Assembly (NCBI GenBank): GCA_947426945.1
Contig: CANEFX010000012.1
Location: 1-64,000 of the forward strand
Direction: 5' to 3'
DNA: 64,000 nt
Source of the DNA: an uncultured Bacillota bacterium
Lineage (GTDB): Bacteria > Bacillota > Clostridia > Oscillospirales > Oscillospiraceae
The notes beneath the pieces were generated by a model, which ran no database searches, had not been told where the DNA came from, and saw only the letters and a list, made by a program, of their open reading frames with translations. The translations under genes and the position numbers were made by a program. The first letter of the stretch is position 1. Each line of letters starts with the position of its first letter. This document shows, piece by piece, positions 1 to 64,000 of this stretch.

Positions 1-527
1 TCGATAAATTGAGATTTTACCAGTTCATCTGTAGCGGCGATAAGCTGCTGATAAGACTTTTTTGTAGCATCCATAGCCCATAAAAGTTCCGCAAGTTCAC
101 GCTGCTTGTCCATATCCGGCAACTCAAACTCATAACTTTTCAGGTGTTCCCATTTGACACGGGGGGAAAGTGAACCCGCCGATTTTTCTACGGCAAAATG
201 AAACAAAGTATCGTTTTGAATGATAAAAGGCAGCAATTCAGGAAGAATATATCTCGGCTTTGCCTCAATAACTGTAATGTCACCAGAGCAGATTCCATCA
301 AACGGCGCAACAGCAGCTTTTTTCAGGTAAGCCCGACGGCGGCCAAAAAGCACATCCCCTTTACGGAACATTTTTGTAAAGGTGTTATCACTACCGTCAT
401 CCCAAGAAGTAAGTGTGATTTCCTCTGGTGTTAAATGCTCGAGTCCAACCGTGGGATACCCATCTTTACTGCCTTTGCAGGTCTCCCTGCGTTCCTCAGC
501 CACATCGCCAAGCAAAACCTTACTCAC
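1..527 (-). CDS. hsdS: Type I restriction enzyme specificity subunit HsdS, 3' end cut by window edge
   Basis: HsdS reads the DNA target for a type I restriction-modification complex. The frame starts at GTG (527-525), overlapping the end of hsdM by 8 bases, and stays open to base 1, so about 175 codons are visible and the second half is missing. Residues 1 to about 145 form one target recognition domain, with the typical KGDVLFGRRRAYLKK stretch. The first conserved spacer helix follows, recognisable by KQRELAELLWAMD and DELVKSQF. The start was chosen by translational coupling to hsdM; no ATG fits better. It is the last visible gene of the NUDIX-hsdR-ARH/hsdM-hsdM-hsdS operon. Whether a second recognition domain, or an invertible hsdS copy, lies to the left cannot be seen. 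Confidence 0.85.
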   Translation of the reverse strand, partial: MSKVLLGDVAEERRETCKGSKDGYPTVGLEHLTPEEITLTSWDDGSDNTFTKMFRKGDVLFGRRRAYLKKAAVAPFDGICSGDITVIEAKPRYILPELLPFIIQNDTLFHFAVEKSAGSLSPRVKWEHLKSYEFELPDMDKQRELAELLWAMDATKKSYQQLIAATDELVKSQFI

Positions 528-2019
528 CTTCCTGCGCCCCCTTTCCCAAAAGTGAATTCAGCTTCTCATAACTCAGCTTCATGGTTTCCGAGGCGGCCAT
601 CCAGCGGCCATAATGCTCCTGAACGGAGCGAGTATCCATCTCCGCCATATCAGTTTCCTGCTTGACATAGAGGGGAATACTGAGGGAAAAGTTGTGATCC
701 GCAATATCCTGTATGGTAGCTACCCGTGCGAAACCAGTCTCGTCAGAATACTGGTGATAGGCTTCGGCAATCTTTTGAATGTGCCGGTCCTCCAAATAGC
801 TTTGCGCATTTTTTCGCTCCACTTCGTTCACCGCATTGATGAAAAGTACCTGTCCCCGCCGCTCTGGCCGTTTATTCATGCGGCAGATCATGATGCAGGC
901 TTCCATGGGGGAGTTGTAAAACAGGTTTGCCGCCAGACCGATCACGCATTCGACGCGGTCGCTGCGCACCAGTTTTTCCCGCATGGCGCTTTCCTCATTG
1001 CGGAACAGAACGCCGTGGGGAAACAAAATCGCACACCGCCCGGTCTCCTCCTTCAGGCTGGCAATGATATGCTGCAAAAAGGCGTAGTCCGCTCGCCCCT
1101 GGGGAGGAACTCCCAAAAAATTCCGGCCATATTTGTCGCTCTCAAAGGCGACACGATCCCATTGACTGATGGAGTAGGGCGGATTGGCCAGAACCAGATC
1201 AAACTGCCGGAGCCTGCCGTTTTCAATAAACGCGGGAGCGGCCAGGGTATCGCCGTTTACAATGCTGAAATCCTTGACGCCGTGGAGAAACAGGTTCATC
1301 TTACCGATGGCGGAGGTCAGCGCGTTGATCTCCTGTCCGAAGACCGCAACATTGCGCCATTCTTTCCCCTGCTCTTTCAGGTAAGCAATCGCGGAGATCA
1401 GCATACCGGCGCTGCCGCAGGTGGGGTCGTAGATGGACTCCCCCGATTCTGGACGGAGCATCTCCGTCATCAGATGGACAACGGTCCGGTTGGTGTAAAA
1501 CTCCTGCGCTGTGTGACCACTGTCATCTGCGAATTTTTTGATGAGATACTCGTATCCCTGGCCAAGCTCATCCTCTGGGCAGTTTGCGATGGAGAGCGTC
1601 CTGGTACTGAAATGCTCCAGCAGGTCCTTCAGCAGGCGGTCTGGCAGGCGATTTTTATTGGTCCAGGCCCCGTCGCCGAAAATTCCCTGTAGCTTGTCGG
1701 CGTTGGCGTTCTCCACCTTCCGAAAAGCCTCCACAATTGCTACACCGACATTCTCTGAAACGGCACGGACGTCATTCCAGTGACAGCCCCGAGGGACGAT
1801 AAACGTATGGAGCTCATGCTCGTCAAATTCGGAGGCGTCCTCGCCGTATTCCTCCCATGCGGCCGCAGTCTCCTCGTCGTACACGTCACAAATTCTCTTG
1901 AAAAACAACAGCGGAAATATATATTGCTTATAAGCTCCCGCGTCAATATTTGTGCGGAGGAGAACGGCGGAGTTCCACAGATAGGACTGCAATTCCTCTA
2001 TGGTGATCCGTTTACTCAC
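520..2019 (-). CDS. hsdM: Type I restriction-modification DNA methyltransferase subunit (second HsdM)
   Basis: This 499-residue N6-adenine DNA methyltransferase is the modification subunit. It has an N-terminal HsdM helical domain (about 1-150), SAM-binding motif I DPTCGSAGM (198-206) and catalytic motif IV NPPY (279-282). Length is normal for HsdM. It starts 8 bases inside the preceding ARH/HsdM gene and ends overlapping hsdS, so the three are translationally coupled. It is clearly related to the HsdM half of the upstream gene but not a recent duplicate: motif I differs (DPTCGSAGM against DPACGTGGM) and motif IV is NPPY against NPPF. Two unlike M subunits in one operon suggest a heteromeric methyltransferase, but that is inference. 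Confidence 0.93.
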   Translation of the reverse strand: MSKRITIEELQSYLWNSAVLLRTNIDAGAYKQYIFPLLFFKRICDVYDEETAAAWEEYGEDASEFDEHELHTFIVPRGCHWNDVRAVSENVGVAIVEAFRKVENANADKLQGIFGDGAWTNKNRLPDRLLKDLLEHFSTRTLSIANCPEDELGQGYEYLIKKFADDSGHTAQEFYTNRTVVHLMTEMLRPESGESIYDPTCGSAGMLISAIAYLKEQGKEWRNVAVFGQEINALTSAIGKMNLFLHGVKDFSIVNGDTLAAPAFIENGRLRQFDLVLANPPYSISQWDRVAFESDKYGRNFLGVPPQGRADYAFLQHIIASLKEETGRCAILFPHGVLFRNEESAMREKLVRSDRVECVIGLAANLFYNSPMEACIMICRMNKRPERRGQVLFINAVNEVERKNAQSYLEDRHIQKIAEAYHQYSDETGFARVATIQDIADHNFSLSIPLYVKQETDMAEMDTRSVQEHYGRWMAASETMKLSYEKLNSLLGKGAQEGE

Positions 2020-4429
2020 TGACGTACCCTCCCTCCAGCAGGAGCTTCTTCATCCTCTCCTCGGCCCGGAGCATGGCCTCGTAAGCCTCAAAATACTGTC
2101 GGCGCACCTCCTCCGGGGGGATCGTTTCCTGCTCTTTTTTCTCAATGTAGTTGTTGATGGCAAGGGTGTAGCCTCTCTCCTGTATGCCAGCAATTGTTAC
2201 CACTCTGACCCGCTCGATCACATCTTCATAGGCCGCATACAGCGCATATACTCTTCGAATGTCGTCTTCGGTCATGATGTTCTGCGCCCGCTGGGGCGTA
2301 TAGATGCCGGAGGCGTCTATAAGACAGACCTTTCCACGGTGATCCGCATGTTTGTTGTTGTTCAAAAAGAGAATGCAGGCGGAAACGCCGGTGGAGTAGA
2401 AAACGCCGCCAGTGAGTGTGATCACACACTCCAGCTTGTCGGACTCCACCAACTGCTTTCGGATCTCTCTCTCTTTTCCACCCCGGAACAGGACGCCTTG
2501 GGGCAGGACGACAGCGCACCGACCTGTCTTGGGATCCATGGATTTGACCATGTGCTGGAGCCATGCGAAGTCTCCGTTGGAGTCCGTGGGGCAACCCCAG
2601 AGGTTGCGCCCGTAGATATCGCTACTAAACTGCTCCGCCCCCCAGTTTTTCAAGGAAAAGGGGGGATTCGCCACCACACAGTCAAAGGTTTGCAGGCTGC
2701 CCCGCCAGAGATAATTAGGGCTTCGCAGCGTATCCCCCTGAGTCACGTTAAAATCCCTTGCGCCATGCAGAAACAGGTTCATCCTGGCAATGGCGGAGGT
2801 GGCCAGATTCTTTTCCTGACCATAGATTCGACCGTAGGTTCGCTTGTCACCCTTCATGTAACGAATCGCTTCAATCAGCATACCGCCTGTGCCGCAGGCG
2901 GGGTCATACACCGACTCGCCCGCCTGCGGGGCCAGCAACATAATCATCAGCTTGACAATGGAGCGTGGGGTGTAAAATTCGCCGGCGTTCTTTTTTGATA
3001 AATCCGCGAATTTCTTAATCAGGAACTCATAACTGTCCCCCATCACGTCGGCAGAATAATTGTTGTTGCCAACCTTTATTTTGGACATATGCTCGATCAG
3101 ATTTTTCAGCCGCTCGTCGGACAGCTTTGACTTATCCGTCCAGTTTGCGTCATCAAAGCTGGAGAATACCCCGCTCAATGTATCGGGGTTCGCCCGCTCG
3201 ATCCCGTTCATAGCATTTACAATGGCAACACCCACATCCATGCTCACCTCCCGGACATCCTGCCAATGGCATCCCTCGGGGATCACAAAGCGGTGGTTCT
3301 CCGGGAAGGCGGCATATTCCTCATCCCCACCGGATTCCTCCAGCGCGGCCTGGGTCTCCTCGTCATAAACGTCGGAAAGCCGTTTGAAAAACAGGATCGG
3401 CGTCACATAGCTTTTGTACTCGTCCTGATTGATAGGGCCCCGCAGGATATTGCACGCCTCAAACAGGTGGGAAAACAGCTTCTGGCTGGTGGTCTCCTCA
3501 GAAACTGATGTGCTGTTTGCGGCATCCTCGTCAGCAAAATCAAATGCAGCCTCCATAATTTCAGAGCGCTTTTCTGCCGCTATTTCAGCGCGCTCCGGAG
3601 ATCGAATCCCGATGTTTCCGGCCTCACCTGCTTTTTCTACCTTCGCCGGATAGATCCCCTCAAAATCCATGAGGACTTTTAAAAGGCGCTTGTCTAAAAA
3701 GGTCAGGGCCAGTTTCCGTATGGGAGCGGGTACACCGTAATAGGCCTCTGCAACCGCCCCGGTAATCGCCGCCAGGGTATCACTGTCGCCGCCGATAGAG
3801 ATTGCGTTCCGGATGGCGTCCTCAAAGCCGGTGGACTCGAAAAAAGCCTCCAGCGCCTGGGGCACGGTATCCTGACAGGTCTCATTGAACTGATAGGTAC
3901 TGCGAATGGAATCCAGCGTGAAATCAATGGGGTAGTAGTTCTTCGTGATATAGTCCTGAATTTCCAGCAGGCTTTTTCCGGTGCGGGCGAGATAAACCGC
4001 AGCAGCAGTGGCCTCGGCGCCTTTGATTCCCTCCGGATGGTTATGGGTCACCTCGGTCACCGCTTTGGAGAGGGCTTTTGCCTCTTCAAGAGACCTTGCC
4101 GCATACCCGCAGCCGCTCACCCGCATGGCGGCACCGTTTCCAAAGCTGTTGTAAGGCTTCGTATGATCGGAATACATCCACCTGTAAAAAGATCCACCAT
4201 AGCCGCTGTTCGGATACGGGCGGCCAATTTCCTGCATGGAGCGGACTGCCTGCTCTCCCAGACCGGTAAAATCCGGTCGGCAGCGCATCAGCGCGTCGCA
4301 TACGGCCAATGACATAATGGAATCATCCGTAAAGAAACACTGGTGCGGCATCAGGTCAAAGTCCTTGGAGCGGTGGTTGTTCCACTCAAATCTGGAGCCC
4401 ACAATATCTCCAATGATTGCGCCAATCAT
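2012..4429 (-). CDS. Fusion of ADP-ribosylglycohydrolase and type I HsdM methyltransferase
   Basis: A continuous 805-residue protein. Residues 1 to about 260 are an ADP-ribosylglycohydrolase (ARH/DraG family): it opens MIGAIIGDIVGSRFEW, and carries the metal-ligand motifs TDDS (34-37) and GGDSDT (213-218). An acidic, low-complexity linker (about 265-315) leads to a full HsdM with N-terminal helices, SAM motif I DPACGTGGM (509-517) and NPPF (588-591). The first domain should remove ADP-ribose from a protein or nucleic acid; the second methylates adenine. The fusion is seen directly in one frame with no stop. It starts 18 bases after hsdR ends and overlaps the next hsdM by 8 bases. Joint function is unknown; it may protect the enzyme from ADP-ribosylating counter-defences. 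Confidence 0.93.
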   Translation of the reverse strand: MIGAIIGDIVGSRFEWNNHRSKDFDLMPHQCFFTDDSIMSLAVCDALMRCRPDFTGLGEQAVRSMQEIGRPYPNSGYGGSFYRWMYSDHTKPYNSFGNGAAMRVSGCGYAARSLEEAKALSKAVTEVTHNHPEGIKGAEATAAAVYLARTGKSLLEIQDYITKNYYPIDFTLDSIRSTYQFNETCQDTVPQALEAFFESTGFEDAIRNAISIGGDSDTLAAITGAVAEAYYGVPAPIRKLALTFLDKRLLKVLMDFEGIYPAKVEKAGEAGNIGIRSPERAEIAAEKRSEIMEAAFDFADEDAANSTSVSEETTSQKLFSHLFEACNILRGPINQDEYKSYVTPILFFKRLSDVYDEETQAALEESGGDEEYAAFPENHRFVIPEGCHWQDVREVSMDVGVAIVNAMNGIERANPDTLSGVFSSFDDANWTDKSKLSDERLKNLIEHMSKIKVGNNNYSADVMGDSYEFLIKKFADLSKKNAGEFYTPRSIVKLMIMLLAPQAGESVYDPACGTGGMLIEAIRYMKGDKRTYGRIYGQEKNLATSAIARMNLFLHGARDFNVTQGDTLRSPNYLWRGSLQTFDCVVANPPFSLKNWGAEQFSSDIYGRNLWGCPTDSNGDFAWLQHMVKSMDPKTGRCAVVLPQGVLFRGGKEREIRKQLVESDKLECVITLTGGVFYSTGVSACILFLNNNKHADHRGKVCLIDASGIYTPQRAQNIMTEDDIRRVYALYAAYEDVIERVRVVTIAGIQERGYTLAINNYIEKKEQETIPPEEVRRQYFEAYEAMLRAEERMKKLLLEGGYVSE

Positions 4430-4447
4430 AGTTTCACCTGCCTCCCA

Positions 4448-7372
4448 TCAATAATATTGCTCGATGTAGCTGTACGCCTTGTCGAAGACGTCTTTATCTT
4501 TGATTTTGTACTTGATCCAAACCACACTGCGAAGGGCCTTCTTGACCTCCTGCTTGCCGGCCGTTGTGCTCTGCCAGCCGTCGAAGCGGACAATTTTCAC
4601 AATGCTGTCAATATCAGCAACGATGCGCTCTACAATGACAGGCGTATTTTTATTCCTCACGCCATTGAACAGTTCCGTCAAGGCGGCGATCCCTTTATCA
4701 ATTTCCTGCTCTGGAACGACATCTTTCTCCGCCCGAGCTGCTTCCTTCGCCAGTTCCAAAAGAAGCTTCAAAAATTCAATGCTGGTAATAAGCCCCTGTT
4801 CATGTTTCTCACGCAGGGCTTCCAACTTCTCACCCAGCTGAATAAATTTAGGGTCTTGGGCATGGTTCAGAATCTTTGCCACAAGGCTGATCTCAACCTT
4901 TTTTGTCGCTTTTTTCAAATCCTTCTGCTTCTCCAGAAAATCATCAATCAGGTCAGCGTCCATGGCAAGAATGTCCATATCTTCGTCAGTCTCACCGACT
5001 GTAACATTCTGATGAACCAGATCAATGGTCTTGGCCCCGAGGGAGGCCCAAATCAGGCCCCCTCTGCCGTCGGTGGGTTTAACGGATTCGTAAACACGGG
5101 ACAGCCACTGGTAATCCGACTTGTATATGTTCAAGAAGATATCCGGCGAGAGAGCGTCCCAAGCCCGGTTCAGCACACGATAGTCGGCGGCAAAGTTATC
5201 CTTTTCCTTGTTGGTGGGGAGACATTCCTGGGCCGCCATCAGCCCTTCCCAGCCCTCTATGGTACGGTCAACACCCATAAAATAACCGAGGCATTTTTTC
5301 ATCAGCGCCGGCAACTGTTTTTTGATCTCCTCAATATTCGTGATAATGCGACGCATACTGGTCTCATCAAAATCAAGGGCTTTGGCCACATCGTCAAAAA
5401 TGCCGATATAGTCAACGATCAGGCCGTGGGTCTTCCCCTGGTCATAGGTGCGGTTTGTGCGGCAGATGGCCTGGAGCAGCGTGTGATCCTTCATGGGCTT
5501 GTCCAGATACATCGCCTGCAAAATAGGGGCGTCAAACCCGGTCAGCAGCTTGGAGGTGACGATCACCAGCTTCAGCTTGCTGTTTGGGTCCCGGAACACG
5601 TCCAGGATCTTTCCCTCCGCATCACGGTCACGGCGGTATTTCTTGTAGCGATCCTCCTTGTCGTTATTGGTATCCATGACGATCGTGGAAGCATCCTCGC
5701 CAAGCAGTTCGTCCAGGATTGCTTTATACATCAGGCAGCACTCCCGGTCATAAACCACGATTTGTCCCTTGTAGCCGTTTGGCGCAATTTTTGATTGGAA
5801 GTGCTTTGCGATATGTTCGCAGACCTTTCGAATGCGGGCCGGATTATACATGATAGCCTTCATGTTGACGCGGCGGGAAAGCTCATTCTTTTCCTCCCTG
5901 CTCAGCCCCGCCTCATCGGTCATTGCTTCAAATGCCCGGTCCAGTTCATCTTTGTTGACATGCAGCTCCACGGGAACCGGCTCAAAATGCAGAGGCAGCG
6001 TCGCACCATCCCGGATGGAGTCTGAGAAAGAGTACCGGCTCATATAGCCGGTGCGGTCCTCCTCTGCGCCGAAGGTCAAAAAGGTATTCTTGTCCACCCG
6101 GTTGATTGGCGTACCAGTAAGGCCGAAGAAAAATGCGTTGGGAAGGGCTATGCGCATTTTCTCCCCCAGGTCTCCCTCCTGAGTCCGGTGTGCCTCGTCC
6201 ACCATAACAATGATGTTGTCTCGGGCATTCAGCTCTCCATTGACCTCACCAAATTTGAAAATTGTTGTAATCAGAATCTTCCGCATATCTCCGCGGAAGA
6301 AAGAGGCCAGTTCCTCCTTGGTGGACGCGCTGGTCAGATTGGGAATGTCGGAGGCGTTAAAGGTCGCCGTGATCTGTGTCTCCAAATCAATGCGGTCATC
6401 CACAATTACAACCGTAGGATTTTTGAGTTCAGGTACCATACGTAGCTTCTGCGCGGCAAATACCATCAGCAGCGATTTGCCGGAGCCCTGGAAATGCCAA
6501 ATCAGCCCTTTCTTCGGATACCCGGCAAGGACACGGCTGACGATCATATTCGCACCCTCAAACTGTTGATAGCGGCAGATAATCTTATATTTCCGGTACT
6601 TTTTATCGGTGGCGAACATAGTGAAGAACTGGAAGATGTCCATAACCTTTTCCGGTGTGATCATATCTGCTATGCTGATCTTCACATCCGCAAGGTTACC
6701 CTCCGCCTTATGATCAGAGGTATGCCACGGTCCCCACATATTGATGGGCATATTCACGGAACCATAGCGGTAGCACTTCCCCTCTGAGGCAAAATTGAAT
6801 ACATTTGTAACAAACATAGCGGGAATGCTTTTCTCATATGCGGAAATATCTCCAGCGGCGTCAAGCCATGTAATGGCACTGCGGACAGGCGTCTTCAGTT
6901 CGCCAATCGCAATGGGAAAGCCGTTGATCAGCAGCACAATATCCAGACGTTTGCCTCCATCCGCCTGGGGATATACCCATTGGTTGGTGACGACATATTC
7001 GTTTAAGGCAATGTCCTCTTTGCGCATCGTACCAAAGAAGCGAATCGGAACCATACGACCGTCTTTTCCAAAGGGGAAGGAGTTTTCTTCAAACACCAGC
7101 TTTTTAAACAGCTCATTCTGGGTCACCAGGTTATGCGGCTGTACAGACAAAATAACAGTTCGAAGCTTATAAATGACCTCGTCAGCACGGGAAGGTTCCG
7201 CTGCGATCTCAGGATTCAGCCGAATCAGAGCTTCCTTCACCATGGACTCCACCATAACATCCGAATACATACGCGGAAGCTTCTCAGCGGGAATGTATGT
7301 CCAACCATTCTCTTTCAAAATGGAGATTATCATTTTCTCCATCGTGTTGTCTTCATTAAATAGGGCTTTCAT
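4448..7372 (-). CDS. hsdR: Type I restriction enzyme endonuclease/translocase subunit HsdR
   Basis: This 974-residue R subunit translocates and cuts unmodified DNA. The N-terminal nuclease domain has Asp144 and E158-L-K160 in the PD-(D/E)xK arrangement. Two RecA-like motor domains follow, with Walker A GSGKS (296-300) and the helicase box DEAHR (392-396), then a helical C-terminus that contacts HsdM. Size and order are standard for HsdR. It follows the NUDIX gene by 13 bases and precedes the ARH/HsdM gene by 18 bases, so it is part of one operon. Its AT content is visibly higher than the genes right of 7.9 kb, as expected for an acquired defence locus. Confidence 0.95.
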   Translation of the reverse strand: MKALFNEDNTMEKMIISILKENGWTYIPAEKLPRMYSDVMVESMVKEALIRLNPEIAAEPSRADEVIYKLRTVILSVQPHNLVTQNELFKKLVFEENSFPFGKDGRMVPIRFFGTMRKEDIALNEYVVTNQWVYPQADGGKRLDIVLLINGFPIAIGELKTPVRSAITWLDAAGDISAYEKSIPAMFVTNVFNFASEGKCYRYGSVNMPINMWGPWHTSDHKAEGNLADVKISIADMITPEKVMDIFQFFTMFATDKKYRKYKIICRYQQFEGANMIVSRVLAGYPKKGLIWHFQGSGKSLLMVFAAQKLRMVPELKNPTVVIVDDRIDLETQITATFNASDIPNLTSASTKEELASFFRGDMRKILITTIFKFGEVNGELNARDNIIVMVDEAHRTQEGDLGEKMRIALPNAFFFGLTGTPINRVDKNTFLTFGAEEDRTGYMSRYSFSDSIRDGATLPLHFEPVPVELHVNKDELDRAFEAMTDEAGLSREEKNELSRRVNMKAIMYNPARIRKVCEHIAKHFQSKIAPNGYKGQIVVYDRECCLMYKAILDELLGEDASTIVMDTNNDKEDRYKKYRRDRDAEGKILDVFRDPNSKLKLVIVTSKLLTGFDAPILQAMYLDKPMKDHTLLQAICRTNRTYDQGKTHGLIVDYIGIFDDVAKALDFDETSMRRIITNIEEIKKQLPALMKKCLGYFMGVDRTIEGWEGLMAAQECLPTNKEKDNFAADYRVLNRAWDALSPDIFLNIYKSDYQWLSRVYESVKPTDGRGGLIWASLGAKTIDLVHQNVTVGETDEDMDILAMDADLIDDFLEKQKDLKKATKKVEISLVAKILNHAQDPKFIQLGEKLEALREKHEQGLITSIEFLKLLLELAKEAARAEKDVVPEQEIDKGIAALTELFNGVRNKNTPVIVERIVADIDSIVKIVRFDGWQSTTAGKQEVKKALRSVVWIKYKIKDKDVFDKAYSYIEQYY

Positions 7373-7385
7373 GTAACCTTCCCCC

Positions 7386-7784
7386 TTACCATGCTTTTGA
7401 TTGTAATCTTTTCAAAATTCCCTTATCCGCCGGGCAAAATTCATACTGTGGTATCTCTTCTGGAGTAATCCAGCAGATGTCATTGTGCTCCAGCATCTGG
7501 GGCGTTCCCTCAATGATTGCCGCATTGAACAGTGTCAGATGTACATTCAGGTCCGGGTAATCGTGGTCGACTTCCATAAGCACTTCACCCACTGAGATGG
7601 TGACAGTCAGCTCTTCCTGGCACTCCCGAATGAGGGCTTGTTCCTCGGTCTCCCCCAGTTCCACCTTACCACCGACAAACTCCCACAGCAATCCCCGCGC
7701 CTTATGAGCCGGACGCTGGCAGATCAAAAACCTGTCTCCGTCCCAAATCAGCGCTGCCACAACTTCGGTTACTTTTTTCTCCAT
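7386..7784 (-). CDS. NUDIX hydrolase, MutT-like
   Basis: A 132-residue NUDIX pyrophosphohydrolase. The Nudix box covers residues about 39-61, with GKVELGETEEQ and RECQEEL holding the catalytic Glu residues; the usual Gly near the end of the box is Thr. The ATG at 7784 was chosen because the family begins just before the VVAALIWDGDRFL strand; the frame extends upstream but lacks similarity there. The closest family pattern is MutT/8-oxo-dGTP or CTP pyrophosphohydrolase, though other NUDIX members cleave ADP-ribose. It sits 13 bases ahead of hsdR and is probably the first gene of the restriction operon, which makes an ADP-ribose substrate worth testing given the ARH domain downstream. Confidence 0.88.
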   Translation of the reverse strand: MEKKVTEVVAALIWDGDRFLICQRPAHKARGLLWEFVGGKVELGETEEQALIRECQEELTVTISVGEVLMEVDHDYPDLNVHLTLFNAAIIEGTPQMLEHNDICWITPEEIPQYEFCPADKGILKRLQSKAW

Positions 7785-7803
7785 ACTGTCTGCCACCCTC
7801 GAT

Positions 7804-7832
7804 TTGCCTTTTTCCCCTGTCTGTGCTATTTT
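7804..7832 (+). promoter_or_regulatory. Possible promoter of the deformylase operon
   Basis: TTGCCT and TATTTT are separated by 17 bases, about 60 bases upstream of the deformylase start. The -10 match is weak. A short C/G palindrome follows at 7852-7866. Confidence 0.35.
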
Positions 7833-7889
7833 ATATGAGTATACCACAAATTTCCCCCTGGGGGAAGTGTACAATGGAGGTGCTATGCC

Positions 7890-8300
7890 GTGGTACGAGA
7901 GATTATGCGGGATGAAGCGTTCCTCTCTCAAAAGGCTGAACCGGCCACTTTGGAGGACTTGCCCGTCGCTCAGGACCTGCTGGACACTCTGACTGCCCAC
8001 AAGGACGGCTGTGTAGGCATGGCGGCCAATATGATTGGCGTCTGCAAGAGAATTATCGTCTTTGACAACGAGGGCAAATATATGGTGATGTTAAACCCGG
8101 AGATCATCAGGAAATCCGGATCTTACGAGGCGGAGGAGGGCTGTCTCTCCCTCTCTGGCACCCGGAAAGCCAAGCGCTGGCAGTCCATCAAGGTGCAGTA
8201 TCAGAACGAGCAGTTTCAAACCCGCTTCAAGACCTTTACCGGCTGGACGGCCCAGATCATCCAGCACGAGATCGACCACTGCGAGGGAATTCTGATTTGA
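7890..8300 (+). CDS. def: Peptide deformylase, short clostridial type
   Basis: Removes the N-terminal formyl group from nascent proteins. The three family motifs are present: GMAANMIG (43-50), EGCLS (83-87) with metal ligand Cys85, and HEIDH (126-130) with two His ligands and the catalytic Glu. In motif I the usual Gln (AAxQxG) is Asn48, an unusual change at a residue that normally hydrogen-bonds the substrate. At 136 residues it is shorter than E. coli Def but normal for the compact clostridial form. The GTG start at 7890 is set by GGAGG ending 9 bases upstream. It leads a plus-strand run with the phosphoesterase 16 bases downstream. Confidence 0.88.
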   Translation: MVREIMRDEAFLSQKAEPATLEDLPVAQDLLDTLTAHKDGCVGMAANMIGVCKRIIVFDNEGKYMVMLNPEIIRKSGSYEAEEGCLSLSGTRKAKRWQSIKVQYQNEQFQTRFKTFTGWTAQIIQHEIDHCEGILI

Positions 8301-8316
8301 ACCGGGAGGCCTGTAC

Positions 8317-8778
8317 ATGAAACGTGTCATCATCTTATCCGACACTCATGGATTGCTGCGGCCGGAGGTGGTGGGATACCTGTCCCAGGCTGACATCATC
8401 ATCCACGGCGGCGATATCAACACCCAGGCCATTGTGGACAAGCTCCGGGAGTACGCCCCGCTCTATATTGTCCGAGGGAACAACGACAAAGACTGGGCGG
8501 AGGGGCTGCCGCAAAGCCTCATATTTTCCATCGAGGGCATCCACTTCTTCCTGATTCACAACAAGAGGGATGTTCCTCCGGATTTGTCCGACTCAGATGT
8601 GGTGATTTACGGTCACTCCCACAAGTACGCTTGTGAGGAGCAGAATGGCGTTCTATGGCTGAACCCCGGCAGTTGTGGACGCCGGCGCTTTGACCAGGAG
8701 ATTACCTTTGCTGTCATGACCATTGACGGAGAACGTTTTCAGGTTGAGAAAGTGACCATTCCTCATGAAAAGAAGTAA
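8317..8778 (+). CDS. YfcE/MJ0936-type metallophosphoesterase
   Basis: A 153-residue calcineurin-like phosphodiesterase of the small YfcE group. All metal-binding blocks are visible in order: SDTHG near residue 8, GGDI near 31, RGNND near 53 and GHSHKY near 108. Enzymes of this family hydrolyse phosphodiester model substrates; the natural substrate is generally unknown. It lies 16 bases after the deformylase gene, and its 3' end overlaps the next start by 14 bases, which argues for co-translation. Confidence 0.9.
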   Translation: MKRVIILSDTHGLLRPEVVGYLSQADIIIHGGDINTQAIVDKLREYAPLYIVRGNNDKDWAEGLPQSLIFSIEGIHFFLIHNKRDVPPDLSDSDVVIYGHSHKYACEEQNGVLWLNPGSCGRRRFDQEITFAVMTIDGERFQVEKVTIPHEKK

Positions 8779-9286
8779 TGCGATAGAGCTGGGCCTGACC
8801 ATTCCCCTCCAGCGACACTTGCACATCAAAACACTCCCTTACGGCCAGGGATCAGACCACCGCTTCTGCTGGGATATTCATATTATTTCGTTGCGGGGCA
8901 GGCCCAGTCTGCTGGCGGTCCACTGCCATACGCGATACACATTTGTGCTGTATGATCTCAATCGCCCGGAATGGGAGCGCCTGTCGGAAGTTTTTCTGAA
9001 TGGCTTGCGCCGTAGCCTGTCTGTCATCGGTTTTCCCGCAGAAGCGACGAAGGAACTATGCGGTTCAGAACTGCCTCTGTTCACCAGGACCCATGGCCGC
9101 CGGGAGGTGGCCTTTTTAAACCGCGCCTGGGAGGATGTGATAGCCGCGGAGCTGGCCCTGGACGAAAGCAGCCAAAGTCAGCCCCTGCTGGATCAGCTGG
9201 TCAACGCCAAACTCAGCCGCTGCGCGGGAATAGAAGGCCTGGATACAGCGGCAAGGCGGCTGACGGAGATACTTTCCCAAATCTGA
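8765..9286 (+). CDS. Hypothetical protein, DUF6933-like
   Basis: A 173-residue protein without signal peptide or membrane segment. The N-terminal half has the pattern WDIHIISLRGRPSLLAVH followed by RYTFVLYDL, resembling small DUF6933-type proteins in which a strand-rich module reads out a residue that can be stored as a cofactor or antidote; this likeness is from memory of the family pattern and is uncertain. The C-terminal half is helical. It overlaps the phosphoesterase by 14 bases and sits 14 bases ahead of yaaA, so it belongs to that operon. No catalytic motif can be recognised. Confidence 0.75.
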   Translation: MKRSNAIELGLTIPLQRHLHIKTLPYGQGSDHRFCWDIHIISLRGRPSLLAVHCHTRYTFVLYDLNRPEWERLSEVFLNGLRRSLSVIGFPAEATKELCGSELPLFTRTHGRREVAFLNRAWEDVIAAELALDESSQSQPLLDQLVNAKLSRCAGIEGLDTAARRLTEILSQI

Positions 9287-9300
9287 AAGGAGGGGGCTCT

Positions 9301-10059
9301 ATGCGCATCATCATCGCCCCGGCGAAGAAAATGGTAGTGGATACGGACAGCTTTGCCGTGGATAGTCTGCCTCAGTTTCTGGAGCAGACGGAGCGGCTGA
9401 AAACTGTCCTCCAGGGGATGTCTCCCAAAGATTTGCAGGCCCTTTGGAAGTGCAATGACACCATTGCCAAGTTGAACGTGGAACGGCTGGAGCAGATGGA
9501 ACTGCGCCATAATCTCACTCCGGCGGTTCTCTCCTACGAGGGCATTCAGTACCGCTACATGGCCCCCAGCGTGATGGAGACGACTCACCTGGACTACCTC
9601 CGGGAACACCTGCGCATCCTCTCTGGTTTCTACGGTCTGCTGCGGCCCTTCGACGGCGTGACACCCTACCGGCTGGAGATGCAGGCAAAGCTGGCGGTGG
9701 ACGGCTGCCGGGACCTGTATCAGTTTTGGGGAGACCGTCTGGCCCGTCAGCTGGCCACAGAGACGGATTTTGTGCTGAATCTGGCCTCCAAGGAGTACAG
9801 CAAAGCGGTGGAGGTTTATTTGCCCAAAACCGTCCGATTTGTCACCTGTGCCTTTGGAGAGTGGAAAGATGGCAAGGTCATCGAAAAGGGTACCAAATGC
9901 AAAATGGCCCGGGGACAGATGGTACGCTGGCTGGCGGAGAACCAAATCAAAAGCCCGGAGGATCTCCAGGCCTTCGACCAGCTGGGCTATCGATTCTGCC
10001 GCTCCACATCGGTGGGGAATCACACCGCTTATCTTTGGATACAGTCCCGCAAGGATTGA
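9301..10059 (+). CDS. yaaA: YaaA family peroxide-stress protein
   Basis: A 252-residue YaaA (DUF328/UPF0246) protein. Family hallmarks are the start MRIIIAPAKKM, YRYMAP near residue 80, the SGFYGLLRPFDGVTPYRLEM block near 105-125, and NLASKEYSKAV near 160. In E. coli YaaA lowers free iron under hydrogen peroxide stress and binds DNA. The ATG at 9301 is preceded by GGAGGGG at normal distance, so the longer frame running upstream from 9058 is not used. It is the last gene of the operon beginning at def; a modest hairpin (about 10058-10083) follows. Confidence 0.9.
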   Translation: MRIIIAPAKKMVVDTDSFAVDSLPQFLEQTERLKTVLQGMSPKDLQALWKCNDTIAKLNVERLEQMELRHNLTPAVLSYEGIQYRYMAPSVMETTHLDYLREHLRILSGFYGLLRPFDGVTPYRLEMQAKLAVDGCRDLYQFWGDRLARQLATETDFVLNLASKEYSKAVEVYLPKTVRFVTCAFGEWKDGKVIEKGTKCKMARGQMVRWLAENQIKSPEDLQAFDQLGYRFCRSTSVGNHTAYLWIQSRKD

Positions 10060-10178
10060 GCCGCTTCCTGGCCGGGAGCGGCTTATTCACCAAGACTGCT
10101 TCGACGGCCTCCAGCATCGGAGAATATCCCATATAAAATCCCCAGATTCAGGGAAAACTGAATCCAGGGTGATAAATT

Positions 10179-11072
10179 ATGGGATTTTTCCGCAGTACAA
10201 ATAGGACAGGCCCCTATTTTGAGGGCTGGTACTTCAAGCACCAAAACCCGCAGGGGCAGACTCTCGCGCTGATTCCCGCATTCCATATCGATAGAGAAGG
10301 ACACCGCACCGCCTCCCTCCAGATCATTTCAAAGGATCAAGCGTGGTGGCTGGAATACCCAGAGGCACAACTGCAAGTCTCCCGGCAGCCTTTCCAGGTA
10401 CAGATTGGACAGTCCAGCTTTGGCAGTCAGGGAATCGACCTCCATATCCGGCAAGACAATCTTTCCCTCTGCGGCTCACTGCGCTACGGTCCTTTTACCG
10501 CTCTGCGGTCTGACATTATGGGGCCGTTTCGATTTTTCGCAGGGATGCAGTGCGCCCACGGCGTCATCAGCATGGGGCATTCTCTGAGCGGCGCGCTGGA
10601 ACTGAATGGTGAGCATTTGGATTTTTCCGATGGAATCGGATACATTGAGACGGACCGGGGCCGCTCCTTTCCCGACAAGTACCTCTGGACGCAGTGCGTC
10701 TGGGACGGGCCGGAGCGCGGCAGTCTGATGCTTGCAATTGCGACGATCCCCCTGCCTGTGGGCGACTTCACTGGCTGTATCTGCTCTGTTTTGTACCGTG
10801 GCCGGGAATACCGCCTGGCAACCTACCGGGGCGTCAAAATTGACAAGTGGTCTCCCTCCGGTGCGGTGATCCACCAGGGGAAGTATCGCCTGGAAGTCGA
10901 ATTGCTAAACGAGCGGCGGCAGGCCCTCCGGGCTCCAGTAGAGGGCCGCATGGAGCGTACTATCCACGAGAGTCTCTGCGCAGAGGTGCGCTATCGCTTC
11001 TGGCACGGGGACAACCTCTTGCTTCAGCATACGGACCCCAATGCCAGCTTTGAATACTCCTCAGCAAGCTGA
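10179..11072 (+). CDS. Tocopherol cyclase-like protein
   Basis: A 297-residue member of the tocopherol-cyclase-like family (PF14249 pattern). It begins with TGPYFEGWYFKHQNP, then IPAFH, SDIMGPFRFF, GDGIGYIE-type DFSDGIGYIETDRGRSFP and KYLWTQC. Plant and cyanobacterial relatives cyclise a phytyl quinol to the chromanol ring. No tocopherol pathway is expected in an anaerobic Firmicute, so the substrate here is unknown; a quinol or another lipid is possible. The gene stands alone, behind a short hairpin (10145-10164) and a weak AGGG ribosome site 9 bases before ATG. Confidence 0.85.
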   Translation: MGFFRSTNRTGPYFEGWYFKHQNPQGQTLALIPAFHIDREGHRTASLQIISKDQAWWLEYPEAQLQVSRQPFQVQIGQSSFGSQGIDLHIRQDNLSLCGSLRYGPFTALRSDIMGPFRFFAGMQCAHGVISMGHSLSGALELNGEHLDFSDGIGYIETDRGRSFPDKYLWTQCVWDGPERGSLMLAIATIPLPVGDFTGCICSVLYRGREYRLATYRGVKIDKWSPSGAVIHQGKYRLEVELLNERRQALRAPVEGRMERTIHESLCAEVRYRFWHGDNLLLQHTDPNASFEYSSAS

Positions 11073-11978
11073 TTGCCCATACACGATTTCAACATCCTGT
11101 ACTGTGCCTTATATTTTGATCTTCTGCCCTTATCTTTGGATATAGCCCTGTAGAATTTGAGGGCCTGCTCTGGCAGAAAACCGTTGCAAAACCTTCCTGC
11201 CAGAGTTACAATGCAGACAGCAAAAATATGAAACGCTTCCCGCTCAGCACCGGCGGAAAACCGACGATCAGAGGCGGGAAACGTTTCTGACCACAGAACC
11301 TACCACAGACGCGGCCGGAACACATGGAAAACACCTCGTTAAAGAGGCTTGCAGATGAAATGAACTCCAGCGGAAACGGCTAAAAGGAGCAGAAACCAGC
11401 CGAAAAAGTTTTCTGAATCTTTTCGCATCCATAGTGAGACACATCCGACCCGATTTTCTGTTCCCCGATTTCCTGTCCGATTTGTTGGACTTTCCCCTGA
11501 AAATCGAATATTTGAGAAATCCAAAATTCGCAACTTTTTTCGCAGTGCTTTCTATTTGTTTGTAAAATCAATCAATTCGCCAAATTTATAGCAGTATTCA
11601 AAATAACTGACATTGGCCCGGGGATAAGGGCAGGGGCTCTGCCCTTGTCTCAGTGGTATCATTTTGACGATTGCTATAGTTAACGCAAAAACTCAGTTTT
11701 GATTGAACCAAATGAACACATCCATCAGCTTTGCTGATGGATGTGTTCATTTTCTGTGTGAGTGTTGACACACAAAAAGAAAAATTGTACGGAAAAGATG
11801 AGGGGAGCCTCTTCCGTACCAAAAAAGAGGGATTCCAAAAAATGGATTGTTCCTATCGTTTTTGATGCTGTGGACTGAAATTCCCCACCAGGATTTACTT
11901 CCAGATTACTGGAAACGTGGCAGTAAAGACCAGTGCTTTACCCGGCGATATAAGAAGTATCCCGGAAAATATATCAGA
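11073..11978. other. Non-coding stretch with several inverted repeats
   Basis: No convincing gene is seen in about 900 bases. It contains four inverted repeats: 11168-11176 with 11197-11205 (9 bp), an imperfect pair at 11229-11245 and 11271-11287, 11626-11633 with 11639-11646 (8 bp), and a perfect 20-bp stem at 11710-11752. The sequence is AT-richer than its left neighbour. It may be the remains of a mobile element or hold small RNAs. Confidence 0.5.
11710..11752. repeat. Perfect 20-bp inverted repeat with 3-base loop
   Basis: Left arm 11710-11729 and right arm 11733-11752 are exact complements around TTT. Both flanks are A/T rich, so it could end transcription in either direction, but the stem is longer than most terminators. 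Confidence 0.7.
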
Positions 11979-13511
11979 TCATTTTTCATACGCCAATCGC
12001 CCAAAGGTATAGGTTTTAAGAATGGGGATATCCGCAATTTCCTCTGTGGGCGTGGTGTAGGGATTTTCTGCAAGTACAACGAAATCCGCGTCCAGCCCAG
12101 GAATCAGTTTTCCTTTTCGGTCCTCCAGGCAACCCAGTTTCGCCGCATTACAAGTATACATTTGAAGGCCTTCTGTAAGACTGAACCTTTCTCCGGGGAC
12201 TGGGTGCTGCATTCCAATCATAATTGCGCGGAGGGGCTTCATTTCAGTTACAGAAAAATCAGAACCGCCGCCAACCAAAATTCCCATGTCAAGCACCGAA
12301 CGATATGGGCTGCATCTTTCGACACGATCACCGATAAAACATCGGTATCCTTCCATATCCATGCCCTCACAGACCTCTAAAAGCAACGGCTGCATTCCAA
12401 GTGCCACACCCAATTCTGCCGCCTTTAAAATTGCCCGTTTGGTGGGACATTCAAAGTGCTCGATCCGGTGTCGGTGATCCGCACGAGGATATTTTGCAAG
12501 CACTCTTTCATATACACGAAGGACTTGTTCAATCGCATTGTCTCCAATCGCATGAACAGATGCTTGCATTTCAGCCAGATGGACACGCTCAACAAAAGCA
12601 TATAGTTCTTCGTCGGAATAATAAAGCATTCCAAACGAATCCGGCCTATCCTTATAGGGATCAATTACAGATGCGGACCAGCCATCAAAAGCTCCATCAG
12701 CAAAAACACACATAGTAGCCCGCCGCGCAAAGTCTTGATCTTCCACTACACGGGCAATATCCTTCTCATTGGTACAGCCGTTGATCATGACCATAGGGTG
12801 AGTAGTAGTCTTGAATTGACTGCGATTTTCCCACAAAATACGCTGCATGGGATAGAAATCCTTCGTAAAGACGGTGGTAACACCATTTGATACAGCATAG
12901 TCATCCATTTTTTTGTATCCGGCAATCAGTTCATCCTTCGGCATAATCTGACTGATTTCTTCCAGCAGTGGCATACAGTAGGGATCAACCACCATACCGT
13001 TCGGTTCATTTTTTTTATTGGTCTCCACCCCGTCCACTTCTGGATTAAGATGCAGCCGTTCCACGGCGCAGGTATTGCACATGTACGGGTGAAGATCATT
13101 GTGAACAATCATGATGGGGTGAGATGTAGAAATCTGATCCAGTTCCTCCAGTGTCGGAAATCGCTTCTCTTTCATATTTTTGTCCTGGAAGCCGGCAACA
13201 AATATCCACTGCCCACTCGGTTCCGATTTAGCCCGGTCTTTTATGGCGGCCAATACTCCTGTAATCGTCGTCTCACCGTGCACTTGAACACCCGTCATCA
13301 ATGCGCCGCAAGGGCTGGTATGAACATGCGTATCAATAAAACCAGGAAAAATAAATTGCTCGGAATAATTCAGTACCTGGTCCATATCCTGCTCAGCGAA
13401 TTGGCCGCGGCCCCCTATTTCCTTAACGACGCCATCCTCTATACACATTGCTTCCACAAATGGATGTGTACAATCCATCGTGTAGATATTGCTATATACC
13501 AGCGTTTTCAC
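11979..13511 (-). CDS. YtcJ-like amidohydrolase
   Basis: A 510-residue metal-dependent hydrolase of the amidohydrolase superfamily (Amidohydro_3/YtcJ type). The first metal motif is GFIDTHVHTSPCG near residue 60, a later His/Asp set is VHAIGDNAIEQ near 325 and HRIEHFE near 350, and GGGSDF near 425 supplies the Asp ligand. Relatives cleave amide, imide or ring C-N bonds of varied small molecules. It is the third gene of a minus-strand unit with an MFS carrier (21 bases upstream) and a HisD-family dehydrogenase, suggesting uptake and breakdown of one nitrogenous compound. The substrate cannot be told from sequence. The coding sequence is AT-richer than most of the window. Confidence 0.9.
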   Translation of the reverse strand: MKTLVYSNIYTMDCTHPFVEAMCIEDGVVKEIGGRGQFAEQDMDQVLNYSEQFIFPGFIDTHVHTSPCGALMTGVQVHGETTITGVLAAIKDRAKSEPSGQWIFVAGFQDKNMKEKRFPTLEELDQISTSHPIMIVHNDLHPYMCNTCAVERLHLNPEVDGVETNKKNEPNGMVVDPYCMPLLEEISQIMPKDELIAGYKKMDDYAVSNGVTTVFTKDFYPMQRILWENRSQFKTTTHPMVMINGCTNEKDIARVVEDQDFARRATMCVFADGAFDGWSASVIDPYKDRPDSFGMLYYSDEELYAFVERVHLAEMQASVHAIGDNAIEQVLRVYERVLAKYPRADHRHRIEHFECPTKRAILKAAELGVALGMQPLLLEVCEGMDMEGYRCFIGDRVERCSPYRSVLDMGILVGGGSDFSVTEMKPLRAIMIGMQHPVPGERFSLTEGLQMYTCNAAKLGCLEDRKGKLIPGLDADFVVLAENPYTTPTEEIADIPILKTYTFGRLAYEK

Positions 13512-13532
13512 ATATATCCCCCCTCCGCATAG

Positions 13533-14957
13533 TCAAGACTCAATTAAGCTTTCGTCATATGGAAGCCCAGCTTCTTTGTTTTCAAGGGCCTTGCTGTAAA
13601 GCTCATATTTCTTTTTCGTCATAGTGTACTTGACCGCAGGAATAGCCGCGATTACCAACGCGATAGCGGGACCAAGTGCAAAGAAATAACGAATACCGGT
13701 CAAGACAGATTCAGGCTGGACAGCCAGCGCGGAATCAAATCCAATCACTTCCAGCCCAATGCCAAGGGCAAAAGTCCCCAATGCATTTCCAAATTTCATA
13801 AACAAACCAATCAGAGAGGTGTACAAACCATCAGGATGTTCCCCGGTTTTCAACTGCTCCACAATAGCAACATCATAAGACATGGCATATATCATAGTCC
13901 AGTATGCGGCATTGCCAAAGTAGCAAATGGGATAGATGACAAACAGGAGCATATCGCTCTGGGGCAGAAGCCCAACGGCTAAAAATCCGAGTGCCCACAT
14001 CAGAGGGCCGCCAATCATTACAGCCTTTTTTCCCAGCTTGTTAGCCAGGTAACCGACCGGGATTACCGCTATAATAACGACGATACCGGATACCAGATAA
14101 AACAAAGAGGATTTTGCCTCATCATACTCGTAAATATAGGTCATCACATAGACCAGCATTCCCGTGCCCAGTGTGACAACAACGTTAAAAAAGAATGTAA
14201 TAGCCAACAAACGTCCCAAATCTTTGTTTTTGAATGCGGCTATTGCATTTCGATAAAATTCACCCGCCCAGCCTTTGCTCTGCTCATTATTCGTATTTTC
14301 CAGATTGTGATTTCGAGGTTCCAATCCGTTCGTTGCAAAATAACAAATGTTATAGACCAATGCTACAAGACAGCCGAAAATAATGCCGGTTGCCGCCCAG
14401 CCCTTCGCATCACTGCCAAACATACCTGCAAAGAAGCTGACAATCAGTAGCGGCGCAGAAGTCGCAATCAAAGTTCCCGTATTCAAAAAAATAACAGCAA
14501 CAGAACGCAGCTTGGTTCTGGTATTAAAGTCACTCGTCAGCTCTGAGCCTAAAGCGGTATGGGGAATCACGCAGCTGGTCATCGCTACCCAATAGAACAT
14601 GTTGATCATGATGTAATAAACGGTCTTAATACCCAGTGGGAGATTTACATTGATGAACAACAGCGCGATGGAAACACCAAACAGCAAGGATCCCCAGCGG
14701 ATGAAAGGACGGCGCCGGCCATGCTTATTCTTGGTTCGATCGGACCACGCGCCGATCATGGGATCTGTTACCGCATCCCACAAAACTGCCACCGTAGAAA
14801 CAGTACCTGCGATTGCGGGAGAAATACCAGCAATCGTTGTCATAAAAAAGATGAAAAAAGAAAAAAATACGTTATATCCAATCCCTTCACCCAGCGCGCC
14901 AATTCCATAACATATCATGGTGCCCATACTTAACTTTTTGTTTTCCGGTTTCTTCAT
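13533..14957 (-). CDS. MFS transporter of the GPH (glycoside-pentoside-hexuronide:cation symporter) type
   Basis: A 474-residue, 12-helix carrier. The family signature is clear near the N-terminus: YGIGALGEGIGYNVFFSFF, then AVLWDAVTDPMIGAWSDRTK with the conserved Asp and RRPFIRWG loop. GPH carriers usually move sugars or glycosides with Na+ or H+, but members next to amidohydrolases can carry other organic solutes. It sits between the hisD-like gene (35 bases upstream) and the amidohydrolase (21 bases downstream) in one operon, so its cargo is probably the substrate of those enzymes. Confidence 0.9.
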   Translation of the reverse strand: MKKPENKKLSMGTMICYGIGALGEGIGYNVFFSFFIFFMTTIAGISPAIAGTVSTVAVLWDAVTDPMIGAWSDRTKNKHGRRRPFIRWGSLLFGVSIALLFINVNLPLGIKTVYYIMINMFYWVAMTSCVIPHTALGSELTSDFNTRTKLRSVAVIFLNTGTLIATSAPLLIVSFFAGMFGSDAKGWAATGIIFGCLVALVYNICYFATNGLEPRNHNLENTNNEQSKGWAGEFYRNAIAAFKNKDLGRLLAITFFFNVVVTLGTGMLVYVMTYIYEYDEAKSSLFYLVSGIVVIIAVIPVGYLANKLGKKAVMIGGPLMWALGFLAVGLLPQSDMLLFVIYPICYFGNAAYWTMIYAMSYDVAIVEQLKTGEHPDGLYTSLIGLFMKFGNALGTFALGIGLEVIGFDSALAVQPESVLTGIRYFFALGPAIALVIAAIPAVKYTMTKKKYELYSKALENKEAGLPYDESLIES

Positions 14958-14992
14958 TTACAATCACCTCATTTGCTTTTTAAGAGAAGTCA

Positions 14993-16258
14993 TCACAACA
15001 GCTCCATACGCAGCTCTGCCGCCCTGGCATGGGCAATCAGGCCCTCGCCGCGAGCCATGCGGGAAACCAGAGCGGCAATGGAATGCATTGCCGCAGGTTG
15101 ATACCGCTGGAAAGAGCATACTTTCAGAAAGGTGCCTACCCAGACGCCTCCGGCATAGCGGGCGGCCCGAGCAGTAGGCAGGGTATGATTAGTGCCGGAA
15201 GCGTAGTCTCCAAAGACCTCGCCTGTCTCCTGACCAATGAACAAAGAGCCGAAATTCACCAGTTTGGGCAGGATACTCTCATCCTTCACAATAACCTCCA
15301 GATGCTCGGGGGCATATTCGTTTGATATTTTCACCGCCTCGTCCATATCACTGGCCAAAATCACCTCGCCATAATTTGTCCAGGACGCTGAAGCGATACC
15401 GGCGGTTTCCAGCGCCGTCAACTGGGTCTCCACAGCGGCAATTACAGCCATACCCAATTCCCGGCTTGTGGTTACAACAATACCCTTGGCCAGCCGGTCA
15501 TGCTCAGACTGGGCCAGCATATCAGCCGCCAGAATACGGGGGTCTGCGCTTTCATCCGCCAGGGCAAGAACTTCGCTGGGACCTGCCACAAAGTCAATGC
15601 CTACCTGGCCATAGCATTGACGTTTTGCTTCTGCAACATACTGGTTTCCCGGACCGACAATCACGTCCACAGGCGGAATTTGAGCGGTACCATAGGAGAA
15701 TGCCGCAATACCTTGCGCACCGCCCACAGTGTAAATCTCGTCCGCACCAGCAATATCCATGGCCACCAGAGTCTTATAATTGATGGATTCGGTCCCCTTC
15801 ACCGCAGGTGAGCAGGCAGCGACCCGCTTCACACCGGCAACCTTAGCGGGGATAACCAGCATCAATGCACTGGAAAACAGCGGATAGGAGCCACCAGGCA
15901 CATAACATCCGCAAGATTCCACAGGAATCACCCGATGCCCCAGCTCGGAACCTGGAATAATGGTAAGCTTCTTCAGTTCGGTTAAACAACCCAACTGAGC
16001 TTGCGCAAAGGTGCGGATATTGTCGGCAGCCTGACGTAAGTCGGCCAATTCCTGATCAGTCATTTTAGCGTAGGCTGCATCCAACTCCTCGCGGCTGACC
16101 CGGAAAGAAGTACGAGCATTGCCATCAAAGCGATTGTTATATTCCAGTAGCGCTTCATCACCTCTCTCTCGAACATTTTGGATAATGCCGGCAACATTCT
16201 TTTTGCATTCAGCAAGCGTTTCGGCAGGACGGATCATTGCTTTTTTCAAATATTCCAT
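14993..16258 (-). CDS. hisD: Histidinol dehydrogenase family protein, outside a his operon
   Basis: A 421-residue zinc- and NAD-dependent alcohol dehydrogenase of the HisD family. Conserved blocks: GGSYPLFSS, GPGNQYVAEAKRQ, DFVAGPSEVL, MLAQSEHD (zinc ligands), NEYAPEHLEV with the catalytic Glu-His pair, GDYASGTNHTLPT and GLIAHARAAE with the C-terminal His ligand. True HisD oxidises L-histidinol to histidine. No other his gene is near; instead it is the first gene of a unit with a carrier and an amidohydrolase under a MerR-type promoter. HisD relatives such as HpsN oxidise sulfonate polyols, so a catabolic substrate is likely. Full retention of the HisD catalytic residues makes genuine histidinol activity possible too. 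Confidence 0.88.
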   Translation of the reverse strand: MEYLKKAMIRPAETLAECKKNVAGIIQNVRERGDEALLEYNNRFDGNARTSFRVSREELDAAYAKMTDQELADLRQAADNIRTFAQAQLGCLTELKKLTIIPGSELGHRVIPVESCGCYVPGGSYPLFSSALMLVIPAKVAGVKRVAACSPAVKGTESINYKTLVAMDIAGADEIYTVGGAQGIAAFSYGTAQIPPVDVIVGPGNQYVAEAKRQCYGQVGIDFVAGPSEVLALADESADPRILAADMLAQSEHDRLAKGIVVTTSRELGMAVIAAVETQLTALETAGIASASWTNYGEVILASDMDEAVKISNEYAPEHLEVIVKDESILPKLVNFGSLFIGQETGEVFGDYASGTNHTLPTARAARYAGGVWVGTFLKVCSFQRYQPAAMHSIAALVSRMARGEGLIAHARAAELRMELL

Positions 16259-16319
16259 GATTGCATGCCCCTTTGCTTGATTTTTTACACGACATAAATA
16301 GGCCTGTCCTGTATTCGTT

Positions 16320-16350
16320 ATTTTAATCTGCCAACCTTAGTCATTGTCAA
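16320..16350 (-). promoter_or_regulatory. Promoter of the hisD-MFS-amidohydrolase operon with 19-base spacer
   Basis: On the minus strand a perfect TTGACA (16350-16345) and TAAAAT (16325-16320) are 19 bases apart. Over-long spacers of 19-20 bases are the hallmark of promoters activated by MerR-family proteins, and a MerR-family gene diverges from the other side. Confidence 0.7.
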
Positions 16351-16381
16351 GCGGCAAATTTTTGTATATTACGGCATTTTC

Positions 16382-16411
16382 TTGACCTTACTATAGATTT
16401 CGTGATATAAA
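16382..16411 (+). promoter_or_regulatory. Promoter of the MerR-type regulator gene
   Basis: TTGACC and TATAAA are 18 bases apart, about 30 bases before the ATG. GGAGGAG stands just ahead of the start. Confidence 0.55.
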
Positions 16412-16442
16412 TAAATCATTACAAGCGCAGGAGGAGACTGCT

Positions 16443-17678
16443 ATGAAAATTGGACAGGTTGTAAAGCGATATAATGTCCCCGTTAATAGTTTGTACTTCT
16501 ATATCAATAACGGCCTGCTGGTTCCGCCAAGACGTAATAGCCAGTACATATTCGATGACCGCACACTGGAAGATTTGGAGTGGATACTGGAACTAAAGCA
16601 AATGGATTTCCCCCTAAAGACGATTCATCGTCTGCTTTCCCTGCGCCGCATCTCCAATTTCTGCTCCGAAGAAGATCAAAATGAACGCAAAGAGATCTTC
16701 TTAGCCCACGATAAAGAGCTAAGTAAAAAAGAAACGGCATTGTCTATCGCCCGCGAAAAAGTACGTTACGCCATTTGCCGGTTTGGCGACTATACAAAAC
16801 CAGGCGCCCAGTCTGGCGTACCGGTGGATATGTTAGGTCTTTTGTGCTGCCCGCATTGTGGCGGTGAATTGATGATGGACGGGGTCACTATGAATCAGCG
16901 CTATGTATTTCATGCCAATCTGAGCTGCGGCTGCGGCTACAGCGCTACTATTTCGGATGGCATTTTTCTTACCAATAATGTAAATACCAGTCTTTATGAC
17001 AAGCCTGACACTACTCGGGAACTTTATAGAGATCTTCCCTCCAGGACATTGAGTCTATTCGAGCGCTCATATCACTGGTTAGAAGAATACCTGCAAAAGT
17101 ATACCACTCCGGGCAAGGTGTGGCTGGAAGCGTATCCAACCGCTTGGTTTTTCTTTCATAATCATATAAAGCTGTTGTCTGAAAAAGATTTTTTGATTGT
17201 CATCGATAAATTTCCGGAGACTTTGCTTGCGTACAAGGCGGTCATTGAGCAGCAGAACCCACAATGTAAAATTTTGTACATCGCGGATGCCAGTATATCT
17301 CCGCCCATCCAAAAGGAATCCATCGACTGCTGTATGGATTTTTTTGCAGTCAACGAATATAACTTTTATCACGAGGGCTTGTTCCTGTCCAAAATGCTCC
17401 CATACTTCAATCGAAATGTTGAACTGTTCGGGGTGTATTTTTTCTTTCAGGACGGCAAAAAATCAGTAGCAAAATATTTGGATTCCTATCCGGAGGGATC
17501 ATCGTCCAATTTTAACATACACTGGTTTATGGAAGAAATAAATAAAGATTTCTGTGTTCTGGAAACTTTGGATTGCGGATCATCTCTGGACTCCGGGCAA
17601 AATCTGGGACTGGGTTTCCATATTCCAGGAGAAAAATTACACTTGCAGCCGTACCATGCAAGACTAAGAAAGCATTGA
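16443..17678 (+). CDS. MerR-family regulator fused to zinc ribbon and methyltransferase-like domain
   Basis: A 411-residue protein with three parts. Residues 1-70 are a MerR winged helix (MKIGQVVKRYNVPVNSLYFY), followed by a long coiled helix (to about 115). Residues about 130-180 form a Trm112-like zinc ribbon with CCPHCGG and CGCG cysteine pairs and the typical ISDGIFL ending. Residues about 195-400 follow the strand order of a class I methyltransferase, but the glycine-rich SAM loop is absent (VWLEAYPTAW occupies that position), so the domain is probably a sensor and not an enzyme. It diverges from the hisD operon and is its likely regulator, perhaps sensing the imported compound. The start has GGAGGAG at good distance. 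Confidence 0.85.
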   Translation: MKIGQVVKRYNVPVNSLYFYINNGLLVPPRRNSQYIFDDRTLEDLEWILELKQMDFPLKTIHRLLSLRRISNFCSEEDQNERKEIFLAHDKELSKKETALSIAREKVRYAICRFGDYTKPGAQSGVPVDMLGLLCCPHCGGELMMDGVTMNQRYVFHANLSCGCGYSATISDGIFLTNNVNTSLYDKPDTTRELYRDLPSRTLSLFERSYHWLEEYLQKYTTPGKVWLEAYPTAWFFFHNHIKLLSEKDFLIVIDKFPETLLAYKAVIEQQNPQCKILYIADASISPPIQKESIDCCMDFFAVNEYNFYHEGLFLSKMLPYFNRNVELFGVYFFFQDGKKSVAKYLDSYPEGSSSNFNIHWFMEEINKDFCVLETLDCGSSLDSGQNLGLGFHIPGEKLHLQPYHARLRKH

Positions 17679-17830
17679 TTTGATTTTCTCAACAGTATAA
17701 AATTTTATATTTATTTCAAAAACGTCGAAAATCGCCACGGATCATGTTACGGGCGTGAATATCCTTTTCCGGTCAACAAAAAAGAGCCCCAAAACTTGTG
17801 CGGGAACTCCTGCCACCACATAGTAATACA

Positions 17831-17860
17831 AAAAATGAGCGCCGGGCGGCGCTCATTTTT
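17831..17860 (-). terminator. Intrinsic terminator of the sigma/anti-sigma operon
   Basis: A 13-bp stem (17831-17843 with 17848-17860) and 4-base loop lies directly after the stop of the RsgI-like gene, with A/T runs on both sides. It may also stop the convergent MerR transcript. Confidence 0.8.
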
Positions 17861-17863
17861 GTC

Positions 17864-19429
17864 TCAGTCAATATCCTGCTCATATTCCAGAACAGCGCCT
17901 GTAACGCCGTCGATAGTGTATTCGTACTCCGTTCGGCCCACATTGAATTCCACCTCATACTCCAGCCGCCCATCATCCCAGTCCTGTTCCACCTTCATCT
18001 TGGTAGTCTGACTCTCAGTTACCCCGGCGTGGTTCAGAGCGGCAGCCTTGGCAGCCTCCGCGCCGATATCGGCGGCGGAGGCTGCCGTATTGCCTCCACT
18101 GTGATAGCCGTCGCTGTGATGACCCGAATCATGTTCCTGGTGGCGGTCCACCTCATGCTTGAGGATGGAGCAGTCGTGGCCGTGGATGGTGTATTCATAC
18201 TCCGTATTCCCGCACCAGAATTCGATTTCATATTCCAACCGTCCATCGTCCCAATCCCGTTCAATCTTCATGCCGGTGATATCGCTCTCCGCCAGTCCGG
18301 CATGATTCAGGGCCGCCTGTTTGGCGGCATCCTGTCCCACATCCTGTCCGGCAGGAGTGGGAGTGGTTACACCAGGCGCGGAGGGCTCCGGAACAGAGTC
18401 TGGGGTAACCGGTACAGAGGGTGTCTGGTTCCAAATGTCCTCCGGTCCGCTGAGAATCTCTCCGGTAAACGCGTCCACTATATATTCAAACTCACCCCAG
18501 GCCGTTTTGAGTTCCACCTCGTAATGGGGCAGGAACTCGTCCAACTCCGGGTCCACGTCGGTTGTCACCGAGTCCAGAGCCAGGGTGCCAGCACAGGTCT
18601 CTGCAGCCGCAGAGGCGGCCGTCTTACCGATGGGGATACGCTTCTCCCCCGTTTTCAGCAGGTCGTTCAACTCCTCTACCGACAGGGCAGCCAACTGATT
18701 AAACGCGTCACCACTGATACCATTGCGCTCTATCACATTCTGAACCAGGGCGGCCTTACCGGAGGAGATGCTGTCAAAATTGCCATACTCCACCCTGAGC
18801 GTGCCGTGGTCCACCACCTGACTCAGCACGGAGGTGCCCGGCGCCTGGGTCCGCAGCACCCCGTCCACCGAGGCCACCAGCTCCGCCTGAATCCGCTGGG
18901 CCCGGGTCTGGTCGCTATCCTCCACCGAGATGAGGATAGCGGAGGAGATGCTGTCCAGATAGCCCTCCCGCACCAAGGCGCCCACGATGGCGTTCACCGC
19001 CACATCCAGCTTGGTACCCTTCAGGTCCGCTCCGCCGTTCATGTCGAAGAGAACCGCCGCCGCCTCGGTATTCAAGGCGGTGCAGGAGATGACCCGCTCC
19101 GCCCGGTTGACCTTCAGCTCAATGCTGGGGTTGACATCCAGCGAAACAACGCTGGCAACGGCATAGCTCTGATAATAGAACAGTCCCCCGCCTCCGGCCC
19201 CCAGCAGCACCAGTGCCGCGCAGGCGGCGGCCAGCCAGGGACGCAGCTTTTTCCTGGGTTTCATCTCATTGACCTCCACATCAATGACATTTTGATTGGA
19301 TTTCAGCTCTTTCAATTCCATCACGCTCCCGTTTTGCGCACCGCAGCGGGAGAGAATAGCTTCCAAATCATCAGGGGCAGTGCGCATGATTGCGCCCTCT
19401 AGTCTCTGCTCCAATTCCCGGTCAGTCAT
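17864..19429 (-). CDS. RsgI-like anti-sigma protein with three PepSY domains
   Basis: A 521-residue single-pass membrane protein. A short cytosolic part (1-60) is followed by a membrane helix (about 63-85) and the extracellular RsgI-type motif VVSLDVNPSIEL; N100-P101 is where RsgI proteins cleave themselves. Further out are an alpha/beta domain (to about 230) and three PepSY modules (about 270-335, 375-440 and 455-521), the last two near-duplicates sharing the block DWDDGRLEYE. It overlaps the sigma-factor gene by 4 bases. By analogy to RsgI it should hold that sigma factor until an outside signal is sensed, but the usual RsgI N-terminal domain is not obvious. The PepSY modules replace the sugar-binding sensors of clostridial RsgI proteins. 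Confidence 0.8.
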   Translation of the reverse strand: MTDRELEQRLEGAIMRTAPDDLEAILSRCGAQNGSVMELKELKSNQNVIDVEVNEMKPRKKLRPWLAAACAALVLLGAGGGGLFYYQSYAVASVVSLDVNPSIELKVNRAERVISCTALNTEAAAVLFDMNGGADLKGTKLDVAVNAIVGALVREGYLDSISSAILISVEDSDQTRAQRIQAELVASVDGVLRTQAPGTSVLSQVVDHGTLRVEYGNFDSISSGKAALVQNVIERNGISGDAFNQLAALSVEELNDLLKTGEKRIPIGKTAASAAAETCAGTLALDSVTTDVDPELDEFLPHYEVELKTAWGEFEYIVDAFTGEILSGPEDIWNQTPSVPVTPDSVPEPSAPGVTTPTPAGQDVGQDAAKQAALNHAGLAESDITGMKIERDWDDGRLEYEIEFWCGNTEYEYTIHGHDCSILKHEVDRHQEHDSGHHSDGYHSGGNTAASAADIGAEAAKAAALNHAGVTESQTTKMKVEQDWDDGRLEYEVEFNVGRTEYEYTIDGVTGAVLEYEQDID

Positions 19430-20007
19430 TGGCCGCTCTCTCCTTTCATCAGGGCTTTCAATTTTTTCAGCCCGCGGTGGTATTTGGACAGGACGGTGGA
19501 CAGCGGAAGCTCCAGCAGCTGGGCAATCTCCCGGTGCTTCAGGCCGGCAGCGGCGTGGAGGAGGATGATCCGCCTATCCTCTGCCCCCAGTTCGGCCAGT
19601 GCCTCCTGAAGAACCTGCCGGTCCTCCGGAGATACGTCTGGCGTTTGGGCTGGAATGGCGTTCCACTCCTCCTCCCCCAGCAGAACCTGCCGTCCGCTCT
19701 GGCGCAGGCGGCTCCGGGCCACATTCCGGGCGACGGTGAGCAGCCAGGCCATGGGCGAGCCCTGGGGACGGTAGGACGGGGCACTCTCCCACACTCTGAC
19801 AAAGACATCCTGGGCCACATCCTGGGCCTCTTGGGCATCACGGAGCAGGGACAGCGCCAGTGCGTACACCGGCCCCCGGGTCAGGCTGTACAGCCTGGAA
19901 AACGCCTCCCGGTCGCCCTGGCCCACCCGGCACAGCAGCAGCTCTAACTCCTGGTCCCGGTGTTCCATCCCTTCTTGCGTTGTCTGAACTCCCAGCAGAG
20001 TCAGCAT
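19426..20007 (-). CDS. ECF-type RNA polymerase sigma-70 family factor
   Basis: A 193-residue sigma factor with region 2 (DREAFSRLYSLTRG through WLLTVARNVARSRLR) and region 4 (EDRRIILLHAAAGLKHREIAQLLELPLSTVLSKYHRGLKKL). The ATG at 20007 is chosen because AGGAG lies 9 bases upstream; another ATG at 19968 has no spaced ribosome site, and the frame further upstream crosses the promoter. It is translationally coupled (4-base overlap) to the RsgI-like partner. The promoter at 20087-20115 is sigma-A-like, so expression is not obviously autogenous. Confidence 0.9.
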   Translation of the reverse strand: MLTLLGVQTTQEGMEHRDQELELLLCRVGQGDREAFSRLYSLTRGPVYALALSLLRDAQEAQDVAQDVFVRVWESAPSYRPQGSPMAWLLTVARNVARSRLRQSGRQVLLGEEEWNAIPAQTPDVSPEDRQVLQEALAELGAEDRRIILLHAAAGLKHREIAQLLELPLSTVLSKYHRGLKKLKALMKGESGQ

Positions 20008-20086
20008 AGTCCATTTCTCCTGTCGTATAGGGAACGCGCGAAACAGGACTTTTATTGCGCGTCCAGAAAAAATTTTTTCTACCCAT

Positions 20087-20115
20087 ATTATAGTGCCCCT
20101 CTCTCCTAAAAACAA
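20087..20115 (-). promoter_or_regulatory. Sigma-A-type promoter of the sigma/anti-sigma operon
   Basis: On the minus strand TTGTTT (20115-20110) and a perfect TATAAT (20092-20087) have a 17-base spacer, about 80 bases before the sigma-factor start. Confidence 0.75.
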
Positions 20116-20117
20116 GC

Positions 20118-20153
20118 AAAAAAATTCCACCGCCTCGGATAACCCCAAGGCGG
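20118..20153 (-). terminator. Intrinsic terminator of bioY
   Basis: A 9-bp stem (20130-20138 with 20145-20153) read on the minus strand is followed by a run of seven T within a few bases. It lies just after the bioY stop. Confidence 0.75.
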
Positions 20154-20171
20154 CGAAGCAAATACATTCGT

Positions 20172-20729
20172 TCAGCCCTCCGGATGGATATTGGCCTTTA
20201 CCAGCCGGTCCTTCAGGACAGGTCCCAGCCCGGTAGCAATGACCATCTTAATCAGGTCACCAGGAATAAATGGAATTACACACCACTTCATGGCCACATT
20301 CAGCGGATTCCCTGACTGGATCATATACCAAATTGTACCCAAGGTATACAGAACACCGGTAGCCGCAATCATCCCCAGGAATTGGAGCGCCCGGCTTTTA
20401 GGGAAAAATTTGATAAACAGGCCGGTGATGACCACCAGAGGAATATAGCCCGCCATGTACCCCCCTGTAGGGCCCAGCACCTTACCCAGTCCCCCTTCAA
20501 ATCCAGTGAACACCGGAACGCCAACCGCACCCAGCATCAAAAATACCAGTGTGGCCACAGCTCCCCGCTGCCAACCCAGAATATAAGGAGTCGTGTAGAG
20601 CATCAGGGTACAAAAAGACAACGGGATGGGGCCAAGGGCAATGGCAAAAGGACTGACCGCCGATATAACTGCCGCCATTACGGCCGTCATAGCCAGAGGA
20701 TAAATACTGCTTTTTGTCTTGCTTTCCAT
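20172..20729 (-). CDS. bioY: Biotin transporter substrate-binding subunit BioY
   Basis: A 185-residue integral membrane S-component for biotin uptake through an energy-coupling factor complex. Six helices and the BioY signatures ISPFAIALGPIPLSFCT-like stretch, GAVGVPVF and LGPTGGYMAGYI are seen. The ATG at 20729 is preceded by AAGGAG; the upstream frame runs through the promoter. No ECF ATPase or transmembrane gene is adjacent, so it must use a shared module elsewhere. A single-gene unit with its own promoter and terminator fits control by biotin. Confidence 0.93.
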   Translation of the reverse strand: MESKTKSSIYPLAMTAVMAAVISAVSPFAIALGPIPLSFCTLMLYTTPYILGWQRGAVATLVFLMLGAVGVPVFTGFEGGLGKVLGPTGGYMAGYIPLVVITGLFIKFFPKSRALQFLGMIAATGVLYTLGTIWYMIQSGNPLNVAMKWCVIPFIPGDLIKMVIATGLGPVLKDRLVKANIHPEG

Positions 20730-20771
20730 AGTTTTACTCGCTCCTTTTAATTGTAAGCTGTTTTCATATAT

Positions 20772-20801
20772 AGTATACAATGCCGGCTTTGCGTTTGTCA
20801 A
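20772..20801 (-). promoter_or_regulatory. bioY promoter overlapped by an imperfect inverted repeat
   Basis: Perfect TTGACA (20801-20796) and TATACT (20777-20772) with an 18-base spacer. The half-sites AGTTGACAA and TTGTATACT are near mirror images covering both boxes, so a repressor could sit here. The halves are oriented opposite to the usual BirA operator. Confidence 0.75.
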
Positions 20802-20972
20802 CTATATTTTTTATAAGTTTACTATTTCTTTTTTCCCCAACAATTTCAGGAAATCTTAATCTTTCCTTTAAGTGATTTTAGATTTCCTGTGCTAATATTC
20901 TAGTGACACAAGGCAGAAAACCGGCATATCCTTCGGACAGAGCCGCCGGCTTTCGGGAAGGGGATATATTCC

Positions 20973-21506
20973 ATGCCAGAACGGACGATCTATATTTTAC
21001 TTACCCGGTCAGGGACCTGGTTCTCCCGACTTATTCATTTTGCCACCCGGGACAGTTATACTCACGCCTCCATCGGACTGGACGGTCCGGACGGTCCCTT
21101 TTACAGCTTTGCCAGGAAATACCGCTATCTGGCTCTGCCTGCCGGGCTGGTGGAGGAACAGGTCACGGTATATCGCCGGGCTGTCCCCTGCTGCCTGTAT
21201 GAGCTTACGGTGAGCGAGGATACTTATCTGCGCCTGCGGCAGAAGCTGCGCTCCATGTACGCTCAGCGGGAGGAGTACCACTACAGCGTACTGGGCGTAT
21301 TCGCCTGTTATTTTAACCTGTCTTTCCAGCGCAGGCACCACTACTTCTGCTCCCAGTTCGTGGCCGGACTGCTGGAAAACTGCGGCGCTGTGGAGCTGCC
21401 CAAGCCCCCGGCTCTGGTGCGGCCGGCGGACCTGTGCGGCCTGAAAAATCTGCGGCCCGTTCACCAGGGAGCGCTGGAGGGCATCCTGTCTCAGCCCGCC
21501 GCATGA
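20973..21506 (+). CDS. Permuted NlpC/P60-like (YiiX type) cysteine hydrolase family protein
   Basis: A 177-residue soluble protein. The catalytic pattern of permuted papain-fold proteins is visible: RDSYTHASIGLD near residue 25-37 supplies His, and HHYFCSQFVAGLLENCGA near 120-137 supplies Cys. Related proteins act on amide or thioester bonds in lipids or peptidoglycan, but many have no known substrate. There is no signal peptide. AGGGG lies 9 bases before the ATG. It diverges from bioY and is followed by tRNA-Gly, so it is probably monocistronic. Confidence 0.8.
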   Translation: MPERTIYILLTRSGTWFSRLIHFATRDSYTHASIGLDGPDGPFYSFARKYRYLALPAGLVEEQVTVYRRAVPCCLYELTVSEDTYLRLRQKLRSMYAQREEYHYSVLGVFACYFNLSFQRRHHYFCSQFVAGLLENCGAVELPKPPALVRPADLCGLKNLRPVHQGALEGILSQPAA

Positions 21507-21535
21507 AAAATTTCCCGGATTTTTAAATTTAGGGG

Positions 21536-21564
21536 TTGACTTTTCCGGCGGGCGCCGCTATAAT
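21536..21564 (+). promoter_or_regulatory. tRNA-Gly promoter
   Basis: TTGACT, 17-base GC-rich spacer and perfect TATAAT, 13 bases before the mature tRNA. Confidence 0.85.
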
Positions 21565-21577
21565 AGCCACTGTTGTT

Positions 21578-21653
21578 GCGAGTGTAGCTCATCTGGTAGA
21601 GCGCCACCTTGCCAAGGTGGAGGTAGCGAGTTCGAGCCTCGTCACTCGCTCCA
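21578..21653 (+). tRNA. tRNA-Gly (anticodon GCC)
   Basis: A 76-base cloverleaf with acceptor arms GCGAGTG and CACTCGC, discriminator T and encoded CCA. The anticodon stem CCACC/GGTGG encloses TTGCCAA, giving GCC. The T-loop GTTCGAG is present. Confidence 0.97.
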
Positions 21654-21689
21654 AAAAAGAAAGACACGCTGTGCGTGTCTTTCTTTTTT
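21653..21689 (+). terminator. Intrinsic terminator after tRNA-Gly
   Basis: A perfect 17-bp stem (21653-21669 with 21673-21689), three-base loop and T-rich right arm. Confidence 0.9.
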
Positions 21690-21805
21690 GGCATATACCA
21701 CCGGACGGCTCCGCGTCAGGTTCACATTGACTTTTCCCCCGCCCTTCTGGTAATATTAAGATGTGAAATTGGGTTTATATGTCCCAGGGAAAATGAGGTA
21801 TCACC

Positions 21806-23788
21806 ATGGCACAGAAGAAAAATTACGGCAACGACTCCATCTCCGCCCTAAAAGGGGCCGACCGGGTACGCAAGCGCCCGGGGGTCATTTTTGGCTCCGA
21901 CGGGCTGGAGGGCTGCGAGCACGCCGTTTTCGAAATCATGTCCAACGCCATCGATGAGGCCCGGGAGGGCCACGGCTCCCTTATCACCGTCACCCGGTTT
22001 GAGGACGGCTCCATCCAAGTGGAGGACCAGGGCCGGGGCTGCCCGGTGGACTGGAACGAAAAGGAACAGAAGTTCAATTGGGAGCTGGTGTTCTGCGAGC
22101 TGTACGCCGGGGGCAAGTACGACAATGCCGGCGGGGACAACTATGAGTATTCCCTGGGCCTCAACGGCCTGGGCTCCTGCGCCACTCAGTACGCCAGCCT
22201 CTTTATGGACGTCACCGTATGGCGGGAGGGCAAAAAGTATTCCCTCCACTTTGAAAAGGGGGAAAATATCGGCGGGTTGCAGTCCGAACCCACCGACCGG
22301 GGCAGAAAAACCGGCACCACCATCCGATGGAAGCCCGACCTGGAGGTGTTCACCGACATCAATATCCCGGTGGAGTACTACCTGGACGTGATGAAGCGCC
22401 AGGCGGTGGTCAACGCCGGGGTAACCTTCCGGTTTAAAAATCAGGTGGGAGGAAAATTTGAGACCACCGACTTTCAATACGACAACGGGATCGCGGACTA
22501 TGTGGCCGAGCTGGCCGGAGAGGAGCCCCTTACCGCCCCCGTCTTCTGGCAGACCGAGCGAAAGGGCCGGGACCGGGCGGACAAGGCAGAATACAAGGTG
22601 AAGCTTTCCGTCTCCTTCTGCTTTTCCAACAAGGTGCAGGTGGTGGAGCACTACCACAATTCCTCCTGGCTGGAGCACGGCGGCTCTCCGGAGAAGGCTA
22701 TGCGCTCCGCCTTCGTCTCCGCTATTGACGGCTGGCTGAAGGGGCAGAACAAGTACACCAAGGGGGAGAGCAGAATCACCTTCCCCGATATCCAGGATGC
22801 CCTGGTGCTGGTGAGCAACAACTTCTCCACCCAGACCTCCTATGAAAATCAGACCAAGAAGGCCATTAACAACCGATTCGTTCAGGAGGCCATGACCGAC
22901 TTCCTTCGGGCCCAGCTGGAGGTCTACTTTATCGAAAACCCCGCCGACGCTCAGAAGATCGCCGAGCAGATTCTCATCAACAAGCGGGCCCGGGAGAATG
23001 CGGAAAAGACCCGGCTGAATATTAAAAAGAAGCTCACCGGTTCCATGGATATCTCCAACCGGGTACAGAAATTTGTCCCCTGCCGCACCCGGGACGTAAA
23101 CCGCAGCGAGCTGTATATCGTGGAGGGCGATTCGGCTCTGGGCAGCGTGAAGCAGGCCCGGGACAGCGAGTTTCAGGCCATCATGCCCATCCGGGGCAAG
23201 ATTCTCAACTGCCTCAAGGCCGATTACGGCAAGATTTTCAAGAGCGAGATCATCACCGACCTGCTGAAGGTGCTGGGCTGCGGCGTGGAGGTCCACGACA
23301 AGCGGGCCCGGGACATGGCCGCCTTCGACCTGTCCGCCCTGCGGTGGAACAAAATCGTCATCTGCACCGACGCCGATGTAGACGGCTTCCAGATCCGTAC
23401 CCTGGTGCTCACCATGCTCTACCGCCTCACCCCCACCCTGATTCAGGAGGGATACGTCTACATCGCCGAGTCCCCCCTCTACGAGATCACCTGCAAGGAA
23501 AAAACCTGGTTTGCCTACTCCAACAAGGAGAAGGACGATATCGTAGCCTCCCTCCAGGGAAAAAAGTACGACGTTCAGCGCTCCAAGGGTTTGGGCGAAA
23601 ACGAGCCGGAGATGATGTGGCTGACCACCATGTCCCCCGACACCAGAAGGCTCATCAAGGTGGTGCCTGAGGATATCGAACAGACCGCCCGGATGTTTGA
23701 CCTCCTCCTGGGGGACGACCTCACCGGCCGGAAAACCCACATCGCCGACCACGGACATGAATTTTTGGAGCTGGCGGATATTTCGTGA
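21806..23788 (+). CDS. Type IIA topoisomerase B subunit (topoisomerase IV ParE-like)
   Basis: A 660-residue ATPase/TOPRIM subunit. The GHKL ATP-binding fold has KRPGVIFGSDG, EIMSNAIDEA with the Mg-binding Asn, and EYSLGLNGLGSCATQYA. The TOPRIM domain has EGDSALGSVKQARD (about 441) and the TDADVDG pair near 520. These are divergent from canonical GyrB (EGDSAGGSAKQGRD), which points to the ParE-like paralogue common in clostridia. It changes DNA linking number by passing one duplex through another with the A subunit at 24816. The two subunit genes are separated by a small gene and a transposase gene, an unusual break. AATGAGGT precedes the ATG; no strong promoter was found. Confidence 0.93.
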   Translation: MAQKKNYGNDSISALKGADRVRKRPGVIFGSDGLEGCEHAVFEIMSNAIDEAREGHGSLITVTRFEDGSIQVEDQGRGCPVDWNEKEQKFNWELVFCELYAGGKYDNAGGDNYEYSLGLNGLGSCATQYASLFMDVTVWREGKKYSLHFEKGENIGGLQSEPTDRGRKTGTTIRWKPDLEVFTDINIPVEYYLDVMKRQAVVNAGVTFRFKNQVGGKFETTDFQYDNGIADYVAELAGEEPLTAPVFWQTERKGRDRADKAEYKVKLSVSFCFSNKVQVVEHYHNSSWLEHGGSPEKAMRSAFVSAIDGWLKGQNKYTKGESRITFPDIQDALVLVSNNFSTQTSYENQTKKAINNRFVQEAMTDFLRAQLEVYFIENPADAQKIAEQILINKRARENAEKTRLNIKKKLTGSMDISNRVQKFVPCRTRDVNRSELYIVEGDSALGSVKQARDSEFQAIMPIRGKILNCLKADYGKIFKSEIITDLLKVLGCGVEVHDKRARDMAAFDLSALRWNKIVICTDADVDGFQIRTLVLTMLYRLTPTLIQEGYVYIAESPLYEITCKEKTWFAYSNKEKDDIVASLQGKKYDVQRSKGLGENEPEMMWLTTMSPDTRRLIKVVPEDIEQTARMFDLLLGDDLTGRKTHIADHGHEFLELADIS

Positions 23789-23798
23789 GGGGGCTGCA

Positions 23799-24227
23799 AT
23801 GAAAAAAAGAGTGCTTCCCATCCTCTGCATTCTGCTTTTGGTCTCCACCGTCGCCTTTGCCGCTCTTTGGCGGCAGGAGGCGGCCCGGAACGAGAATACC
23901 CTGCGGCGGATGTGGCTTTCTGCCGCATCGTCGGGAGAACACACCATCACCGACTGTCAGGAGGCCGGAGCAGAATTCCCCTCCTGCCAGGTCATTGCGG
24001 AGCTACGGGTTATGGGAGACATCTGTCACCTGGCGAAAGGTGCCGGACCGGACTACACAGACTTGAACGCAGTTTATGGCATTTTGTCCCTGTACCCGGA
24101 GCGGTGTTCCGATGTGACAAAGGAACTCCTCCTCGTCTTTCAGACCTCCTCCCAAGAGGGGCTGGACGGCTCCAACTGGCCCCTGCGGGTAAATGAATTG
24201 CGAAATATATTGGAGTATGGACGATGA
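23799..24227 (+). CDS. Hypothetical membrane-anchored or secreted protein
   Basis: A 142-residue protein with an N-terminal hydrophobic segment (MKKRVLPILCILLLVSTVAF) acting as signal peptide or anchor; there is no lipobox. The rest is soluble with four cysteines and no known motif. The ATG at 23799 follows GAGGGGG and lies 10 bases after the topoisomerase B stop. Its stop overlaps the transposase start by 4 bases. It is probably made with the topoisomerase, but a role there cannot be inferred. Confidence 0.7.
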   Translation: MKKRVLPILCILLLVSTVAFAALWRQEAARNENTLRRMWLSAASSGEHTITDCQEAGAEFPSCQVIAELRVMGDICHLAKGAGPDYTDLNAVYGILSLYPERCSDVTKELLLVFQTSSQEGLDGSNWPLRVNELRNILEYGR

Positions 24228-24365
24228 AGGAGGAACTGCGGACCCGAAAAGAAACCCGGCTGAAAAATTATGACTACAGTCAGGCGGGATATTATTTTGT
24301 CACGATTTGCACCCAGGTGCGATATGAAAATATTTTATGTAAAGTTGTACCTTTCTCTTGCGAAC

Positions 24366-24391
24366 GGCCGGCCACAGAGGGCCGGCCCTAC
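24366..24391 (-). repeat. REP-like unit 1
   Basis: Inverse orientation of the consensus GTAGGGGGCGGCCTCTGTGC and following CGCCC, with an extra GGCC. It faces unit 2, forming a pair like a bacterial interspersed mosaic element. Confidence 0.75.
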
Positions 24392-24409
24392 AGGGGGGCT
24401 GTTCCTTCG

Positions 24410-24435
24410 GTAGGGGGCGGCCTCTGTGCCGCCCC
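24410..24435 (+). repeat. REP-like unit 2
   Basis: Taken here as the reference unit, GTAGGGGGCGGCCTCTGTGC followed by CGCCCC. The core GGGGCGGC and GCCGCCCC arms form a hairpin around CTCTGT. Confidence 0.8.
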
Positions 24436-24609
24436 GCTTTCCCCAAACCGTACCGCCCCACTCCTTCAACCTATGGCCTCTGTCATATTAACAAACTTAG
24501 GACAATTTGTTCACACTTCTATCAACCAAATCCCTGTTATAAATCCCGGCGTTTCTGTTGATACCTACACAATCATGCCAGATCATATCCACATGGTCTT
24601 AAATCTAAC

Positions 24610-24635
24610 GGGGCGGCACGGAGGCCGCCCCCTAC
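24610..24635 (-). repeat. REP-like unit 3
   Basis: Inverse copy differing from unit 2 by one base in the loop (CTCCGT for CTCTGT). Translated in frame as part of GRHGGRPLPS in the transposase. Confidence 0.8.
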
Positions 24636-24815
24636 CCAGCATTATTGGACGATTCAAGTCTTACACAGATCACTGCTATCGAAATCCCTTCGGCCCGTAC
24701 TTTTGGCAAGAGGGTTATTACGACCACGTTATCCGCAGCGACGCTGATTTACAGGCAATTCGTGAATACATCCAAAACAATCCGCTCAAATGGATTTTAG
24801 ATAGGACTGAACCAA

Positions 24816-27059
24816 ATGGCCAAGAAGAAAACGCCAAATGAAAATAAGGCCCGGAAAACAGACCCCAACGTGATGGGCCTGCGGGCGGAGGTGCTGGAAC
24901 AGCCCATCACCCAAACCCTGGAGATCAACTACATGCCCTACGCCATGTCGGTGATTATCTCCCGGGCCATCCCGGAGATCGACGGCTTCAAGCCCTCCCA
25001 CCGCAAGCTGCTGTACACCATGTACCAGATGAAGCTTCTGGGGGGCGGGCGCACCAAGTCGGCCAACATCGTGGGCCAGACCATGAAACTCAACCCCCAC
25101 GGAGATCAGGCCATTTATGATACCCTGGTCCGCCTGTCCCGGGGCTACGGGGCGCTGCTCCACCCCCTGGTGGACAGCAAGGGCAACTTCGGCAAGGTCT
25201 ACTCCCGGGACATGGCTTACGCCGCCAGCCGGTACACCGAGGCCCGGCTGGATCCCATCTGTGCCGAGATCTTCCGGGACATCGACCAGGACACAGTGGA
25301 TTTTGTGGACAACTACGACGGCAAGATGAAGGAGCCCACCCTCCTGCCCACCACCTTCCCCAACGTGCTGGTCTCCGCAAACAAGGGAATCGCCGTAGGC
25401 ATGGCCAGTGACCTGTGCGGCTTCAACCTGGGGGAGGTGTGCGACACTGCTATCGCCTTCATCAAAGACCCCAATCACGATATTATGTCAACTCTCAAGG
25501 CCCCCGACCTCCCCACCGGCGGCGATCTGCTCTATGACGGGGCCGCCCTGTCCGAAATCTACCGCACCGGCCGGGGCTCCTTCAAGGTGCGTTCCCGGTG
25601 GCGCTACGTGAAGGAAGAAAACCTGATTGAGGTCTATGAGATCCCCTATTCCACCACCAGCGAGGCCATTCTGGACAAGGTGACCGAGCTAATCAAGCTG
25701 GGCAGGGTGAAGGAGATCGCCGACATGCGGGACGAGACCGACCTGTCCGGCCTGAAGCTGACCATCGACCTGAAGCGGGGCGCTGATCCGGAGAAGCTGA
25801 TGGCCAGGCTGTTCAAGCTCACCCCCCTGATGGACAGCCAGTCCTGCAACTTCAATATTCTCATCGCCGGCTTCCCCAAGGTGCTGGGAGTGCGGGAAAT
25901 TCTGGAGGAGTGGACTGCCTGGCGGACGGACTCGGTGCGCCGGCGGGTATATTTCTCCATGACCAAAAAGAAGGAGAAGCTCCACCTGTTAAAGGGCCTG
26001 AGGCGGATTTTGCTGGATATCGACCGGGCTATCAAAATTATCCGGGACACCGAGGAGGACGCGGAGGTCATCCCCAACCTGATGATCGGCTTCGGCATCG
26101 ACCAGGTTCAGGCGGAGTATGTGGCCGACATCCGCCTGCGCAACATCAATAAGGAATACATCCTCAAGCGCACCCAGGAGGTGGACGCGCTGGCCGACGA
26201 GATCGCCGACCTGGAGGATATCGTCAACTCCCCCAAGCGTATCCGGAAAATTATCGTAAACGAACTGACCGAAGTGAAGAAGAAGTACGCCGTCCCCCGG
26301 CGGACCCAGATCGTCTACGACCACATGGACGAACCCGTCATGACGATAGAGGAGGAAGTCCCCGACTACCCCGTCCACCTGTTCTTCTCCAGGGAAGGTT
26401 ATCTGAAAAAAATCACGCCCCAGTCCCTGCGGATGGCCAGCGAACAGAAGTACAAGGAGGGAGACGGCCCCTACCTCCAATGGGAGGCTGCCAATCGGGA
26501 CGAGCTGCTGGTGTTTACCGACCGGCAGCAGTGCTACAAGACCAGGCTTTCCGACTTTGACGATGCCAAGGCCAGCACCTTGGGGGACTATCTGCCCTCC
26601 AAGCTGGGGATGGAGGCAGAGGAGAAGGCCCTTTGGGCCTGTATTCCCGGGGACTACTCCGGGCAGATCGTGTTCTTCTTTGAAAACGGAAAGGCCGCCC
26701 GGGTGGAGCTGTCCGCCTATCAGACCCAGACCAGGCGGAAGAAGCTCACCGGGGCATATTCCGACAAATCCCCCCTGGCAGCTGCCTTTTTGCTCAGGGA
26801 GGATTTTGAGGCAGCGGTAATCTCCACCGAGGGCCGCTGCGTGGTGTTCCACACGGCCAGCCTCAACCCCAAGTCCACCCGGAACACCCAGGGGGTCAAT
26901 GTTATGACCCTGAAGCCCAAACATAAGGTAGAGAAAGTGCTACCCCTGGGCCGCACTCATATTCAAAATGCTGCCCGCTACCGGGCCCGCTCCCTGCCCA
27001 TCGCCGGCGCCCTTCTCAAGGAGGAGGACCGCGGGGAGGAGCAGATGACTCTTTTATGA
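24816..27059 (+). CDS. Type IIA topoisomerase A subunit (topoisomerase IV ParC-like)
   Basis: A 747-residue breakage-reunion subunit. The winged-helix part has MPYAMSVIISRAIPEIDGFK and HGDQAIYDTLVRLSRGYG, and the catalytic Tyr140 lies in AASRYTEARL. A coiled-coil tower follows and the C-terminal region (about 510-747) has irregular repeats where gyrase has its DNA-wrapping domain, without a clear GyrA box, supporting a topoisomerase IV-like role. At the position equal to GyrA Ser83, a quinolone contact, the residue is Gln98. It pairs with the B subunit at 21806. The ATG lies inside the end of the transposase gene and has only a weak ribosome site, so translation may depend on coupling. Confidence 0.92.
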   Translation: MAKKKTPNENKARKTDPNVMGLRAEVLEQPITQTLEINYMPYAMSVIISRAIPEIDGFKPSHRKLLYTMYQMKLLGGGRTKSANIVGQTMKLNPHGDQAIYDTLVRLSRGYGALLHPLVDSKGNFGKVYSRDMAYAASRYTEARLDPICAEIFRDIDQDTVDFVDNYDGKMKEPTLLPTTFPNVLVSANKGIAVGMASDLCGFNLGEVCDTAIAFIKDPNHDIMSTLKAPDLPTGGDLLYDGAALSEIYRTGRGSFKVRSRWRYVKEENLIEVYEIPYSTTSEAILDKVTELIKLGRVKEIADMRDETDLSGLKLTIDLKRGADPEKLMARLFKLTPLMDSQSCNFNILIAGFPKVLGVREILEEWTAWRTDSVRRRVYFSMTKKKEKLHLLKGLRRILLDIDRAIKIIRDTEEDAEVIPNLMIGFGIDQVQAEYVADIRLRNINKEYILKRTQEVDALADEIADLEDIVNSPKRIRKIIVNELTEVKKKYAVPRRTQIVYDHMDEPVMTIEEEVPDYPVHLFFSREGYLKKITPQSLRMASEQKYKEGDGPYLQWEAANRDELLVFTDRQQCYKTRLSDFDDAKASTLGDYLPSKLGMEAEEKALWACIPGDYSGQIVFFFENGKAARVELSAYQTQTRRKKLTGAYSDKSPLAAAFLLREDFEAAVISTEGRCVVFHTASLNPKSTRNTQGVNVMTLKPKHKVEKVLPLGRTHIQNAARYRARSLPIAGALLKEEDRGEEQMTLL

Positions 27060-27072
27060 CAGGAGGACCCCT

Positions 27073-27945
27073 ATGACCAAACCCAACTTTGCCCACCTGG
27101 TGCGGGACTATATCTGGATCGCCCTGGGTTCAGTGCTCTATTCCGTCAGCTTTGACTGGTTCTATGTGCCTAACCAGATCGGCTTTGGGGGGCTTACCGC
27201 TCTGGGCATGATTTTAAACCACTTTTCCTCTGCTATTCCCATTGGCGCGGTGGTGCTGGTGCTGAACATCCCTCTCTTCCTGCTGGGCTGGAAGTTCTTA
27301 GGCGGACACACCCTGGTATCCTCCCTCTTCGCCATGACGGCCACCTCCGTGCTGGTGGACCTGATTGCCGCCCTGTACATCTTTCCGCCCATGGACCCCA
27401 TGCTGGCCTCCATTTTCGGCGGAGTGACGCTGGGTATCTCTCTTGGAATGATCTTCTCCAAAGGGGCCACCACAGGTGGCACAGACCTCACCGCCCGGCT
27501 GCTGAAAATCCCTTTCGCCTGGCTGCCCATCGGCAGGCTCCTTCTCGTGGTGGACCTGGCCATGCTGCTGGCCGTGTCCGTCGCTTTCCGCAGCATGGAG
27601 AGCGGCATGTACGGCATCATCTCCCTGTACATCTCCACCCTGGTGATGGACGGCGTGCTCTACGGCATGGACCGCTCCAAGGTAGCCTATATCGTCACCT
27701 CCAAGCCTCAGGCCATCGCCGGGGAGATTGACAAGCAGCTGGACCGGGGCGCCACCTTCCTTCACGGAGAGGGCAGTTTCTCCAGGGAGGAAAAGCTGGT
27801 GCTCATGTGCGCCTTCAAGCAGAAACAGATTGTCCCTCTGAAGGCCCTGATCCATGAGCTGGACCCGGAAGCCTTTCTCATCGTCTGTGACGCCCACGAG
27901 GTGATGGGACAGGGTTTCAGGCGGTATCAAAAAAACGACCTGTAG
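27073..27945 (+). CDS. YitT family membrane protein
   Basis: A 290-residue protein with five to six membrane helices (DUF161, about 1-200) and a C-terminal cytosolic DUF2179 domain (about 205-285) containing DRGATFLHGEGSFS and HEVMGQGF. The family signature GKGATTGGTDL-like stretch (SKGATTGGTDLTARLL) is clear. The function of the family is not established. It begins 13 bases after the topoisomerase A stop with AGGAGG upstream, so it is probably co-transcribed. Its stop codon lies within a REP-like unit. Confidence 0.92.
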   Translation: MTKPNFAHLVRDYIWIALGSVLYSVSFDWFYVPNQIGFGGLTALGMILNHFSSAIPIGAVVLVLNIPLFLLGWKFLGGHTLVSSLFAMTATSVLVDLIAALYIFPPMDPMLASIFGGVTLGISLGMIFSKGATTGGTDLTARLLKIPFAWLPIGRLLLVVDLAMLLAVSVAFRSMESGMYGIISLYISTLVMDGVLYGMDRSKVAYIVTSKPQAIAGEIDKQLDRGATFLHGEGSFSREEKLVLMCAFKQKQIVPLKALIHELDPEAFLIVCDAHEVMGQGFRRYQKNDL

Positions 27946-27967
27946 GGAGCGGTCTCTGCGCCGATCC
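27942..27967 (+). repeat. Degenerate REP-like unit 4, containing the YitT stop codon
   Basis: GTAGGGAGCGGTCTCTGCGC then CGATCC matches the RAYT-gene units over most positions. The TAG of the unit is the stop codon of the yitT-like gene. Confidence 0.6.
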
Positions 27968-27996
27968 ACATAAAAATATATAAAGGAGTGCTTATC

Positions 27997-28587
27997 ATGA
28001 CTGACTGGACCAAACTGACCAAAAATCTGGAGGAGCGGGGTTTCACTCCCAAAGTCTTTGCCACCAAAGAGGAGGCCGCTGATTATCTGGACAGCCAAAT
28101 TGATGGGGTGAGCGTAGCCTTCGGCGGCTCTATGACCGTACAGGAGATGGGGCTGTACCCCCGGCTGGCCGCCCACAATAACGCCCTCTGGCACTGGGAC
28201 AAGGCCGGCCTGGAGCAGGCCGCCGCCACCGACGTGTACGTCACTTCGGTCAACGGCCTGGCCGAGACCGGCGAGCTCATCAACATCGACGGTACCGGCA
28301 ACCGGGTGGCCTCCACCCTTTTCGGCCACAAAAAGGTCTATTTTGTGGTTGGGAAAAACAAGATTGCTCCCGACTACGACGCCGCCTTGTGGCGGGCCCG
28401 GAACATCGCCTCCCCTAAGAACGCCCAGCGCATCGGCGTGAAAACCCCCTGCGCCGTCAAAGGGGACAAGTGCTATGACTGCAAGAGCCCCCAGCGTATC
28501 TGCAACGGACTGGTGGTCCTTTGGGGCCGTCCCAAGGGCATTGAGCACATGGAGGTTATCCTCATCGACGAGGAGCTGGGCTACTGA
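27997..28587 (+). CDS. LUD-domain protein (lactate utilisation protein family)
   Basis: A 196-residue single LUD domain (DUF162) protein. Diagnostic parts are SVAFGGSMTVQEMGL, TSVNGLAETGELINIDGTGNRVAS and KVYFVVGKNKI. Four cysteines near the C-terminus (CAVKGDKCYDCKSPQRIC) could hold an iron-sulfur centre. LUD proteins such as LutC take part in lactate oxidation; the stand-alone form lacks the LutA/LutB partners here. The ATG at 27997 has AAAGGAG 9 bases upstream. The lipoprotein gene follows after 1 base. Confidence 0.9.
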   Translation: MTDWTKLTKNLEERGFTPKVFATKEEAADYLDSQIDGVSVAFGGSMTVQEMGLYPRLAAHNNALWHWDKAGLEQAAATDVYVTSVNGLAETGELINIDGTGNRVASTLFGHKKVYFVVGKNKIAPDYDAALWRARNIASPKNAQRIGVKTPCAVKGDKCYDCKSPQRICNGLVVLWGRPKGIEHMEVILIDEELGY

Positions 28588-28588
28588 T

Positions 28589-29671
28589 TTGAAAAAACGA
28601 CTGCTGACCCTGCTGGCCGCCTCCGCGCTGCTGCTCACGGGCTGCGCCGCCCTGCTGGAGCGGGACTATACCTCCGTGACCCCCCACAACGCCGTCCCCA
28701 CCACCGAAGGGGACCCCTCTATTCTCCGGGCGGACAGCTATCAGGAGCTGGTCAACGCCCTGATCTACTTCGTCAACGGCGGCATGGAGGAGGGAACCGT
28801 CCGGCTGTATACCGACGCGGAAAATGTAGAGCCCTTTCTGTCTGACGCCTGTCTGGAGGTAGTGCAAGAGGACCCCCTGGGGGCCTACTGCGTGGAATTT
28901 ATCAAATACACCGTGGACCCGGTGGTAGCCTACTCCGAGGCCCACCTGGACATTACCTACCGCCGCACCCGAGAGCAGGTCGCCTCCATCGTTCAGGCCA
29001 CCGGCGTCACCGCCATCCGCAGTGAGCTGGAGTCCGCTCTGGCCTCTTTTTCCCCTTCCCGAACCCTGCGCATCCGCTACTTTGAGGAGGACGAGGCCTT
29101 TATCCGGGATCTGGCCCGGCAGGCCTACTACGGCGTTCCCTCCTGCGCCCTGGGTATGCCGGAGATCGACTTGTTCCTCTATCCCCACAGCGGGCAGCAG
29201 CGCATTGTGGAAATCCTGCTGCATTACCCTCTGGAGCACTCTGCGCTGGAGGAACGGCGGGCCGCCCTCTCCCTCCGGCTGGAGGTGCTGGCGGCGGAGC
29301 TGGCCCCTTTAAACGGCCGGGAGCAGCTTCTGACCGCCGCCCAAGCGGTGCTGGAGGCGGGGGAGTATGATCCTCAAGGCGGTTCCACCGCCTACGACCT
29401 CTTTGAAAACGGCGCCGCCGGCAGTGAGGGGCTGGCGCTGGCCTATGCAGCCCTGTGCCTGGAGCTGAATCTGCCCTGCCATGTGGTCTGGGGAGAGTTG
29501 AACGAAACGCCCCATTTCTGGAACATCGTGCAAACTGAATCCGGCTGGCGGCACCTGGACCTGTCCGCTCCGGAAACGGAGGACGGCGAGCTCCTGTACA
29601 CCGACCAGCAGTTCCTGGAGCTGGGCTATCTCTGGGACGGGGGTGTCTTCCCCTCCTGCGTGGAAAGCTGA
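28589..29671 (+). CDS. Lipoprotein with inactive-looking transglutaminase-like domain
   Basis: A 360-residue lipoprotein starting at TTG, one base after the LUD stop. LLLTGCAAL gives a lipobox with Cys19. The C-terminal part resembles a transglutaminase-like fold: GSEGLALAYAALC, then TPHFWNIV with the His and WRHLDLS with the Asp. The catalytic Cys position (GVCEGYA in active members) is occupied by Ser279, so the domain is probably a peptide or polymer binder. The middle region (30-240) is not recognised. The TTG start is supported by the signal peptide beginning exactly there and GAGGAG upstream. Confidence 0.78.
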   Translation: MKKRLLTLLAASALLLTGCAALLERDYTSVTPHNAVPTTEGDPSILRADSYQELVNALIYFVNGGMEEGTVRLYTDAENVEPFLSDACLEVVQEDPLGAYCVEFIKYTVDPVVAYSEAHLDITYRRTREQVASIVQATGVTAIRSELESALASFSPSRTLRIRYFEEDEAFIRDLARQAYYGVPSCALGMPEIDLFLYPHSGQQRIVEILLHYPLEHSALEERRAALSLRLEVLAAELAPLNGREQLLTAAQAVLEAGEYDPQGGSTAYDLFENGAAGSEGLALAYAALCLELNLPCHVVWGELNETPHFWNIVQTESGWRHLDLSAPETEDGELLYTDQQFLELGYLWDGGVFPSCVES

Positions 29672-29704
29672 GTCTGTCAAATTCTTACCATTGTGTTACA
29701 GACC

Positions 29705-29733
29705 TTGCCAAGGCGGGGAAAATCAAGTATAAT
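29705..29733 (+). promoter_or_regulatory. Promoter of the SLH-domain protein gene
   Basis: TTGCCA, 17-base spacer and perfect TATAAT; the ATG follows 40 bases later behind AAAGGAG. Confidence 0.75.
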
Positions 29734-29772
29734 ACGCTTACTTGATTCAATCCCTTTGGAAAGGAGTTCACC

Positions 29773-30969
29773 ATGAGACGACTCAGGCGGTGGATGGCCG
29801 CGCTTTTAGCCGCCGCAGCAGCGGTTTCAATTTCTGTCTCCTCCGGCCTCGCCCTGCCTGCGGCCTCTCCCTTTGCAGAGTTCCACATCGGCGCCAGCGA
29901 CTCGGATGCACCTCAGCGCACCTTGTCCATTGCCCGTTACAGGCGCGGCACAGACGGCCGCTTTCAGCTCAGCGGCACCGAAGAGCAGATATGCCGGCTC
30001 AACCGGGTCACCGGGGACGCCAATTTCTTCATCCAGACCAAAGAAGAGAATGTCTGGGTAACGGTAGATTACCTCACCGATATCAACGGCGACGGGATTT
30101 ATGAGCTGTTGGACGGCGGCTCCAGCCCTGTCTGGGAGGTCATGGACGACCAGGGCGGTTTGGCCGTCTCTCAAGGGCAGACCCCCACCCTGGCTGCGGA
30201 CCAGATGTATATCCTGTCCTCTGAGCTTCTGGTTCAGCACAGTCAGCAGGCCGTCCAAAACCGCCTTGCCGGAGGTATACACACCCTGGATAAGACGCTG
30301 GAGGTCTCGGCGCAGCCGGATTTCCCTTTGTGTATGGTCACCCTTCATCAAGCCGGCTCTGTGGACGGGCAGGAGTATGAGGAAATTTTCTACCTTCAGA
30401 TCTATGAAGACGTTCTCATTCCCTTCGACGTCTCCTCGGAGGACCCCTATTACGACGCGGTGGTTTTCTGCCTGTTTCGTGGCTACTTTACAGGCACCGG
30501 CGGCGGACGGTTCAGCCCCGACGCTCCATTGACCCGAGCCCAGCTGGCCCAGGTTCTCTGGACTGTGTCTGGTTCTCCGGAGGCGGAACCCGCCATCTTT
30601 TCCGACGTACCGGAGGATGCTTGGCACTATCCGGCGATATCCTGGTGTCAGCAGACCAAACTCATCTCTGGTCTGGGCGGCAATATTTTTGCACCCAACA
30701 GCCTGCTGACCCGGGAACAGATGGCCGCTGTCCTCTACCGCTATGCCCGGCACACAGGTTCCAGCCTGCGGGCTACCGCCGATATGTCCCGCTTTTCCGA
30801 CCTGTCAAGCGTCTCCCCCTGGGCTTACGGCAGCATGCAGTGGGCCGCCACCAACTGGATTATCGACGTGTCTGACGGCATGCTCCTTCCCAGAAAAACC
30901 GTAACCCGTGCGGAACTGGCTGAGGCGCTGTACTGCTATGATATCAACCTGGCTTTTCAGAACTTTTAA
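29773..30969 (+). CDS. Secreted protein with three SLH domains
   Basis: A 398-residue exported protein. A signal peptide spans about 1-34, ending in an Ala-rich stretch. An unrecognised domain (35-225) contains TDINGDGIYELLDG, a Ca-binding loop of EF-hand/dockerin type. Three S-layer-homology repeats follow: about 228-270, 277-332 and 342-395, recognisable by FSPDAPLTRAQLAQVLW, FSDVPEDAWHYPAI and FSDLSSVSPWAYGSM. SLH repeats anchor proteins to pyruvylated cell-wall polymers. It has its own promoter and terminator. Confidence 0.9.
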   Translation: MRRLRRWMAALLAAAAAVSISVSSGLALPAASPFAEFHIGASDSDAPQRTLSIARYRRGTDGRFQLSGTEEQICRLNRVTGDANFFIQTKEENVWVTVDYLTDINGDGIYELLDGGSSPVWEVMDDQGGLAVSQGQTPTLAADQMYILSSELLVQHSQQAVQNRLAGGIHTLDKTLEVSAQPDFPLCMVTLHQAGSVDGQEYEEIFYLQIYEDVLIPFDVSSEDPYYDAVVFCLFRGYFTGTGGGRFSPDAPLTRAQLAQVLWTVSGSPEAEPAIFSDVPEDAWHYPAISWCQQTKLISGLGGNIFAPNSLLTREQMAAVLYRYARHTGSSLRATADMSRFSDLSSVSPWAYGSMQWAATNWIIDVSDGMLLPRKTVTRAELAEALYCYDINLAFQNF

Positions 30970-30978
30970 ATTTCCCGG

Positions 30979-31007
30979 CCCGGCAGCGTGTCGCTGCCGG
31001 GTTTTTT
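30979..31007 (+). terminator. Intrinsic terminator after the SLH protein gene
   Basis: A 10-bp GC-rich stem (30979-30988 with 30992-31001), 3-base loop and six T. Confidence 0.9.
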
Positions 31008-31092
31008 ATCTCTTTTCGGTTTAACAGCTGGAATATTTGTCCAAACTACCCATAAAATATATCAGCTGCAAACATGCGAAAGGAGAAGCCAT

Positions 31093-31332
31093 ATGCCTCA
31101 ATCCATTCAGAGCGCATCTCTGCGCCGCCTCAGTCCCGCCAGGGAGGAGGAACGACGGGAACTGATCAGCTCCCTGTCCCGCACCCGTACCCTCATCAAT
31201 CAAGCTTACAGCGGCTTCAATATGGCCAGCGACAGCGACCTGATTGAGTCCTACGTTTTTGAAATTAACTCTCTTCAGGCTCGCTACAACTATCTCCTGC
31301 GCCGGGTCAAGGACCTGGAGGAAAACACATGA
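31093..31332 (+). CDS. YaaL family (DUF2508) small protein
   Basis: A 79-residue helical protein. The family pattern is in the C-terminal half: SDLIESYVFEINSLQARYNYLLRRVKDLE. In Bacillus, yaaL lies between recR and bofA; here it directly precedes bofA with a 4-base overlap, which supports the assignment. Function unknown. GGAGAAG lies 7 bases upstream of the ATG. Confidence 0.82.
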   Translation: MPQSIQSASLRRLSPAREEERRELISSLSRTRTLINQAYSGFNMASDSDLIESYVFEINSLQARYNYLLRRVKDLEENT

Positions 31333-31589
31333 ATTCCGAATATGCAGCCTGGTGTCTGGCTGGACTGCTGCTGTGCGTTGCCCTGCTCGTGCTGCGCCGG
31401 CCGGCAGCCCGGCTGCTCCGTCTGGCGCTGCGCTCTTCAGTAGGTCTGGCGGCCCTGGTCCTGTTTTCCCAGATCGGACAGTTTATCGGCGTCAGTCTGG
31501 GGATCAACCTGGTCAACGCCCTGGTACTGGGTCTCCTGGGCCTGCCAGGCTTTGGCCTGCTGCTTATGCTCCAGTGGGTATTGCGGTGA
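31329..31589 (+). CDS. bofA: Pro-sigma-K processing inhibitor BofA family protein
   Basis: An 86-residue membrane protein with two hydrophobic segments. The C-terminal signature GVSLGINLVNALVLGLLGLP and following GFGLLLMLQWVL is that of BofA, which holds back the SpoIVFB protease in the forespore outer membrane during sporulation. It overlaps yaaL by 4 bases. Its presence is good evidence that the host is a spore former or descends from one. Confidence 0.9.
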   Translation: MNSEYAAWCLAGLLLCVALLVLRRPAARLLRLALRSSVGLAALVLFSQIGQFIGVSLGINLVNALVLGLLGLPGFGLLLMLQWVLR

Positions 31590-31657
31590 ATCTTTTTCCG
31601 GGGCGGGCGCAGCTTCCGCCTCTTTTCTTTTTGTCACAGTCATATTTTAAAAAGTCC

Positions 31658-31686
31658 TTGACAAATTGCGCCGCAGATGGTAAGAT
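31658..31686 (+). promoter_or_regulatory. tRNA-Ser(UGA) promoter
   Basis: Perfect TTGACA, 17-base spacer, TAAGAT; 29 bases before the mature tRNA. Confidence 0.8.
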
Positions 31687-31715
31687 AACAACCGTCTCTG
31701 GGTGGAAAACGATTC

Positions 31716-31802
31716 GGAGAGATGTCCGAGTGGTTTAAGGAGCTGGTCTTGAAAACCAGTGACTCGCAAGAGCCGTGGGTTCGAATCCCACTCTCTCCGC
31801 CA
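31716..31802 (+). tRNA. tRNA-Ser (anticodon TGA)
   Basis: An 87-base class II tRNA. Acceptor arms GGAGAGA/TCTCTCC, discriminator G and encoded CCA. The anticodon loop TTGAAAA gives TGA; a long variable arm and GGTTCGAATCC T-arm are present. Confidence 0.97.
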
Positions 31803-31806
31803 CGGT

Positions 31807-31844
31807 GTCGGAGCAAGCTCCGTGCCGCTTGCTCTGACTTTTTT
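31807..31844 (+). terminator. Intrinsic terminator after tRNA-Ser(UGA)
   Basis: A 12-bp stem with one G-U pair (31807-31818 with 31827-31838), followed by six T. Confidence 0.8.
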
Positions 31845-31977
31845 CAAAAGTCAGAGTGCGTTCACTGCCTGCTCCCCCCTTTTCAAATTGAGACCGTCCC
31901 GCCAGACCTCAACCTGACGGCCGTTTCCGGTGGTTCGCCCGCAATTCAATATCTCTCCATCCTTTACTTGCAGCCAT

Positions 31978-32070
31978 GCAGAAGTACCCAAGTGGCTATA
32001 AGGGGCTCCCCTGCTAAGGGAGTAGACGGCTTAAACCCGTGCGAGGGTTCGAATCCCTCCTTCTGCGCCA
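31978..32070 (+). tRNA. tRNA-Ser (anticodon GCT)
   Basis: A 93-base class II tRNA. Acceptor arms GCAGAAG/CTTCTGC, discriminator G and encoded CCA. The anticodon stem CTCCC/GGGAG encloses CTGCTAA, giving GCT; the long variable arm fits Ser. Confidence 0.97.
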
Positions 32071-32110
32071 CGCCGGAGCAAGCTTCTGTTGCTTGCTCCG
32101 GCGTTTTTTT
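32071..32110 (+). terminator. Intrinsic terminator after tRNA-Ser(GCU)
   Basis: A 13-bp stem (32071-32083 with 32091-32103), 7-base loop and seven T. Confidence 0.9.
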
Positions 32111-32170
32111 GCGGTTCTGCACCGCCTGTCTCAGCGTTTTATCAACACAAATGAAAAGGAGCTGCCCATT

Positions 32171-32401
32171 ATGGACCTGAAATTTGACATCAAGGAAAAG
32201 GTGGAGGAGCTGGCCGCTAAGCTCCAGAAAGACCCCGCTCTTCTAAAAAGCTTTCAGGCCGATCCCATTAAAACCCTGGAGAAGCTGACAGGCGTGAACC
32301 TGCCTGACGACCAGCTCAAGCCCGTGGTCACCGGAATCAAGGCCAAGTTGGCTGCGTCAGACATCGGCGGCAAGCTGGACGGCCTTAAGGAACTGTTCTG
32401 A
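32171..32401 (+). CDS. Small hypothetical protein with leader-peptide-like sequence
   Basis: A 76-residue soluble, highly charged protein without Cys. The central stretch KDPALLKSFQADPIKTLEKL plus TGVNLPDDQL resembles nitrile-hydratase-like or Nif11-like leader peptides of ribosomal natural products (LLADPKAALEEL...G..LPD pattern). However, the C-terminus (SDIGGKLDGLKELF) lacks a core of Cys/Ser/Thr and no modifying enzyme is near, so a precursor role is doubtful. AAAGGAG lies 10 bases before the ATG, and a clean terminator follows, so it is a real monocistronic gene. Confidence 0.8.
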   Translation: MDLKFDIKEKVEELAAKLQKDPALLKSFQADPIKTLEKLTGVNLPDDQLKPVVTGIKAKLAASDIGGKLDGLKELF

Positions 32402-32412
32402 ACGCCGCAGCC

Positions 32413-32438
32413 AAGCACCTCTCAGAGGTGCTTTTTTT
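32413..32438 (+). terminator. Intrinsic terminator after the 76-residue protein gene
   Basis: A 9-bp stem (32413-32421 with 32425-32433), 3-base loop and T-run. rsmA starts 22 bases later. Confidence 0.85.
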
Positions 32439-32459
32439 GTCAGGAAAGGAGGCTCCTCT

Positions 32460-33326
32460 ATGGACCTATGCGATATCAATCAAATCAAGGCCCTGCTGGC
32501 CCGGCACGGCTTTCGGTTCTCCAAATCCATGGGGCAGAACTTCCTCATCGCGGACTGGGTCCCCCGGGAGATCGCCAAAGCCTCCGGGGCCCACAGGGAT
32601 GTAGGCGTGCTGGAGGTGGGCCCGGGTATCGGCTGCCTCACCCGGGAGCTGGCCGGACGGGCCGGCAAGGTGGTCTCAGTGGAGCTGGACCGGTCCCTGC
32701 TGCCCATCCTGGAAGAAACGCTGGCTGATCGGGACAATGTAGAGATCGTCCCCGGAGATATCCTGAAGCTGGATATCCGCCAGTTGACGCTGGAAATGCC
32801 CCCCTTTTCCGGGTTTGCCGCCTGCGCCAACCTGCCCTACAACATCACCACCCCGGCTATCACCGCCCTGATCGAGGCCAACTGCTTCTTTGCCATCACG
32901 GTGATGATCCAGCGGGAGGTGGCCCGGCGGATTTGCGCCGCCCCTGGTACCGGCGACTATGGGGCCTTTTCAGTATACTGCCAGTATCATACCAAGCCGG
33001 AAATACTCTTTGAGGTCCCTCCGGACTGCTTCATTCCCGCCCCAAAGGTGACATCGGCGGTGGTGCAGATGACGGTCCGGCCCGCCCGTGAGCGGGAGGC
33101 GGTTACCGACGACCCGGAACACTTCTTCCGGGTGGTGCGGGCCGCCTTCGCCCAGCGGCGCAAGACTCTGGTCAACAGCCTGGCCGCCAATCTGGGCGGT
33201 CAGCGCACAAAGGAGGACATTGCCCGGGCCATTGCAGCCTGCGGATTTTCCCCGGATATTCGGGGAGAGCGGCTGTCTATTCCCCAATTTGCCCAACTGT
33301 CCCGTGCTCTGCGGGGTTTTGTTTGA
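32460..33326 (+). CDS. rsmA: 16S rRNA (adenine1518-N6/adenine1519-N6)-dimethyltransferase
   Basis: A 288-residue KsgA/RsmA enzyme that dimethylates two adjacent adenines in helix 45 of 16S rRNA. It has the N-terminal SMGQNFLIADW block (23-33), SAM motif I EVGPGIG (52-58) and catalytic motif IV NLPYNI (124-129). The C-terminal helical domain carries PAPKVTSAVV and RRKTLVNSL. Length and order are standard. AAAGGAGG precedes the ATG. It stands behind the terminator of the small protein gene, so its promoter is not clear. Confidence 0.96.
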   Translation: MDLCDINQIKALLARHGFRFSKSMGQNFLIADWVPREIAKASGAHRDVGVLEVGPGIGCLTRELAGRAGKVVSVELDRSLLPILEETLADRDNVEIVPGDILKLDIRQLTLEMPPFSGFAACANLPYNITTPAITALIEANCFFAITVMIQREVARRICAAPGTGDYGAFSVYCQYHTKPEILFEVPPDCFIPAPKVTSAVVQMTVRPAREREAVTDDPEHFFRVVRAAFAQRRKTLVNSLAANLGGQRTKEDIARAIAACGFSPDIRGERLSIPQFAQLSRALRGFV

Positions 33327-33364
33327 ACCTTTTAACTATTCCGTCATTTTCCCTCACTTCTCTC

Positions 33365-33393
33365 TTGCAAAGGCCGGAAAAATGGGGTAAAAT
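33365..33393 (+). promoter_or_regulatory. pckA promoter
   Basis: TTGCAA, 17-base spacer and TAAAAT, about 60 bases before the pckA start. Confidence 0.7.
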
Positions 33394-33451
33394 AGGGCAC
33401 GATCGGAATGGATGACCATTTTTACCATTCTTTATAAGGAGGAACTTTTCT

Positions 33452-35068
33452 ATGGAAACTTACGGACTGGAGCAGTACGGCATTACCGGCATCAAGGAAA
33501 TTGTATACAACCCCACCTTCGAGCAGCTTTTTGAAGCGGAGATGGACCCCACCCTGGAGGGCTTTGAAAAGGGGCAGATGACTGAGCTGGGCGCCGTCAA
33601 TGTGATGACCGGCATCTACACCGGCCGCTCCCCCAAGGACAAGTTCATCGTCATGGACGAGAACTCCAAGGACACCGTCTGGTGGACCTCCGACGAATTC
33701 AAAAACGACAACAAGCCCGCCTCTCAGGAGGCGTGGGAGGCCTGCAAGGCCCTGGCCATCAAGGAGCTGTCCAATAAGAAGCTCTATGTTATGGACGTGT
33801 TCTGCGGCACCAACAAGGATACCCGCATGGCCATCCGCTTCATCATGGAGGTGGCGTGGCAGGCCCACTTCGTCAAGAACATGTTTATCCAGCCCACCGA
33901 GGAGGAGCTGAAGAGCTTTAAGCCCGATTTTATCTCCTACAACGCCTCCAAGGCCAAGCTGACCAACTACAAGGAGCTGGGCCTGAATTCCGAGACCGCC
34001 GCCATTTTCAACATCACCAGCCGTGAGCAGGTCATTATCAACACCTGGTACGGCGGCGAGATGAAGAAGGGCATGTTCTCCATGATGAACTACTACCTGC
34101 CCCTGAAGGGCATCGCCTCCATGCACTGCTCCGCCAACACCGATATGAACGGCGAGAACACCGCCATTTTCTTTGGTCTGTCCGGCACCGGCAAGACCAC
34201 CCTGTCCACCGACCCCAAGCGCCTGCTGATCGGCGACGATGAGCACGGCTGGGACGACGAGGGCGTGTTCAACTTTGAGGGCGGCTGCTACGCCAAGGTG
34301 ATCAACCTGGACAAGGACGCCGAGCCCGACATCTACAACGCCATCCGCCGCAACGCCCTGCTGGAGAATGTCACCGTGGACGAGAACGGCAAGATCGACT
34401 TTGCCGACAAGTCTGTCACCGAGAACACCCGCGTGTCCTACCCCATCGAGCACATTGAGAAGATTGTAAAGAACGTGCACCCCACCTCCTCCGGCCCCGC
34501 CGCCAAGAATGTGATCTTCCTGTCCGCCGACGCTTTCGGCGTACTGCCCCCCGTGTCCATCCTGACCCCGGAGCAGACCCAGTACTACTTCCTGTCCGGC
34601 TTTACCTCCAAGCTGGCCGGCACCGAGCGGGGCATCACTGAGCCCACCCCCACCTTCTCCGCCTGCTTCGGCCAGGCCTTCCTGGAGCTGCACCCCACCA
34701 AGTACGGTGAGGAGCTGGTCAAGCGCATGGAGAAGAGCGGCGCCAAGGCCTACCTGGTGAACACCGGCTGGAACGGTACCGGTAAGCGCATCTCCATCAA
34801 GGACACCCGTGGCATCATCGACGCTATTCTGGACGGCTCCATCCTCAAGGCCGAAACCAAGACCATTCCCTACTTCAACCTGGAGGTCCCCACCTCCCTG
34901 CCCGGCGTTGACCCCGCCATTCTGGACCCCCGGGACACCTACGCCGACGCCGCCCAGTGGGACGAGAAGGCCCGCGACCTGGCCGGCCGCTTTGTGAAAA
35001 ACTTTGTCAAGTACACCGGCAACGACGCCGGTAAGGCCCTGGTGGCCGCCGGCCCCAAGCTGAACTGA
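33452..35068 (+). CDS. pckA: Phosphoenolpyruvate carboxykinase (ATP)
   Basis: A 538-residue enzyme interconverting oxaloacetate and phosphoenolpyruvate with ATP/ADP. Signatures are [10 protein letters not shown] (near 50), the PEPCK motif around MHCSANTD, the kinase-1a loop [11 protein letters not shown] (about 241-251) and the metal-binding [11 protein letters not shown] (about 260-270). In fermenting gut clostridia it often works in the direction of CO2 fixation to oxaloacetate; this is inference. Codon use is strongly biased to C-ending codons, which fits high expression. It has its own promoter and terminator. Confidence 0.97.
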
Positions 35069-35078
35069 CTATAATCTT

Positions 35079-35107
35079 AAAACAGGGCGCTTCTGCGCCC
35101 TGTTTTT
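35079..35107 (+). terminator. Intrinsic terminator of pckA
   Basis: A 12-bp stem (35079-35090 with 35095-35106), 4-base loop and T-run. Confidence 0.9.
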
Positions 35108-35132
35108 CATCATAAAAAAGGAGGAACCCCAC

Positions 35133-36068
35133 ATGGGACTGTTCAAGAAAAAGAAACAGCCGGAGCGTACCCCGGAGCCTGAAAAGAAGTCTCCCCTGGA
35201 CGAGATAGATCCCTCCGTCCGCCCCGGCGGGGTGTTCATGGTCCAGCTGCTGATGAAGGAGAAGTGTGAGACGCCCTCCCTTGCGCGGATGACCGAGGTA
35301 CTGACTGCTCATATCGGCAGGGTGGAGGCGGCAAAGCCCACCGACGATATGTCCTCCTCCATGAAGGACATCGCCCTCTTCGCCGCCATGGACCACATCG
35401 CCAAATTCAGCAACGGCCAGGGGCCGGTCCAGGTGTCCGTTATGCCCTGCGACACTTTTCATCCGGAAACCATTGACGAGATGAAGCGCAGCCAGATGTG
35501 GGACTGCCTCCAGGAGCGGGACCGCATCCTGTCCGAGTGCAAGTACTGCGTCTTTGCCAACGACATCCTGTGCGGCGCCCTGGATCCCCTGGAGCGGGCC
35601 AACTTCGATATGGACCTCCTGGAAGCTCTGGTAGAGCTCTTCCCCACCTGCGAGGCAGTGTACTCCCTCAACACCGGCAAGCTGATTCTGGCCGATCTGG
35701 TGCGGAACAGGACGGTCACCGGCCTGGATCGGTACATCCGCTACATTGTCAATGCCCGGTTCTTCAACATCAGCGGCACCGGCAACCATGTGGTGGACAC
35801 CCTGGGCATGACCCTGCTGTATCTGGAGGACCTGCAGTACCATTTCCATGATATGGACCCCAACTGGGTGGTGACCCACGCCTACAACATCGCCGCTTAC
35901 TGCCTGGCCAACCGCCGGCCCATCAAGGACGGGGACACGGTGGACGGCGTGACGGAGGGCAATCTGGATCAGAGCCTCCAGTGGAAATGCCATTTCGAGG
36001 ACGCCCTTATCGGCCCAGGCCGGCCCGCTCTCAGCATCCATATGGGACAATATGCCGTCGGCCAGTGA
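35133..36068 (+). CDS. DUF4261 domain-containing protein
   Basis: A 311-residue soluble protein. A charged Lys-rich N-terminus (1-25) is followed by a DUF4261-like region: GGVFMVQLLMKE near 33, then a C-terminal domain with ARFFNISGTGNHVVDTLGM near 215 and LPDLQYHFHDMDP-like stretch (LEDLQYHFHDMDP) near 237. The function of the family is unknown. AAGGAGG precedes the ATG. The gene lies between terminators and is probably monocistronic. Confidence 0.82.
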   Translation: MGLFKKKKQPERTPEPEKKSPLDEIDPSVRPGGVFMVQLLMKEKCETPSLARMTEVLTAHIGRVEAAKPTDDMSSSMKDIALFAAMDHIAKFSNGQGPVQVSVMPCDTFHPETIDEMKRSQMWDCLQERDRILSECKYCVFANDILCGALDPLERANFDMDLLEALVELFPTCEAVYSLNTGKLILADLVRNRTVTGLDRYIRYIVNARFFNISGTGNHVVDTLGMTLLYLEDLQYHFHDMDPNWVVTHAYNIAAYCLANRRPIKDGDTVDGVTEGNLDQSLQWKCHFEDALIGPGRPALSIHMGQYAVGQ

Positions 36069-36075
36069 CAATCCC

Positions 36076-36103
36076 AACGCAGGGTGGAGATCCACCCTGC
36101 GTT
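36076..36103. terminator. Hairpin between convergent genes
   Basis: Arms 36076-36088 and 36091-36103 pair over 12-13 bases. A short A/T run on each side could end transcription from both strands. Confidence 0.65.
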
Positions 36104-36154
36104 TCCAAATCTATCGTCCCTGCCGCGGTGCAAAAGGCTCCATTGACACCACAT

Positions 36155-36814
36155 CTATTCGTCTTTTTCCAGGGCAATTGTAAACACCGGGCAGCCCTCC
36201 GCCGCCGGGGATGCGGCGCACTGGGGAAGGGCGATTTCCACCCCCTTCTCCGTGAGACACCAGCCTCGGAGGGGACGGGCTTTTTGGGCCTTTTGGGGCC
36301 AGCTGCCATCCAGAAAGCAGTCCCCCGCCTGGCGTCGCGCCTCTCCCTGCTGGAGGACAGACTGCCACAGGCGTTTTTTCCAGCCACGCTCCCCCTGAAA
36401 CAGGCTGCGCAGGGGCTCTGGCGAGCCCTCCCGGAGCTTCCATACATCCCCCCACTGTACTCGGGCGGGCCGTCCGTCCCCCCGGACCTCCTGGCCCCGG
36501 AAGCGCAGGCTGAGCATCCCATCCCGGAGGAGGGCAGTCTCCCCCGCCAGTTCTCCTTTCCAAGGTGTGAATGGCCTGGCTCCCCCCCGGCGGGCAGCCA
36601 GCTCCAGACAGGCCTGCCAATAGACCTCCCGCTCCCACCGCCGCTTCCAGCGATTAGCCAGCCGGGCGTAGTATCTGTCGATCCACCTCCCACCCAGGCC
36701 GGCCCCCTCTATCCGGGGCCAGGACAGGGAATACTCCAGCACCGGCTCCCCCTCCAGCGTCAGTATTCGGCGTTCCTCCCGCCAGACCACCGCGGGCTCC
36801 CCCCGTTCCTTCAT
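36155..36814 (-). CDS. DUF3298-like hypothetical protein
   Basis: A 219-residue soluble protein. The order of features (GEPVLEYSLSWPRI, then IDRYYARLANRW, SLRFRG, WGDVWKLREG and the ending GVEIALPQCAASPAAEGCPVF) follows RsiV/DUF3298-type domains, which bind peptidoglycan or lysozyme in some relatives. Without a membrane segment it is not an anti-sigma factor in the usual sense. The ATG at 36814 is preceded by GGGAGG at 7-11 bases, better than the longer start at 36835. Very GC-rich and Arg/Trp-rich, so confidence in function is low though coding on this strand fits best. Confidence 0.65.
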   Translation of the reverse strand: MKERGEPAVVWREERRILTLEGEPVLEYSLSWPRIEGAGLGGRWIDRYYARLANRWKRRWEREVYWQACLELAARRGGARPFTPWKGELAGETALLRDGMLSLRFRGQEVRGDGRPARVQWGDVWKLREGSPEPLRSLFQGERGWKKRLWQSVLQQGEARRQAGDCFLDGSWPQKAQKARPLRGWCLTEKGVEIALPQCAASPAAEGCPVFTIALEKDE

Positions 36815-36897
36815 AAAGACGCCTCCCTCCCTCATTTCTCCATCCTATGCCAGGCCTAGAGAGATGTGCAGCCTTCGCGGTTCTTTGCTTTTTAAAG

Positions 36898-36926
36898 TTT
36901 ACTTTTTTGCGTCAGTGTGTTAAAAT
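36898..36926 (+). promoter_or_regulatory. Promoter of the yerC-hslO operon
   Basis: TTTACT and TAAAAT with a 17-base spacer, about 32 bases before the ATG. Confidence 0.6.
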
Positions 36927-36957
36927 AGAGAAAAACATAGAGAGGCAGGTAGGTCAC

Positions 36958-37254
36958 ATGTCAAAATTTTTGGATAAGCAGAGCAGCGACGCCCTGTACC
37001 AGGCCATCGTCAGCATCCGGAACGAGGAGGAGTGCCGTGCATTTTTAGAGGACCTTTGCACCGTTTCCGAGCTGAAGGCCATGCAGCAGCGGATGGACGT
37101 GGCTCTGCTGCTGGACGAAGGACTGATCTACAGCGAGATTTTGGAAAAAACCGGGGCCTCCAGCGCTACCATCAGCCGGGTAAACCGGTGCCTGCATTAC
37201 GGAGCGGGGGGCTATAAGACTATTGTCCCCCGCCTGAAAGCGGAGCAGAAATGA
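36958..37254 (+). CDS. YerC/YecD family TrpR-related protein
   Basis: A 98-residue helix-turn-helix protein of the Trp-repressor superfamily. The family pattern is SSDALYQAIVSIRNEEE and FLEDLCTVSELKAMQQRMDV, then GASSATISRVNRCL as the recognition helix. It is a small DNA-binding regulator whose targets in clostridia are not known. Its stop overlaps the methyltransferase start (ATGA), so it is the first gene of a three-gene coupled operon ending with hslO. Confidence 0.92.
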   Translation: MSKFLDKQSSDALYQAIVSIRNEEECRAFLEDLCTVSELKAMQQRMDVALLLDEGLIYSEILEKTGASSATISRVNRCLHYGAGGYKTIVPRLKAEQK

Positions 37255-38006
37255 GCAGCTACCATTTTCTGGCCAGCTGCTACGATGCGCTGACCTACGA
37301 TGTAGATTACGCCGCTTGGGCCGGCTACATTGAAAAACACTTTGCCAGACATCCCCTGCCGGGCAGGACTGTGCTGGACCTGGCCTGCGGCACCGGCTCC
37401 CTCACCCGTCAGCTGGCCCTGCGGGGATATGAAATGATCGGCGCGGACCAGTCTCCCGAGATGCTGGCTGAGGCGGCGGAAAAAAACCGGGGAATCACCC
37501 CCATCGAGCCCATCTTCCTGTGCCAGAGCATGGAGAAGCTGGATCTCTACGGCACCATTGACGCCTGCGTGTGCTGTCTGGACAGCGTAAACTATGTCAC
37601 TGATCCAAAAAAACTGCAAAAAGCCTTTGACCGGGTTCATCTGTTTCTCATGCCGGAAGGACTGTTCCTTTTCGACATCAACGCCCCGGAAAAGCTGGAG
37701 GGACTGGACGGACAGGTCTTTCTGGACGAGAGGCCGGATCTGTACTGCGTGTGGCGGGCAGAGTTTGCGAAAAGGAGCCGCGTCTGCTCCTACTTCATGG
37801 ATATCTTCCGTCTGGATAAATCCACCGGCCTGTGGGACCGTGGGGAGGAACTCCACCGGGAGCGAGCCTACGCCGTCTCCGAGCTCACTGCTATGCTGAA
37901 GAAGGCTGGCTTCACAGATATAAAAACCTGGGGAGAGCTGAAAATGCGCCCGCCCAGGCTGGGCGAGCAGCGCATCTTTTTTACCGCGAGAAAGGACAGC
38001 CTATGA
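37251..38006 (+). CDS. Class I SAM-dependent methyltransferase
   Basis: A 251-residue Rossmann-fold methyltransferase. SAM motif I is VLDLACGTG (41-49), motif II is MIGADQSPEML, and ACVCCLDSVNYV near 105 marks the post-II strand. The substrate is not evident; close family members act on small molecules. It overlaps yerC upstream and hslO downstream by 4 bases each, so it is made in fixed ratio with a redox chaperone. Confidence 0.88.
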   Translation: MSSYHFLASCYDALTYDVDYAAWAGYIEKHFARHPLPGRTVLDLACGTGSLTRQLALRGYEMIGADQSPEMLAEAAEKNRGITPIEPIFLCQSMEKLDLYGTIDACVCCLDSVNYVTDPKKLQKAFDRVHLFLMPEGLFLFDINAPEKLEGLDGQVFLDERPDLYCVWRAEFAKRSRVCSYFMDIFRLDKSTGLWDRGEELHRERAYAVSELTAMLKKAGFTDIKTWGELKMRPPRLGEQRIFFTARKDSL

Positions 38007-38881
38007 CGGATGAAATTGTCAGAGCAATCACGGACGACGGTCTGGTCAAGGCCGCCGCCGTCACCGGCCGGGAGCTTGTGGAGCAGGCCCGGAACATCCA
38101 CAAGCTCCTTCCTATGGGCACCGCCGCCTTGGGCCGCACTCTTCTGGGGGCATCCCTTATGGGGGACATGCTCAAGGAGGAGAAGGGAGCTCTCACCCTC
38201 CAGATCAAGGGAGGCGGCCCTCTGGGCACCATTCTGGCCGTTTCCGACCACAAAGGCAACGTTCGGGGCTATGTCCAGAACCCCCATGTAGAGCTGATGG
38301 AACAGCGCCCCGGCAAGCTGGATGTTGGCCGGGCGGTGGGGACGAACGGCACCCTCACCGTGATCAAGGACATTGGGCTGAAGGAACCCTACGTGGGGTC
38401 CATCGGACTGTTCTCCGGAGAGATCGCCGACGATTTAGCCATGTATTTTGTAGAAAGCGAGCAGATCCCCACCGCCTGCGCCCTGGGCGTGCTGGTGGGA
38501 CTGGACCAGAGCGTCACTGCCGCCGGGGGATACATCATCCAGCTTCTGCCTGGGGCCGGCGAGAATATGATCGAAAAGATTGAAGCGGGGGTCCGGAACA
38601 TGGGCCCGGTCAGCGCCGCCTTGGCCGGAGGACTGGACGGCGAGGGCCTGCTGCGGGCCGTGCTGAAGGACTTCGACCTGGAAATTTTGGAGAAACACCC
38701 GGTAGCGTACCGGTGCGGTTGTTCCCGGGAGCGGGTAAGCCGCGCCCTGATCAGCATGGGGAAAGAGGAGCTGTCCGACCTCATTCAGGAACAGGGGCAA
38801 GCGGAGCTGACCTGCCAATTTTGTGACCAGGTGTATTACTTTTCTAAAGAGGAACTGGAACAGCTTCTGTCTGAGATGTAA
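38003..38881 (+). CDS. hslO: Hsp33 redox-regulated chaperone
   Basis: A 292-residue holdase chaperone activated by oxidation. The zinc switch has CGC (Cys238, Cys240) and CQFC (Cys271, Cys274), matching the CxC...CxxC centre of Hsp33. The N-terminal domain shows LGRTLLGASLMGDMLK and DVGRAVGTNGTLTVIKD. It is the last gene of the yerC operon and is followed by a strong bidirectional terminator. The start is fixed by the ATGA overlap with the methyltransferase gene. Confidence 0.95.
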   Translation: MTDEIVRAITDDGLVKAAAVTGRELVEQARNIHKLLPMGTAALGRTLLGASLMGDMLKEEKGALTLQIKGGGPLGTILAVSDHKGNVRGYVQNPHVELMEQRPGKLDVGRAVGTNGTLTVIKDIGLKEPYVGSIGLFSGEIADDLAMYFVESEQIPTACALGVLVGLDQSVTAAGGYIIQLLPGAGENMIEKIEAGVRNMGPVSAALAGGLDGEGLLRAVLKDFDLEILEKHPVAYRCGCSRERVSRALISMGKEELSDLIQEQGQAELTCQFCDQVYYFSKEELEQLLSEM

Positions 38882-38918
38882 AAATCGCGCCCGAACAGTT
38901 GTTCGGGCGCGATTTTTC
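38881..38918. terminator. Bidirectional terminator between hslO and pfkA
   Basis: An 18-base perfect inverted repeat (38881-38898 with 38901-38918) bounded by A5 and T5, so it can act on both strands. Confidence 0.9.
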
Positions 38919-38929
38919 ATTTTATCCCT

Positions 38930-39940
38930 TTAAAAATGACTGACGCCGTTATTGGTCAGGGCCTCCAGGATGTCATAGCGCTCCATCTGGAACTCCTTGG
39001 TCTCGGCCAGAGCTTTCTCCATATCCAGATCCATAATCCTGCCGTCCTTGGATACCACAATGCGGTTACCCTTGTCCTGCACCAGCGTCTGCACCGCCAC
39101 ATAGCCCATACGGCTAGCCGTCTCACGGTCCCGGGCGGAAGGTGCGCCGCCCCGCTGGATGTGGCCCAGCACAGTAACCCGGGGATCAATGCCCAGGGCC
39201 TCTTTAATCTTGGTGGCAAACTCGTAGACACTGCCCGCACCCTCGGCTACCACCACCATGTAGTGGGTAGTCCCGGCCAACCGGGCCCGGCGGATATTTT
39301 CTACCACGTCGTTCTCAAAATCTACGGGCCGCTCGGGGATGAGTACTGCCGTAGCCCCTACGGCAATGCCTACATACAGGGCCAGATGGCCGGCGTGGCG
39401 GCCCATGACCTCCACCACAGAGCAGCGCTCGTGGGACTGCATGGTGTCCCGCAGCTTGTCGATGCACTCGATGGCGGTGTTGCAGGCGGAGTCGAAGCCG
39501 ATGGTGTAATGGGAGCAACCGATATCGTTGTCAATGGTGGCGGGGATACCAACCACCCGGAGATCCATGCCGTCCTTGGCGGCCTGGCGGGAGATGGCCA
39601 GCGCCCCTCGGAAGGTACCATCGCCGCCGATGGCCACAATTCCATCCAGCCCCAGCAGCTTACAGGTGGCCAACGCCTTGGCCCGGCCCTCCTCCTCCAT
39701 AAATTCAATGCTCCGGGCCGTGTACAGCATGGTGCCGCCCCGGTTAATGATTCGGCTGACACTGGTGCCGTCCAGCCGGACAAAGTCGCTGGTAATCAGG
39801 CCGCTCCAGCCTCTGCGTATGCCGATGCACTCAACTCCCTGGCCCACCGCCGTGCGCACCACAGCCCTGACCGCCGCGTTCATGCCTGGCGCATCGCCTC
39901 CACTGGTCAATACGCCGATCCGTTTAATTTTACCACCCAT
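38930..39940 (-). CDS. pfkA: ATP-dependent 6-phosphofructokinase
   Basis: A 336-residue glycolytic kinase making fructose 1,6-bisphosphate. Motifs are TSGGDAPGMNA (12-22), GGDGT (105-109) and the catalytic TIDND (135-139). Gly108 in GGDGT marks the ATP-using type; pyrophosphate enzymes have Asp there. The loop PATIDND has Ala for the common Gly. Standard length. It is transcribed alone, ending at the shared terminator. Confidence 0.95.
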   Translation of the reverse strand: MGGKIKRIGVLTSGGDAPGMNAAVRAVVRTAVGQGVECIGIRRGWSGLITSDFVRLDGTSVSRIINRGGTMLYTARSIEFMEEEGRAKALATCKLLGLDGIVAIGGDGTFRGALAISRQAAKDGMDLRVVGIPATIDNDIGCSHYTIGFDSACNTAIECIDKLRDTMQSHERCSVVEVMGRHAGHLALYVGIAVGATAVLIPERPVDFENDVVENIRRARLAGTTHYMVVVAEGAGSVYEFATKIKEALGIDPRVTVLGHIQRGGAPSARDRETASRMGYVAVQTLVQDKGNRIVVSKDGRIMDLDMEKALAETKEFQMERYDILEALTNNGVSHF

Positions 39941-40072
39941 AACGCAGACCTCCTTCTATTTGGAGCCGCTCCCCGCCGCGCGGGCGCAGCCCTGTTGCTC
40001 CCCCACATTATGTCATCATTCCGGCGGCTTGTCAAGAACTGGCGCTCAGAAACGAATGTCCGCAGAGAAGAT

Positions 40073-40714
40073 TTATTGCCGTACTTTCCTTGTCTCCCCT
40101 AAGCCCTCCACCTCTTCCCAGTCCAGTATCCGGGTGCACAACCGCTCCAGCAGCGCACGATCATGGCTGACGATCAGCAGTCCCATTTCCCGCTGTTCCG
40201 CCTGTCCCAGCAGAAACCGCCACATCCGCGCCTGGGTGACCAGGTCCAGCATGGCGGAGATCTCGTCACACAGCAGAAACCTTACCCCGGGCCGCATTGC
40301 CCGAGCCACACAGATACGCTGCAGCTCCCCTCCGGACAGCTCTGAGGGATACCGCTCCAGCCAGCTCTCCCGGACACCCAGGCCCTCCAAAACCCCGGGG
40401 TCTGGCTGTCCGGCCTCATACAGGGTGGCCCGCAGCTTCAGCAGGGGATCTACCGCCTCCTCAGGATGCTGCCACAGCAGCTGCACCGGGCACAGTCCCC
40501 GGCGTGGAAGGGGCCCGCCATCCAGCATCACCTGTCCCCTGCCGGGCTCCTCCCACCCAGCCAACAGTTTGCACAGGGTAGTCTTTCCCCGGCCGCTGGG
40601 GGCAGACAGGCCCAGCCGTTCCCCGGTGCGCAGCACAAGGCTCACCCCTTTCAGCACCGGGGCCGCCCTTCGGCAGGGGTAGCGGAAGGTGAGGTCTTTA
40701 GCTTCCAGAATCAT
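40073..40714 (-). CDS. ABC transporter ATP-binding protein, NikE/DppF-like
   Basis: A 213-residue ATPase with Walker A SGRGKT (40-45), signature ELSGGELQR, Walker B FLLCDEISAMLD and the H-loop SHD. It is shorter than usual DppF/NikE because it lacks the C-terminal oligopeptide-transporter extension. ATG at 40714 is preceded by AAAGGGG; the frame upstream is not similar to the family. It ends the nickel operon and forms a heterodimer with the ATPase at 40765. Confidence 0.9.
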   Translation of the reverse strand: MILEAKDLTFRYPCRRAAPVLKGVSLVLRTGERLGLSAPSGRGKTTLCKLLAGWEEPGRGQVMLDGGPLPRRGLCPVQLLWQHPEEAVDPLLKLRATLYEAGQPDPGVLEGLGVRESWLERYPSELSGGELQRICVARAMRPGVRFLLCDEISAMLDLVTQARMWRFLLGQAEQREMGLLIVSHDRALLERLCTRILDWEEVEGLGETRKVRQ

Positions 40715-40764
40715 CCATACGGCCCCTTTCCTAAACTTTCTTTTCCATTGCGGCGGAAATGCTC

Positions 40765-41541
40765 TTATACCTCGGGCCAATTTCTGGGCATGGCTCGCCA
40801 CAGGGCCGCACTGTAAGGGTGGGTCAACCCCTCCCCGGTCTGAAAGCAGCGGGCGGGGACCTCGTCCACCCGCCGCCCCTCCTGGAAAACCAGAATCTTG
40901 TGGGCTGCGGCGCAGGCCAGCTCCAGATCATGGGTAATGAACAGAACCCCGGCCCCCTCCTCCGCCAGCTCCCGGAAATGGCCCAGAATCCGTTTCGCTG
41001 CCCGGGCGTCCAGGCCGGGAGTAGGCTCGTCGGCTACGATCAGCCGGGGCGCATCCATCACGGCAGAGGCGATAAGCACCCGCCGGGCCATCCCTCCGGA
41101 CAGTTCAAAGGGGTACATCTCCTCCACCTCGGGGCCCAAGCCGTAGCGCTCCAGGGCCTCCCGGCAGCGGGTCCGGGCGGCCACGTCCCGCCTGCCCCGG
41201 CGCAGCTGTCCCCCAATTTTCATCATGGGGTCCAGATAGGTCACCCCCTGGGGGATAAGGGAAATCTCCCGGCCCCGAAGCTCCGCCGCACGCCGAGCGG
41301 TGAGAGGGGCTCCATCGTAGAAAATGGTCCCCTCCATCCTTGCGTTCCCGGGCAGCAGGTGGAAAATGGCGTGGGCCAGCAGGCTCTTCCCCGAGCCGCT
41401 CTCCCCCACTACCGCCGTCACACGGCCCGGCTCCACCGTAAGGGACAATTCCCGGATGGCGGACACCCCAGTCCTGGACAGCCCCTGGCCATATCGGTCA
41501 AAAGTGACAGACAGGCGTTCCACCGTTAAAATAGGTTCCAT
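40765..41541 (-). CDS. ABC transporter ATP-binding protein, NikD/DppD-like
   Basis: A 258-residue ATPase with Walker A GESGSGKS (about 46-53), signature FELSGGMARR and Walker B LIVADEPTPGLD. It lies 9 bases after the permease gene and 50 bases before the second ATPase gene. With the two permeases and the binding protein it completes a nickel/peptide (PepT-type) importer, most likely for nickel because the operon also makes the nickel-pincer cofactor. Confidence 0.92.
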   Translation of the reverse strand: MEPILTVERLSVTFDRYGQGLSRTGVSAIRELSLTVEPGRVTAVVGESGSGKSLLAHAIFHLLPGNARMEGTIFYDGAPLTARRAAELRGREISLIPQGVTYLDPMMKIGGQLRRGRRDVAARTRCREALERYGLGPEVEEMYPFELSGGMARRVLIASAVMDAPRLIVADEPTPGLDARAAKRILGHFRELAEEGAGVLFITHDLELACAAAHKILVFQEGRRVDEVPARCFQTGEGLTHPYSAALWRAMPRNWPEV

Positions 41542-41550
41542 AGCCGCCTC

Positions 41551-42369
41551 CTATTCCTGGGCGCTGGCGGGGGCAAGCAGCAGTCGCATCCGCTCCCCCA
41601 CCCCGGCAAAGAGAGCCGTCACCAGCACCAGCGACAGCCCCGGGAACAGGGCCAGCCACCACCGCCCCGTAGCCAGATACCCCATGCTCTCCGACAGGAT
41701 TACCCCGATTGCGGGCTGTTCCGGAGACAGACCGAAGCCCAGAAAGGTGACGCTGGCCTCGTGGAGGATGGCGTGGGGAAACTGCAGAATCACCCCTGTG
41801 AGAAACTGGGGAAAGAGATGGGGCGCCAGATGCTTCCGGAACACCTCTCCCTGGGACGCCCCCAACTGCCGAGCCATGCGGATATAGGGAGCCTGCCACA
41901 ACTGGAGCGTTTCCTCCCGCACCAGGCGCGCCAGGGAGGTCCAGTGACTGAGAACCACACCCAGGGTCACCCCCCAAAAGCCCCGTCCGCAGGCGACGGA
42001 GATAAGGATTATCAGCAGGATATGCGGAATGCCCATAACCAGATCGACAATCCAGGAGATACACCCGTCCACCCACCCCCCAAAGACGGCACAGGCAGTG
42101 CCCAAGGCCAGGGACAATCCCCCGCTGAGCAGGGCGGTGAGGGCTCCGATGCGGATGCTCAGGGAGAGCCCGGCCAGGGTGCGCCCCAGCATATCCCGCC
42201 CCATCCAATCGGTACCGAAGAGATGCCCCCAGCCGGGGGGCAGGTTTTTCCGGGTAAAGTCGGCAATACCGGCCCCACTCGCCATCAGTGCTCCCGCCAA
42301 AGCGACCAGACACAGGGCCAGTGCGGCAAAAATCACCAGCAGCAGCGTGCTCTTCCGGCGATTTTTCAT
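41551..42369 (-). CDS. ABC transporter permease, NikC/DppC-like
   Basis: A 272-residue membrane protein with six predicted helices. The family features are HLFGTDWMGRDMLGRTLAG near residue 50 and the EAA loop around YIRMARQLGASQGEVFRKHLAPH. The ATG overlaps the stop of the other permease (ATGA). It forms the channel with the permease at 42366. Confidence 0.92.
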   Translation of the reverse strand: MKNRRKSTLLLVIFAALALCLVALAGALMASGAGIADFTRKNLPPGWGHLFGTDWMGRDMLGRTLAGLSLSIRIGALTALLSGGLSLALGTACAVFGGWVDGCISWIVDLVMGIPHILLIILISVACGRGFWGVTLGVVLSHWTSLARLVREETLQLWQAPYIRMARQLGASQGEVFRKHLAPHLFPQFLTGVILQFPHAILHEASVTFLGFGLSPEQPAIGVILSESMGYLATGRWWLALFPGLSLVLVTALFAGVGERMRLLLAPASAQE

Positions 42370-43352
42370 ATCTTAGCCTCCCCCCTTCTAATACGGGGAT
42401 CAACGACCCCGTAGAGCAGATCGGCGACCAGGCTGCCCCCAAAAACCAAAGCCGCGGTGACCACCGTAATCCCCAGCAGCAGGGGCATATCGCTCCCCAG
42501 GCCGGCGGCCACCGCCGCCTGGCCCAGCCCAGGAAAGGAAAAGACCTGCTCCGCCAGCACCGAACCGCCGATCAGCTCTCCGACAGAGGCAAACTGCAGC
42601 GTAAGGGCGGGCAGAGCTACTCCCCTCAGCACATGCCGGCAGACGATGTGCGCCTCTCCCCTAGCCCGGGCAAACAGGATATAGTCGCTGTCCAGCACAT
42701 CGGCGACCTTCTCACGGGTGTGGAGGGCGATATTCGCCGCTCCGGTAACCGAGAGGGTCAGAGCAGGCAACAGGGCGTGGCGCAGCCGCTCCCCCAGGGT
42801 GACGGCGGCAGTCTCTGTTCCGACGGGCGCGGAAAATCCAATGGGCAGCACCTTCAGCCACACGGAAAATATCATAAGCAGCAACAGGGCCAGCCAAAAA
42901 GACGGCGTACTGGAGACGACCAGGCAGCCTCCTCGTATCAGTCTGTCGGGCCACCGGCCGCGGCGCGTCCCGGCCAGCACTCCCAAAGCCACGCCCAGCA
43001 CTCCGGACAAAACCCAGGCGCAGACCAGCATCCCCAGAGAGTTGGAAATCCGCTGGCCGATCACTTCCAGCACTGGCCGGCGGTAAAGCAGCGAGGTCCC
43101 AAAGTCCCCCCGCAGAGCGTCCCTCAGCCAGTTCAGATACCGCTCCGCCGGGGGCGTGTTCATCCCCCAATACTCCTCCAGACGGGCCGCCTGTTCCTGG
43201 CTCATGGAGCCCAGCGCCGCCTGGCCCACATTGGTCTGGAGGGGGTCCAAAGGGGAGGCATCCATCAGCAGAAAAGCAGCCAGGCTCACCCCCAGCAGGA
43301 GGAGGGCTATGCGGACCAGCTTTCTTGCGGTAAATTTCAGTCGATGTTTCAT
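42366..43352 (-). CDS. ABC transporter permease, NikB/DppB-like
   Basis: A 328-residue membrane protein with six predicted helices and the typical large loop after helix 1 holding GDFGTSLLYRRPVLEVI. The EAA loop is DSDYILFARARGEAHIVCRHVLRG. The start at 43352 overlaps the binding-protein stop (ATGA) and has GGAG 6 bases upstream; an alternative ATG four codons earlier is possible. Confidence 0.92.
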   Translation of the reverse strand: MKHRLKFTARKLVRIALLLLGVSLAAFLLMDASPLDPLQTNVGQAALGSMSQEQAARLEEYWGMNTPPAERYLNWLRDALRGDFGTSLLYRRPVLEVIGQRISNSLGMLVCAWVLSGVLGVALGVLAGTRRGRWPDRLIRGGCLVVSSTPSFWLALLLLMIFSVWLKVLPIGFSAPVGTETAAVTLGERLRHALLPALTLSVTGAANIALHTREKVADVLDSDYILFARARGEAHIVCRHVLRGVALPALTLQFASVGELIGGSVLAEQVFSFPGLGQAAVAAGLGSDMPLLLGITVVTAALVFGGSLVADLLYGVVDPRIRRGEAKI

Positions 43353-44866
43353 TTCCAGCTCCATTGATCCACATTGTTCACAATGGACCAGCCGTGGCCG
43401 TGGGGGTGGAGCTTCTGCTCCGCCACGTGTAGGCCGTCCCGGACCCAGTACAGGTGGTCCACATTCACCAGCCACACAAAGAGCGTGTCTTTGGCAATCT
43501 CCTCCTGGGCTTTCTGCCACAAGGTATAGGACAGCTCCAAATCGGTGCAGGCCAGGGCCTCGTCCATCCAGGCATCCAGGGCGCTGTTGGAGTAGCCATA
43601 CATATTTCCTGAGTGGTAGATGCCGTACATATCCATAGGGGTGTGGGCCCCCCAGCCCCAGATTGTGGGGGTGCGCCAGGCCTCGCCGTAGATGGTCTCC
43701 CAGTCCACCCCCTTGGGGTCGGCCTGGATGCCCAATTCCCTGAGCTGGTTGGACAGCTCGGCGGCTAGAGCCTGGCGGAGGAAGTCCCCGGCGGGGTAGT
43801 GGATGGTGAGCTCCGCCCGGCCGAAGCTCCACATCTCCCGGATGCCGTCTTCCCCGGGGAGCCACCCCGCCTCGTCCAGGAGGGCACCGGCCCTCTCCCG
43901 GTCAAATTCCACCTCCGCAAGAACGGGATTGTACCAGGGCATGTTGTCACACACGCTGTAGGCGGGGGCGCCATAGCCGTTGAGCACGTTGTCAATCATG
44001 GCCTGCCGGTCGATCCCCATATTGATGGCCTGCCGGATATTGTTGTCGGCGGTAAATTCGGGCAGGGGCAGGTTGACCCCCCGGTTGTCCACCGTCCGGA
44101 CGGACAGCAGGGAAAAGCCGTCCACGGTCCGGTCGCAGTAGGCGGCGGAGGTGTAGGCCAGGTCAGCCCGCCCCGCCTGAACAGCTAAAAGGGCGGCGCT
44201 CTCCTCCATGAACAGAATGTTTACCCGCTTCATTTTGGGCTGTTCGCCGTAGTAACCCGAGTTGGCCTCCAAAATAACCTGCTGCCCCCGGTCCCACTGC
44301 TTTAGGATGTACCGTCCGGAGCCGACAGGGTTTGCCCCATATACGGCTGGGTCGTAGGTGTCCTTCGGGACAATACCCAAAGTGGCCATGGTGTAGGGCC
44401 AGACAGAGAAGGGCCGGGTCATGTGAAAGACCACCGTGGTGTCGTCCACGGCCTCAGCCCGGTCCAGCATGGTCAGGTCGGTAACGGAGCAGGCATCCCG
44501 GGCTGCGTTGTAGGTAAAGGCCACGTCGGCAGCGGTGAGGGCGGTTCCATCGGTAAACTCCACCTCCTCCCGGATTCTTACCGTCCAGGTCAGGCCATCG
44601 CCGCTGGCCTCCATGGAGGCGGCCAAGTCATAGCCGATGGTCAGATCCGGGTTGGTCACCGTCAGGGTGGACTGGATCAGCGGCTCATGGGCATGCTCCC
44701 CCGCTCCCCAGCCGAACACGGGGTCAAACCCCGCCTCAGGCTCGGAATCGGGGGGCATCACTATGGTAACGGCGCTTTTGTCCCGGGAAGTCTCTTCCGG
44801 CGGAGAGGTCCGGCATCCCACCAGCAGGGAGAGCGCCAGAAGCAGACAAAATACTGTTTTTCTCAT
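43349..44866 (-). CDS. ABC transporter substrate-binding lipoprotein, NikA/DppA-like
   Basis: A 505-residue family 5 solute-binding lipoprotein. The signal peptide ends in the lipobox LLVGC. Binding-fold signatures are WTVRIREEVEFTDGTALTAADVAFT and GSGRYILKQWDRGQ. Family members bind peptides, nickel chelates or haem; the lar genes upstream favour nickel. Two adjacent ATG codons (44869 and 44866) are possible starts; the second has the better 7-base distance to AGGAG. Confidence 0.9.
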   Translation of the reverse strand: MRKTVFCLLLALSLLVGCRTSPPEETSRDKSAVTIVMPPDSEPEAGFDPVFGWGAGEHAHEPLIQSTLTVTNPDLTIGYDLAASMEASGDGLTWTVRIREEVEFTDGTALTAADVAFTYNAARDACSVTDLTMLDRAEAVDDTTVVFHMTRPFSVWPYTMATLGIVPKDTYDPAVYGANPVGSGRYILKQWDRGQQVILEANSGYYGEQPKMKRVNILFMEESAALLAVQAGRADLAYTSAAYCDRTVDGFSLLSVRTVDNRGVNLPLPEFTADNNIRQAINMGIDRQAMIDNVLNGYGAPAYSVCDNMPWYNPVLAEVEFDRERAGALLDEAGWLPGEDGIREMWSFGRAELTIHYPAGDFLRQALAAELSNQLRELGIQADPKGVDWETIYGEAWRTPTIWGWGAHTPMDMYGIYHSGNMYGYSNSALDAWMDEALACTDLELSYTLWQKAQEEIAKDTLFVWLVNVDHLYWVRDGLHVAEQKLHPHGHGWSIVNNVDQWSWK

Positions 44867-44910
44867 CATAGCACTCCTTTTTATAATGCAGGGGGCAAAA
44901 ATATGCACAC

Positions 44911-46125
44911 CTACATAGTCTTGATCTGCCTCATCGCCGCCTCAAACACCGTCTGATAGGGCAGCCCGTGCTCTCTGGCCAGAGCGGCCGCGTCCTCAAA
45001 CTCCGGCTTAGCGTGGATGACCCCATACCCCCGGGCCAGCTTCACCCTCACCGGCCCCCACTGTGTCTGAACCTGCCTCATGTCAGAGGTGAGAAAGTAC
45101 TTCCCGCACCGCCGGACCCGCAGGCCGTTTGTAGCGGTGTGGGCAAAAATCTGTCGAACCAGTTCTCCCTCCCGGCCGGGCTCACACAGCACGGTGAGCA
45201 CATGACCGGGCCGCCCCTTCTTCATGGTGCCGGGGGTGGTGTATACATCCAGCGCCCCCTCCTCCAGCAGTCGGGCACAGGCAAAAGCCAGAGCCTCAGG
45301 GGACATGTCGTCGATGTTGCACACCAGCTCCACAATCTCTCCGCCGGCCTCCTCCCGGCACTCCCCCAGGAAGGCCCGGACGCAGTTGGCCTGCTCAAAT
45401 TCCCTGGTCCCCACGCCGTATCCAACCTTCTCCGTAACCATAACCGGCATGGGACCAAAGGACCGGACAAAGGTTTTCAGCAGAGCGGCCCCCGTGGGGG
45501 TACACAGCTCCCCCCGGACTTCTCCCCCGTAGGCAGGCACACCGGTAAGCAGCGCAGCAGTGGCGGGAGTCGGGACAGGCATGACCCCGTGAGCGCATCG
45601 CACCGTCCCACTGCCTACGTGGACAGGGGATGCGCAGATCAGACCGGGATTTAGCAGACGGACAGCATAGCACACCCCCACTACGTCGGCCACCGCATCC
45701 AAGGCCCCCACCTCGTGGTAGTGGACATCTCCCACCTCGCAGCCATGGGCTTGGGCCTCTGCTCGGGCGATGATGTCATAGACCGCCCGGGCCTTCTCCC
45801 TCACCTCCCTGGGCAGAGACAGCCCGTCAATAATTTCCCCGATATGTCCCGGTGTGGCGTGGTGATGCTCATGCGCATGGCCATGGTGCTCGTGGCTGTG
45901 GTCGTGTTCGTGCTCCTCTCGGCCGCGAACCGTCACCTTCATGTGAGTACCCGCAATTCCTCCGGTCCTGACAGCCACGGGAGCCACCTCCACCCCAGGC
46001 AGGCCCAAAGCGTTCATCATATCCAGGAAGTCTTTCCGCTGCTCCTCGCTCAACAGCTCGTAGAGCGAGGCCATCAGCATGTCTCCGGCGGCACCCATAC
46101 TGCATTCAAGGTAAAGTGTTTTCAT
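44911..46125 (-). CDS. larC: Nickel-pincer cofactor nickel insertase LarC
   Basis: A 404-residue CTP-dependent cyclometallase that inserts nickel into the pyridinium bis-thiocarboxylate mononucleotide. It starts MKTLYLECSMGAAGDM, and residues 72-94 hold twelve His, a likely nickel store. Later blocks are HYHEVGALDAVADVVG, ELCTPTGAALL and CNIDDMSPE. In Lactobacillus plantarum larC is split by ribosomal frameshift; here it is one continuous frame. The ATG at 46125 overlaps the larB stop and has GGAGG 7-8 bases upstream. Confidence 0.95.
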   Translation of the reverse strand: MKTLYLECSMGAAGDMLMASLYELLSEEQRKDFLDMMNALGLPGVEVAPVAVRTGGIAGTHMKVTVRGREEHEHDHSHEHHGHAHEHHHATPGHIGEIIDGLSLPREVREKARAVYDIIARAEAQAHGCEVGDVHYHEVGALDAVADVVGVCYAVRLLNPGLICASPVHVGSGTVRCAHGVMPVPTPATAALLTGVPAYGGEVRGELCTPTGAALLKTFVRSFGPMPVMVTEKVGYGVGTREFEQANCVRAFLGECREEAGGEIVELVCNIDDMSPEALAFACARLLEEGALDVYTTPGTMKKGRPGHVLTVLCEPGREGELVRQIFAHTATNGLRVRRCGKYFLTSDMRQVQTQWGPVRVKLARGYGVIHAKPEFEDAAALAREHGLPYQTVFEAAMRQIKTM

Positions 46126-46880
46126 GAAATTCCCTCCATCTGGTTTATCATACTGGCCAGATAACCGGCCCCGAAACCATTGTCGATATTGACCACGCTG
46201 CACCCGGAAGCACAGGAGTTAAGCATAGCCAGCAGGGCGGACAGCCCGCCGAAGCTGGCCCCGTAGCCCACACTGGTTGGCACGGCGACAACGGGACAGT
46301 CCACCAGCCCGCCAATAACCGAGGCCAACGCCCCCTCCATCCCGGCTACAGCGACAACGCACCGGGCGCTCATCAATGGGTCCAAGTTGGCCAGCAGACG
46401 GTGGAGCCCCGCCACCCCCACATCATACAGCCGGGTGACCCGGTTACCCAGAGCTTCGGCGGTAAGGGCAGCCTCCTCCGCCACAGGCATGTCACTGGTA
46501 CCGCCGGTGGCCACCACAATATGGCCCAGCGCTTTCCGCACTCCCGGGTATGCAACGGCCAGCCGGGGAACAGGGTGGTAGTCCAGGGGAAGGGCTTCGG
46601 ACACAAATTTTGCTGCCTCGGGAGACAGACGGGTGATGAGGATGTTCCGGCAGCCCCGCTCCCCCATGGCGGAGGCGACACCCGCAATCTGCTCGGGGGT
46701 CTTGCCCGCTCCATAAATGACCTCCGCCGCTCCCTGACGCACCCCCCGGTGCAGGTCCACTTTGGCATAGCCCAGGTCGGCAAATGGCTCTCGCTTTAAT
46801 TGGGACAGGGCTTCCTCCGGCGTGGCGGAACCATCTGCCACCTGGCGAAGAAGCTGCATAATATCATGCCGGTTATCCAA
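46122..46880 (-). CDS. larB: Nickel-pincer cofactor biosynthesis protein LarB
   Basis: A 252-residue enzyme that carboxylates and hydrolyses nicotinic acid adenine dinucleotide, the first step to the nickel-pincer nucleotide. It resembles PurE in its second half: VATGGTSDMPVAEEAALTAE and VAVAGMEGALASVIGGL with VPTSVGYGASFGG. The TTG at 46880 is chosen because AAGGAGG lies 8 bases upstream; a later ATG (46859) has no ribosome site. It is coupled to larC by a 4-base overlap. Confidence 0.94.
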   Translation of the reverse strand: MDNRHDIMQLLRQVADGSATPEEALSQLKREPFADLGYAKVDLHRGVRQGAAEVIYGAGKTPEQIAGVASAMGERGCRNILITRLSPEAAKFVSEALPLDYHPVPRLAVAYPGVRKALGHIVVATGGTSDMPVAEEAALTAEALGNRVTRLYDVGVAGLHRLLANLDPLMSARCVVAVAGMEGALASVIGGLVDCPVVAVPTSVGYGASFGGLSALLAMLNSCASGCSVVNIDNGFGAGYLASMINQMEGIS

Positions 46881-46893
46881 AGTAAAAACCTCC

Positions 46894-47649
46894 TTAGTCA
46901 ATTGGGGTTCTGGACCGCAGGTCCAAAGTAATTTCTGAAAAATCCGCCTCAAGGGCAGACAAAATACTTTCCCGACGCTCCAGGGCTAAGGAGAACTGAT
47001 CTTCCCGCACCTGGAGCTTGGCTCCGCTGCGGGTAAGCCGCAGGCGGAAATCCCAAAAGCCCAGGCCGGACAGAAGTGTCTCCCCCCGCTCCACACGCTC
47101 CAGGTCCTTCCCGGTAATGGCCTGTCCAGCCGGAACCCGGGTGGCCAGGCAGGCATAGGACGGCTTATTCCAGGTGAACAGCCCCGCCTGGCGGGACAAT
47201 TCCCGGATACGTTTCTTGGTCAGCCCGCACTCCCGCAGGGGGGAACGGACCTCCAGCTCAGCCAGCGCCCGCATACCAGGCCGGTCCCCCCCGTCGTCCG
47301 AGGCATTTGTACCGTCCAGCAGCAGGGAAAAGCCGTCCGCCGCCGCCCGCTCCCTGAGAAGGGAGAACATCCGCCGCTTACAATAATAGCAGCGGTCCAG
47401 CGAATTGGCGGTCACCGCCTCATCGTCAAGAATATCGAGCTCAACCACTACCAATTCCACACCTGCCTGGCCACACAGGCGCCTGGCATCCTCCAATTCA
47501 ATCTGAGGCTGGAAAGGAGTTTTGACAAAATAGGGGCGAAGCCCGGCCCTCTCCCGGAGTCCCTCGTACAGCAGATAGGCGGAATCTACCCCCCCGGACA
47601 GAGCCAGTGCTCCGCAGGGATTTTTTCTGAAAAATTCTCTCAGTGTCAC
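46894..47649 (-). CDS. larE: Nickel-pincer cofactor sulfur transferase LarE
   Basis: A 251-residue PP-loop ATPase that adds the two sulfur atoms of the nickel-pincer nucleotide. The PP-loop is SGGVDS (18-23). Cysteines are in CYYCK (Cys87, Cys90) and YACLATR (Cys167). In some LarE proteins a single Cys is sacrificed as sulfur donor; in others three Cys hold an iron-sulfur cluster. The three here suggest the second type but the assignment is tentative. The GTG at 47649 has AGGAGGG at 7 bases. It is the first gene of the lar-nik operon, behind a structured leader. Confidence 0.93.
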   Translation of the reverse strand: MTLREFFRKNPCGALALSGGVDSAYLLYEGLRERAGLRPYFVKTPFQPQIELEDARRLCGQAGVELVVVELDILDDEAVTANSLDRCYYCKRRMFSLLRERAAADGFSLLLDGTNASDDGGDRPGMRALAELEVRSPLRECGLTKKRIRELSRQAGLFTWNKPSYACLATRVPAGQAITGKDLERVERGETLLSGLGFWDFRLRLTRSGAKLQVREDQFSLALERRESILSALEADFSEITLDLRSRTPID

Positions 47650-47793
47650 GGCCGCACCCTCCTGATGGAAAGAAAAAGGCATACCAATACGGTATGCCTT
47701 CTGGCAAGCCCCGAACTTCTGTATCGGGTATGTCATTTTCATTATTCTATTCAGAGTCAAAGGCCTTCTGGCCCATTCGCGGCTTCCTGCCGC
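47650..47793 (-). ncRNA. Structured 5' leader of larE with intrinsic terminator; candidate riboswitch
   Basis: Read on the minus strand from about 47793. Hairpins follow in order: GCGGC/GCCGC (47793-47779), GGCC-AGAA-GGCC (47773-47762), CCCGA/TCGGG (47728-47710) and TGCC-AGAA-GGCA (47706-47695). An intrinsic terminator stem of 10 bp (47700-47676) then runs into T5, 13 bases before the AGGAGGG of larE (47663-47657). The terminator's left arm uses bases of the last small hairpin (47700-47695), so the two cannot form together. The element GCCAGAAGGC occurs twice, in the second and last small hairpins. I do not recognise a known class; the NiCo riboswitch consensus is not matched. The ligand might be nickel or the pincer nucleotide. 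Confidence 0.6.
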
Positions 47794-47799
47794 TTGTTT

Positions 47800-47829
47800 A
47801 GTATAGCAAAAGCGCACTGTCTCTGTCAA
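47800..47829 (-). promoter_or_regulatory. Promoter of the lar-nik operon
   Basis: Perfect TTGACA (47829-47824) and TATACT (47805-47800) with an 18-base spacer, about 150 bases before larE. Confidence 0.8.
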
Positions 47830-47850
47830 TATGCCCTGGGATGAAAAATC

Positions 47851-47870
47851 CCGCTCTTTCTATCGAGCGG
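47851..47870 (-). terminator. Terminator-like hairpin between larE and tRNA-Leu
   Basis: CCGCTC and GAGCGG pair around 8 bases; on the minus strand GATTTTTC follows. It could stop antisense transcripts entering from the tRNA side. Confidence 0.45.
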
Positions 47871-47907
47871 CTGCATAAAAAAGAAAAGAAAAATTTTGCA
47901 AAAACTG

Positions 47908-47936
47908 TTGACACAGCGGAACAGATGTGGTAATAT
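47908..47936 (+). promoter_or_regulatory. tRNA-Leu promoter
   Basis: Perfect TTGACA, 17-base spacer and TAATAT, 29 bases before the mature tRNA. Confidence 0.8.
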
Positions 47937-47965
47937 CTCTCTTGCGCTGATGAGCGCCACTCAAT

Positions 47966-48052
47966 GCGCGAGTGGTGGAATTGGTAGACTCGCTGGCTTC
48001 AGGTGCCAGTGCTCGCAAGGGCGTGCGGGTTCGACTCCCGCCTCGCGCACCA
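47966..48052 (+). tRNA. tRNA-Leu (anticodon CAG)
   Basis: An 87-base class II tRNA with acceptor arms GCGCGAG/CTCGCGC, discriminator A and encoded CCA. The anticodon stem CTGGC/GCCAG encloses TTCAGGT, giving CAG; long variable arm. Confidence 0.96.
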
Positions 48053-48056
48053 ACGG

Positions 48057-48091
48057 AAATCCCCGTATTCATTACGAATGCGGGGATTTTT
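48057..48091 (+). terminator. Intrinsic terminator after tRNA-Leu
   Basis: A 14-bp stem with one G-U pair (48057-48070 with 48076-48089) followed by a T-run. Confidence 0.85.
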
Positions 48092-48104
48092 CTTACTTGT
48101 TGAC

Positions 48105-48179
48105 GATCAGGTTCATGCAGGGGACCACCTGCGCAGCCTTAAGGGTACTGCGCAGGGCTCAAAATTGGTTTTCCTGATC
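48105..48179. other. Nested inverted repeats, possible structured RNA
   Basis: GATCAGG (48105-48111) pairs with CCTGATC (48173-48179). Inside, CCTGCGCAG (48128-48136) pairs with CTGCGCAGG (48148-48156) around a loop containing CCTTAAGG. It lies between the tRNA-Leu terminator and the rpiR promoter. The strand and function are unknown. Confidence 0.5.
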
Positions 48180-48265
48180 CTGATTCTACCGTATTATATT
48201 CCGGCCTGTACCGCTAAAAAGATACATGCAAAAAAGTGATGTTCAAAGTTGCCGCGGCAGGTTTG

Positions 48266-48294
48266 TTGACAAAAGCCGCCCACTTTGCTACGAT
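48266..48294 (+). promoter_or_regulatory. Promoter of the rpiR-type gene
   Basis: Perfect TTGACA, 17-base spacer and TACGAT, about 77 bases before the ATG. Confidence 0.6.
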
Positions 48295-48370
48295 TACGTC
48301 CAAGGACAACTATTTACAATGTAACAAATATCTCTCGCCATCCGGCGGCAGGATTGAAAGGACTCATGAA

Positions 48371-49222
48371 ATGGACAATCTGTTGGACAAATTACATCAG
48401 ATCCAGGACAGGCTCACCATCAAGCAGAGGACCCTGTGTAAGTTTATTATTCAGAACAGCAAAACGGTCTACCTGATGCCCATCGGAGAGTTGGAGGAAA
48501 AATCAGGCGTAGGCCGGGCCACCATTATGCGCCTGCTGAACACTTTGGGCTACAATTCTTTTGTGGAGTTCAAGCGCGACCTGAACGCGGCGTGCAGCAT
48601 CGGCTTTGAGGCCGACAAGGTGAGCAATCCGTTTTTCTGGTCCAAGTCCAGCGACAGAATCAGCGGCTCTATGGCCGAATGCCTGGAGGAATCCATCTCT
48701 TTACTGCAAAAAACCGCAGCCGAAACGGATTCCGACCAGTTCAGCCGCATGATCGATCTTCTGATGAGCGCACAGAAGGTCAATGTTCTCGGGCTGCGTG
48801 CTTCCAAGCCTATCGCCCAATATATGACGTATCAGCTCCGCTATTTTGTGGATGCTGTGGACCTGAGCGAAAATGAGAGCATGGTATTCGACTGGATATT
48901 CCGGTGCCAGCGGGGCGAGCTGCTGCTGCTGATCAGCTCCAATCCCACCACGGCTACCTCCATCCGTGTGGCCCGGCTGTGCCGGGAACGGGACATGCCC
49001 GTTGTCGTGATTACCGACAAACCGGACGCCTCAATACTGGAGTACGCAACCAACCACATCTGTGTCTCCCGCTCCGACTCCTCCCGCCTGTCCATACTCC
49101 CTCATATGCTGGTAATCGAAGCCATTATCAATGAGCTTGGCATCCGGATGGCCCCCGTGTCCGTACGGACCGTAGATCAGCTGAACCAGTTTTTGCTGGA
49201 ACAGAAAATTATTACGGACTGA
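48371..49222 (+). CDS. MurR/RpiR family transcriptional regulator
   Basis: A 283-residue regulator with an N-terminal RpiR helix-turn-helix (1-77; IGELEEKSGVGRATIMRLLNTLGYNSFVEFKRDL) and a C-terminal SIS domain (about 110-245) that binds a phosphosugar or other effector. ATG at 48371 follows AAAGGA. It has its own promoter and terminator. The nearest target is the gltS operon 400 bases downstream, whose promoter carries inverted half-sites. SIS regulators next to amino-acid transport genes suggest an effector other than a sugar, but this is not shown. Confidence 0.92.
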   Translation: MDNLLDKLHQIQDRLTIKQRTLCKFIIQNSKTVYLMPIGELEEKSGVGRATIMRLLNTLGYNSFVEFKRDLNAACSIGFEADKVSNPFFWSKSSDRISGSMAECLEESISLLQKTAAETDSDQFSRMIDLLMSAQKVNVLGLRASKPIAQYMTYQLRYFVDAVDLSENESMVFDWIFRCQRGELLLLISSNPTTATSIRVARLCRERDMPVVVITDKPDASILEYATNHICVSRSDSSRLSILPHMLVIEAIINELGIRMAPVSVRTVDQLNQFLLEQKIITD

Positions 49223-49261
49223 ACCCGCACTCCCGGGTGCGCCCAACGAAATATTGAAGTA

Positions 49262-49305
49262 AACGCGAGACCTGACAGCCACCGTGTCAGGCCTCGCGTT
49301 TTTTT
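49262..49305 (+). terminator. Intrinsic terminator of the rpiR-type gene
   Basis: A 15-bp stem with one mismatch (49262-49277 with 49285-49300), then T-run. Confidence 0.9.
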
Positions 49306-49465
49306 CTTTCATCAGCACATAATAACAAGTGTCGCAAACATTCCGCACTCGGAATATTTATAGCTCTATTTAGCAGCAATCAGGCTGAAAGTTAGTTGTT
49401 TTAGCCAATTCTTTCAATGTTTATCTTCTCAGTTCTCACAAATATGTGTGCAAGTCCGGTTCTTA

Positions 49466-49537
49466 TCTCGGAACTTATTGACTCATTTAGGCTAAAATAG
49501 TATAATTTGATCCATGAACGGAATATAAGTTCCGAGA
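49466..49537 (+). promoter_or_regulatory. gltS-operon promoter flanked by 13-base inverted half-sites
   Basis: The promoter is TTGACT (49478-49483) and perfect TATAAT (49501-49506) with a 17-base spacer. TCTCGGAACTTAT (49466-49478) and its exact complement ATAAGTTCCGAGA (49525-49537) lie on either side, 46 bases apart. One half touches the -35 box and the other is in the early transcript. They are the probable operator of the adjacent RpiR regulator. The rest of 49306-49619 shows no gene. Confidence 0.75.
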
Positions 49538-49619
49538 GCTTTTATTGATTGGCCAATCAGTGAAGTGATGCGCAGCGACCTATCCGTCAAACCTGATACA
49601 AAAGGAGTGTGAGCATGTA

Positions 49620-50975
49620 ATGGTAGCTATTTTCACTGATTTTTCAATCGCGGCCGCGCTGATTCTGTTCAGCCAGCTGCTCCGTTCCAAGATCAAGCTG
49701 TTTCAAAAACTGTTTATTCCCGCCAGCCTGCTTGCCGGGTTTATCGCACTGTTTTTAGGTGACCAGTTCCTGGGCGTTCTGTCTTGGTCGGAGTTTTCCG
49801 GCGACTATACCTGGGTGCTGGTGGTGCTGGTCTTTGCCTCTGTCGGCCTGCCCGGCATCAAGTTTACCAAGGTGGAGGGCGAACGCATTGGCAGCTATTT
49901 TTTCTATAAGCTGGCAACCTTTGCCCTGCAATTCAGCATCCCCGTGATTGTTACCTGTCTGGTCCTTTCCAAAATCAACCTGGGCGTAGACGACCGCTTC
50001 GGCCTGCTCCTGGCTGCAGGCTTTATGGGGGGACATGGTACAGCCGCCGCAGTGGGCGCCACCTTTGAAAAGCTGGGCTTCGCCGCCGCCACGGATATCG
50101 CCATGACCTTTGCAACTGCCGGCATTCTGGCTGGCATCTTCGGCGGACTGGCTTTTATCAAATGGGCCACCGTCAAGGGCTATACCCAGTATATCAAAGA
50201 TTTCAGCCAGATTTCCGACGATCTGCGCACTGGGCTTGTTAAACGGGAAAATCGGGATATCTTCGGACGCAGCACCATCTCTACCATCTCGCTGGACCCC
50301 CTGTGCTGGCATCTCGGCTTGCTCCTCATTCCCTCCGTTCTGGGCATTGTATTCTGCGACTGGCTGGGTGGAAAAACCGGGGTCTATCTTCCAGAGTACG
50401 CCATCGGCTTTCTTTTCGCCCTGGTGTTTTCGGTCTTTCTGAAAAAGGGAAAGATCGAGGAGTATATCGATTTCCGCATCACCGACCGTATCGCCGGAAC
50501 CTGTACGGACTTTATCGTATTCTTTGGCGTAGCTAAAATCAAAATTTCTGTCATCGTCGCTTACGCCATTCCTCTGGCCATCATGCTGGTGATCGGTGGC
50601 ATCATCGTATTCCTCACCGTGTACTACTTCGGCCCCCGGATGAACAAGGACAGCTGGTTTGAACGCTCCATCTTTGTCTACGGCTACTCCACCGGTGTCT
50701 TTGCCATCGGGATGCTGCTGCTGCGCATCTGCGACCCCAACAGTGAATCCGCTACTATGGCGGATACCGCCTTTGCCGAGTCTATCCAGACTGTTATAGA
50801 GATGGTAATGTGGGCGGTGGGCCCCTATATGCTCACCAATGGGACCGGCCTAGTCTTTGGCTCTGCGATGCTGCTCATGTTCGCGGCTTGCATCGCCGTA
50901 TCCGTAATCTTCAAATGGTGGTACAAGATTCCGTTGGACCAGCGTGGCGCGATCCACGATATTCGGAGTGATTGA
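49620..50975 (+). CDS. gltS: GltS-type sodium/glutamate symporter family protein
   Basis: A 451-residue membrane carrier with about 12 helices. The family motif GGHGTAAAVG (near 140) and its mirrored counterpart in the second half (YGYSTGVFAIGMLLLR near 350) are present. GltS imports glutamate with Na+; this longer clostridial form may carry another amino acid. The ATG follows AAAGGAG at 12 bases, with a one-codon ATG-TAA just ahead that may modulate initiation. It opens a run with the ornithine-cyclodeaminase-like gene (75 bases on) and nhaC. Confidence 0.88.
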   Translation: MVAIFTDFSIAAALILFSQLLRSKIKLFQKLFIPASLLAGFIALFLGDQFLGVLSWSEFSGDYTWVLVVLVFASVGLPGIKFTKVEGERIGSYFFYKLATFALQFSIPVIVTCLVLSKINLGVDDRFGLLLAAGFMGGHGTAAAVGATFEKLGFAAATDIAMTFATAGILAGIFGGLAFIKWATVKGYTQYIKDFSQISDDLRTGLVKRENRDIFGRSTISTISLDPLCWHLGLLLIPSVLGIVFCDWLGGKTGVYLPEYAIGFLFALVFSVFLKKGKIEEYIDFRITDRIAGTCTDFIVFFGVAKIKISVIVAYAIPLAIMLVIGGIIVFLTVYYFGPRMNKDSWFERSIFVYGYSTGVFAIGMLLLRICDPNSESATMADTAFAESIQTVIEMVMWAVGPYMLTNGTGLVFGSAMLLMFAACIAVSVIFKWWYKIPLDQRGAIHDIRSD

Positions 50976-51050
50976 TCTCTGTGGACCGGCTGCTCTTATC
51001 CCCCGCTTCTACCCGCATATTTTTGTTGAAAGACTGAGAGGTAATGTAAA

Positions 51051-52163
51051 ATGGCAATTGATCTGTTGTATTTGAACCAGGACGACGTAGTAAAGGCCGG
51101 TGTTACGGACATGCACCATTGTATCGACGTCATGGAGGAGATGTTCGGCCTGATGGGACAGGGCGACTACCTGATGGGCGGCTATGCCCGGAACAGCCAC
51201 GGTATCGAGCTGTTCCCTCCCGAGTCCTCCCCCTTCCCCAACATGCCCGTGGAGGGGCCCGACCGCCGTTTTATGGCCATGCCCGGCTATCTGGGCGGCC
51301 GATTCCATATGGCCGGATTAAAATGGTACGGCTCCAACCGTGAGAATATCAAGAAGGGCCTGCCCCGGTCCATCCTGATGGTCTGCCTGAACGATCCGGA
51401 TACCGGCGCGCCCATCGCTTACATGAGCGGCAATCTGATCAGCTCCATGCGAACCGGAGCGGTACCCGGCGTGGGAGCGCGCTGCCTTGCCAATGAGGAC
51501 GCACGGACGGCGGCGGTCATCGGCTGCGGCGTAATCAACCGCACCTGCCTGACCGCCATTCTGGACGCCCGCCCCGGCATTCAGACGGTCCAGCTCTACG
51601 ACCTGTTCCCTGCCGCCGCCCAGGGCATCGTGGAGTATCTCGGCCGGGTCCGCCCCGATATCCAGGCTGTGGTGTGCGGCAGCATTGAGCAGGCGGTACG
51701 CGAGGCAGATGTGGTAACGGTGGCAACCTCCGGCGCAGTGCCCCCTGAGATTGACGACGCCTGGCTGAAGGACGGTGTGCTGCTCTCTCTGCCCGCCGAG
51801 GTCAAGCTGCCCAAGCAGTTCCTTTTAAACAGCCGGAAATTTATTGACAACAAGATCATGCACCAGCTATGGGAGGAAGAGTGCCGAGGAATCGGCGAGT
51901 TCCATACCACGGTAGGCATCCTAAGCAGCTATTTCGTGGAGTACGCCAACGCAGGCGAGATGAGTTGGGACGATGTGACCAATATCGGGGATGTCATTGC
52001 CGGCAAGGCAGAGGGCCGCAGAGACAAAAAGGAGAAGATTATTTTTGTCATGGGCGGCCTGCCCATTGAGGACATCGCCTGGGGCACCGAAGTGTACCGC
52101 AAGGCGGTCGAAATGGGCCTGGGCCAGAAGCTGCATCTGTGGGACGAGCCCTACAAGCTGTAA
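51051..52163 (+). CDS. Ornithine cyclodeaminase/mu-crystallin family protein
   Basis: A 370-residue NAD(P)-dependent protein. The substrate part has GPDRRFMAMPGYLGGRFHMA and KWYGSN; the Rossmann part has TAAVIGCGVINRTCLTAI (about 150-167). RTGAVPGVGARCLA is the usual link. Databases often call this longer subgroup tyramine oxidase subunit B, a name without firm support. True cyclodeaminase turns ornithine into proline; relatives reduce or deaminate other amino acids. The neighbouring GltS carrier suggests an amino-acid substrate. AGAGG precedes the ATG. Confidence 0.88.
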   Translation: MAIDLLYLNQDDVVKAGVTDMHHCIDVMEEMFGLMGQGDYLMGGYARNSHGIELFPPESSPFPNMPVEGPDRRFMAMPGYLGGRFHMAGLKWYGSNRENIKKGLPRSILMVCLNDPDTGAPIAYMSGNLISSMRTGAVPGVGARCLANEDARTAAVIGCGVINRTCLTAILDARPGIQTVQLYDLFPAAAQGIVEYLGRVRPDIQAVVCGSIEQAVREADVVTVATSGAVPPEIDDAWLKDGVLLSLPAEVKLPKQFLLNSRKFIDNKIMHQLWEEECRGIGEFHTTVGILSSYFVEYANAGEMSWDDVTNIGDVIAGKAEGRRDKKEKIIFVMGGLPIEDIAWGTEVYRKAVEMGLGQKLHLWDEPYKL

Positions 52164-52219
52164 TGGCTGCAACTCTCCCAGACCGACACAGCTCCATCGA
52201 AAAAACAGATTGTGACCGG

Positions 52220-52252
52220 GGCGCGCCGCAGAGAGTATCTCCGCGGCGCGCC
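52220..52252. repeat. GC-rich hairpin between the cyclodeaminase-like gene and nhaC
   Basis: GGCGCGCCGC (52220-52229) pairs with GCGGCGCGCC (52243-52252), with four more pairs inside after one mismatch. There is no T-run, so it is more likely an RNA stabiliser or attenuator than a terminator. Confidence 0.5.
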
Positions 52253-52284
52253 TGCCTTTAAAATTTACTTTGGATTGTGATAAT

Positions 52285-53649
52285 ATGAAAGAAAAAAAAC
52301 CGCTCCCATTTTCCATCGCTCTTTTCACGCTTCTGGCCTTCTCCGGAATTGCCGGCTATATGATTATCGTCCTCCACGCCGAGCCCCACATCCCTATGCT
52401 TCTGGGCACCGCCATCGCCGCCGCCGTGGCCATGACCTGCGGCAGCAGCTGGGAGGAGGTGGAGTCAGGAATGGTGGACGGCATGGCCAAGTCCCTGGAG
52501 GCCTGCACCATCCTGCTGCTTATCGGCGTTCTGATTGGCGTGTGGATCAGCGCCGGGGTGGTGCCCGCACTGATCTGTTACGGACTTCGCATGTTCTCCG
52601 CCCGCACCTTCCTGGTGGGAAGCCTGCTGCTGTGCGCCGTAATCTCCATGGCCCTGGGCTCCTGGGGCACTGCAGGGACCATCGGTATCGCCCTTATCAG
52701 CATTGCCCGGGTCCTGGGCGTCCCTCTGCCCCTGGCCGCAGGCGCAATCGTCTCCGGCAGCTACCTGGGGGATCGGATATCCCCTGTCAGCGACATGAGC
52801 ACCCTGGTCTCTGCCGTGTCCGGCGTAGATATCCGACGCAGCGTAAAAACCGCGCTTCCCCTGAACCTGGTTTGTCTGCTCCTGTCCGCCGTCCTATACT
52901 GGCTGGCGGGTCTGCGGTATGTCGGCGGCGGCAACCTGGGGCATCAGGTACAGGAGTTGACACAGCTGCTTCAAGGCCAGTTCCGTATCGGTCTGTGGAC
53001 CTTGCTCCCCCTGGCCCTGCTGCTAGGCTGTATCCTGGCCAAAGTACCCGCCATCCCCAGTATCTTTACCGGAATTTTCAGTGCGGCCGTTATGGCAGTC
53101 CTGATTCAGAAGCAAGCGCCTGCCGACCTATTGTCCTGCTGCTTTTACGGCTATCTCAGCCAGACCGGCAGCCCCTCCGTGGACGCCATCCTTTCTACCG
53201 GTGGAATAGACTCCCTGCACTTCTCCCTCAGCCTGGCTCTGACCGCTATGATGTTGGGCGGCGTGATGGACCGGACAGGGATTATTGCCGCCGTGATGCG
53301 CCCCCTTCTTTCCAGGCTGAAGCGCAGCGGCGACATTTCCGCCGCACTGACGGCCTCTACCTTGATCGTCAACATCATTCTGCCTGACTCCTATGTGGCT
53401 ATCGCAATTCCCGGCCAGATGTTCAGTGGGGCCTGCCAGCGGCAGGGTATTCCCCCGGAGAACCTGAGTCTCTCTCTGGGCAGCGGAGCTTGCTCCTTCT
53501 CTCCCCTGATTCCCTGGAATGCCTGCGGCGTGTTCGTTTCCACCGTACTGGGTGTTCCAGTTCTGGAGTATGCCCCCTGTGCCTTCCTGAATCTTCTGGT
53601 GCCGGCCGGGGCCGTACTGCTGGGATACAACAGCCTCCGGAAAAGCTAG
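52285..53649 (+). CDS. nhaC: Na+/H+ antiporter NhaC family protein
   Basis: A 454-residue membrane carrier with 11-12 helices. NhaC features are GSWGTAGTIGIALISIA (about 120-137), GAIVSGSYLGDRISPVSD (about 152-169) and SFSPLIPWNACG (about 412-423). NhaC swaps Na+ or malate/lactate pairs depending on the member. It follows a GltS-type symporter, so it may recycle sodium or move a linked organic acid. The ATG at 52285 lacks a clear ribosome site; TTG at 52270 is an alternative. Confidence 0.9.
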   Translation: MKEKKPLPFSIALFTLLAFSGIAGYMIIVLHAEPHIPMLLGTAIAAAVAMTCGSSWEEVESGMVDGMAKSLEACTILLLIGVLIGVWISAGVVPALICYGLRMFSARTFLVGSLLLCAVISMALGSWGTAGTIGIALISIARVLGVPLPLAAGAIVSGSYLGDRISPVSDMSTLVSAVSGVDIRRSVKTALPLNLVCLLLSAVLYWLAGLRYVGGGNLGHQVQELTQLLQGQFRIGLWTLLPLALLLGCILAKVPAIPSIFTGIFSAAVMAVLIQKQAPADLLSCCFYGYLSQTGSPSVDAILSTGGIDSLHFSLSLALTAMMLGGVMDRTGIIAAVMRPLLSRLKRSGDISAALTASTLIVNIILPDSYVAIAIPGQMFSGACQRQGIPPENLSLSLGSGACSFSPLIPWNACGVFVSTVLGVPVLEYAPCAFLNLLVPAGAVLLGYNSLRKS

Positions 53650-53719
53650 GACCGCAGTCTCCCGGACGGTCCCTGTCTGTTCTGCTGGAATTCCGCTGCG
53701 CCCGTCGTTTTTATACGGT

Positions 53720-53737
53720 GGCGCAAACGCCTTTTTT
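53720..53737 (+). terminator. Short terminator after nhaC
   Basis: GGCG-CAAA-CGCC followed by six T, about 70 bases after the nhaC stop. Confidence 0.6.
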
Positions 53738-53874
53738 ATGGTAAAATATAACCGCCGAAAGAATAGGAGCGCTCGGCTTCCGGGTCAGCACGTACCAGAC
53801 TTGTCCTGGACCGCAGCCGCCAATATGGTTAACCGTCATTGTAGGACCAACCTTACGAAAGGCCAGGGATAAAA

Positions 53875-55497
53875 ATGGAAACTGTATTACGGGAGAAGCA
53901 CGCACGAAAGGAGAGCGCCGGAAAACCGAACCTGACAGGCATTCCCATACAGATGAAGCTGGATTTTGAGCAGCGCAGCGGGCTGTCATTTGATCATGTT
54001 CGGGTACATTATCAATCCTCCGAGCCCGCTAAGCTGGGTGCGCTCGCCTACACGCTGGGGGAGCAGGTCTACATTGGACCGGGGCAGGAAAAGCATCTGC
54101 GTCACGAATTGACGCACGTGGTCCAGCAGAAGCAGGGGCTGGCAGCTCCTACCGGGACGGTGGGCGGCCTTTCGATAAACGAGGACGCCCGTCTGGAGCG
54201 GCTGGCAGAACACGAGACGGTCTCCACCGGGGCGCTGAAGGACCAGGCAGCGGTTGTCCAGCGCCAGCGCGTGCCGACGCCGGGTCAGACGGCCGAAGAG
54301 CGGTTTTCACAACTGGTTAACCGGGTGCGGATTCTTCAGGACCAGGATGACATTCTTCACAATAGGAATGCGGCGAATGCAGTACAGGATATTGCCCAGG
54401 AGCTTGTCGATATCGGCCTGCCTCAGGCCACGGCGAATAACATCGCCGCCGACGCCGCTGCGGCTATCCAGGCTGCAGGCAACCATGTGGAAATTGATTT
54501 TTTCCGGGATAAGGTCAGGCATGCATATAACCAGCAATCAAACGTCCAGCGCGGCGCGGATTTCAACGCACCACAGAATACGCCCCAGCACACACTGCTG
54601 ACGCAGCTGCTGACTGTTAACCTCCTTCCATTAATCAACCAAGCGCCTGCCCCGGCTGGAGCAGGCCCAATCCGGTATGCTATCGCGGGCCCCCGCGCAC
54701 GGAACAATCAGGCTATAATCGACGACGGAATCGGACGGATGAACAACCTGCTCGCCCCTCAGCTCCCAAGGGGAGGGATTCTGCCCCCCGTCGATATAGA
54801 AGATACGGCCTTTGGGGGCGTGACCGCTCCCCGACATAATATTTTTGGCCGGGGACTACAGTGGTACGGTCTTGGAGCCGGACCCTCCCAAGTGATGCAT
54901 GAGCAGGGGCACCACCTGGAAAATTACCTGGGCGTCAACGACTTCGCCAACCTGCACAACTACCTTTACCGGCATTCCGATCCCACCCAGCCCAACCGGG
55001 AAAGCGGATGGAACCGTCTAGCCGGCTTTAAGCTGAATACTCCAACCGGCGGCCCGGGATACAATATTAAATTCCCCGAGATGCACTTTCAAAATGTAAT
55101 CAGCCGAAACCTGCACAGCGGAAACGGCCTGATCCGATTTGGCTTGTTCAATGCAGGCAACGCGCTCCTCTATGAAGCTGCCTCCCTGTTTGGCCAGCCC
55201 GGCCGCGGGCAGCAATTCATAGACGACTTCTATCTGGAGGAATCCAATTCAAACAGCACCGGCTATGCGTCCCACTATAAGTCCATAGGATACGGGACCG
55301 AATTTCTCTCCACAACGGCAGAGCTCCTGTCGACAGTTAGAGGGGCGCAGGCCGTTATCAACAGCGACCCAACACGGGTGGCAATGTTCCTTTATCTGGC
55401 AAATCGCCCGTTGTATCAACAGGTTGACCAGCTCTTCCAGCAGTCTCCAAACAACCCTCTGGGCATAACGCTGGATCAGTTCCTCCATATCATATGA
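53875..55497 (+). CDS. DUF4157 domain protein with a second HExxH metallopeptidase-like site
   Basis: A 540-residue soluble protein. Residues about 20-95 are DUF4157: FDHVRVHYQSSEPAKLGALAYT, then HELTH (77-81) in the context HVVQQ. DUF4157 is a zinc-protease-like module found at the start of many effectors of extracellular contractile injection systems and of polymorphic toxins. A long helical region (about 130-220) leads to a C-terminal domain with HEQGH (342-346) in VMHEQGHHLENYLG, a second metal site. There are no sheath, tube or baseplate genes nearby. A weak promoter (TTGTCC/TATGGT, 53801-53829) lies upstream. The target is unknown; a secreted toxin or protease is likely. Confidence 0.85.
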   Translation: METVLREKHARKESAGKPNLTGIPIQMKLDFEQRSGLSFDHVRVHYQSSEPAKLGALAYTLGEQVYIGPGQEKHLRHELTHVVQQKQGLAAPTGTVGGLSINEDARLERLAEHETVSTGALKDQAAVVQRQRVPTPGQTAEERFSQLVNRVRILQDQDDILHNRNAANAVQDIAQELVDIGLPQATANNIAADAAAAIQAAGNHVEIDFFRDKVRHAYNQQSNVQRGADFNAPQNTPQHTLLTQLLTVNLLPLINQAPAPAGAGPIRYAIAGPRARNNQAIIDDGIGRMNNLLAPQLPRGGILPPVDIEDTAFGGVTAPRHNIFGRGLQWYGLGAGPSQVMHEQGHHLENYLGVNDFANLHNYLYRHSDPTQPNRESGWNRLAGFKLNTPTGGPGYNIKFPEMHFQNVISRNLHSGNGLIRFGLFNAGNALLYEAASLFGQPGRGQQFIDDFYLEESNSNSTGYASHYKSIGYGTEFLSTTAELLSTVRGAQAVINSDPTRVAMFLYLANRPLYQQVDQLFQQSPNNPLGITLDQFLHII

Positions 55498-55559
55498 CCC
55501 CCCTCTGCCCCGGTGCACCAGGCTTTCCACGGGGCCGACAGGTCACCAGAAGACCACAT

Positions 55560-55596
55560 AAGTCAGGACCACCCGTAATACGGGTGGCCCTGACTT
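55560..55596. terminator. Bidirectional hairpin between the DUF4157 gene and mglC
   Basis: A 15-bp stem with one mismatch (55560-55575 with 55581-55596) and a 5-base loop between two convergent genes. Confidence 0.75.
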
Positions 55597-55623
55597 CTCT
55601 TACATCAAAAGCGACGAAAGCGA

Positions 55624-57285
55624 TCACTTTTTCTGGACGTACTTCAGGCAGTCCAGCATGACTGCCACCAAAATGATGATACCGGAAATCACGAACTGCA
55701 GGTTGGCATCAATGCCCAATGTAGTCAAGGAGTAGGTCAGGGCGGTGAAGATGAACACACCTGTCACCACGCCGGAGATTTTACCGATGCCGCCGGTAAA
55801 AGACACACCGCCCACCACGCAAGCCGCGATGGCATCCATCTCCCAGCCCTGCCCGTAGGACGCAGAACCGGAGCCGGACATCCGGATACACTCCAGCCAG
55901 GAGCCGAAACCGTAAAGGATTCCGGCCATGACGAACGCGCCCACTGTGACCCAGAACACTGAGATACCGGAGACGGAGGCCGCCTCGGGATTTCCACCCA
56001 CAGCGTACAGGTTTTTGCCGAAGGTGGTTTTATTCCAGATGAACCACACGATGGCTACCGCCGCCACCGCCCACAGGATGATGGTAGGGAAGCCGCCCAG
56101 CTGCTTGATCTTAGGCATAATCATGCCCTGGATATCAGACTCGATGCCGCCGAAGGACACGCCTTTAGTGGAGTAGGTGGCCAGGCCGAAAATCATCAGC
56201 ATGGTGGACATCGTGGAAATAAAGGGGTGCATCTTAAATTTGGCGGTAAAGAAACCGGCAACAGTGCTGAAGATGGTGCACAACACAATACACACCACCA
56301 GAGCCAGGAACACCCGCGCAATCACTGACATGCCAGTAAAATCGAAGATGTGCCCGAACACACCGCCGGTGTTGATGCCTTTATGCATCACGATGGTAGC
56401 GGCAGTGATGCCCATGCCCATCATACGGCCGATGGACAGATCGGTGCCGGCCAGCATGATAAGACCGGCCACGCCCAAAGCCAGGAACATCCGGGGAGAG
56501 GCCTGCTGGAGAATGTTCAGGATGTTGTTCATCGTCAGCAGGTCGACCTTCTTAACGGTGGGGGCGAGGATACACATGGCGATGAAAACCACGGCGATGG
56601 CCAGATACAGGCCGTTGCGCAACAGGAAATTCCGGAGATTAAATGTGTACTTATAGTTCTCCCACCGCTGGGCCGCAGTCTCGCCGAAGGTGAACTTGGA
56701 CATGCGCAGCAGATCGATCAGGTGGTACTGGTGCTCAAAGGCTGCGTGCCGACGGTCCTTCGCATCCTGGAGGTCCTTTGCCAGCTGCATCTTCGCGTCG
56801 AACAGCCGGTTCTTATGGACATACTTCTCGTCCTTGATCTCCTGGGCGTCGGCCAGCTTGGCAACCATCTCCTGATGATCCTTGTTGAGCTGCTCTACGG
56901 CAGCCTGGTATTTCTCCTGGGCCCAGGCCTTCTCCTGGACACAGCTGGCCGCCACCGCCTGGTAGTAGTCCTGGTCAAAGTGGGCTTTGAGATAACCCTC
57001 CGCATCGGCGATAAGCTTAGCAACGTCGTCCTTGTGCTGGGCCTCTACCTTTTTGGCCTGCTCCAGCTCCTTCTGCAGCTGGGCCCGCCTGGCATCCTTC
57101 TCCTGGGCCGTGTAGATACGGTCCCGTTTCAGGTTATCCAGGGTGCTTTGGATCTCAATAACCCGGTCCGTTCCGTCCTTGCGCAGGGCGTTGATCTGCT
57201 CCTGGATACCGCCGACATATTCGTCGATGGGCTGGCGGAGCTTGCTCTCCTGCTCCGCAGTCAGAATTTTTGTTTGATCTGCCAT
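55624..57285 (-). CDS. mglC: Galactoside ABC transporter permease MglC with N-terminal coiled-coil extension
   Basis: A 553-residue permease. The last 330 residues are a standard MglC/RbsC-type permease with about ten helices and markers LFLALGVAGLIMLAGTDLSIGR, YAVGGNPEAASVSGI and GGVSFTGGIGKI. The first 220 residues are a cytosolic, heptad-rich, Lys/Glu/Gln-rich region (KRDRIYTAQEKDARRAQLQK and AQEKYQAAVEQLNKDHQEM), absent from usual MglC (about 336 residues). There is no stop or frameshift at the joint. It is the last gene of mglBAC, 15 bases after mglA. Confidence 0.92.
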   Translation of the reverse strand: MADQTKILTAEQESKLRQPIDEYVGGIQEQINALRKDGTDRVIEIQSTLDNLKRDRIYTAQEKDARRAQLQKELEQAKKVEAQHKDDVAKLIADAEGYLKAHFDQDYYQAVAASCVQEKAWAQEKYQAAVEQLNKDHQEMVAKLADAQEIKDEKYVHKNRLFDAKMQLAKDLQDAKDRRHAAFEHQYHLIDLLRMSKFTFGETAAQRWENYKYTFNLRNFLLRNGLYLAIAVVFIAMCILAPTVKKVDLLTMNNILNILQQASPRMFLALGVAGLIMLAGTDLSIGRMMGMGITAATIVMHKGINTGGVFGHIFDFTGMSVIARVFLALVVCIVLCTIFSTVAGFFTAKFKMHPFISTMSTMLMIFGLATYSTKGVSFGGIESDIQGMIMPKIKQLGGFPTIILWAVAAVAIVWFIWNKTTFGKNLYAVGGNPEAASVSGISVFWVTVGAFVMAGILYGFGSWLECIRMSGSGSASYGQGWEMDAIAACVVGGVSFTGGIGKISGVVTGVFIFTALTYSLTTLGIDANLQFVISGIIILVAVMLDCLKYVQKK

Positions 57286-57300
57286 ACGTAATTTCCCCCC

Positions 57301-58809
57301 TCACAGATATTTCGCGCTGAGCCGCAAAAGCTCTTCCTGATCGGTCTCTGCAGTATTTACGATGCCCGACAGATAGCCGTTGGACATCACGCCGATCCGG
57401 TTGGTAATGCCGAGAATCTCCGGCATCTCAGAGGAGACGACGATAATCGTTTTCCCCAGCTTTGCCATCTTGATAATCAGCTCATAAATTTCGTACTTGG
57501 CGCCCACGTCGATGCCCCGGGTGGGCTCATCCATCATAAAAATCTGGGGCTCCCGCTCCAGCCATTTACCGAAGATGACTTTCTGCTGGTTGCCGCCGGA
57601 CAGGCTGGTAATCATATCGTCCGGGCCCATGCACTTGGTTCGCATGGTCTTGATCTCCTTGCTGGTTGCCTTTACCATCTTGGGGGTGGACAGGGCCGGG
57701 CCGGACTTATACTGTTCCAGACTGGCAATGGTAGTATTGAAGGTCAGGTCGCACTTGAGGAACAGACCATTTGCCTTGCGCTCCTCAGTAATCATGGCAA
57801 AGCCATGCTCGATGGCCTCCTTGGCGCTGTTGAAGTTCATCAGCCGGTTCTTGAAATAGACTCGGCCTGAGGCCCGGGTCCGCACGCCGAAAATGGTCTC
57901 CAGCAGTTCGGTGCGCCCGGCACCTACCAGGCCGTACAGGCCGAAGATCTCCCCCTCCCGCACATCAAAGGAGATATCCTGGAGGTGGGGCGCGTACTTG
58001 GTGGACAGGTGCTGGATAGATAAAATGGGGTCGCCCGGGGTGTTGTCCACAGGCGGGAAGCGGCTCTCCAGGGAGCGGCCCACCATGGCGGTGATCAGTT
58101 CGTTCATATTGGTGTCCTTGGCCGCCTTGGTCATGACCAGATTACCGTCCCGCAGGACCGAAATTTCGTCGCAGATTTCAAAAATTTCATCCATCTTGTG
58201 GGAGATATAAATCAGCGAGATGCCCTGCGCCTTCAGCATCCGCATCATCTCAAAGAGCTTCTCCACCTCCTGGACCGTCAGGGAGGAGGTAGGTTCGTCC
58301 AGAACAATCACCTGGGAGTTGTAGGAAATCGCCTTGGCGATTTCACACATCTGCCGCTGGGAAACGGACATATTCCTCATGGGCTGAGTCAGGTTCACCG
58401 TCATCCCCAGCTTGCGGAACAGCTCGGCCGCCTTCTTCTTCATGTTCCCCTCATCCACAATTCCCGCGGAGTTGGTGGGGTAACGGCCCAGAAACAGATT
58501 GTCCATGACATTCCGTTCCAGACACTGATTCAGCTCCTGGTGGACCATGGCAATTCCGTTTTCCAGGGCATCCTTCGGACCGGAAAAGCTGATTTCTTTT
58601 CCGTTTAAATAAATCTTTCCCTCGTCCTTTTGGTAGGTGCCGAAGAGGCACTTCATCATGGTGGACTTGCCAGCCCCGTTTTCGCCCATCAGGCCCATGA
58701 CGGTTCCGCGCTTCAGATCCAGGTTGATATGGTCAAGCACCCGGTTCCTGCCGAATGACTTGCTCATACCCCGGATCGACAGGACGACTTCGCCTTTTAC
58801 ATCAGCCAT
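57301..58809 (-). CDS. mglA: Galactose/methyl galactoside import ATP-binding protein MglA
   Basis: A 502-residue ATPase with two ABC domains. The first has Walker A GENGAGKS, signature MSVSQRQM and Walker B VIVLDEPTSSL; the second has GLVGAGRTE, LSGGNQQKV and FMMDEPTRGID. Degenerate Walker A in the second half is normal for sugar ABC ATPases. The ATG at 58809 has AGGAG at 8 bases; the longer frame runs into the inter-gene hairpin. It energises sugar uptake through MglC. Confidence 0.95.
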   Translation of the reverse strand: MADVKGEVVLSIRGMSKSFGRNRVLDHINLDLKRGTVMGLMGENGAGKSTMMKCLFGTYQKDEGKIYLNGKEISFSGPKDALENGIAMVHQELNQCLERNVMDNLFLGRYPTNSAGIVDEGNMKKKAAELFRKLGMTVNLTQPMRNMSVSQRQMCEIAKAISYNSQVIVLDEPTSSLTVQEVEKLFEMMRMLKAQGISLIYISHKMDEIFEICDEISVLRDGNLVMTKAAKDTNMNELITAMVGRSLESRFPPVDNTPGDPILSIQHLSTKYAPHLQDISFDVREGEIFGLYGLVGAGRTELLETIFGVRTRASGRVYFKNRLMNFNSAKEAIEHGFAMITEERKANGLFLKCDLTFNTTIASLEQYKSGPALSTPKMVKATSKEIKTMRTKCMGPDDMITSLSGGNQQKVIFGKWLEREPQIFMMDEPTRGIDVGAKYEIYELIIKMAKLGKTIIVVSSEMPEILGITNRIGVMSNGYLSGIVNTAETDQEELLRLSAKYL

Positions 58810-58884
58810 TCTCGTCTCTCCTGTTCTGCAGATTGGCAGTTTCAGAAGCTCTGATCCTGCCGGTTTTTCCTTCAAAATGTGCAT

Positions 58885-58947
58885 CAGGGAGAGGATTTTC
58901 GCCGGACGGAGGGCTGTTTCCTCCGAACGGAGAATTTCCTCTCCCTG
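58885..58947 (-). repeat. Long hairpin between mglB and mglA
   Basis: An 11-base inverted repeat (58885-58895 with 58937-58947) encloses a second one, CGGAGG with CCTCCG. Such stems often protect the binding-protein message and reduce read-through to the ATPase. Confidence 0.65.
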
Positions 58948-59003
58948 ATAGCGAGTCATTTACTTGTCAGCGGGGAAACGGTTTCCCGGCCCCGCCAGTC
59001 GGA

Positions 59004-60311
59004 TTACTGGTTGAGCAGAGCGGTGTAGGAAGCGGAGTTATCGGTCTTCACCATATTGATGGCGAAGGCGTCATACTGGCTGGGGTTGCCCAGGCGGTTG
59101 GTAATGTTGGCCTCGGTCTGGCCGTCGCCGCCGATGTATTCCACGTTCAGGTTCAGGATATCGTCATAGTTCTGCAGCAGGGGCTGATAAGTGGCGCTGA
59201 GGAAGTTATCGGCCGAGTTGTAGATATTCAGCCAAACGTTCTTGGTGGGGTGAGCGGTGGCGTCCAGCTGGTTGGCCACGGGGGCGTAGGGCTTGGTGGC
59301 GTCCAGGAAGTCGTTGTAGTTGTCGGCGGTGACAGCCACGTTCAGGGCGTAGTAGGAACGCTCGGCGTCCACATACTTGAACACGTCGGGGCTGAGCACG
59401 TTGCCGGCGTCATCGGGGGTGCCGATACCGGTGTCGATGTCCACGCCGTCCAGGGCGTTGCGCAGCACACGCAGGGTCAGGTAGGCCTGCACGTCGGCGT
59501 GCTGGCTGATGGTTCCGCCGTAGCCGTCAGCGATGGCGGCGACAGCGTCGGCGTTGGCGTCATAGCCGAAGGTGGGAACCTTGTTCTCCTTGGACCAGGC
59601 GTTGAACATAGCCATGCCCATGCCGTCATTGTTGGAGGCAACAACGTCGATCTGGTCGCCGAAGGTGGAGACCCAGGTGCCGATGGTGTTGCCGGCGGTG
59701 GCGGCGTCCCAGGTGGCGCCGGCAGAGTTCTTCATCTCCTGAGAGGCCAGCTCACGGACGGTATACTCCTTGCCGCCGATGGTCAGCTTGCCGTCCTTGA
59801 CGGCGGTAGCGGAGCCGTCAGCATTGATGCCCACGGCGTCGCTCTTGATGTTGCCGCCCTCTTCAATGGCGGTGTCCAGAGCCTTGCGGACGCCCCGGGT
59901 ACGGGCGATGGAGTCGTTGTGGCCGATGTCGCCGATGGCCAGCACGTAACCGATAACGCCGTCGCCGTTGCGGTCGATGGAGTCGATATTGGCGGTGATG
60001 TAGTCCAGAATCATCTGGCCCTGGAGCTCAGCGCCCTGGTTGGCGTCGAAGCCCACATAGTAGGTGTCCTTGTTGAAGTTCAGGGCGTCCATGTCCAGCT
60101 CGCCGGTGGAGCTGTTGGAGGGCTGACGGTTGAACCAGACCAGGGGCTTGTCCTTATTGGCGATGTTTTCAGGGGTTCCGGTGGGCTGATTCGCGGAGGT
60201 GCCGGCATTGGATCCGGGGTTGGAGGGCTGCTGGGGCTTGTCGCCGCCGCCGCAGGCGGCCAGACCCAGAACCATCGCGAGAGCGAGAGCCAGCGCAAGA
60301 GTCTTTTTCAT
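59004..60311 (-). CDS. mglB: Galactose/glucose-binding lipoprotein MglB-like
   Basis: A 435-residue periplasmic-binding-protein type I lipoprotein. The signal peptide ends at LGLAACGG with the lipid-modified Cys. A Gly/Ser/Pro/Asn-rich tether (21-50) follows. The sugar-binding fold starts at KPLVWFNRQPSN; DRNGDGVIGYV resembles the Ca loop of MglB, and VVASNNDGMGMAMFNAWS and PTFGYDANADAV are family markers. The ATG at 60311 has AAAGGAG at 8 bases. It is the first gene of the operon; an 11-base palindrome TGCATTATGCA (60454-60464) upstream may be an operator. Confidence 0.94.
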   Translation of the reverse strand: MKKTLALALALAMVLGLAACGGGDKPQQPSNPGSNAGTSANQPTGTPENIANKDKPLVWFNRQPSNSSTGELDMDALNFNKDTYYVGFDANQGAELQGQMILDYITANIDSIDRNGDGVIGYVLAIGDIGHNDSIARTRGVRKALDTAIEEGGNIKSDAVGINADGSATAVKDGKLTIGGKEYTVRELASQEMKNSAGATWDAATAGNTIGTWVSTFGDQIDVVASNNDGMGMAMFNAWSKENKVPTFGYDANADAVAAIADGYGGTISQHADVQAYLTLRVLRNALDGVDIDTGIGTPDDAGNVLSPDVFKYVDAERSYYALNVAVTADNYNDFLDATKPYAPVANQLDATAHPTKNVWLNIYNSADNFLSATYQPLLQNYDDILNLNVEYIGGDGQTEANITNRLGNPSQYDAFAINMVKTDNSASYTALLNQ

Positions 60312-60802
60312 AGTTATTCTCCTTTTGTATGAATAGTCAAAATGGAATATCGCCCGCAGAAAAACCACGCACATCATCCCATTTGCCTTGATTAATAGAT
60401 TAAGACAAATCGCTTTAAAAAGCAAGCAAAATTTCACTGCAGGGTATATATTGTGCATTATGCAAAAAATTTTTCTTAAAAATTGTTTAATTTGACCAAT
60501 TTCTTTGCCGGCTGAATTTGGACATTCTGACCCTCTGTATTCCGGCGCAAGCCTAAAACAGCTCTTGATAATCACCGGAAAAGCCGCTATAATAGCAGCT
60601 ATACTGACGTGCGGAAGGGTGTGCTCCCGCATAAGGGCGTGGGGTGCGGGCATGCTCCACGTCCTGCTTTATATTTCTCTTATCCCAGACCGTCTTACTT
60701 CATCCCGCAAGCTAACTCTCATCGCCGAACGCCGGCAGCCCGCCGGGCCGGGCAGGACCGGAGAGATCCTTCTATATCCCAGAAAAAGAAAGGCGGCATA
60801 CT
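60312..60802. other. Divergent intergenic region between mglB and the CmpB-like gene
   Basis: No gene is seen. The left part is AT-rich and should hold the mglB promoter, though no good -35/-10 pair was found. The right part holds a plus-strand promoter (60565-60593) and a GC-rich leader with paired segments at 60606-60611/60658-60663 and 60626-60631/60645-60650. Confidence 0.6.
60565..60593 (+). promoter_or_regulatory. Promoter of the CmpB-like gene
   Basis: TTGATA, 17-base spacer and perfect TATAAT. It leaves a leader of about 200 bases before the ATG at 60803. Confidence 0.75.
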
Positions 60803-62089
60803 ATGAACTGGCTGGACCTGGCGCTCTATTTACTCATTTACTCCTTTTTGGGCTGGTGTACCGAGGTGCTGTACTACGCCGTCACCAGACGGAAGTTCTG
60901 CAACCGGGGCTTTCTCACCACTCCCTTCCTGCTGTCCTACGGTGCGGCCTTCGACCTGATGATCCTTACCCTGCCTGCTCTGGCCGGGCGGTATGTAATA
61001 CAGTTTTTCTTTACAATGGCCATTGTCTCGGTATCGGAGAGCTTTGCCGATTACTTAAACCGGCGGCTCGGCCCCAAGGTAAACTGGGGCGGGGAGCGCA
61101 GTCGGGCACTGGGAGGCAGCTTGGGTGGACTGATCTCCTCTGCGGCGGTATCCGCCGTCTTTTATGTGACCTACCTGGTGGTGCACCCCCTTCTGCTGGG
61201 GCTGACAACCCTGATTCCCCGGCCGTTCAAAACCGCCGCCGTGTTGGTCCTCTTCATCCTGATGATGGCGGACTTCGCAGGGGTGCTTTACACTCTTCAC
61301 ACCGGGGGTGCCCGGGCCTATGAGCGCCGGGAGGCCCGCAGCAGCGAGGGCCGGATTGCCGGAAAGATGACCGCCGCCGTGTGGCGCCGGCTCCAGAAAG
61401 CCTACCCCGGCATCCGGGAAATGACCCCGGAGGAACAGGGGGCCTACATCTTCGCCAAGGGAGTTTGTCTGGACAAGCTTGTGTGGGTGTTTCTCACCTC
61501 CGCCCTGCTGGGAGACATTATCGAAACCTTCTGGTGCGGCCTGGTGAACGGCCAGTGGATGAGCCGGTCCAGCGTGCTCTACGGCCCCTTCAGCTTCGTC
61601 TGGGGACTGGGGGCAGTGGTGCTCACCGTTACCCTCCAGCGGCTGGCCCATCGGGATTCCTTTTTTGTCTTTGCCGCCGGCTTTTTCATTGGTGGAACCT
61701 ATGAATACATGTGCAGCGTGTTTACCGAGCTGGTATTCGGCACCGTCTTTTGGGACTACAGCCATATGCCCCTGAACATCGGCGGACGGACCAACGTGCT
61801 GTTCTGCTTCTTCTGGGGAGTGCTGGCGGTATTCTGGATCAAGATCATCTACCCCAAAATGTCCAGACTGATTGAGGGCTTTCCCGCCTTGGCCGGCAAG
61901 ATTATGACCTGGGTTGTGGTGTTCATCATGGTGTGTAACGGTCTGCTCACCTGCGCGGCCATGCTGCGGCACAGCGCCCGGGCGGTCCGGCCCGAGCCCG
62001 CCAACGCCTTCGAGGAGTTCATCGACCGGCAGTACGGCGACAGCTTTATGGAGCGCCGGTGGCCCAACATGATTGTGACGGAAAAATAA
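60803..62089 (+). CDS. Putative ABC transporter permease, CmpB type, duplicated
   Basis: A 428-residue membrane protein with two halves of the PF06541 (ABC_trans_CmpB) pattern. First half: FLGWCTEVLYYAVTRRKFCNRGFL with YGAAF. Second half: GDIIETFWCGLVNGQWMSR then VLYGPFSFVWGLGAV, and GGTYEYMCSVFTELVFG. About ten helices. Despite the family name, no ABC ATPase is near and the function is unproven. AAAGGCGG precedes the ATG. Confidence 0.85.
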   Translation: MNWLDLALYLLIYSFLGWCTEVLYYAVTRRKFCNRGFLTTPFLLSYGAAFDLMILTLPALAGRYVIQFFFTMAIVSVSESFADYLNRRLGPKVNWGGERSRALGGSLGGLISSAAVSAVFYVTYLVVHPLLLGLTTLIPRPFKTAAVLVLFILMMADFAGVLYTLHTGGARAYERREARSSEGRIAGKMTAAVWRRLQKAYPGIREMTPEEQGAYIFAKGVCLDKLVWVFLTSALLGDIIETFWCGLVNGQWMSRSSVLYGPFSFVWGLGAVVLTVTLQRLAHRDSFFVFAAGFFIGGTYEYMCSVFTELVFGTVFWDYSHMPLNIGGRTNVLFCFFWGVLAVFWIKIIYPKMSRLIEGFPALAGKIMTWVVVFIMVCNGLLTCAAMLRHSARAVRPEPANAFEEFIDRQYGDSFMERRWPNMIVTEK

Positions 62090-62131
62090 AAGCGCCGCGG
62101 TCCCCGATACGTCGCTGTGTAAAACCTCCCC

Positions 62132-62160
62132 TTGTAATAGAGCGGCATTTCGATTATAAT
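62132..62160 (+). promoter_or_regulatory. Promoter of the potassium channel gene
   Basis: TTGTAA, 17-base spacer and perfect TATAAT, about 80 bases before the ATG. Confidence 0.75.
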
Positions 62161-62240
62161 TGAGGTTGACACAGCCCCGATTATCCTGCCATCGCGGCAT
62201 ATTCTACAGAACAAGAAAAGACCGGATCTGGGAGGTTCTT

Positions 62241-63452
62241 ATGGCTGATCGCAACCTATGGCTGGCCCGCCGGCGCCGGGTATTCAACATTGTGGAGGTG
62301 GGGGCCTCCGAGGACCGGTTCAGCCGCCTTTACGACCTGGTCAACTCCCTGGCTATCGTCGTCAACCTGGCTGCCAGCATCCTGTATACCTTTGAAAATT
62401 TCCGGGCAGACTTCGGCGGAGCGATTCTTTCCGTCGAGGCGGTCACCGTGGCCTTTTTCGCGGTGGATTACTGTCTGCGTCTTTGGACGGCCCGCTTTTT
62501 GTACCCCAAGCTGCCTGAGCCCCGAGCTGTCATGACGTACATACGCTCCTTCAGCGGGCTGGTGGACCTGCTCTCCTTCCTGCCCTACTACCTGCCCATC
62601 TTCTTTCCCTCCGGAGCGGTGGCCTTCCGGATGTTCCGGGTGGTACGCATCTTCCGTCTGTTCCGCATCAACGCCTATTACGACTCTCTCAATGTCATCA
62701 CCCAGGTTATCGCCAGCAAGAGGCAGCAGCTGATGTCCTCCGTATTCATTATCCTGGTGCTGATGCTGGCCTCCAGCCTGTGCATGTACAGCCTGGAGCA
62801 CGAGGCCCAGCCAGAGGTATTCACCAACGCTTTCTCCGGCATCTGGTGGTCGGTGTCCACCCTGCTCACTGTGGGCTATGGAGATATTTATCCCATCACC
62901 ACCACAGGCAAGCTGTTCGGCATCGTCATCACTTTCCTGGGGGTAGGAATGGTAGCTATCCCCACCGGCATTATCTCCGCCGGTTTCGTGGACCAGTACT
63001 CCCGGATCAAGCGGCTCAGCGAGTACGCCAATGAGTCCGACGTTCACTTTATCAAGGTCAATCTGTCCCAGAAGGACTCCTGGGCCGGCCGGACCATTCA
63101 GGCGCTGGGGCTGCCCTCCGGCATTATCGTAGCCGCTATCCAGCGGGACAGGCAGATTGTGGTACCCCGGGGTGGTGTAGAGCTGCGCGCCGGCGACATT
63201 CTGGTTCTGGGCGCCAGGTCCCTGGGGGACGACCGGCACATCGACCTGAAGGAGATGATCCTGCGCCGCCAGAATCCCTGGAACGGGCAGCGCATCCGGG
63301 ACCTGGATATCTCCCGCCAGACCATCATCGTCATGGTGCGGCGAAAAGGGAATGTCCTGATTCCCAACGGTGACCTGATACTCAAGGAGGGGGACAGCGT
63401 TATTCTTTACACCCAGTCCCGCCTGCCTCATGCCACCACCATTGAGATTTAA
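62241..63452 (+). CDS. Voltage-gated-type potassium channel with RCK C-terminal domains
   Basis: A 403-residue ion channel. Six helices are predicted; S4 has regularly spaced Arg (RMFRVVRIFRLFRI, about 130-143) and the selectivity filter is TVGYGD (210-215). The cytosolic part (about 265-400) holds two TrkA-C/RCK_C-like modules: GIIVAAIQRDRQIVVPRG and TIIVMVRRKGNVLIPNGD. These modules bind small ligands that gate the pore. GGGAGG lies 6 bases before the ATG, and it has its own promoter. Confidence 0.92.
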   Translation: MADRNLWLARRRRVFNIVEVGASEDRFSRLYDLVNSLAIVVNLAASILYTFENFRADFGGAILSVEAVTVAFFAVDYCLRLWTARFLYPKLPEPRAVMTYIRSFSGLVDLLSFLPYYLPIFFPSGAVAFRMFRVVRIFRLFRINAYYDSLNVITQVIASKRQQLMSSVFIILVLMLASSLCMYSLEHEAQPEVFTNAFSGIWWSVSTLLTVGYGDIYPITTTGKLFGIVITFLGVGMVAIPTGIISAGFVDQYSRIKRLSEYANESDVHFIKVNLSQKDSWAGRTIQALGLPSGIIVAAIQRDRQIVVPRGGVELRAGDILVLGARSLGDDRHIDLKEMILRRQNPWNGQRIRDLDISRQTIIVMVRRKGNVLIPNGDLILKEGDSVILYTQSRLPHATTIEI

Positions 63453-63500
63453 ACCGTTCCCCGCCTGCCGGCGGTATTGGTACAGAAAGGTGGTATTCTC

Positions 63501-64000
63501 GTGACGCCTACCCCTTTGAACATCCAAATGCTCGGCGGCTTTTCCATCTGCCGTGGCGGCGCGGAGCTGTCCTTTGGCAGCCGCCCTCAAAAGCTCTGTC
63601 TGCTACTGGCCTGCCTGATACGGGAGCGTCCCCGTCTCGTCCCCTATGAGGAGCTTGTGGGATTGATCTGGCAGGGCAGGTCTGTCAGCCCTGGCTCTCT
63701 CAACTCCCTGAAGGCTCTCCTTCACCGGGCCAGGGGCTGTCTGGATCAGCTGAGCGAGGGTGCCGGCAGGACTTTAATCTTCAGCCGGCAAGGTTGCTGC
63801 CAATGGAATCCGGACCAGCCCATCACGCTGGATACAGAGGAGTTTTCCCACCTGGTGCAGTCGGGAGAGGCCGCCCCAGATGAGGAGGGACGGCTGGAGC
63901 TGTGGAGCCGGGCGCTGAAGCTGTACCGGGGCGATTTCCTCCCCGCCCTCAGCGGCCATCCCTGGGTGGCTGCCACCGCCGCTGATCTGCATGGCATATA
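63501..64000 (+). CDS. SARP/BTAD-type transcriptional regulator, 3' end cut by window edge
   Basis: The frame opens at GTG 63501 with AAAGG upstream and stays open to the right edge (166 codons). Residues about 8-95 are an OmpR-like winged helix: IQMLGGFSICRGGAELSFGS, then RPQKLCLLLACLIRE and VPYEELVGLIW. LDTEEFSHLV and RLELWSRALKLYRGDFLP are the start of a bacterial transcriptional activation domain. SARP-type proteins activate neighbouring biosynthetic or stress genes; the C-terminal sensor lies outside the window. Confidence 0.8.
   Translation, partial: MTPTPLNIQMLGGFSICRGGAELSFGSRPQKLCLLLACLIRERPRLVPYEELVGLIWQGRSVSPGSLNSLKALLHRARGCLDQLSEGAGRTLIFSRQGCCQWNPDQPITLDTEEFSHLVQSGEAAPDEEGRLELWSRALKLYRGDFLPALSGHPWVAATAADLHGI

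Follow-up and report, generated by a model that had tools for sequence, protein, structure and literature searches.

What kind of RNA precedes the genes for nickel-pincer nucleotide synthesis in the 64-kb stretch of DNA analyzed here (the window), and to what might it respond? An earlier note on this locus had proposed a candidate riboswitch sensing nickel, a pyridinium nucleotide or the pincer cofactor. We compared the leader with its homologues, and weigh a directly ligand-binding RNA against an RNA bound by a protein and against other readings.

Organization of the lar-nik operon and its leader

The operon lies on the minus strand and opens with larE (46894..47649, GTG start), which encodes the sulfur transferase of nickel-pincer nucleotide synthesis (TIGR00268, 223.8 bits against a cut-off of 150). 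It is followed by larB (46122..46895; NF033503, 278.4 bits, cut-off 175) and larC, containing LarC1 and LarC2 (44911..46128; LarC TIGR00299, above cut-off), both with approximate starts. With all three profiles above their cut-offs, the nickel-cofactor genes announced downstream of the leader are indeed there. Next come a NikA-like substrate-binding protein, likely for nickel (43349..44866, start approximate), whose best match, TIGR02294 nickel_nikA, lies below the curated cut-off (116 versus 393 bits), and NikB, NikC, NikD and NikE-like permeases and ATPases, which end the operon (40073..43350, boundaries approximate). This order, larE-larB-larC, NikA-like, NikBCDE-like, is identical at L122, L199, L200, L204, L205 and L206. 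Elsewhere in the window, positions 53875-55497 of the plus strand encode a 540-aa protein with an N-terminal stretch containing HELTH, which we take to resemble DUF4157.

Upstream of larE, a sigma-70-type promoter (47800..47829, minus strand) combines TTGACA (47829-47824) and TATACT (47805-47800) across 18 nt. It matches the consensus at 11 of 12 positions and carries the TG of an extended -10, in line with the strong promoter noted earlier. Transcription is predicted to start at about 47793, which gives a leader of about 144 nt up to the larE GTG (47649), the length given before. The four small hairpins reported for this leader could all be located on the minus strand. P1 (GCGGC-AGGAA-GCCGC, 47779..47793), at the predicted 5' end of the transcript, and P2 (GGGCC-AGAA-GGCCT, 47761..47774), whose loop starts 19 nt after that of P1, make up the first tandem pair. 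A linker (47729..47760) that varies in length and sequence among homologues leads to the second, which consists of P3 (CCCGA-t-AC-AGAA-GT-TCGGG, 47710..47728), with a loop start 18 nt before that of P4, and P4 itself (TGCC-AGAA-GGCA, 47695..47706), the predicted antiterminator. The sequence said to be common to two of the hairpins, GCCAGAAGGC, occurs exactly two times in the 64-kb window, within P2 and within P4. An intrinsic terminator (GGCATACC-gtatt-GGTATGCC-TTTTT, 47673..47698), the predicted default structure, stands ahead of the larE ribosome-binding site AGGAGG as read from the sequence (47658..47663), in the arrangement described earlier. Bases 47698-47695 are common to the 3' arm of P4 and the start of the terminator stem, so that the overlap previously placed at 47695-47700 was about right.

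The leader folds with a z-score of -3.40, and 0 of 200 shuffles were equally stable. In the minimum-free-energy fold of the full-length window leader, P1 is replaced by longer-range pairing of its 3' side with the P3 region, which disfavors P1 as drawn. This pairing is absent from the consensus fold of 11 leaders and was not adopted.

Homologous leaders in related genomes

Of 300 family genomes, 154 had a LarE match (E<=1e-20). We examined the DNA upstream of 90 larE genes, among them that of the window (30 + 60 loci from a longer match list), and found at least two motif hairpins within 260 nt upstream of larE at 20 of the 90 loci, or 21 of 90 under a slightly different rule. Random pieces of the same loci, leaders included, had at least two such hairpins in 17 of 1800 cases. 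Many of the other larE genes listed lie closely behind another gene or have unrelated upstream DNA. At L006 and L009, a terminator and a tandem of two hairpins stand upstream of larE where the leader would be expected; the loops differ, and these may be leaders that have decayed or diverged.

Further leaders were sought with three covariance models: R1 in 300 family and 394 order genomes; R2 in 25 chosen genomes, in 391 from the class, 21 from the G313 family and 140 from the G1002 family; and R3 in 109 genomes of the G597 family and 299 of the phylum. All leaders kept have a terminator-like hairpin before the first gene, which was judged by eye and was part of the selection criterion. The accepted set leaves out the weak matches with E values of 0.0025 or weaker (L112-L114, L116-L121, L159, L161, L165-L171, L178, L185 and L187), as well as L160, L162-L164 and L184. 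Model matches in which no tandem GA hairpins were seen by eye were rejected (L104, L105, L106-L110, L115, L174-L177, L179, L186, L190 with E 2.6e-5, L191-L193, L216, L221 and L222). L158 (G246, E 9.8e-5), with one motif hairpin, was counted neither way. L219 (G1413:C39:34061-34203, E 8.8e-6) has the motif-like hairpins CGGC-AAAA-GCCG and TGGCC-AGAA-GGCC and no clear promoter or terminator.

Two main forms were seen among the leaders. A-type leaders have mostly tetraloops and a short terminator, and B-type leaders have a pentaloop in P1 and P4 and a long terminator. Folding indicated a weak P1 in L047, L173, L189 and L022.

The hairpins are supported by covariation

Double-change cells exceeded those of shuffled alignments in each set, never being equaled in 500 shuffles: we counted 26 against 8.2 among 11 A-type leaders aligned with MAFFT, 34 against 9.1 among 15 leaders (R1 alignment) and 89 against 28.4 among 25 leaders (R2 alignment), the latter two alignments being fitted to models and so leaning towards the structure. 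The covariation check that had been called for was therefore passed on all three sets. The covariation score of the 25 leaders was 0.688, against 0.196 when shuffled, and slid versions came nowhere near. Pairs changed on both sides were less striking, at 7 versus 5.0 for the 11 leaders (62/500) and 11 versus 8.9 for the 25 (19/500).

Among individual helices, P1 pairs formed in 100% of cells of the 25 leaders and the terminator was paired in 99.2% of cells of the 15, both in model-fitted alignments; the P3 helix belongs to the RNAalifold consensus of the 11 leaders. In the A7 alignment of 15 leaders, columns 134-137, the 3' arm of P4, pair both with columns 125-128 and with terminator columns 173-176. 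Sequence comparison thus shows the hairpins, their covariation, the loop spacing described below and the strand common to P4 and the terminator.

Paired loops are set 19-20 nt apart

Little is conserved in these leaders beyond the loops and their closing pairs, which are nearly invariant as C-(AGAA/AGGAA/TGAA)-G. The closing pair is C-G in every sequence with letters at that place in the 25-leader alignment (P1 17/17, P2 24/24, P4 25/25). When any standard closing pair was allowed, 44 leaders yielded 135 loops of four or five bases that contain GA (AGAA 61, AGGAA 29, TGAA 9, CAGA 6, and others), and 116 of the 135 were closed by C-G. This census covers GA-holding loops and so misses AAAA and AAGC in P1 of L027, L041 and L042; some of its single odd loops probably lie outside the motif.

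The distance between paired loops is nearly fixed, a feature absent from the earlier note: the loops of a pair follow a ruler of 19-20 nt. With a script accepting 14-26 nt, the loop starts of pair 1 were 18-22 nt apart (19.7 +/- 0.8) in 30 of 44 leaders. With one accepting 12-28 nt, a second pair near the terminator had loop starts 18-20 nt apart (mean 18.9) in 13 of 44, one of which, L198, is a first pair by position. With a stricter script, pair 1 was recovered in 32 of 44 leaders and the two pairs together in only 15 of the 44; the P3 of the window went uncounted there because its stem is interrupted. The P1 stems found by the strict script were 3-9 bp long with spacings of 17-22 nt, the spacing rising slightly with stem length (r 0.50). 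Without any pairing rule, GAAG-to-GAAG distances in 42 leaders were most often 19 nt (25 cases). Of 102 such distances, 44 lay between 17 and 21 nt, where 0.98 would be expected judging from other stretches of these loci. A-type leaders have P3 and P4 as their second pair. In B-type and some other leaders, as we read them, the second pair is P4 and the upper terminator, often with a loop of the same kind (for example L143, L013, L040, L188, L189 and L211).

The motif is specific and matches no Rfam family

We wrote a two-hairpin descriptor requiring C-(AGAA, TGAA, AGGAA or ATGAA)-G loops on stems of at least 4 bp, with a gap of at most 10. In the 64-kb window it found exactly one site, this leader. 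Over 641 kb (44 sequences, mostly chosen for holding lar genes or leaders) it found 22 sites, 22/22 at leaders, against 0.05 in 20 dinucleotide shuffles, and it had a site at 17 of 23 scanned leader loci. Seven of eight other loop sets gave 0 or 1 sites; the eighth gave 13, but it corresponds to the motif in reverse complement and detects these very hairpins from the opposite strand. The host genome holds one strong leader copy, the next best R2 match having an E value of 0.15.

At gathering score, Rfam 15 found only tRNAs in the whole window, with nothing on the leader, and only tRNAs and SRP RNA at 20 loci with homologous leaders. This agrees with the claim that the leader fits neither NiCo, cobalamin nor other known classes. 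Weak matches on the leader (ctRNA_p42d, a snoRNA, preQ1-II and others) had E values of 0.87 or more and look like chance. The NiCo model was not among the leader matches up to E 10, nor did it match at gathering in the 20 loci; the Guanidine-II (mini-ykkC) model was unmatched by the window and, at gathering, by the 20 loci.

The NiCo riboswitch (czcD RNA), likewise a nickel-related leader RNA, is a four-way junction controlling metal export, whereas synthesis and likely import genes follow the leader here. Guanidine-II also has two small look-alike hairpins, but its loop sequence, ACGR, is unlike the leader loops, it serves other genes and its Rfam model found no match. Its two stem-loops are joined by a flexible 7-40 nt linker (PMC7544219), in contrast to the nearly fixed loop spacing here. 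BglG/Sac RAT antiterminators resemble the leader in having a protein-stabilized hairpin that overlaps a terminator; they have no tandem pairs, RAT being a single 29-30 nt element (PMC3369931).

The leader precedes lar genes and likely nickel transporters

Leaders were found before lar genes, Nik/Opp-type and FecBCD-type transporters, ECF S components and DUF3842. The accepted leaders fall in seven families: f1, f15 and f26 within the order, f52 and f74 within the class, and f127 and f163 beyond the class in the same phylum. Matches were sparse, with 9 of 391 class genomes at E<=0.005 and 8 of 299 phylum genomes at E<=0.002, host and false ones included. Sixteen genome matches at E<=1e-5 had not been used in training the respective model. 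Two precede larE (G284, whose leader was already known via LarE, and G1227), three memA-memB with larC or larE (G1002, G1490, G1418), one larB-FecCD (G1091), three Nik/Opp-type genes (G957, G1168, G1212), two FecBCD (G313, G1209), two ECF S (G078, G335) and one DUF3842 (G1320); another is at a contig end (G1165) and another lies elsewhere (G1413). Since memA/memB, FecBCD, ECF S and DUF3842 were recognized as members after they had been sighted, this is no blind test. The names memA and memB, coined here, denote two small membrane proteins that head leader-led lar operons (L172 689-1449; L198 1716-2490; L237 56-1013; L238 339-1076).

Inside some leader-led lar operons, FecB-FecCD-FecE-type genes take the place of NikABCDE after larC (L201 4979-7990; L202 7317-10280; L207 9365-12349; L209 6459-9401). 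Because they follow larC where other lar operons have NikABCDE, the FecBCD-type transporter is likely an alternative nickel importer family. FecCD and FecE also follow larB in L195 (10355-12254). For the ECF S genes, and for the Nik/Opp genes of L213 and L214, a tie to nickel is suggested only by association; the proteins of the latter genes are 22-36% identical to those of the window. In L149, an ECF S gene is followed by a methyltransferase related to that of the FecBCD operon of L147. The same locus holds L146 (L149 7375-7479, G597), a leader-like RNA with promoter, hairpins and terminator whose downstream neighbor is a convergent AraC-like gene, the ECF S gene lying about 1.5 kb further on; this could be a stand-alone RNA. 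Judged from gene content, the leader-led set likely consists of nickel-pincer genes and likely nickel-uptake genes.

These neighborhoods bear on the proposed signal. In favor of the pincer cofactor or an intermediate of the lar pathway being sensed, as feedback on lar, 27 of 44 leaders lie directly before larE, though most of these 27 were found via LarE. However, leaders also precede transporters without adjacent lar genes (L143, L212, L103, L182 and L215), and G078, a 100% complete genome in one contig, has a leader before ECF S and no LarE match at E<=1e-20. The G078 leader disfavors the pincer cofactor as the signal, and we regard such feedback as very unlikely. Of the sensor claim in the earlier note, nickel status survives as a plausible signal, and the pincer cofactor is the part that fares poorly.

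DUF3842 in leader-positive genomes

A DUF3842 protein is encoded under the leader (L236 1680-2162) or adjoining it (L196 228-617; L202 14188-14592; L172 2498-2893; host G000:C10:264-647). DUF3842 was present in 19 of 19 leader-positive genomes and in 0 of 14 named controls, a comparison whose scope is leader-positive genomes and these controls, with no leader-negative relatives. It occurred in the larE flank at 4 of 20 leader-positive loci versus 1 of 70 other larE loci, with flanks of unequal length; the single locus, L083, has a possible degenerate leader. The fold predicted from a 3-sequence alignment (mean pLDDT 79.3 for the best model, 64.9 to 41.5 for the other four) is Rossmann-like, with weak UbiX and dehydrogenase matches, and a PDB sequence search gave one match, at E 0.26. 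The predicted model shows no sign of an RNA-binding fold, and DUF3842 as the missing regulator was set aside and kept merely as an idea. The name DUF3842 was absent from the open-licence papers searched.

P4 and the terminator are predicted to exclude each other

We used ViennaRNA to fold 25 full leaders and found that the modeled pair probability of P4 was at most 0.1 in 22 of the 25, the exceptions being L188, L123 and L010; in L188, L172 and L010 the model puts the P4 columns on the terminator loop, and the values there do not bear on P4. When the 3' arm of the terminator was left off, the P4 probability reached at least 0.5 in 14 of those 22 leaders. In the window leader it rose from 0.0 in the full leader to 0.92 without the arm. 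These folds predict that the terminator is the default, with the genes off, and that P4 is able to form in the nascent RNA ahead of synthesis of the terminator 3' arm.

The RNA therefore has the arrangement of an antitermination leader: an alternative hairpin that shares a strand with the terminator before the first gene and is kept in homologues. It also joins a conserved structured domain to a mutually exclusive expression platform, as riboswitches generally do, which is equally true of protein-bound antiterminators. It would be far-fetched, in our judgment the least probable reading of all, to see here a plain attenuator or stability leader with hairpins as mere stabilizers and no specific binder. 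A terminator-like hairpin does close the leaders kept, ahead of the first gene (as judged by eye, and as part of selection), but the stems vary freely around loops, a closing pair and a spacing that persist, features that mere stabilizers would not keep.

A protein-bound antiterminator or a riboswitch

Since conservation is confined to the small loops, the closing pair and a loop distance of 19-20 nt, the leader looks more like a protein-bound tandem-hairpin antiterminator. We hypothesize that it belongs to a new leader-RNA family of tandem hairpins, whose C-(AGAA/AGGAA)-G loops lie about 19 nt from each other, and that it serves nickel-pincer and likely nickel-uptake genes as a transcription antitermination switch operated by a trans-acting RNA-binding factor; we rate this at slightly better than an even chance. 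By binding the hairpin pair beside the terminator, such a factor would prevent the terminator from folding, pair 1 perhaps recruiting it while pair 2 is transcribed. Holding the loops would switch the genes on, because the terminator is the predicted default. Given that default, and genes for synthesis and likely uptake downstream, we infer an activator working when nickel is short; the factor would be active when nickel, or a nickel-charged state, is low. The binder could also favor termination, as more than 10 leaders carry a motif-like loop on the terminator itself.

The closest known systems are the dual-hairpin antiterminators bound by ANTAR proteins (EutV, NasR and AmiR targets), which likewise have tandem same-loop hairpins, a second hairpin that excludes an intrinsic terminator, a spacing that matters and a terminator by default. 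Hallmarks of these targets are a tandem of two hairpins whose second member overlaps the terminator and a linker sensitive to length; regulation requires both loops and suffers when the linker is altered (PMC3369931, PMC8934654). In the window, P3-P4 are such a pair (47698-47695 overlapping), and homologues have one as well. A canonical ANTAR regulator could therefore be imagined as the binder. Yet ANTAR loops are hexanucleotides in which position 1 must be A and position 4 must be G (PMC3369931), and P1, P2 and P4, all closed by C-G (17/17, 24/24 and 25/25), do not have them; opening the closing pair here gives a hexaloop starting with C. A1-G4 hexaloop hairpins occurred 5 times in 44 leaders, never two per leader. 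In addition, the leaders here often have two pairs rather than one, with C-G-closed AGAA/AGGAA loops, and serve nickel/lar genes instead of ethanolamine, nitrate or amide genes. We thus find it highly improbable, a little more so than pincer feedback, that these are canonical ANTAR targets.

Alternatively, nickel or a nickel-linked metabolite might be bound directly by the tandem purine loops, which would dock on each other, speculatively by way of tandem sheared G.A pairs, and the docked pair would decide whether the terminator forms. Simple tandem hairpins can be riboswitches, as guanidine-II illustrates (PMC7544219). Moreover, inspection by eye of the first 70 residues of unassigned ORFs at 18 loci revealed no recurrent regulator beside the leaders, an absence that a riboswitch would explain more simply. 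Against direct binding, little is conserved outside loops and closing pairs, and a spacing of 17-22 nt despite P1 stems of 3-9 bp would be unexpected for free docking. In addition, a nickel ligand that stabilized P4 would turn on its own importers, the wrong sign. Because no candidate protein has been found, we keep the riboswitch as an unlikely but serious alternative. A new nickel-responsive class that senses nickel status directly, in which purine-loop hairpin pairs on a 19-nt ruler dock loop to loop around the metal or a nickel-linked ligand, and that controls a phylum-wide regulon of nickel uptake and nickel-pincer synthesis with DUF3842 and several unassigned transporters as new members, appears to us slightly more doubtful again. 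The candidate riboswitch of the earlier note is upheld as a conserved, covarying leader that overlaps its terminator, matches no Rfam family and heads nickel-pincer and likely nickel-transport genes; that it is a riboswitch in the strict sense is doubtful, as the pattern looks more like a protein-bound antiterminator.

Implications for nickel regulation

Among the items listed in a search of open-licence literature (subscription papers and preprints lay outside its scope), we found no such leader for lar, Nik or nickel import genes, nor any RNA-level control of nickel acquisition genes or nickel-pincer synthesis. In PMC11770544, the passages on transporters, regulation and operons gave two matches, both unrelated. 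The 19-nt loop ruler sharply constrains, in a testable way, what could bind the loops. The leader RNA provides a sequence handle on a nickel regulon, in which FecBCD-type and ECF S transporters and DUF3842 stand out as likely nickel genes.
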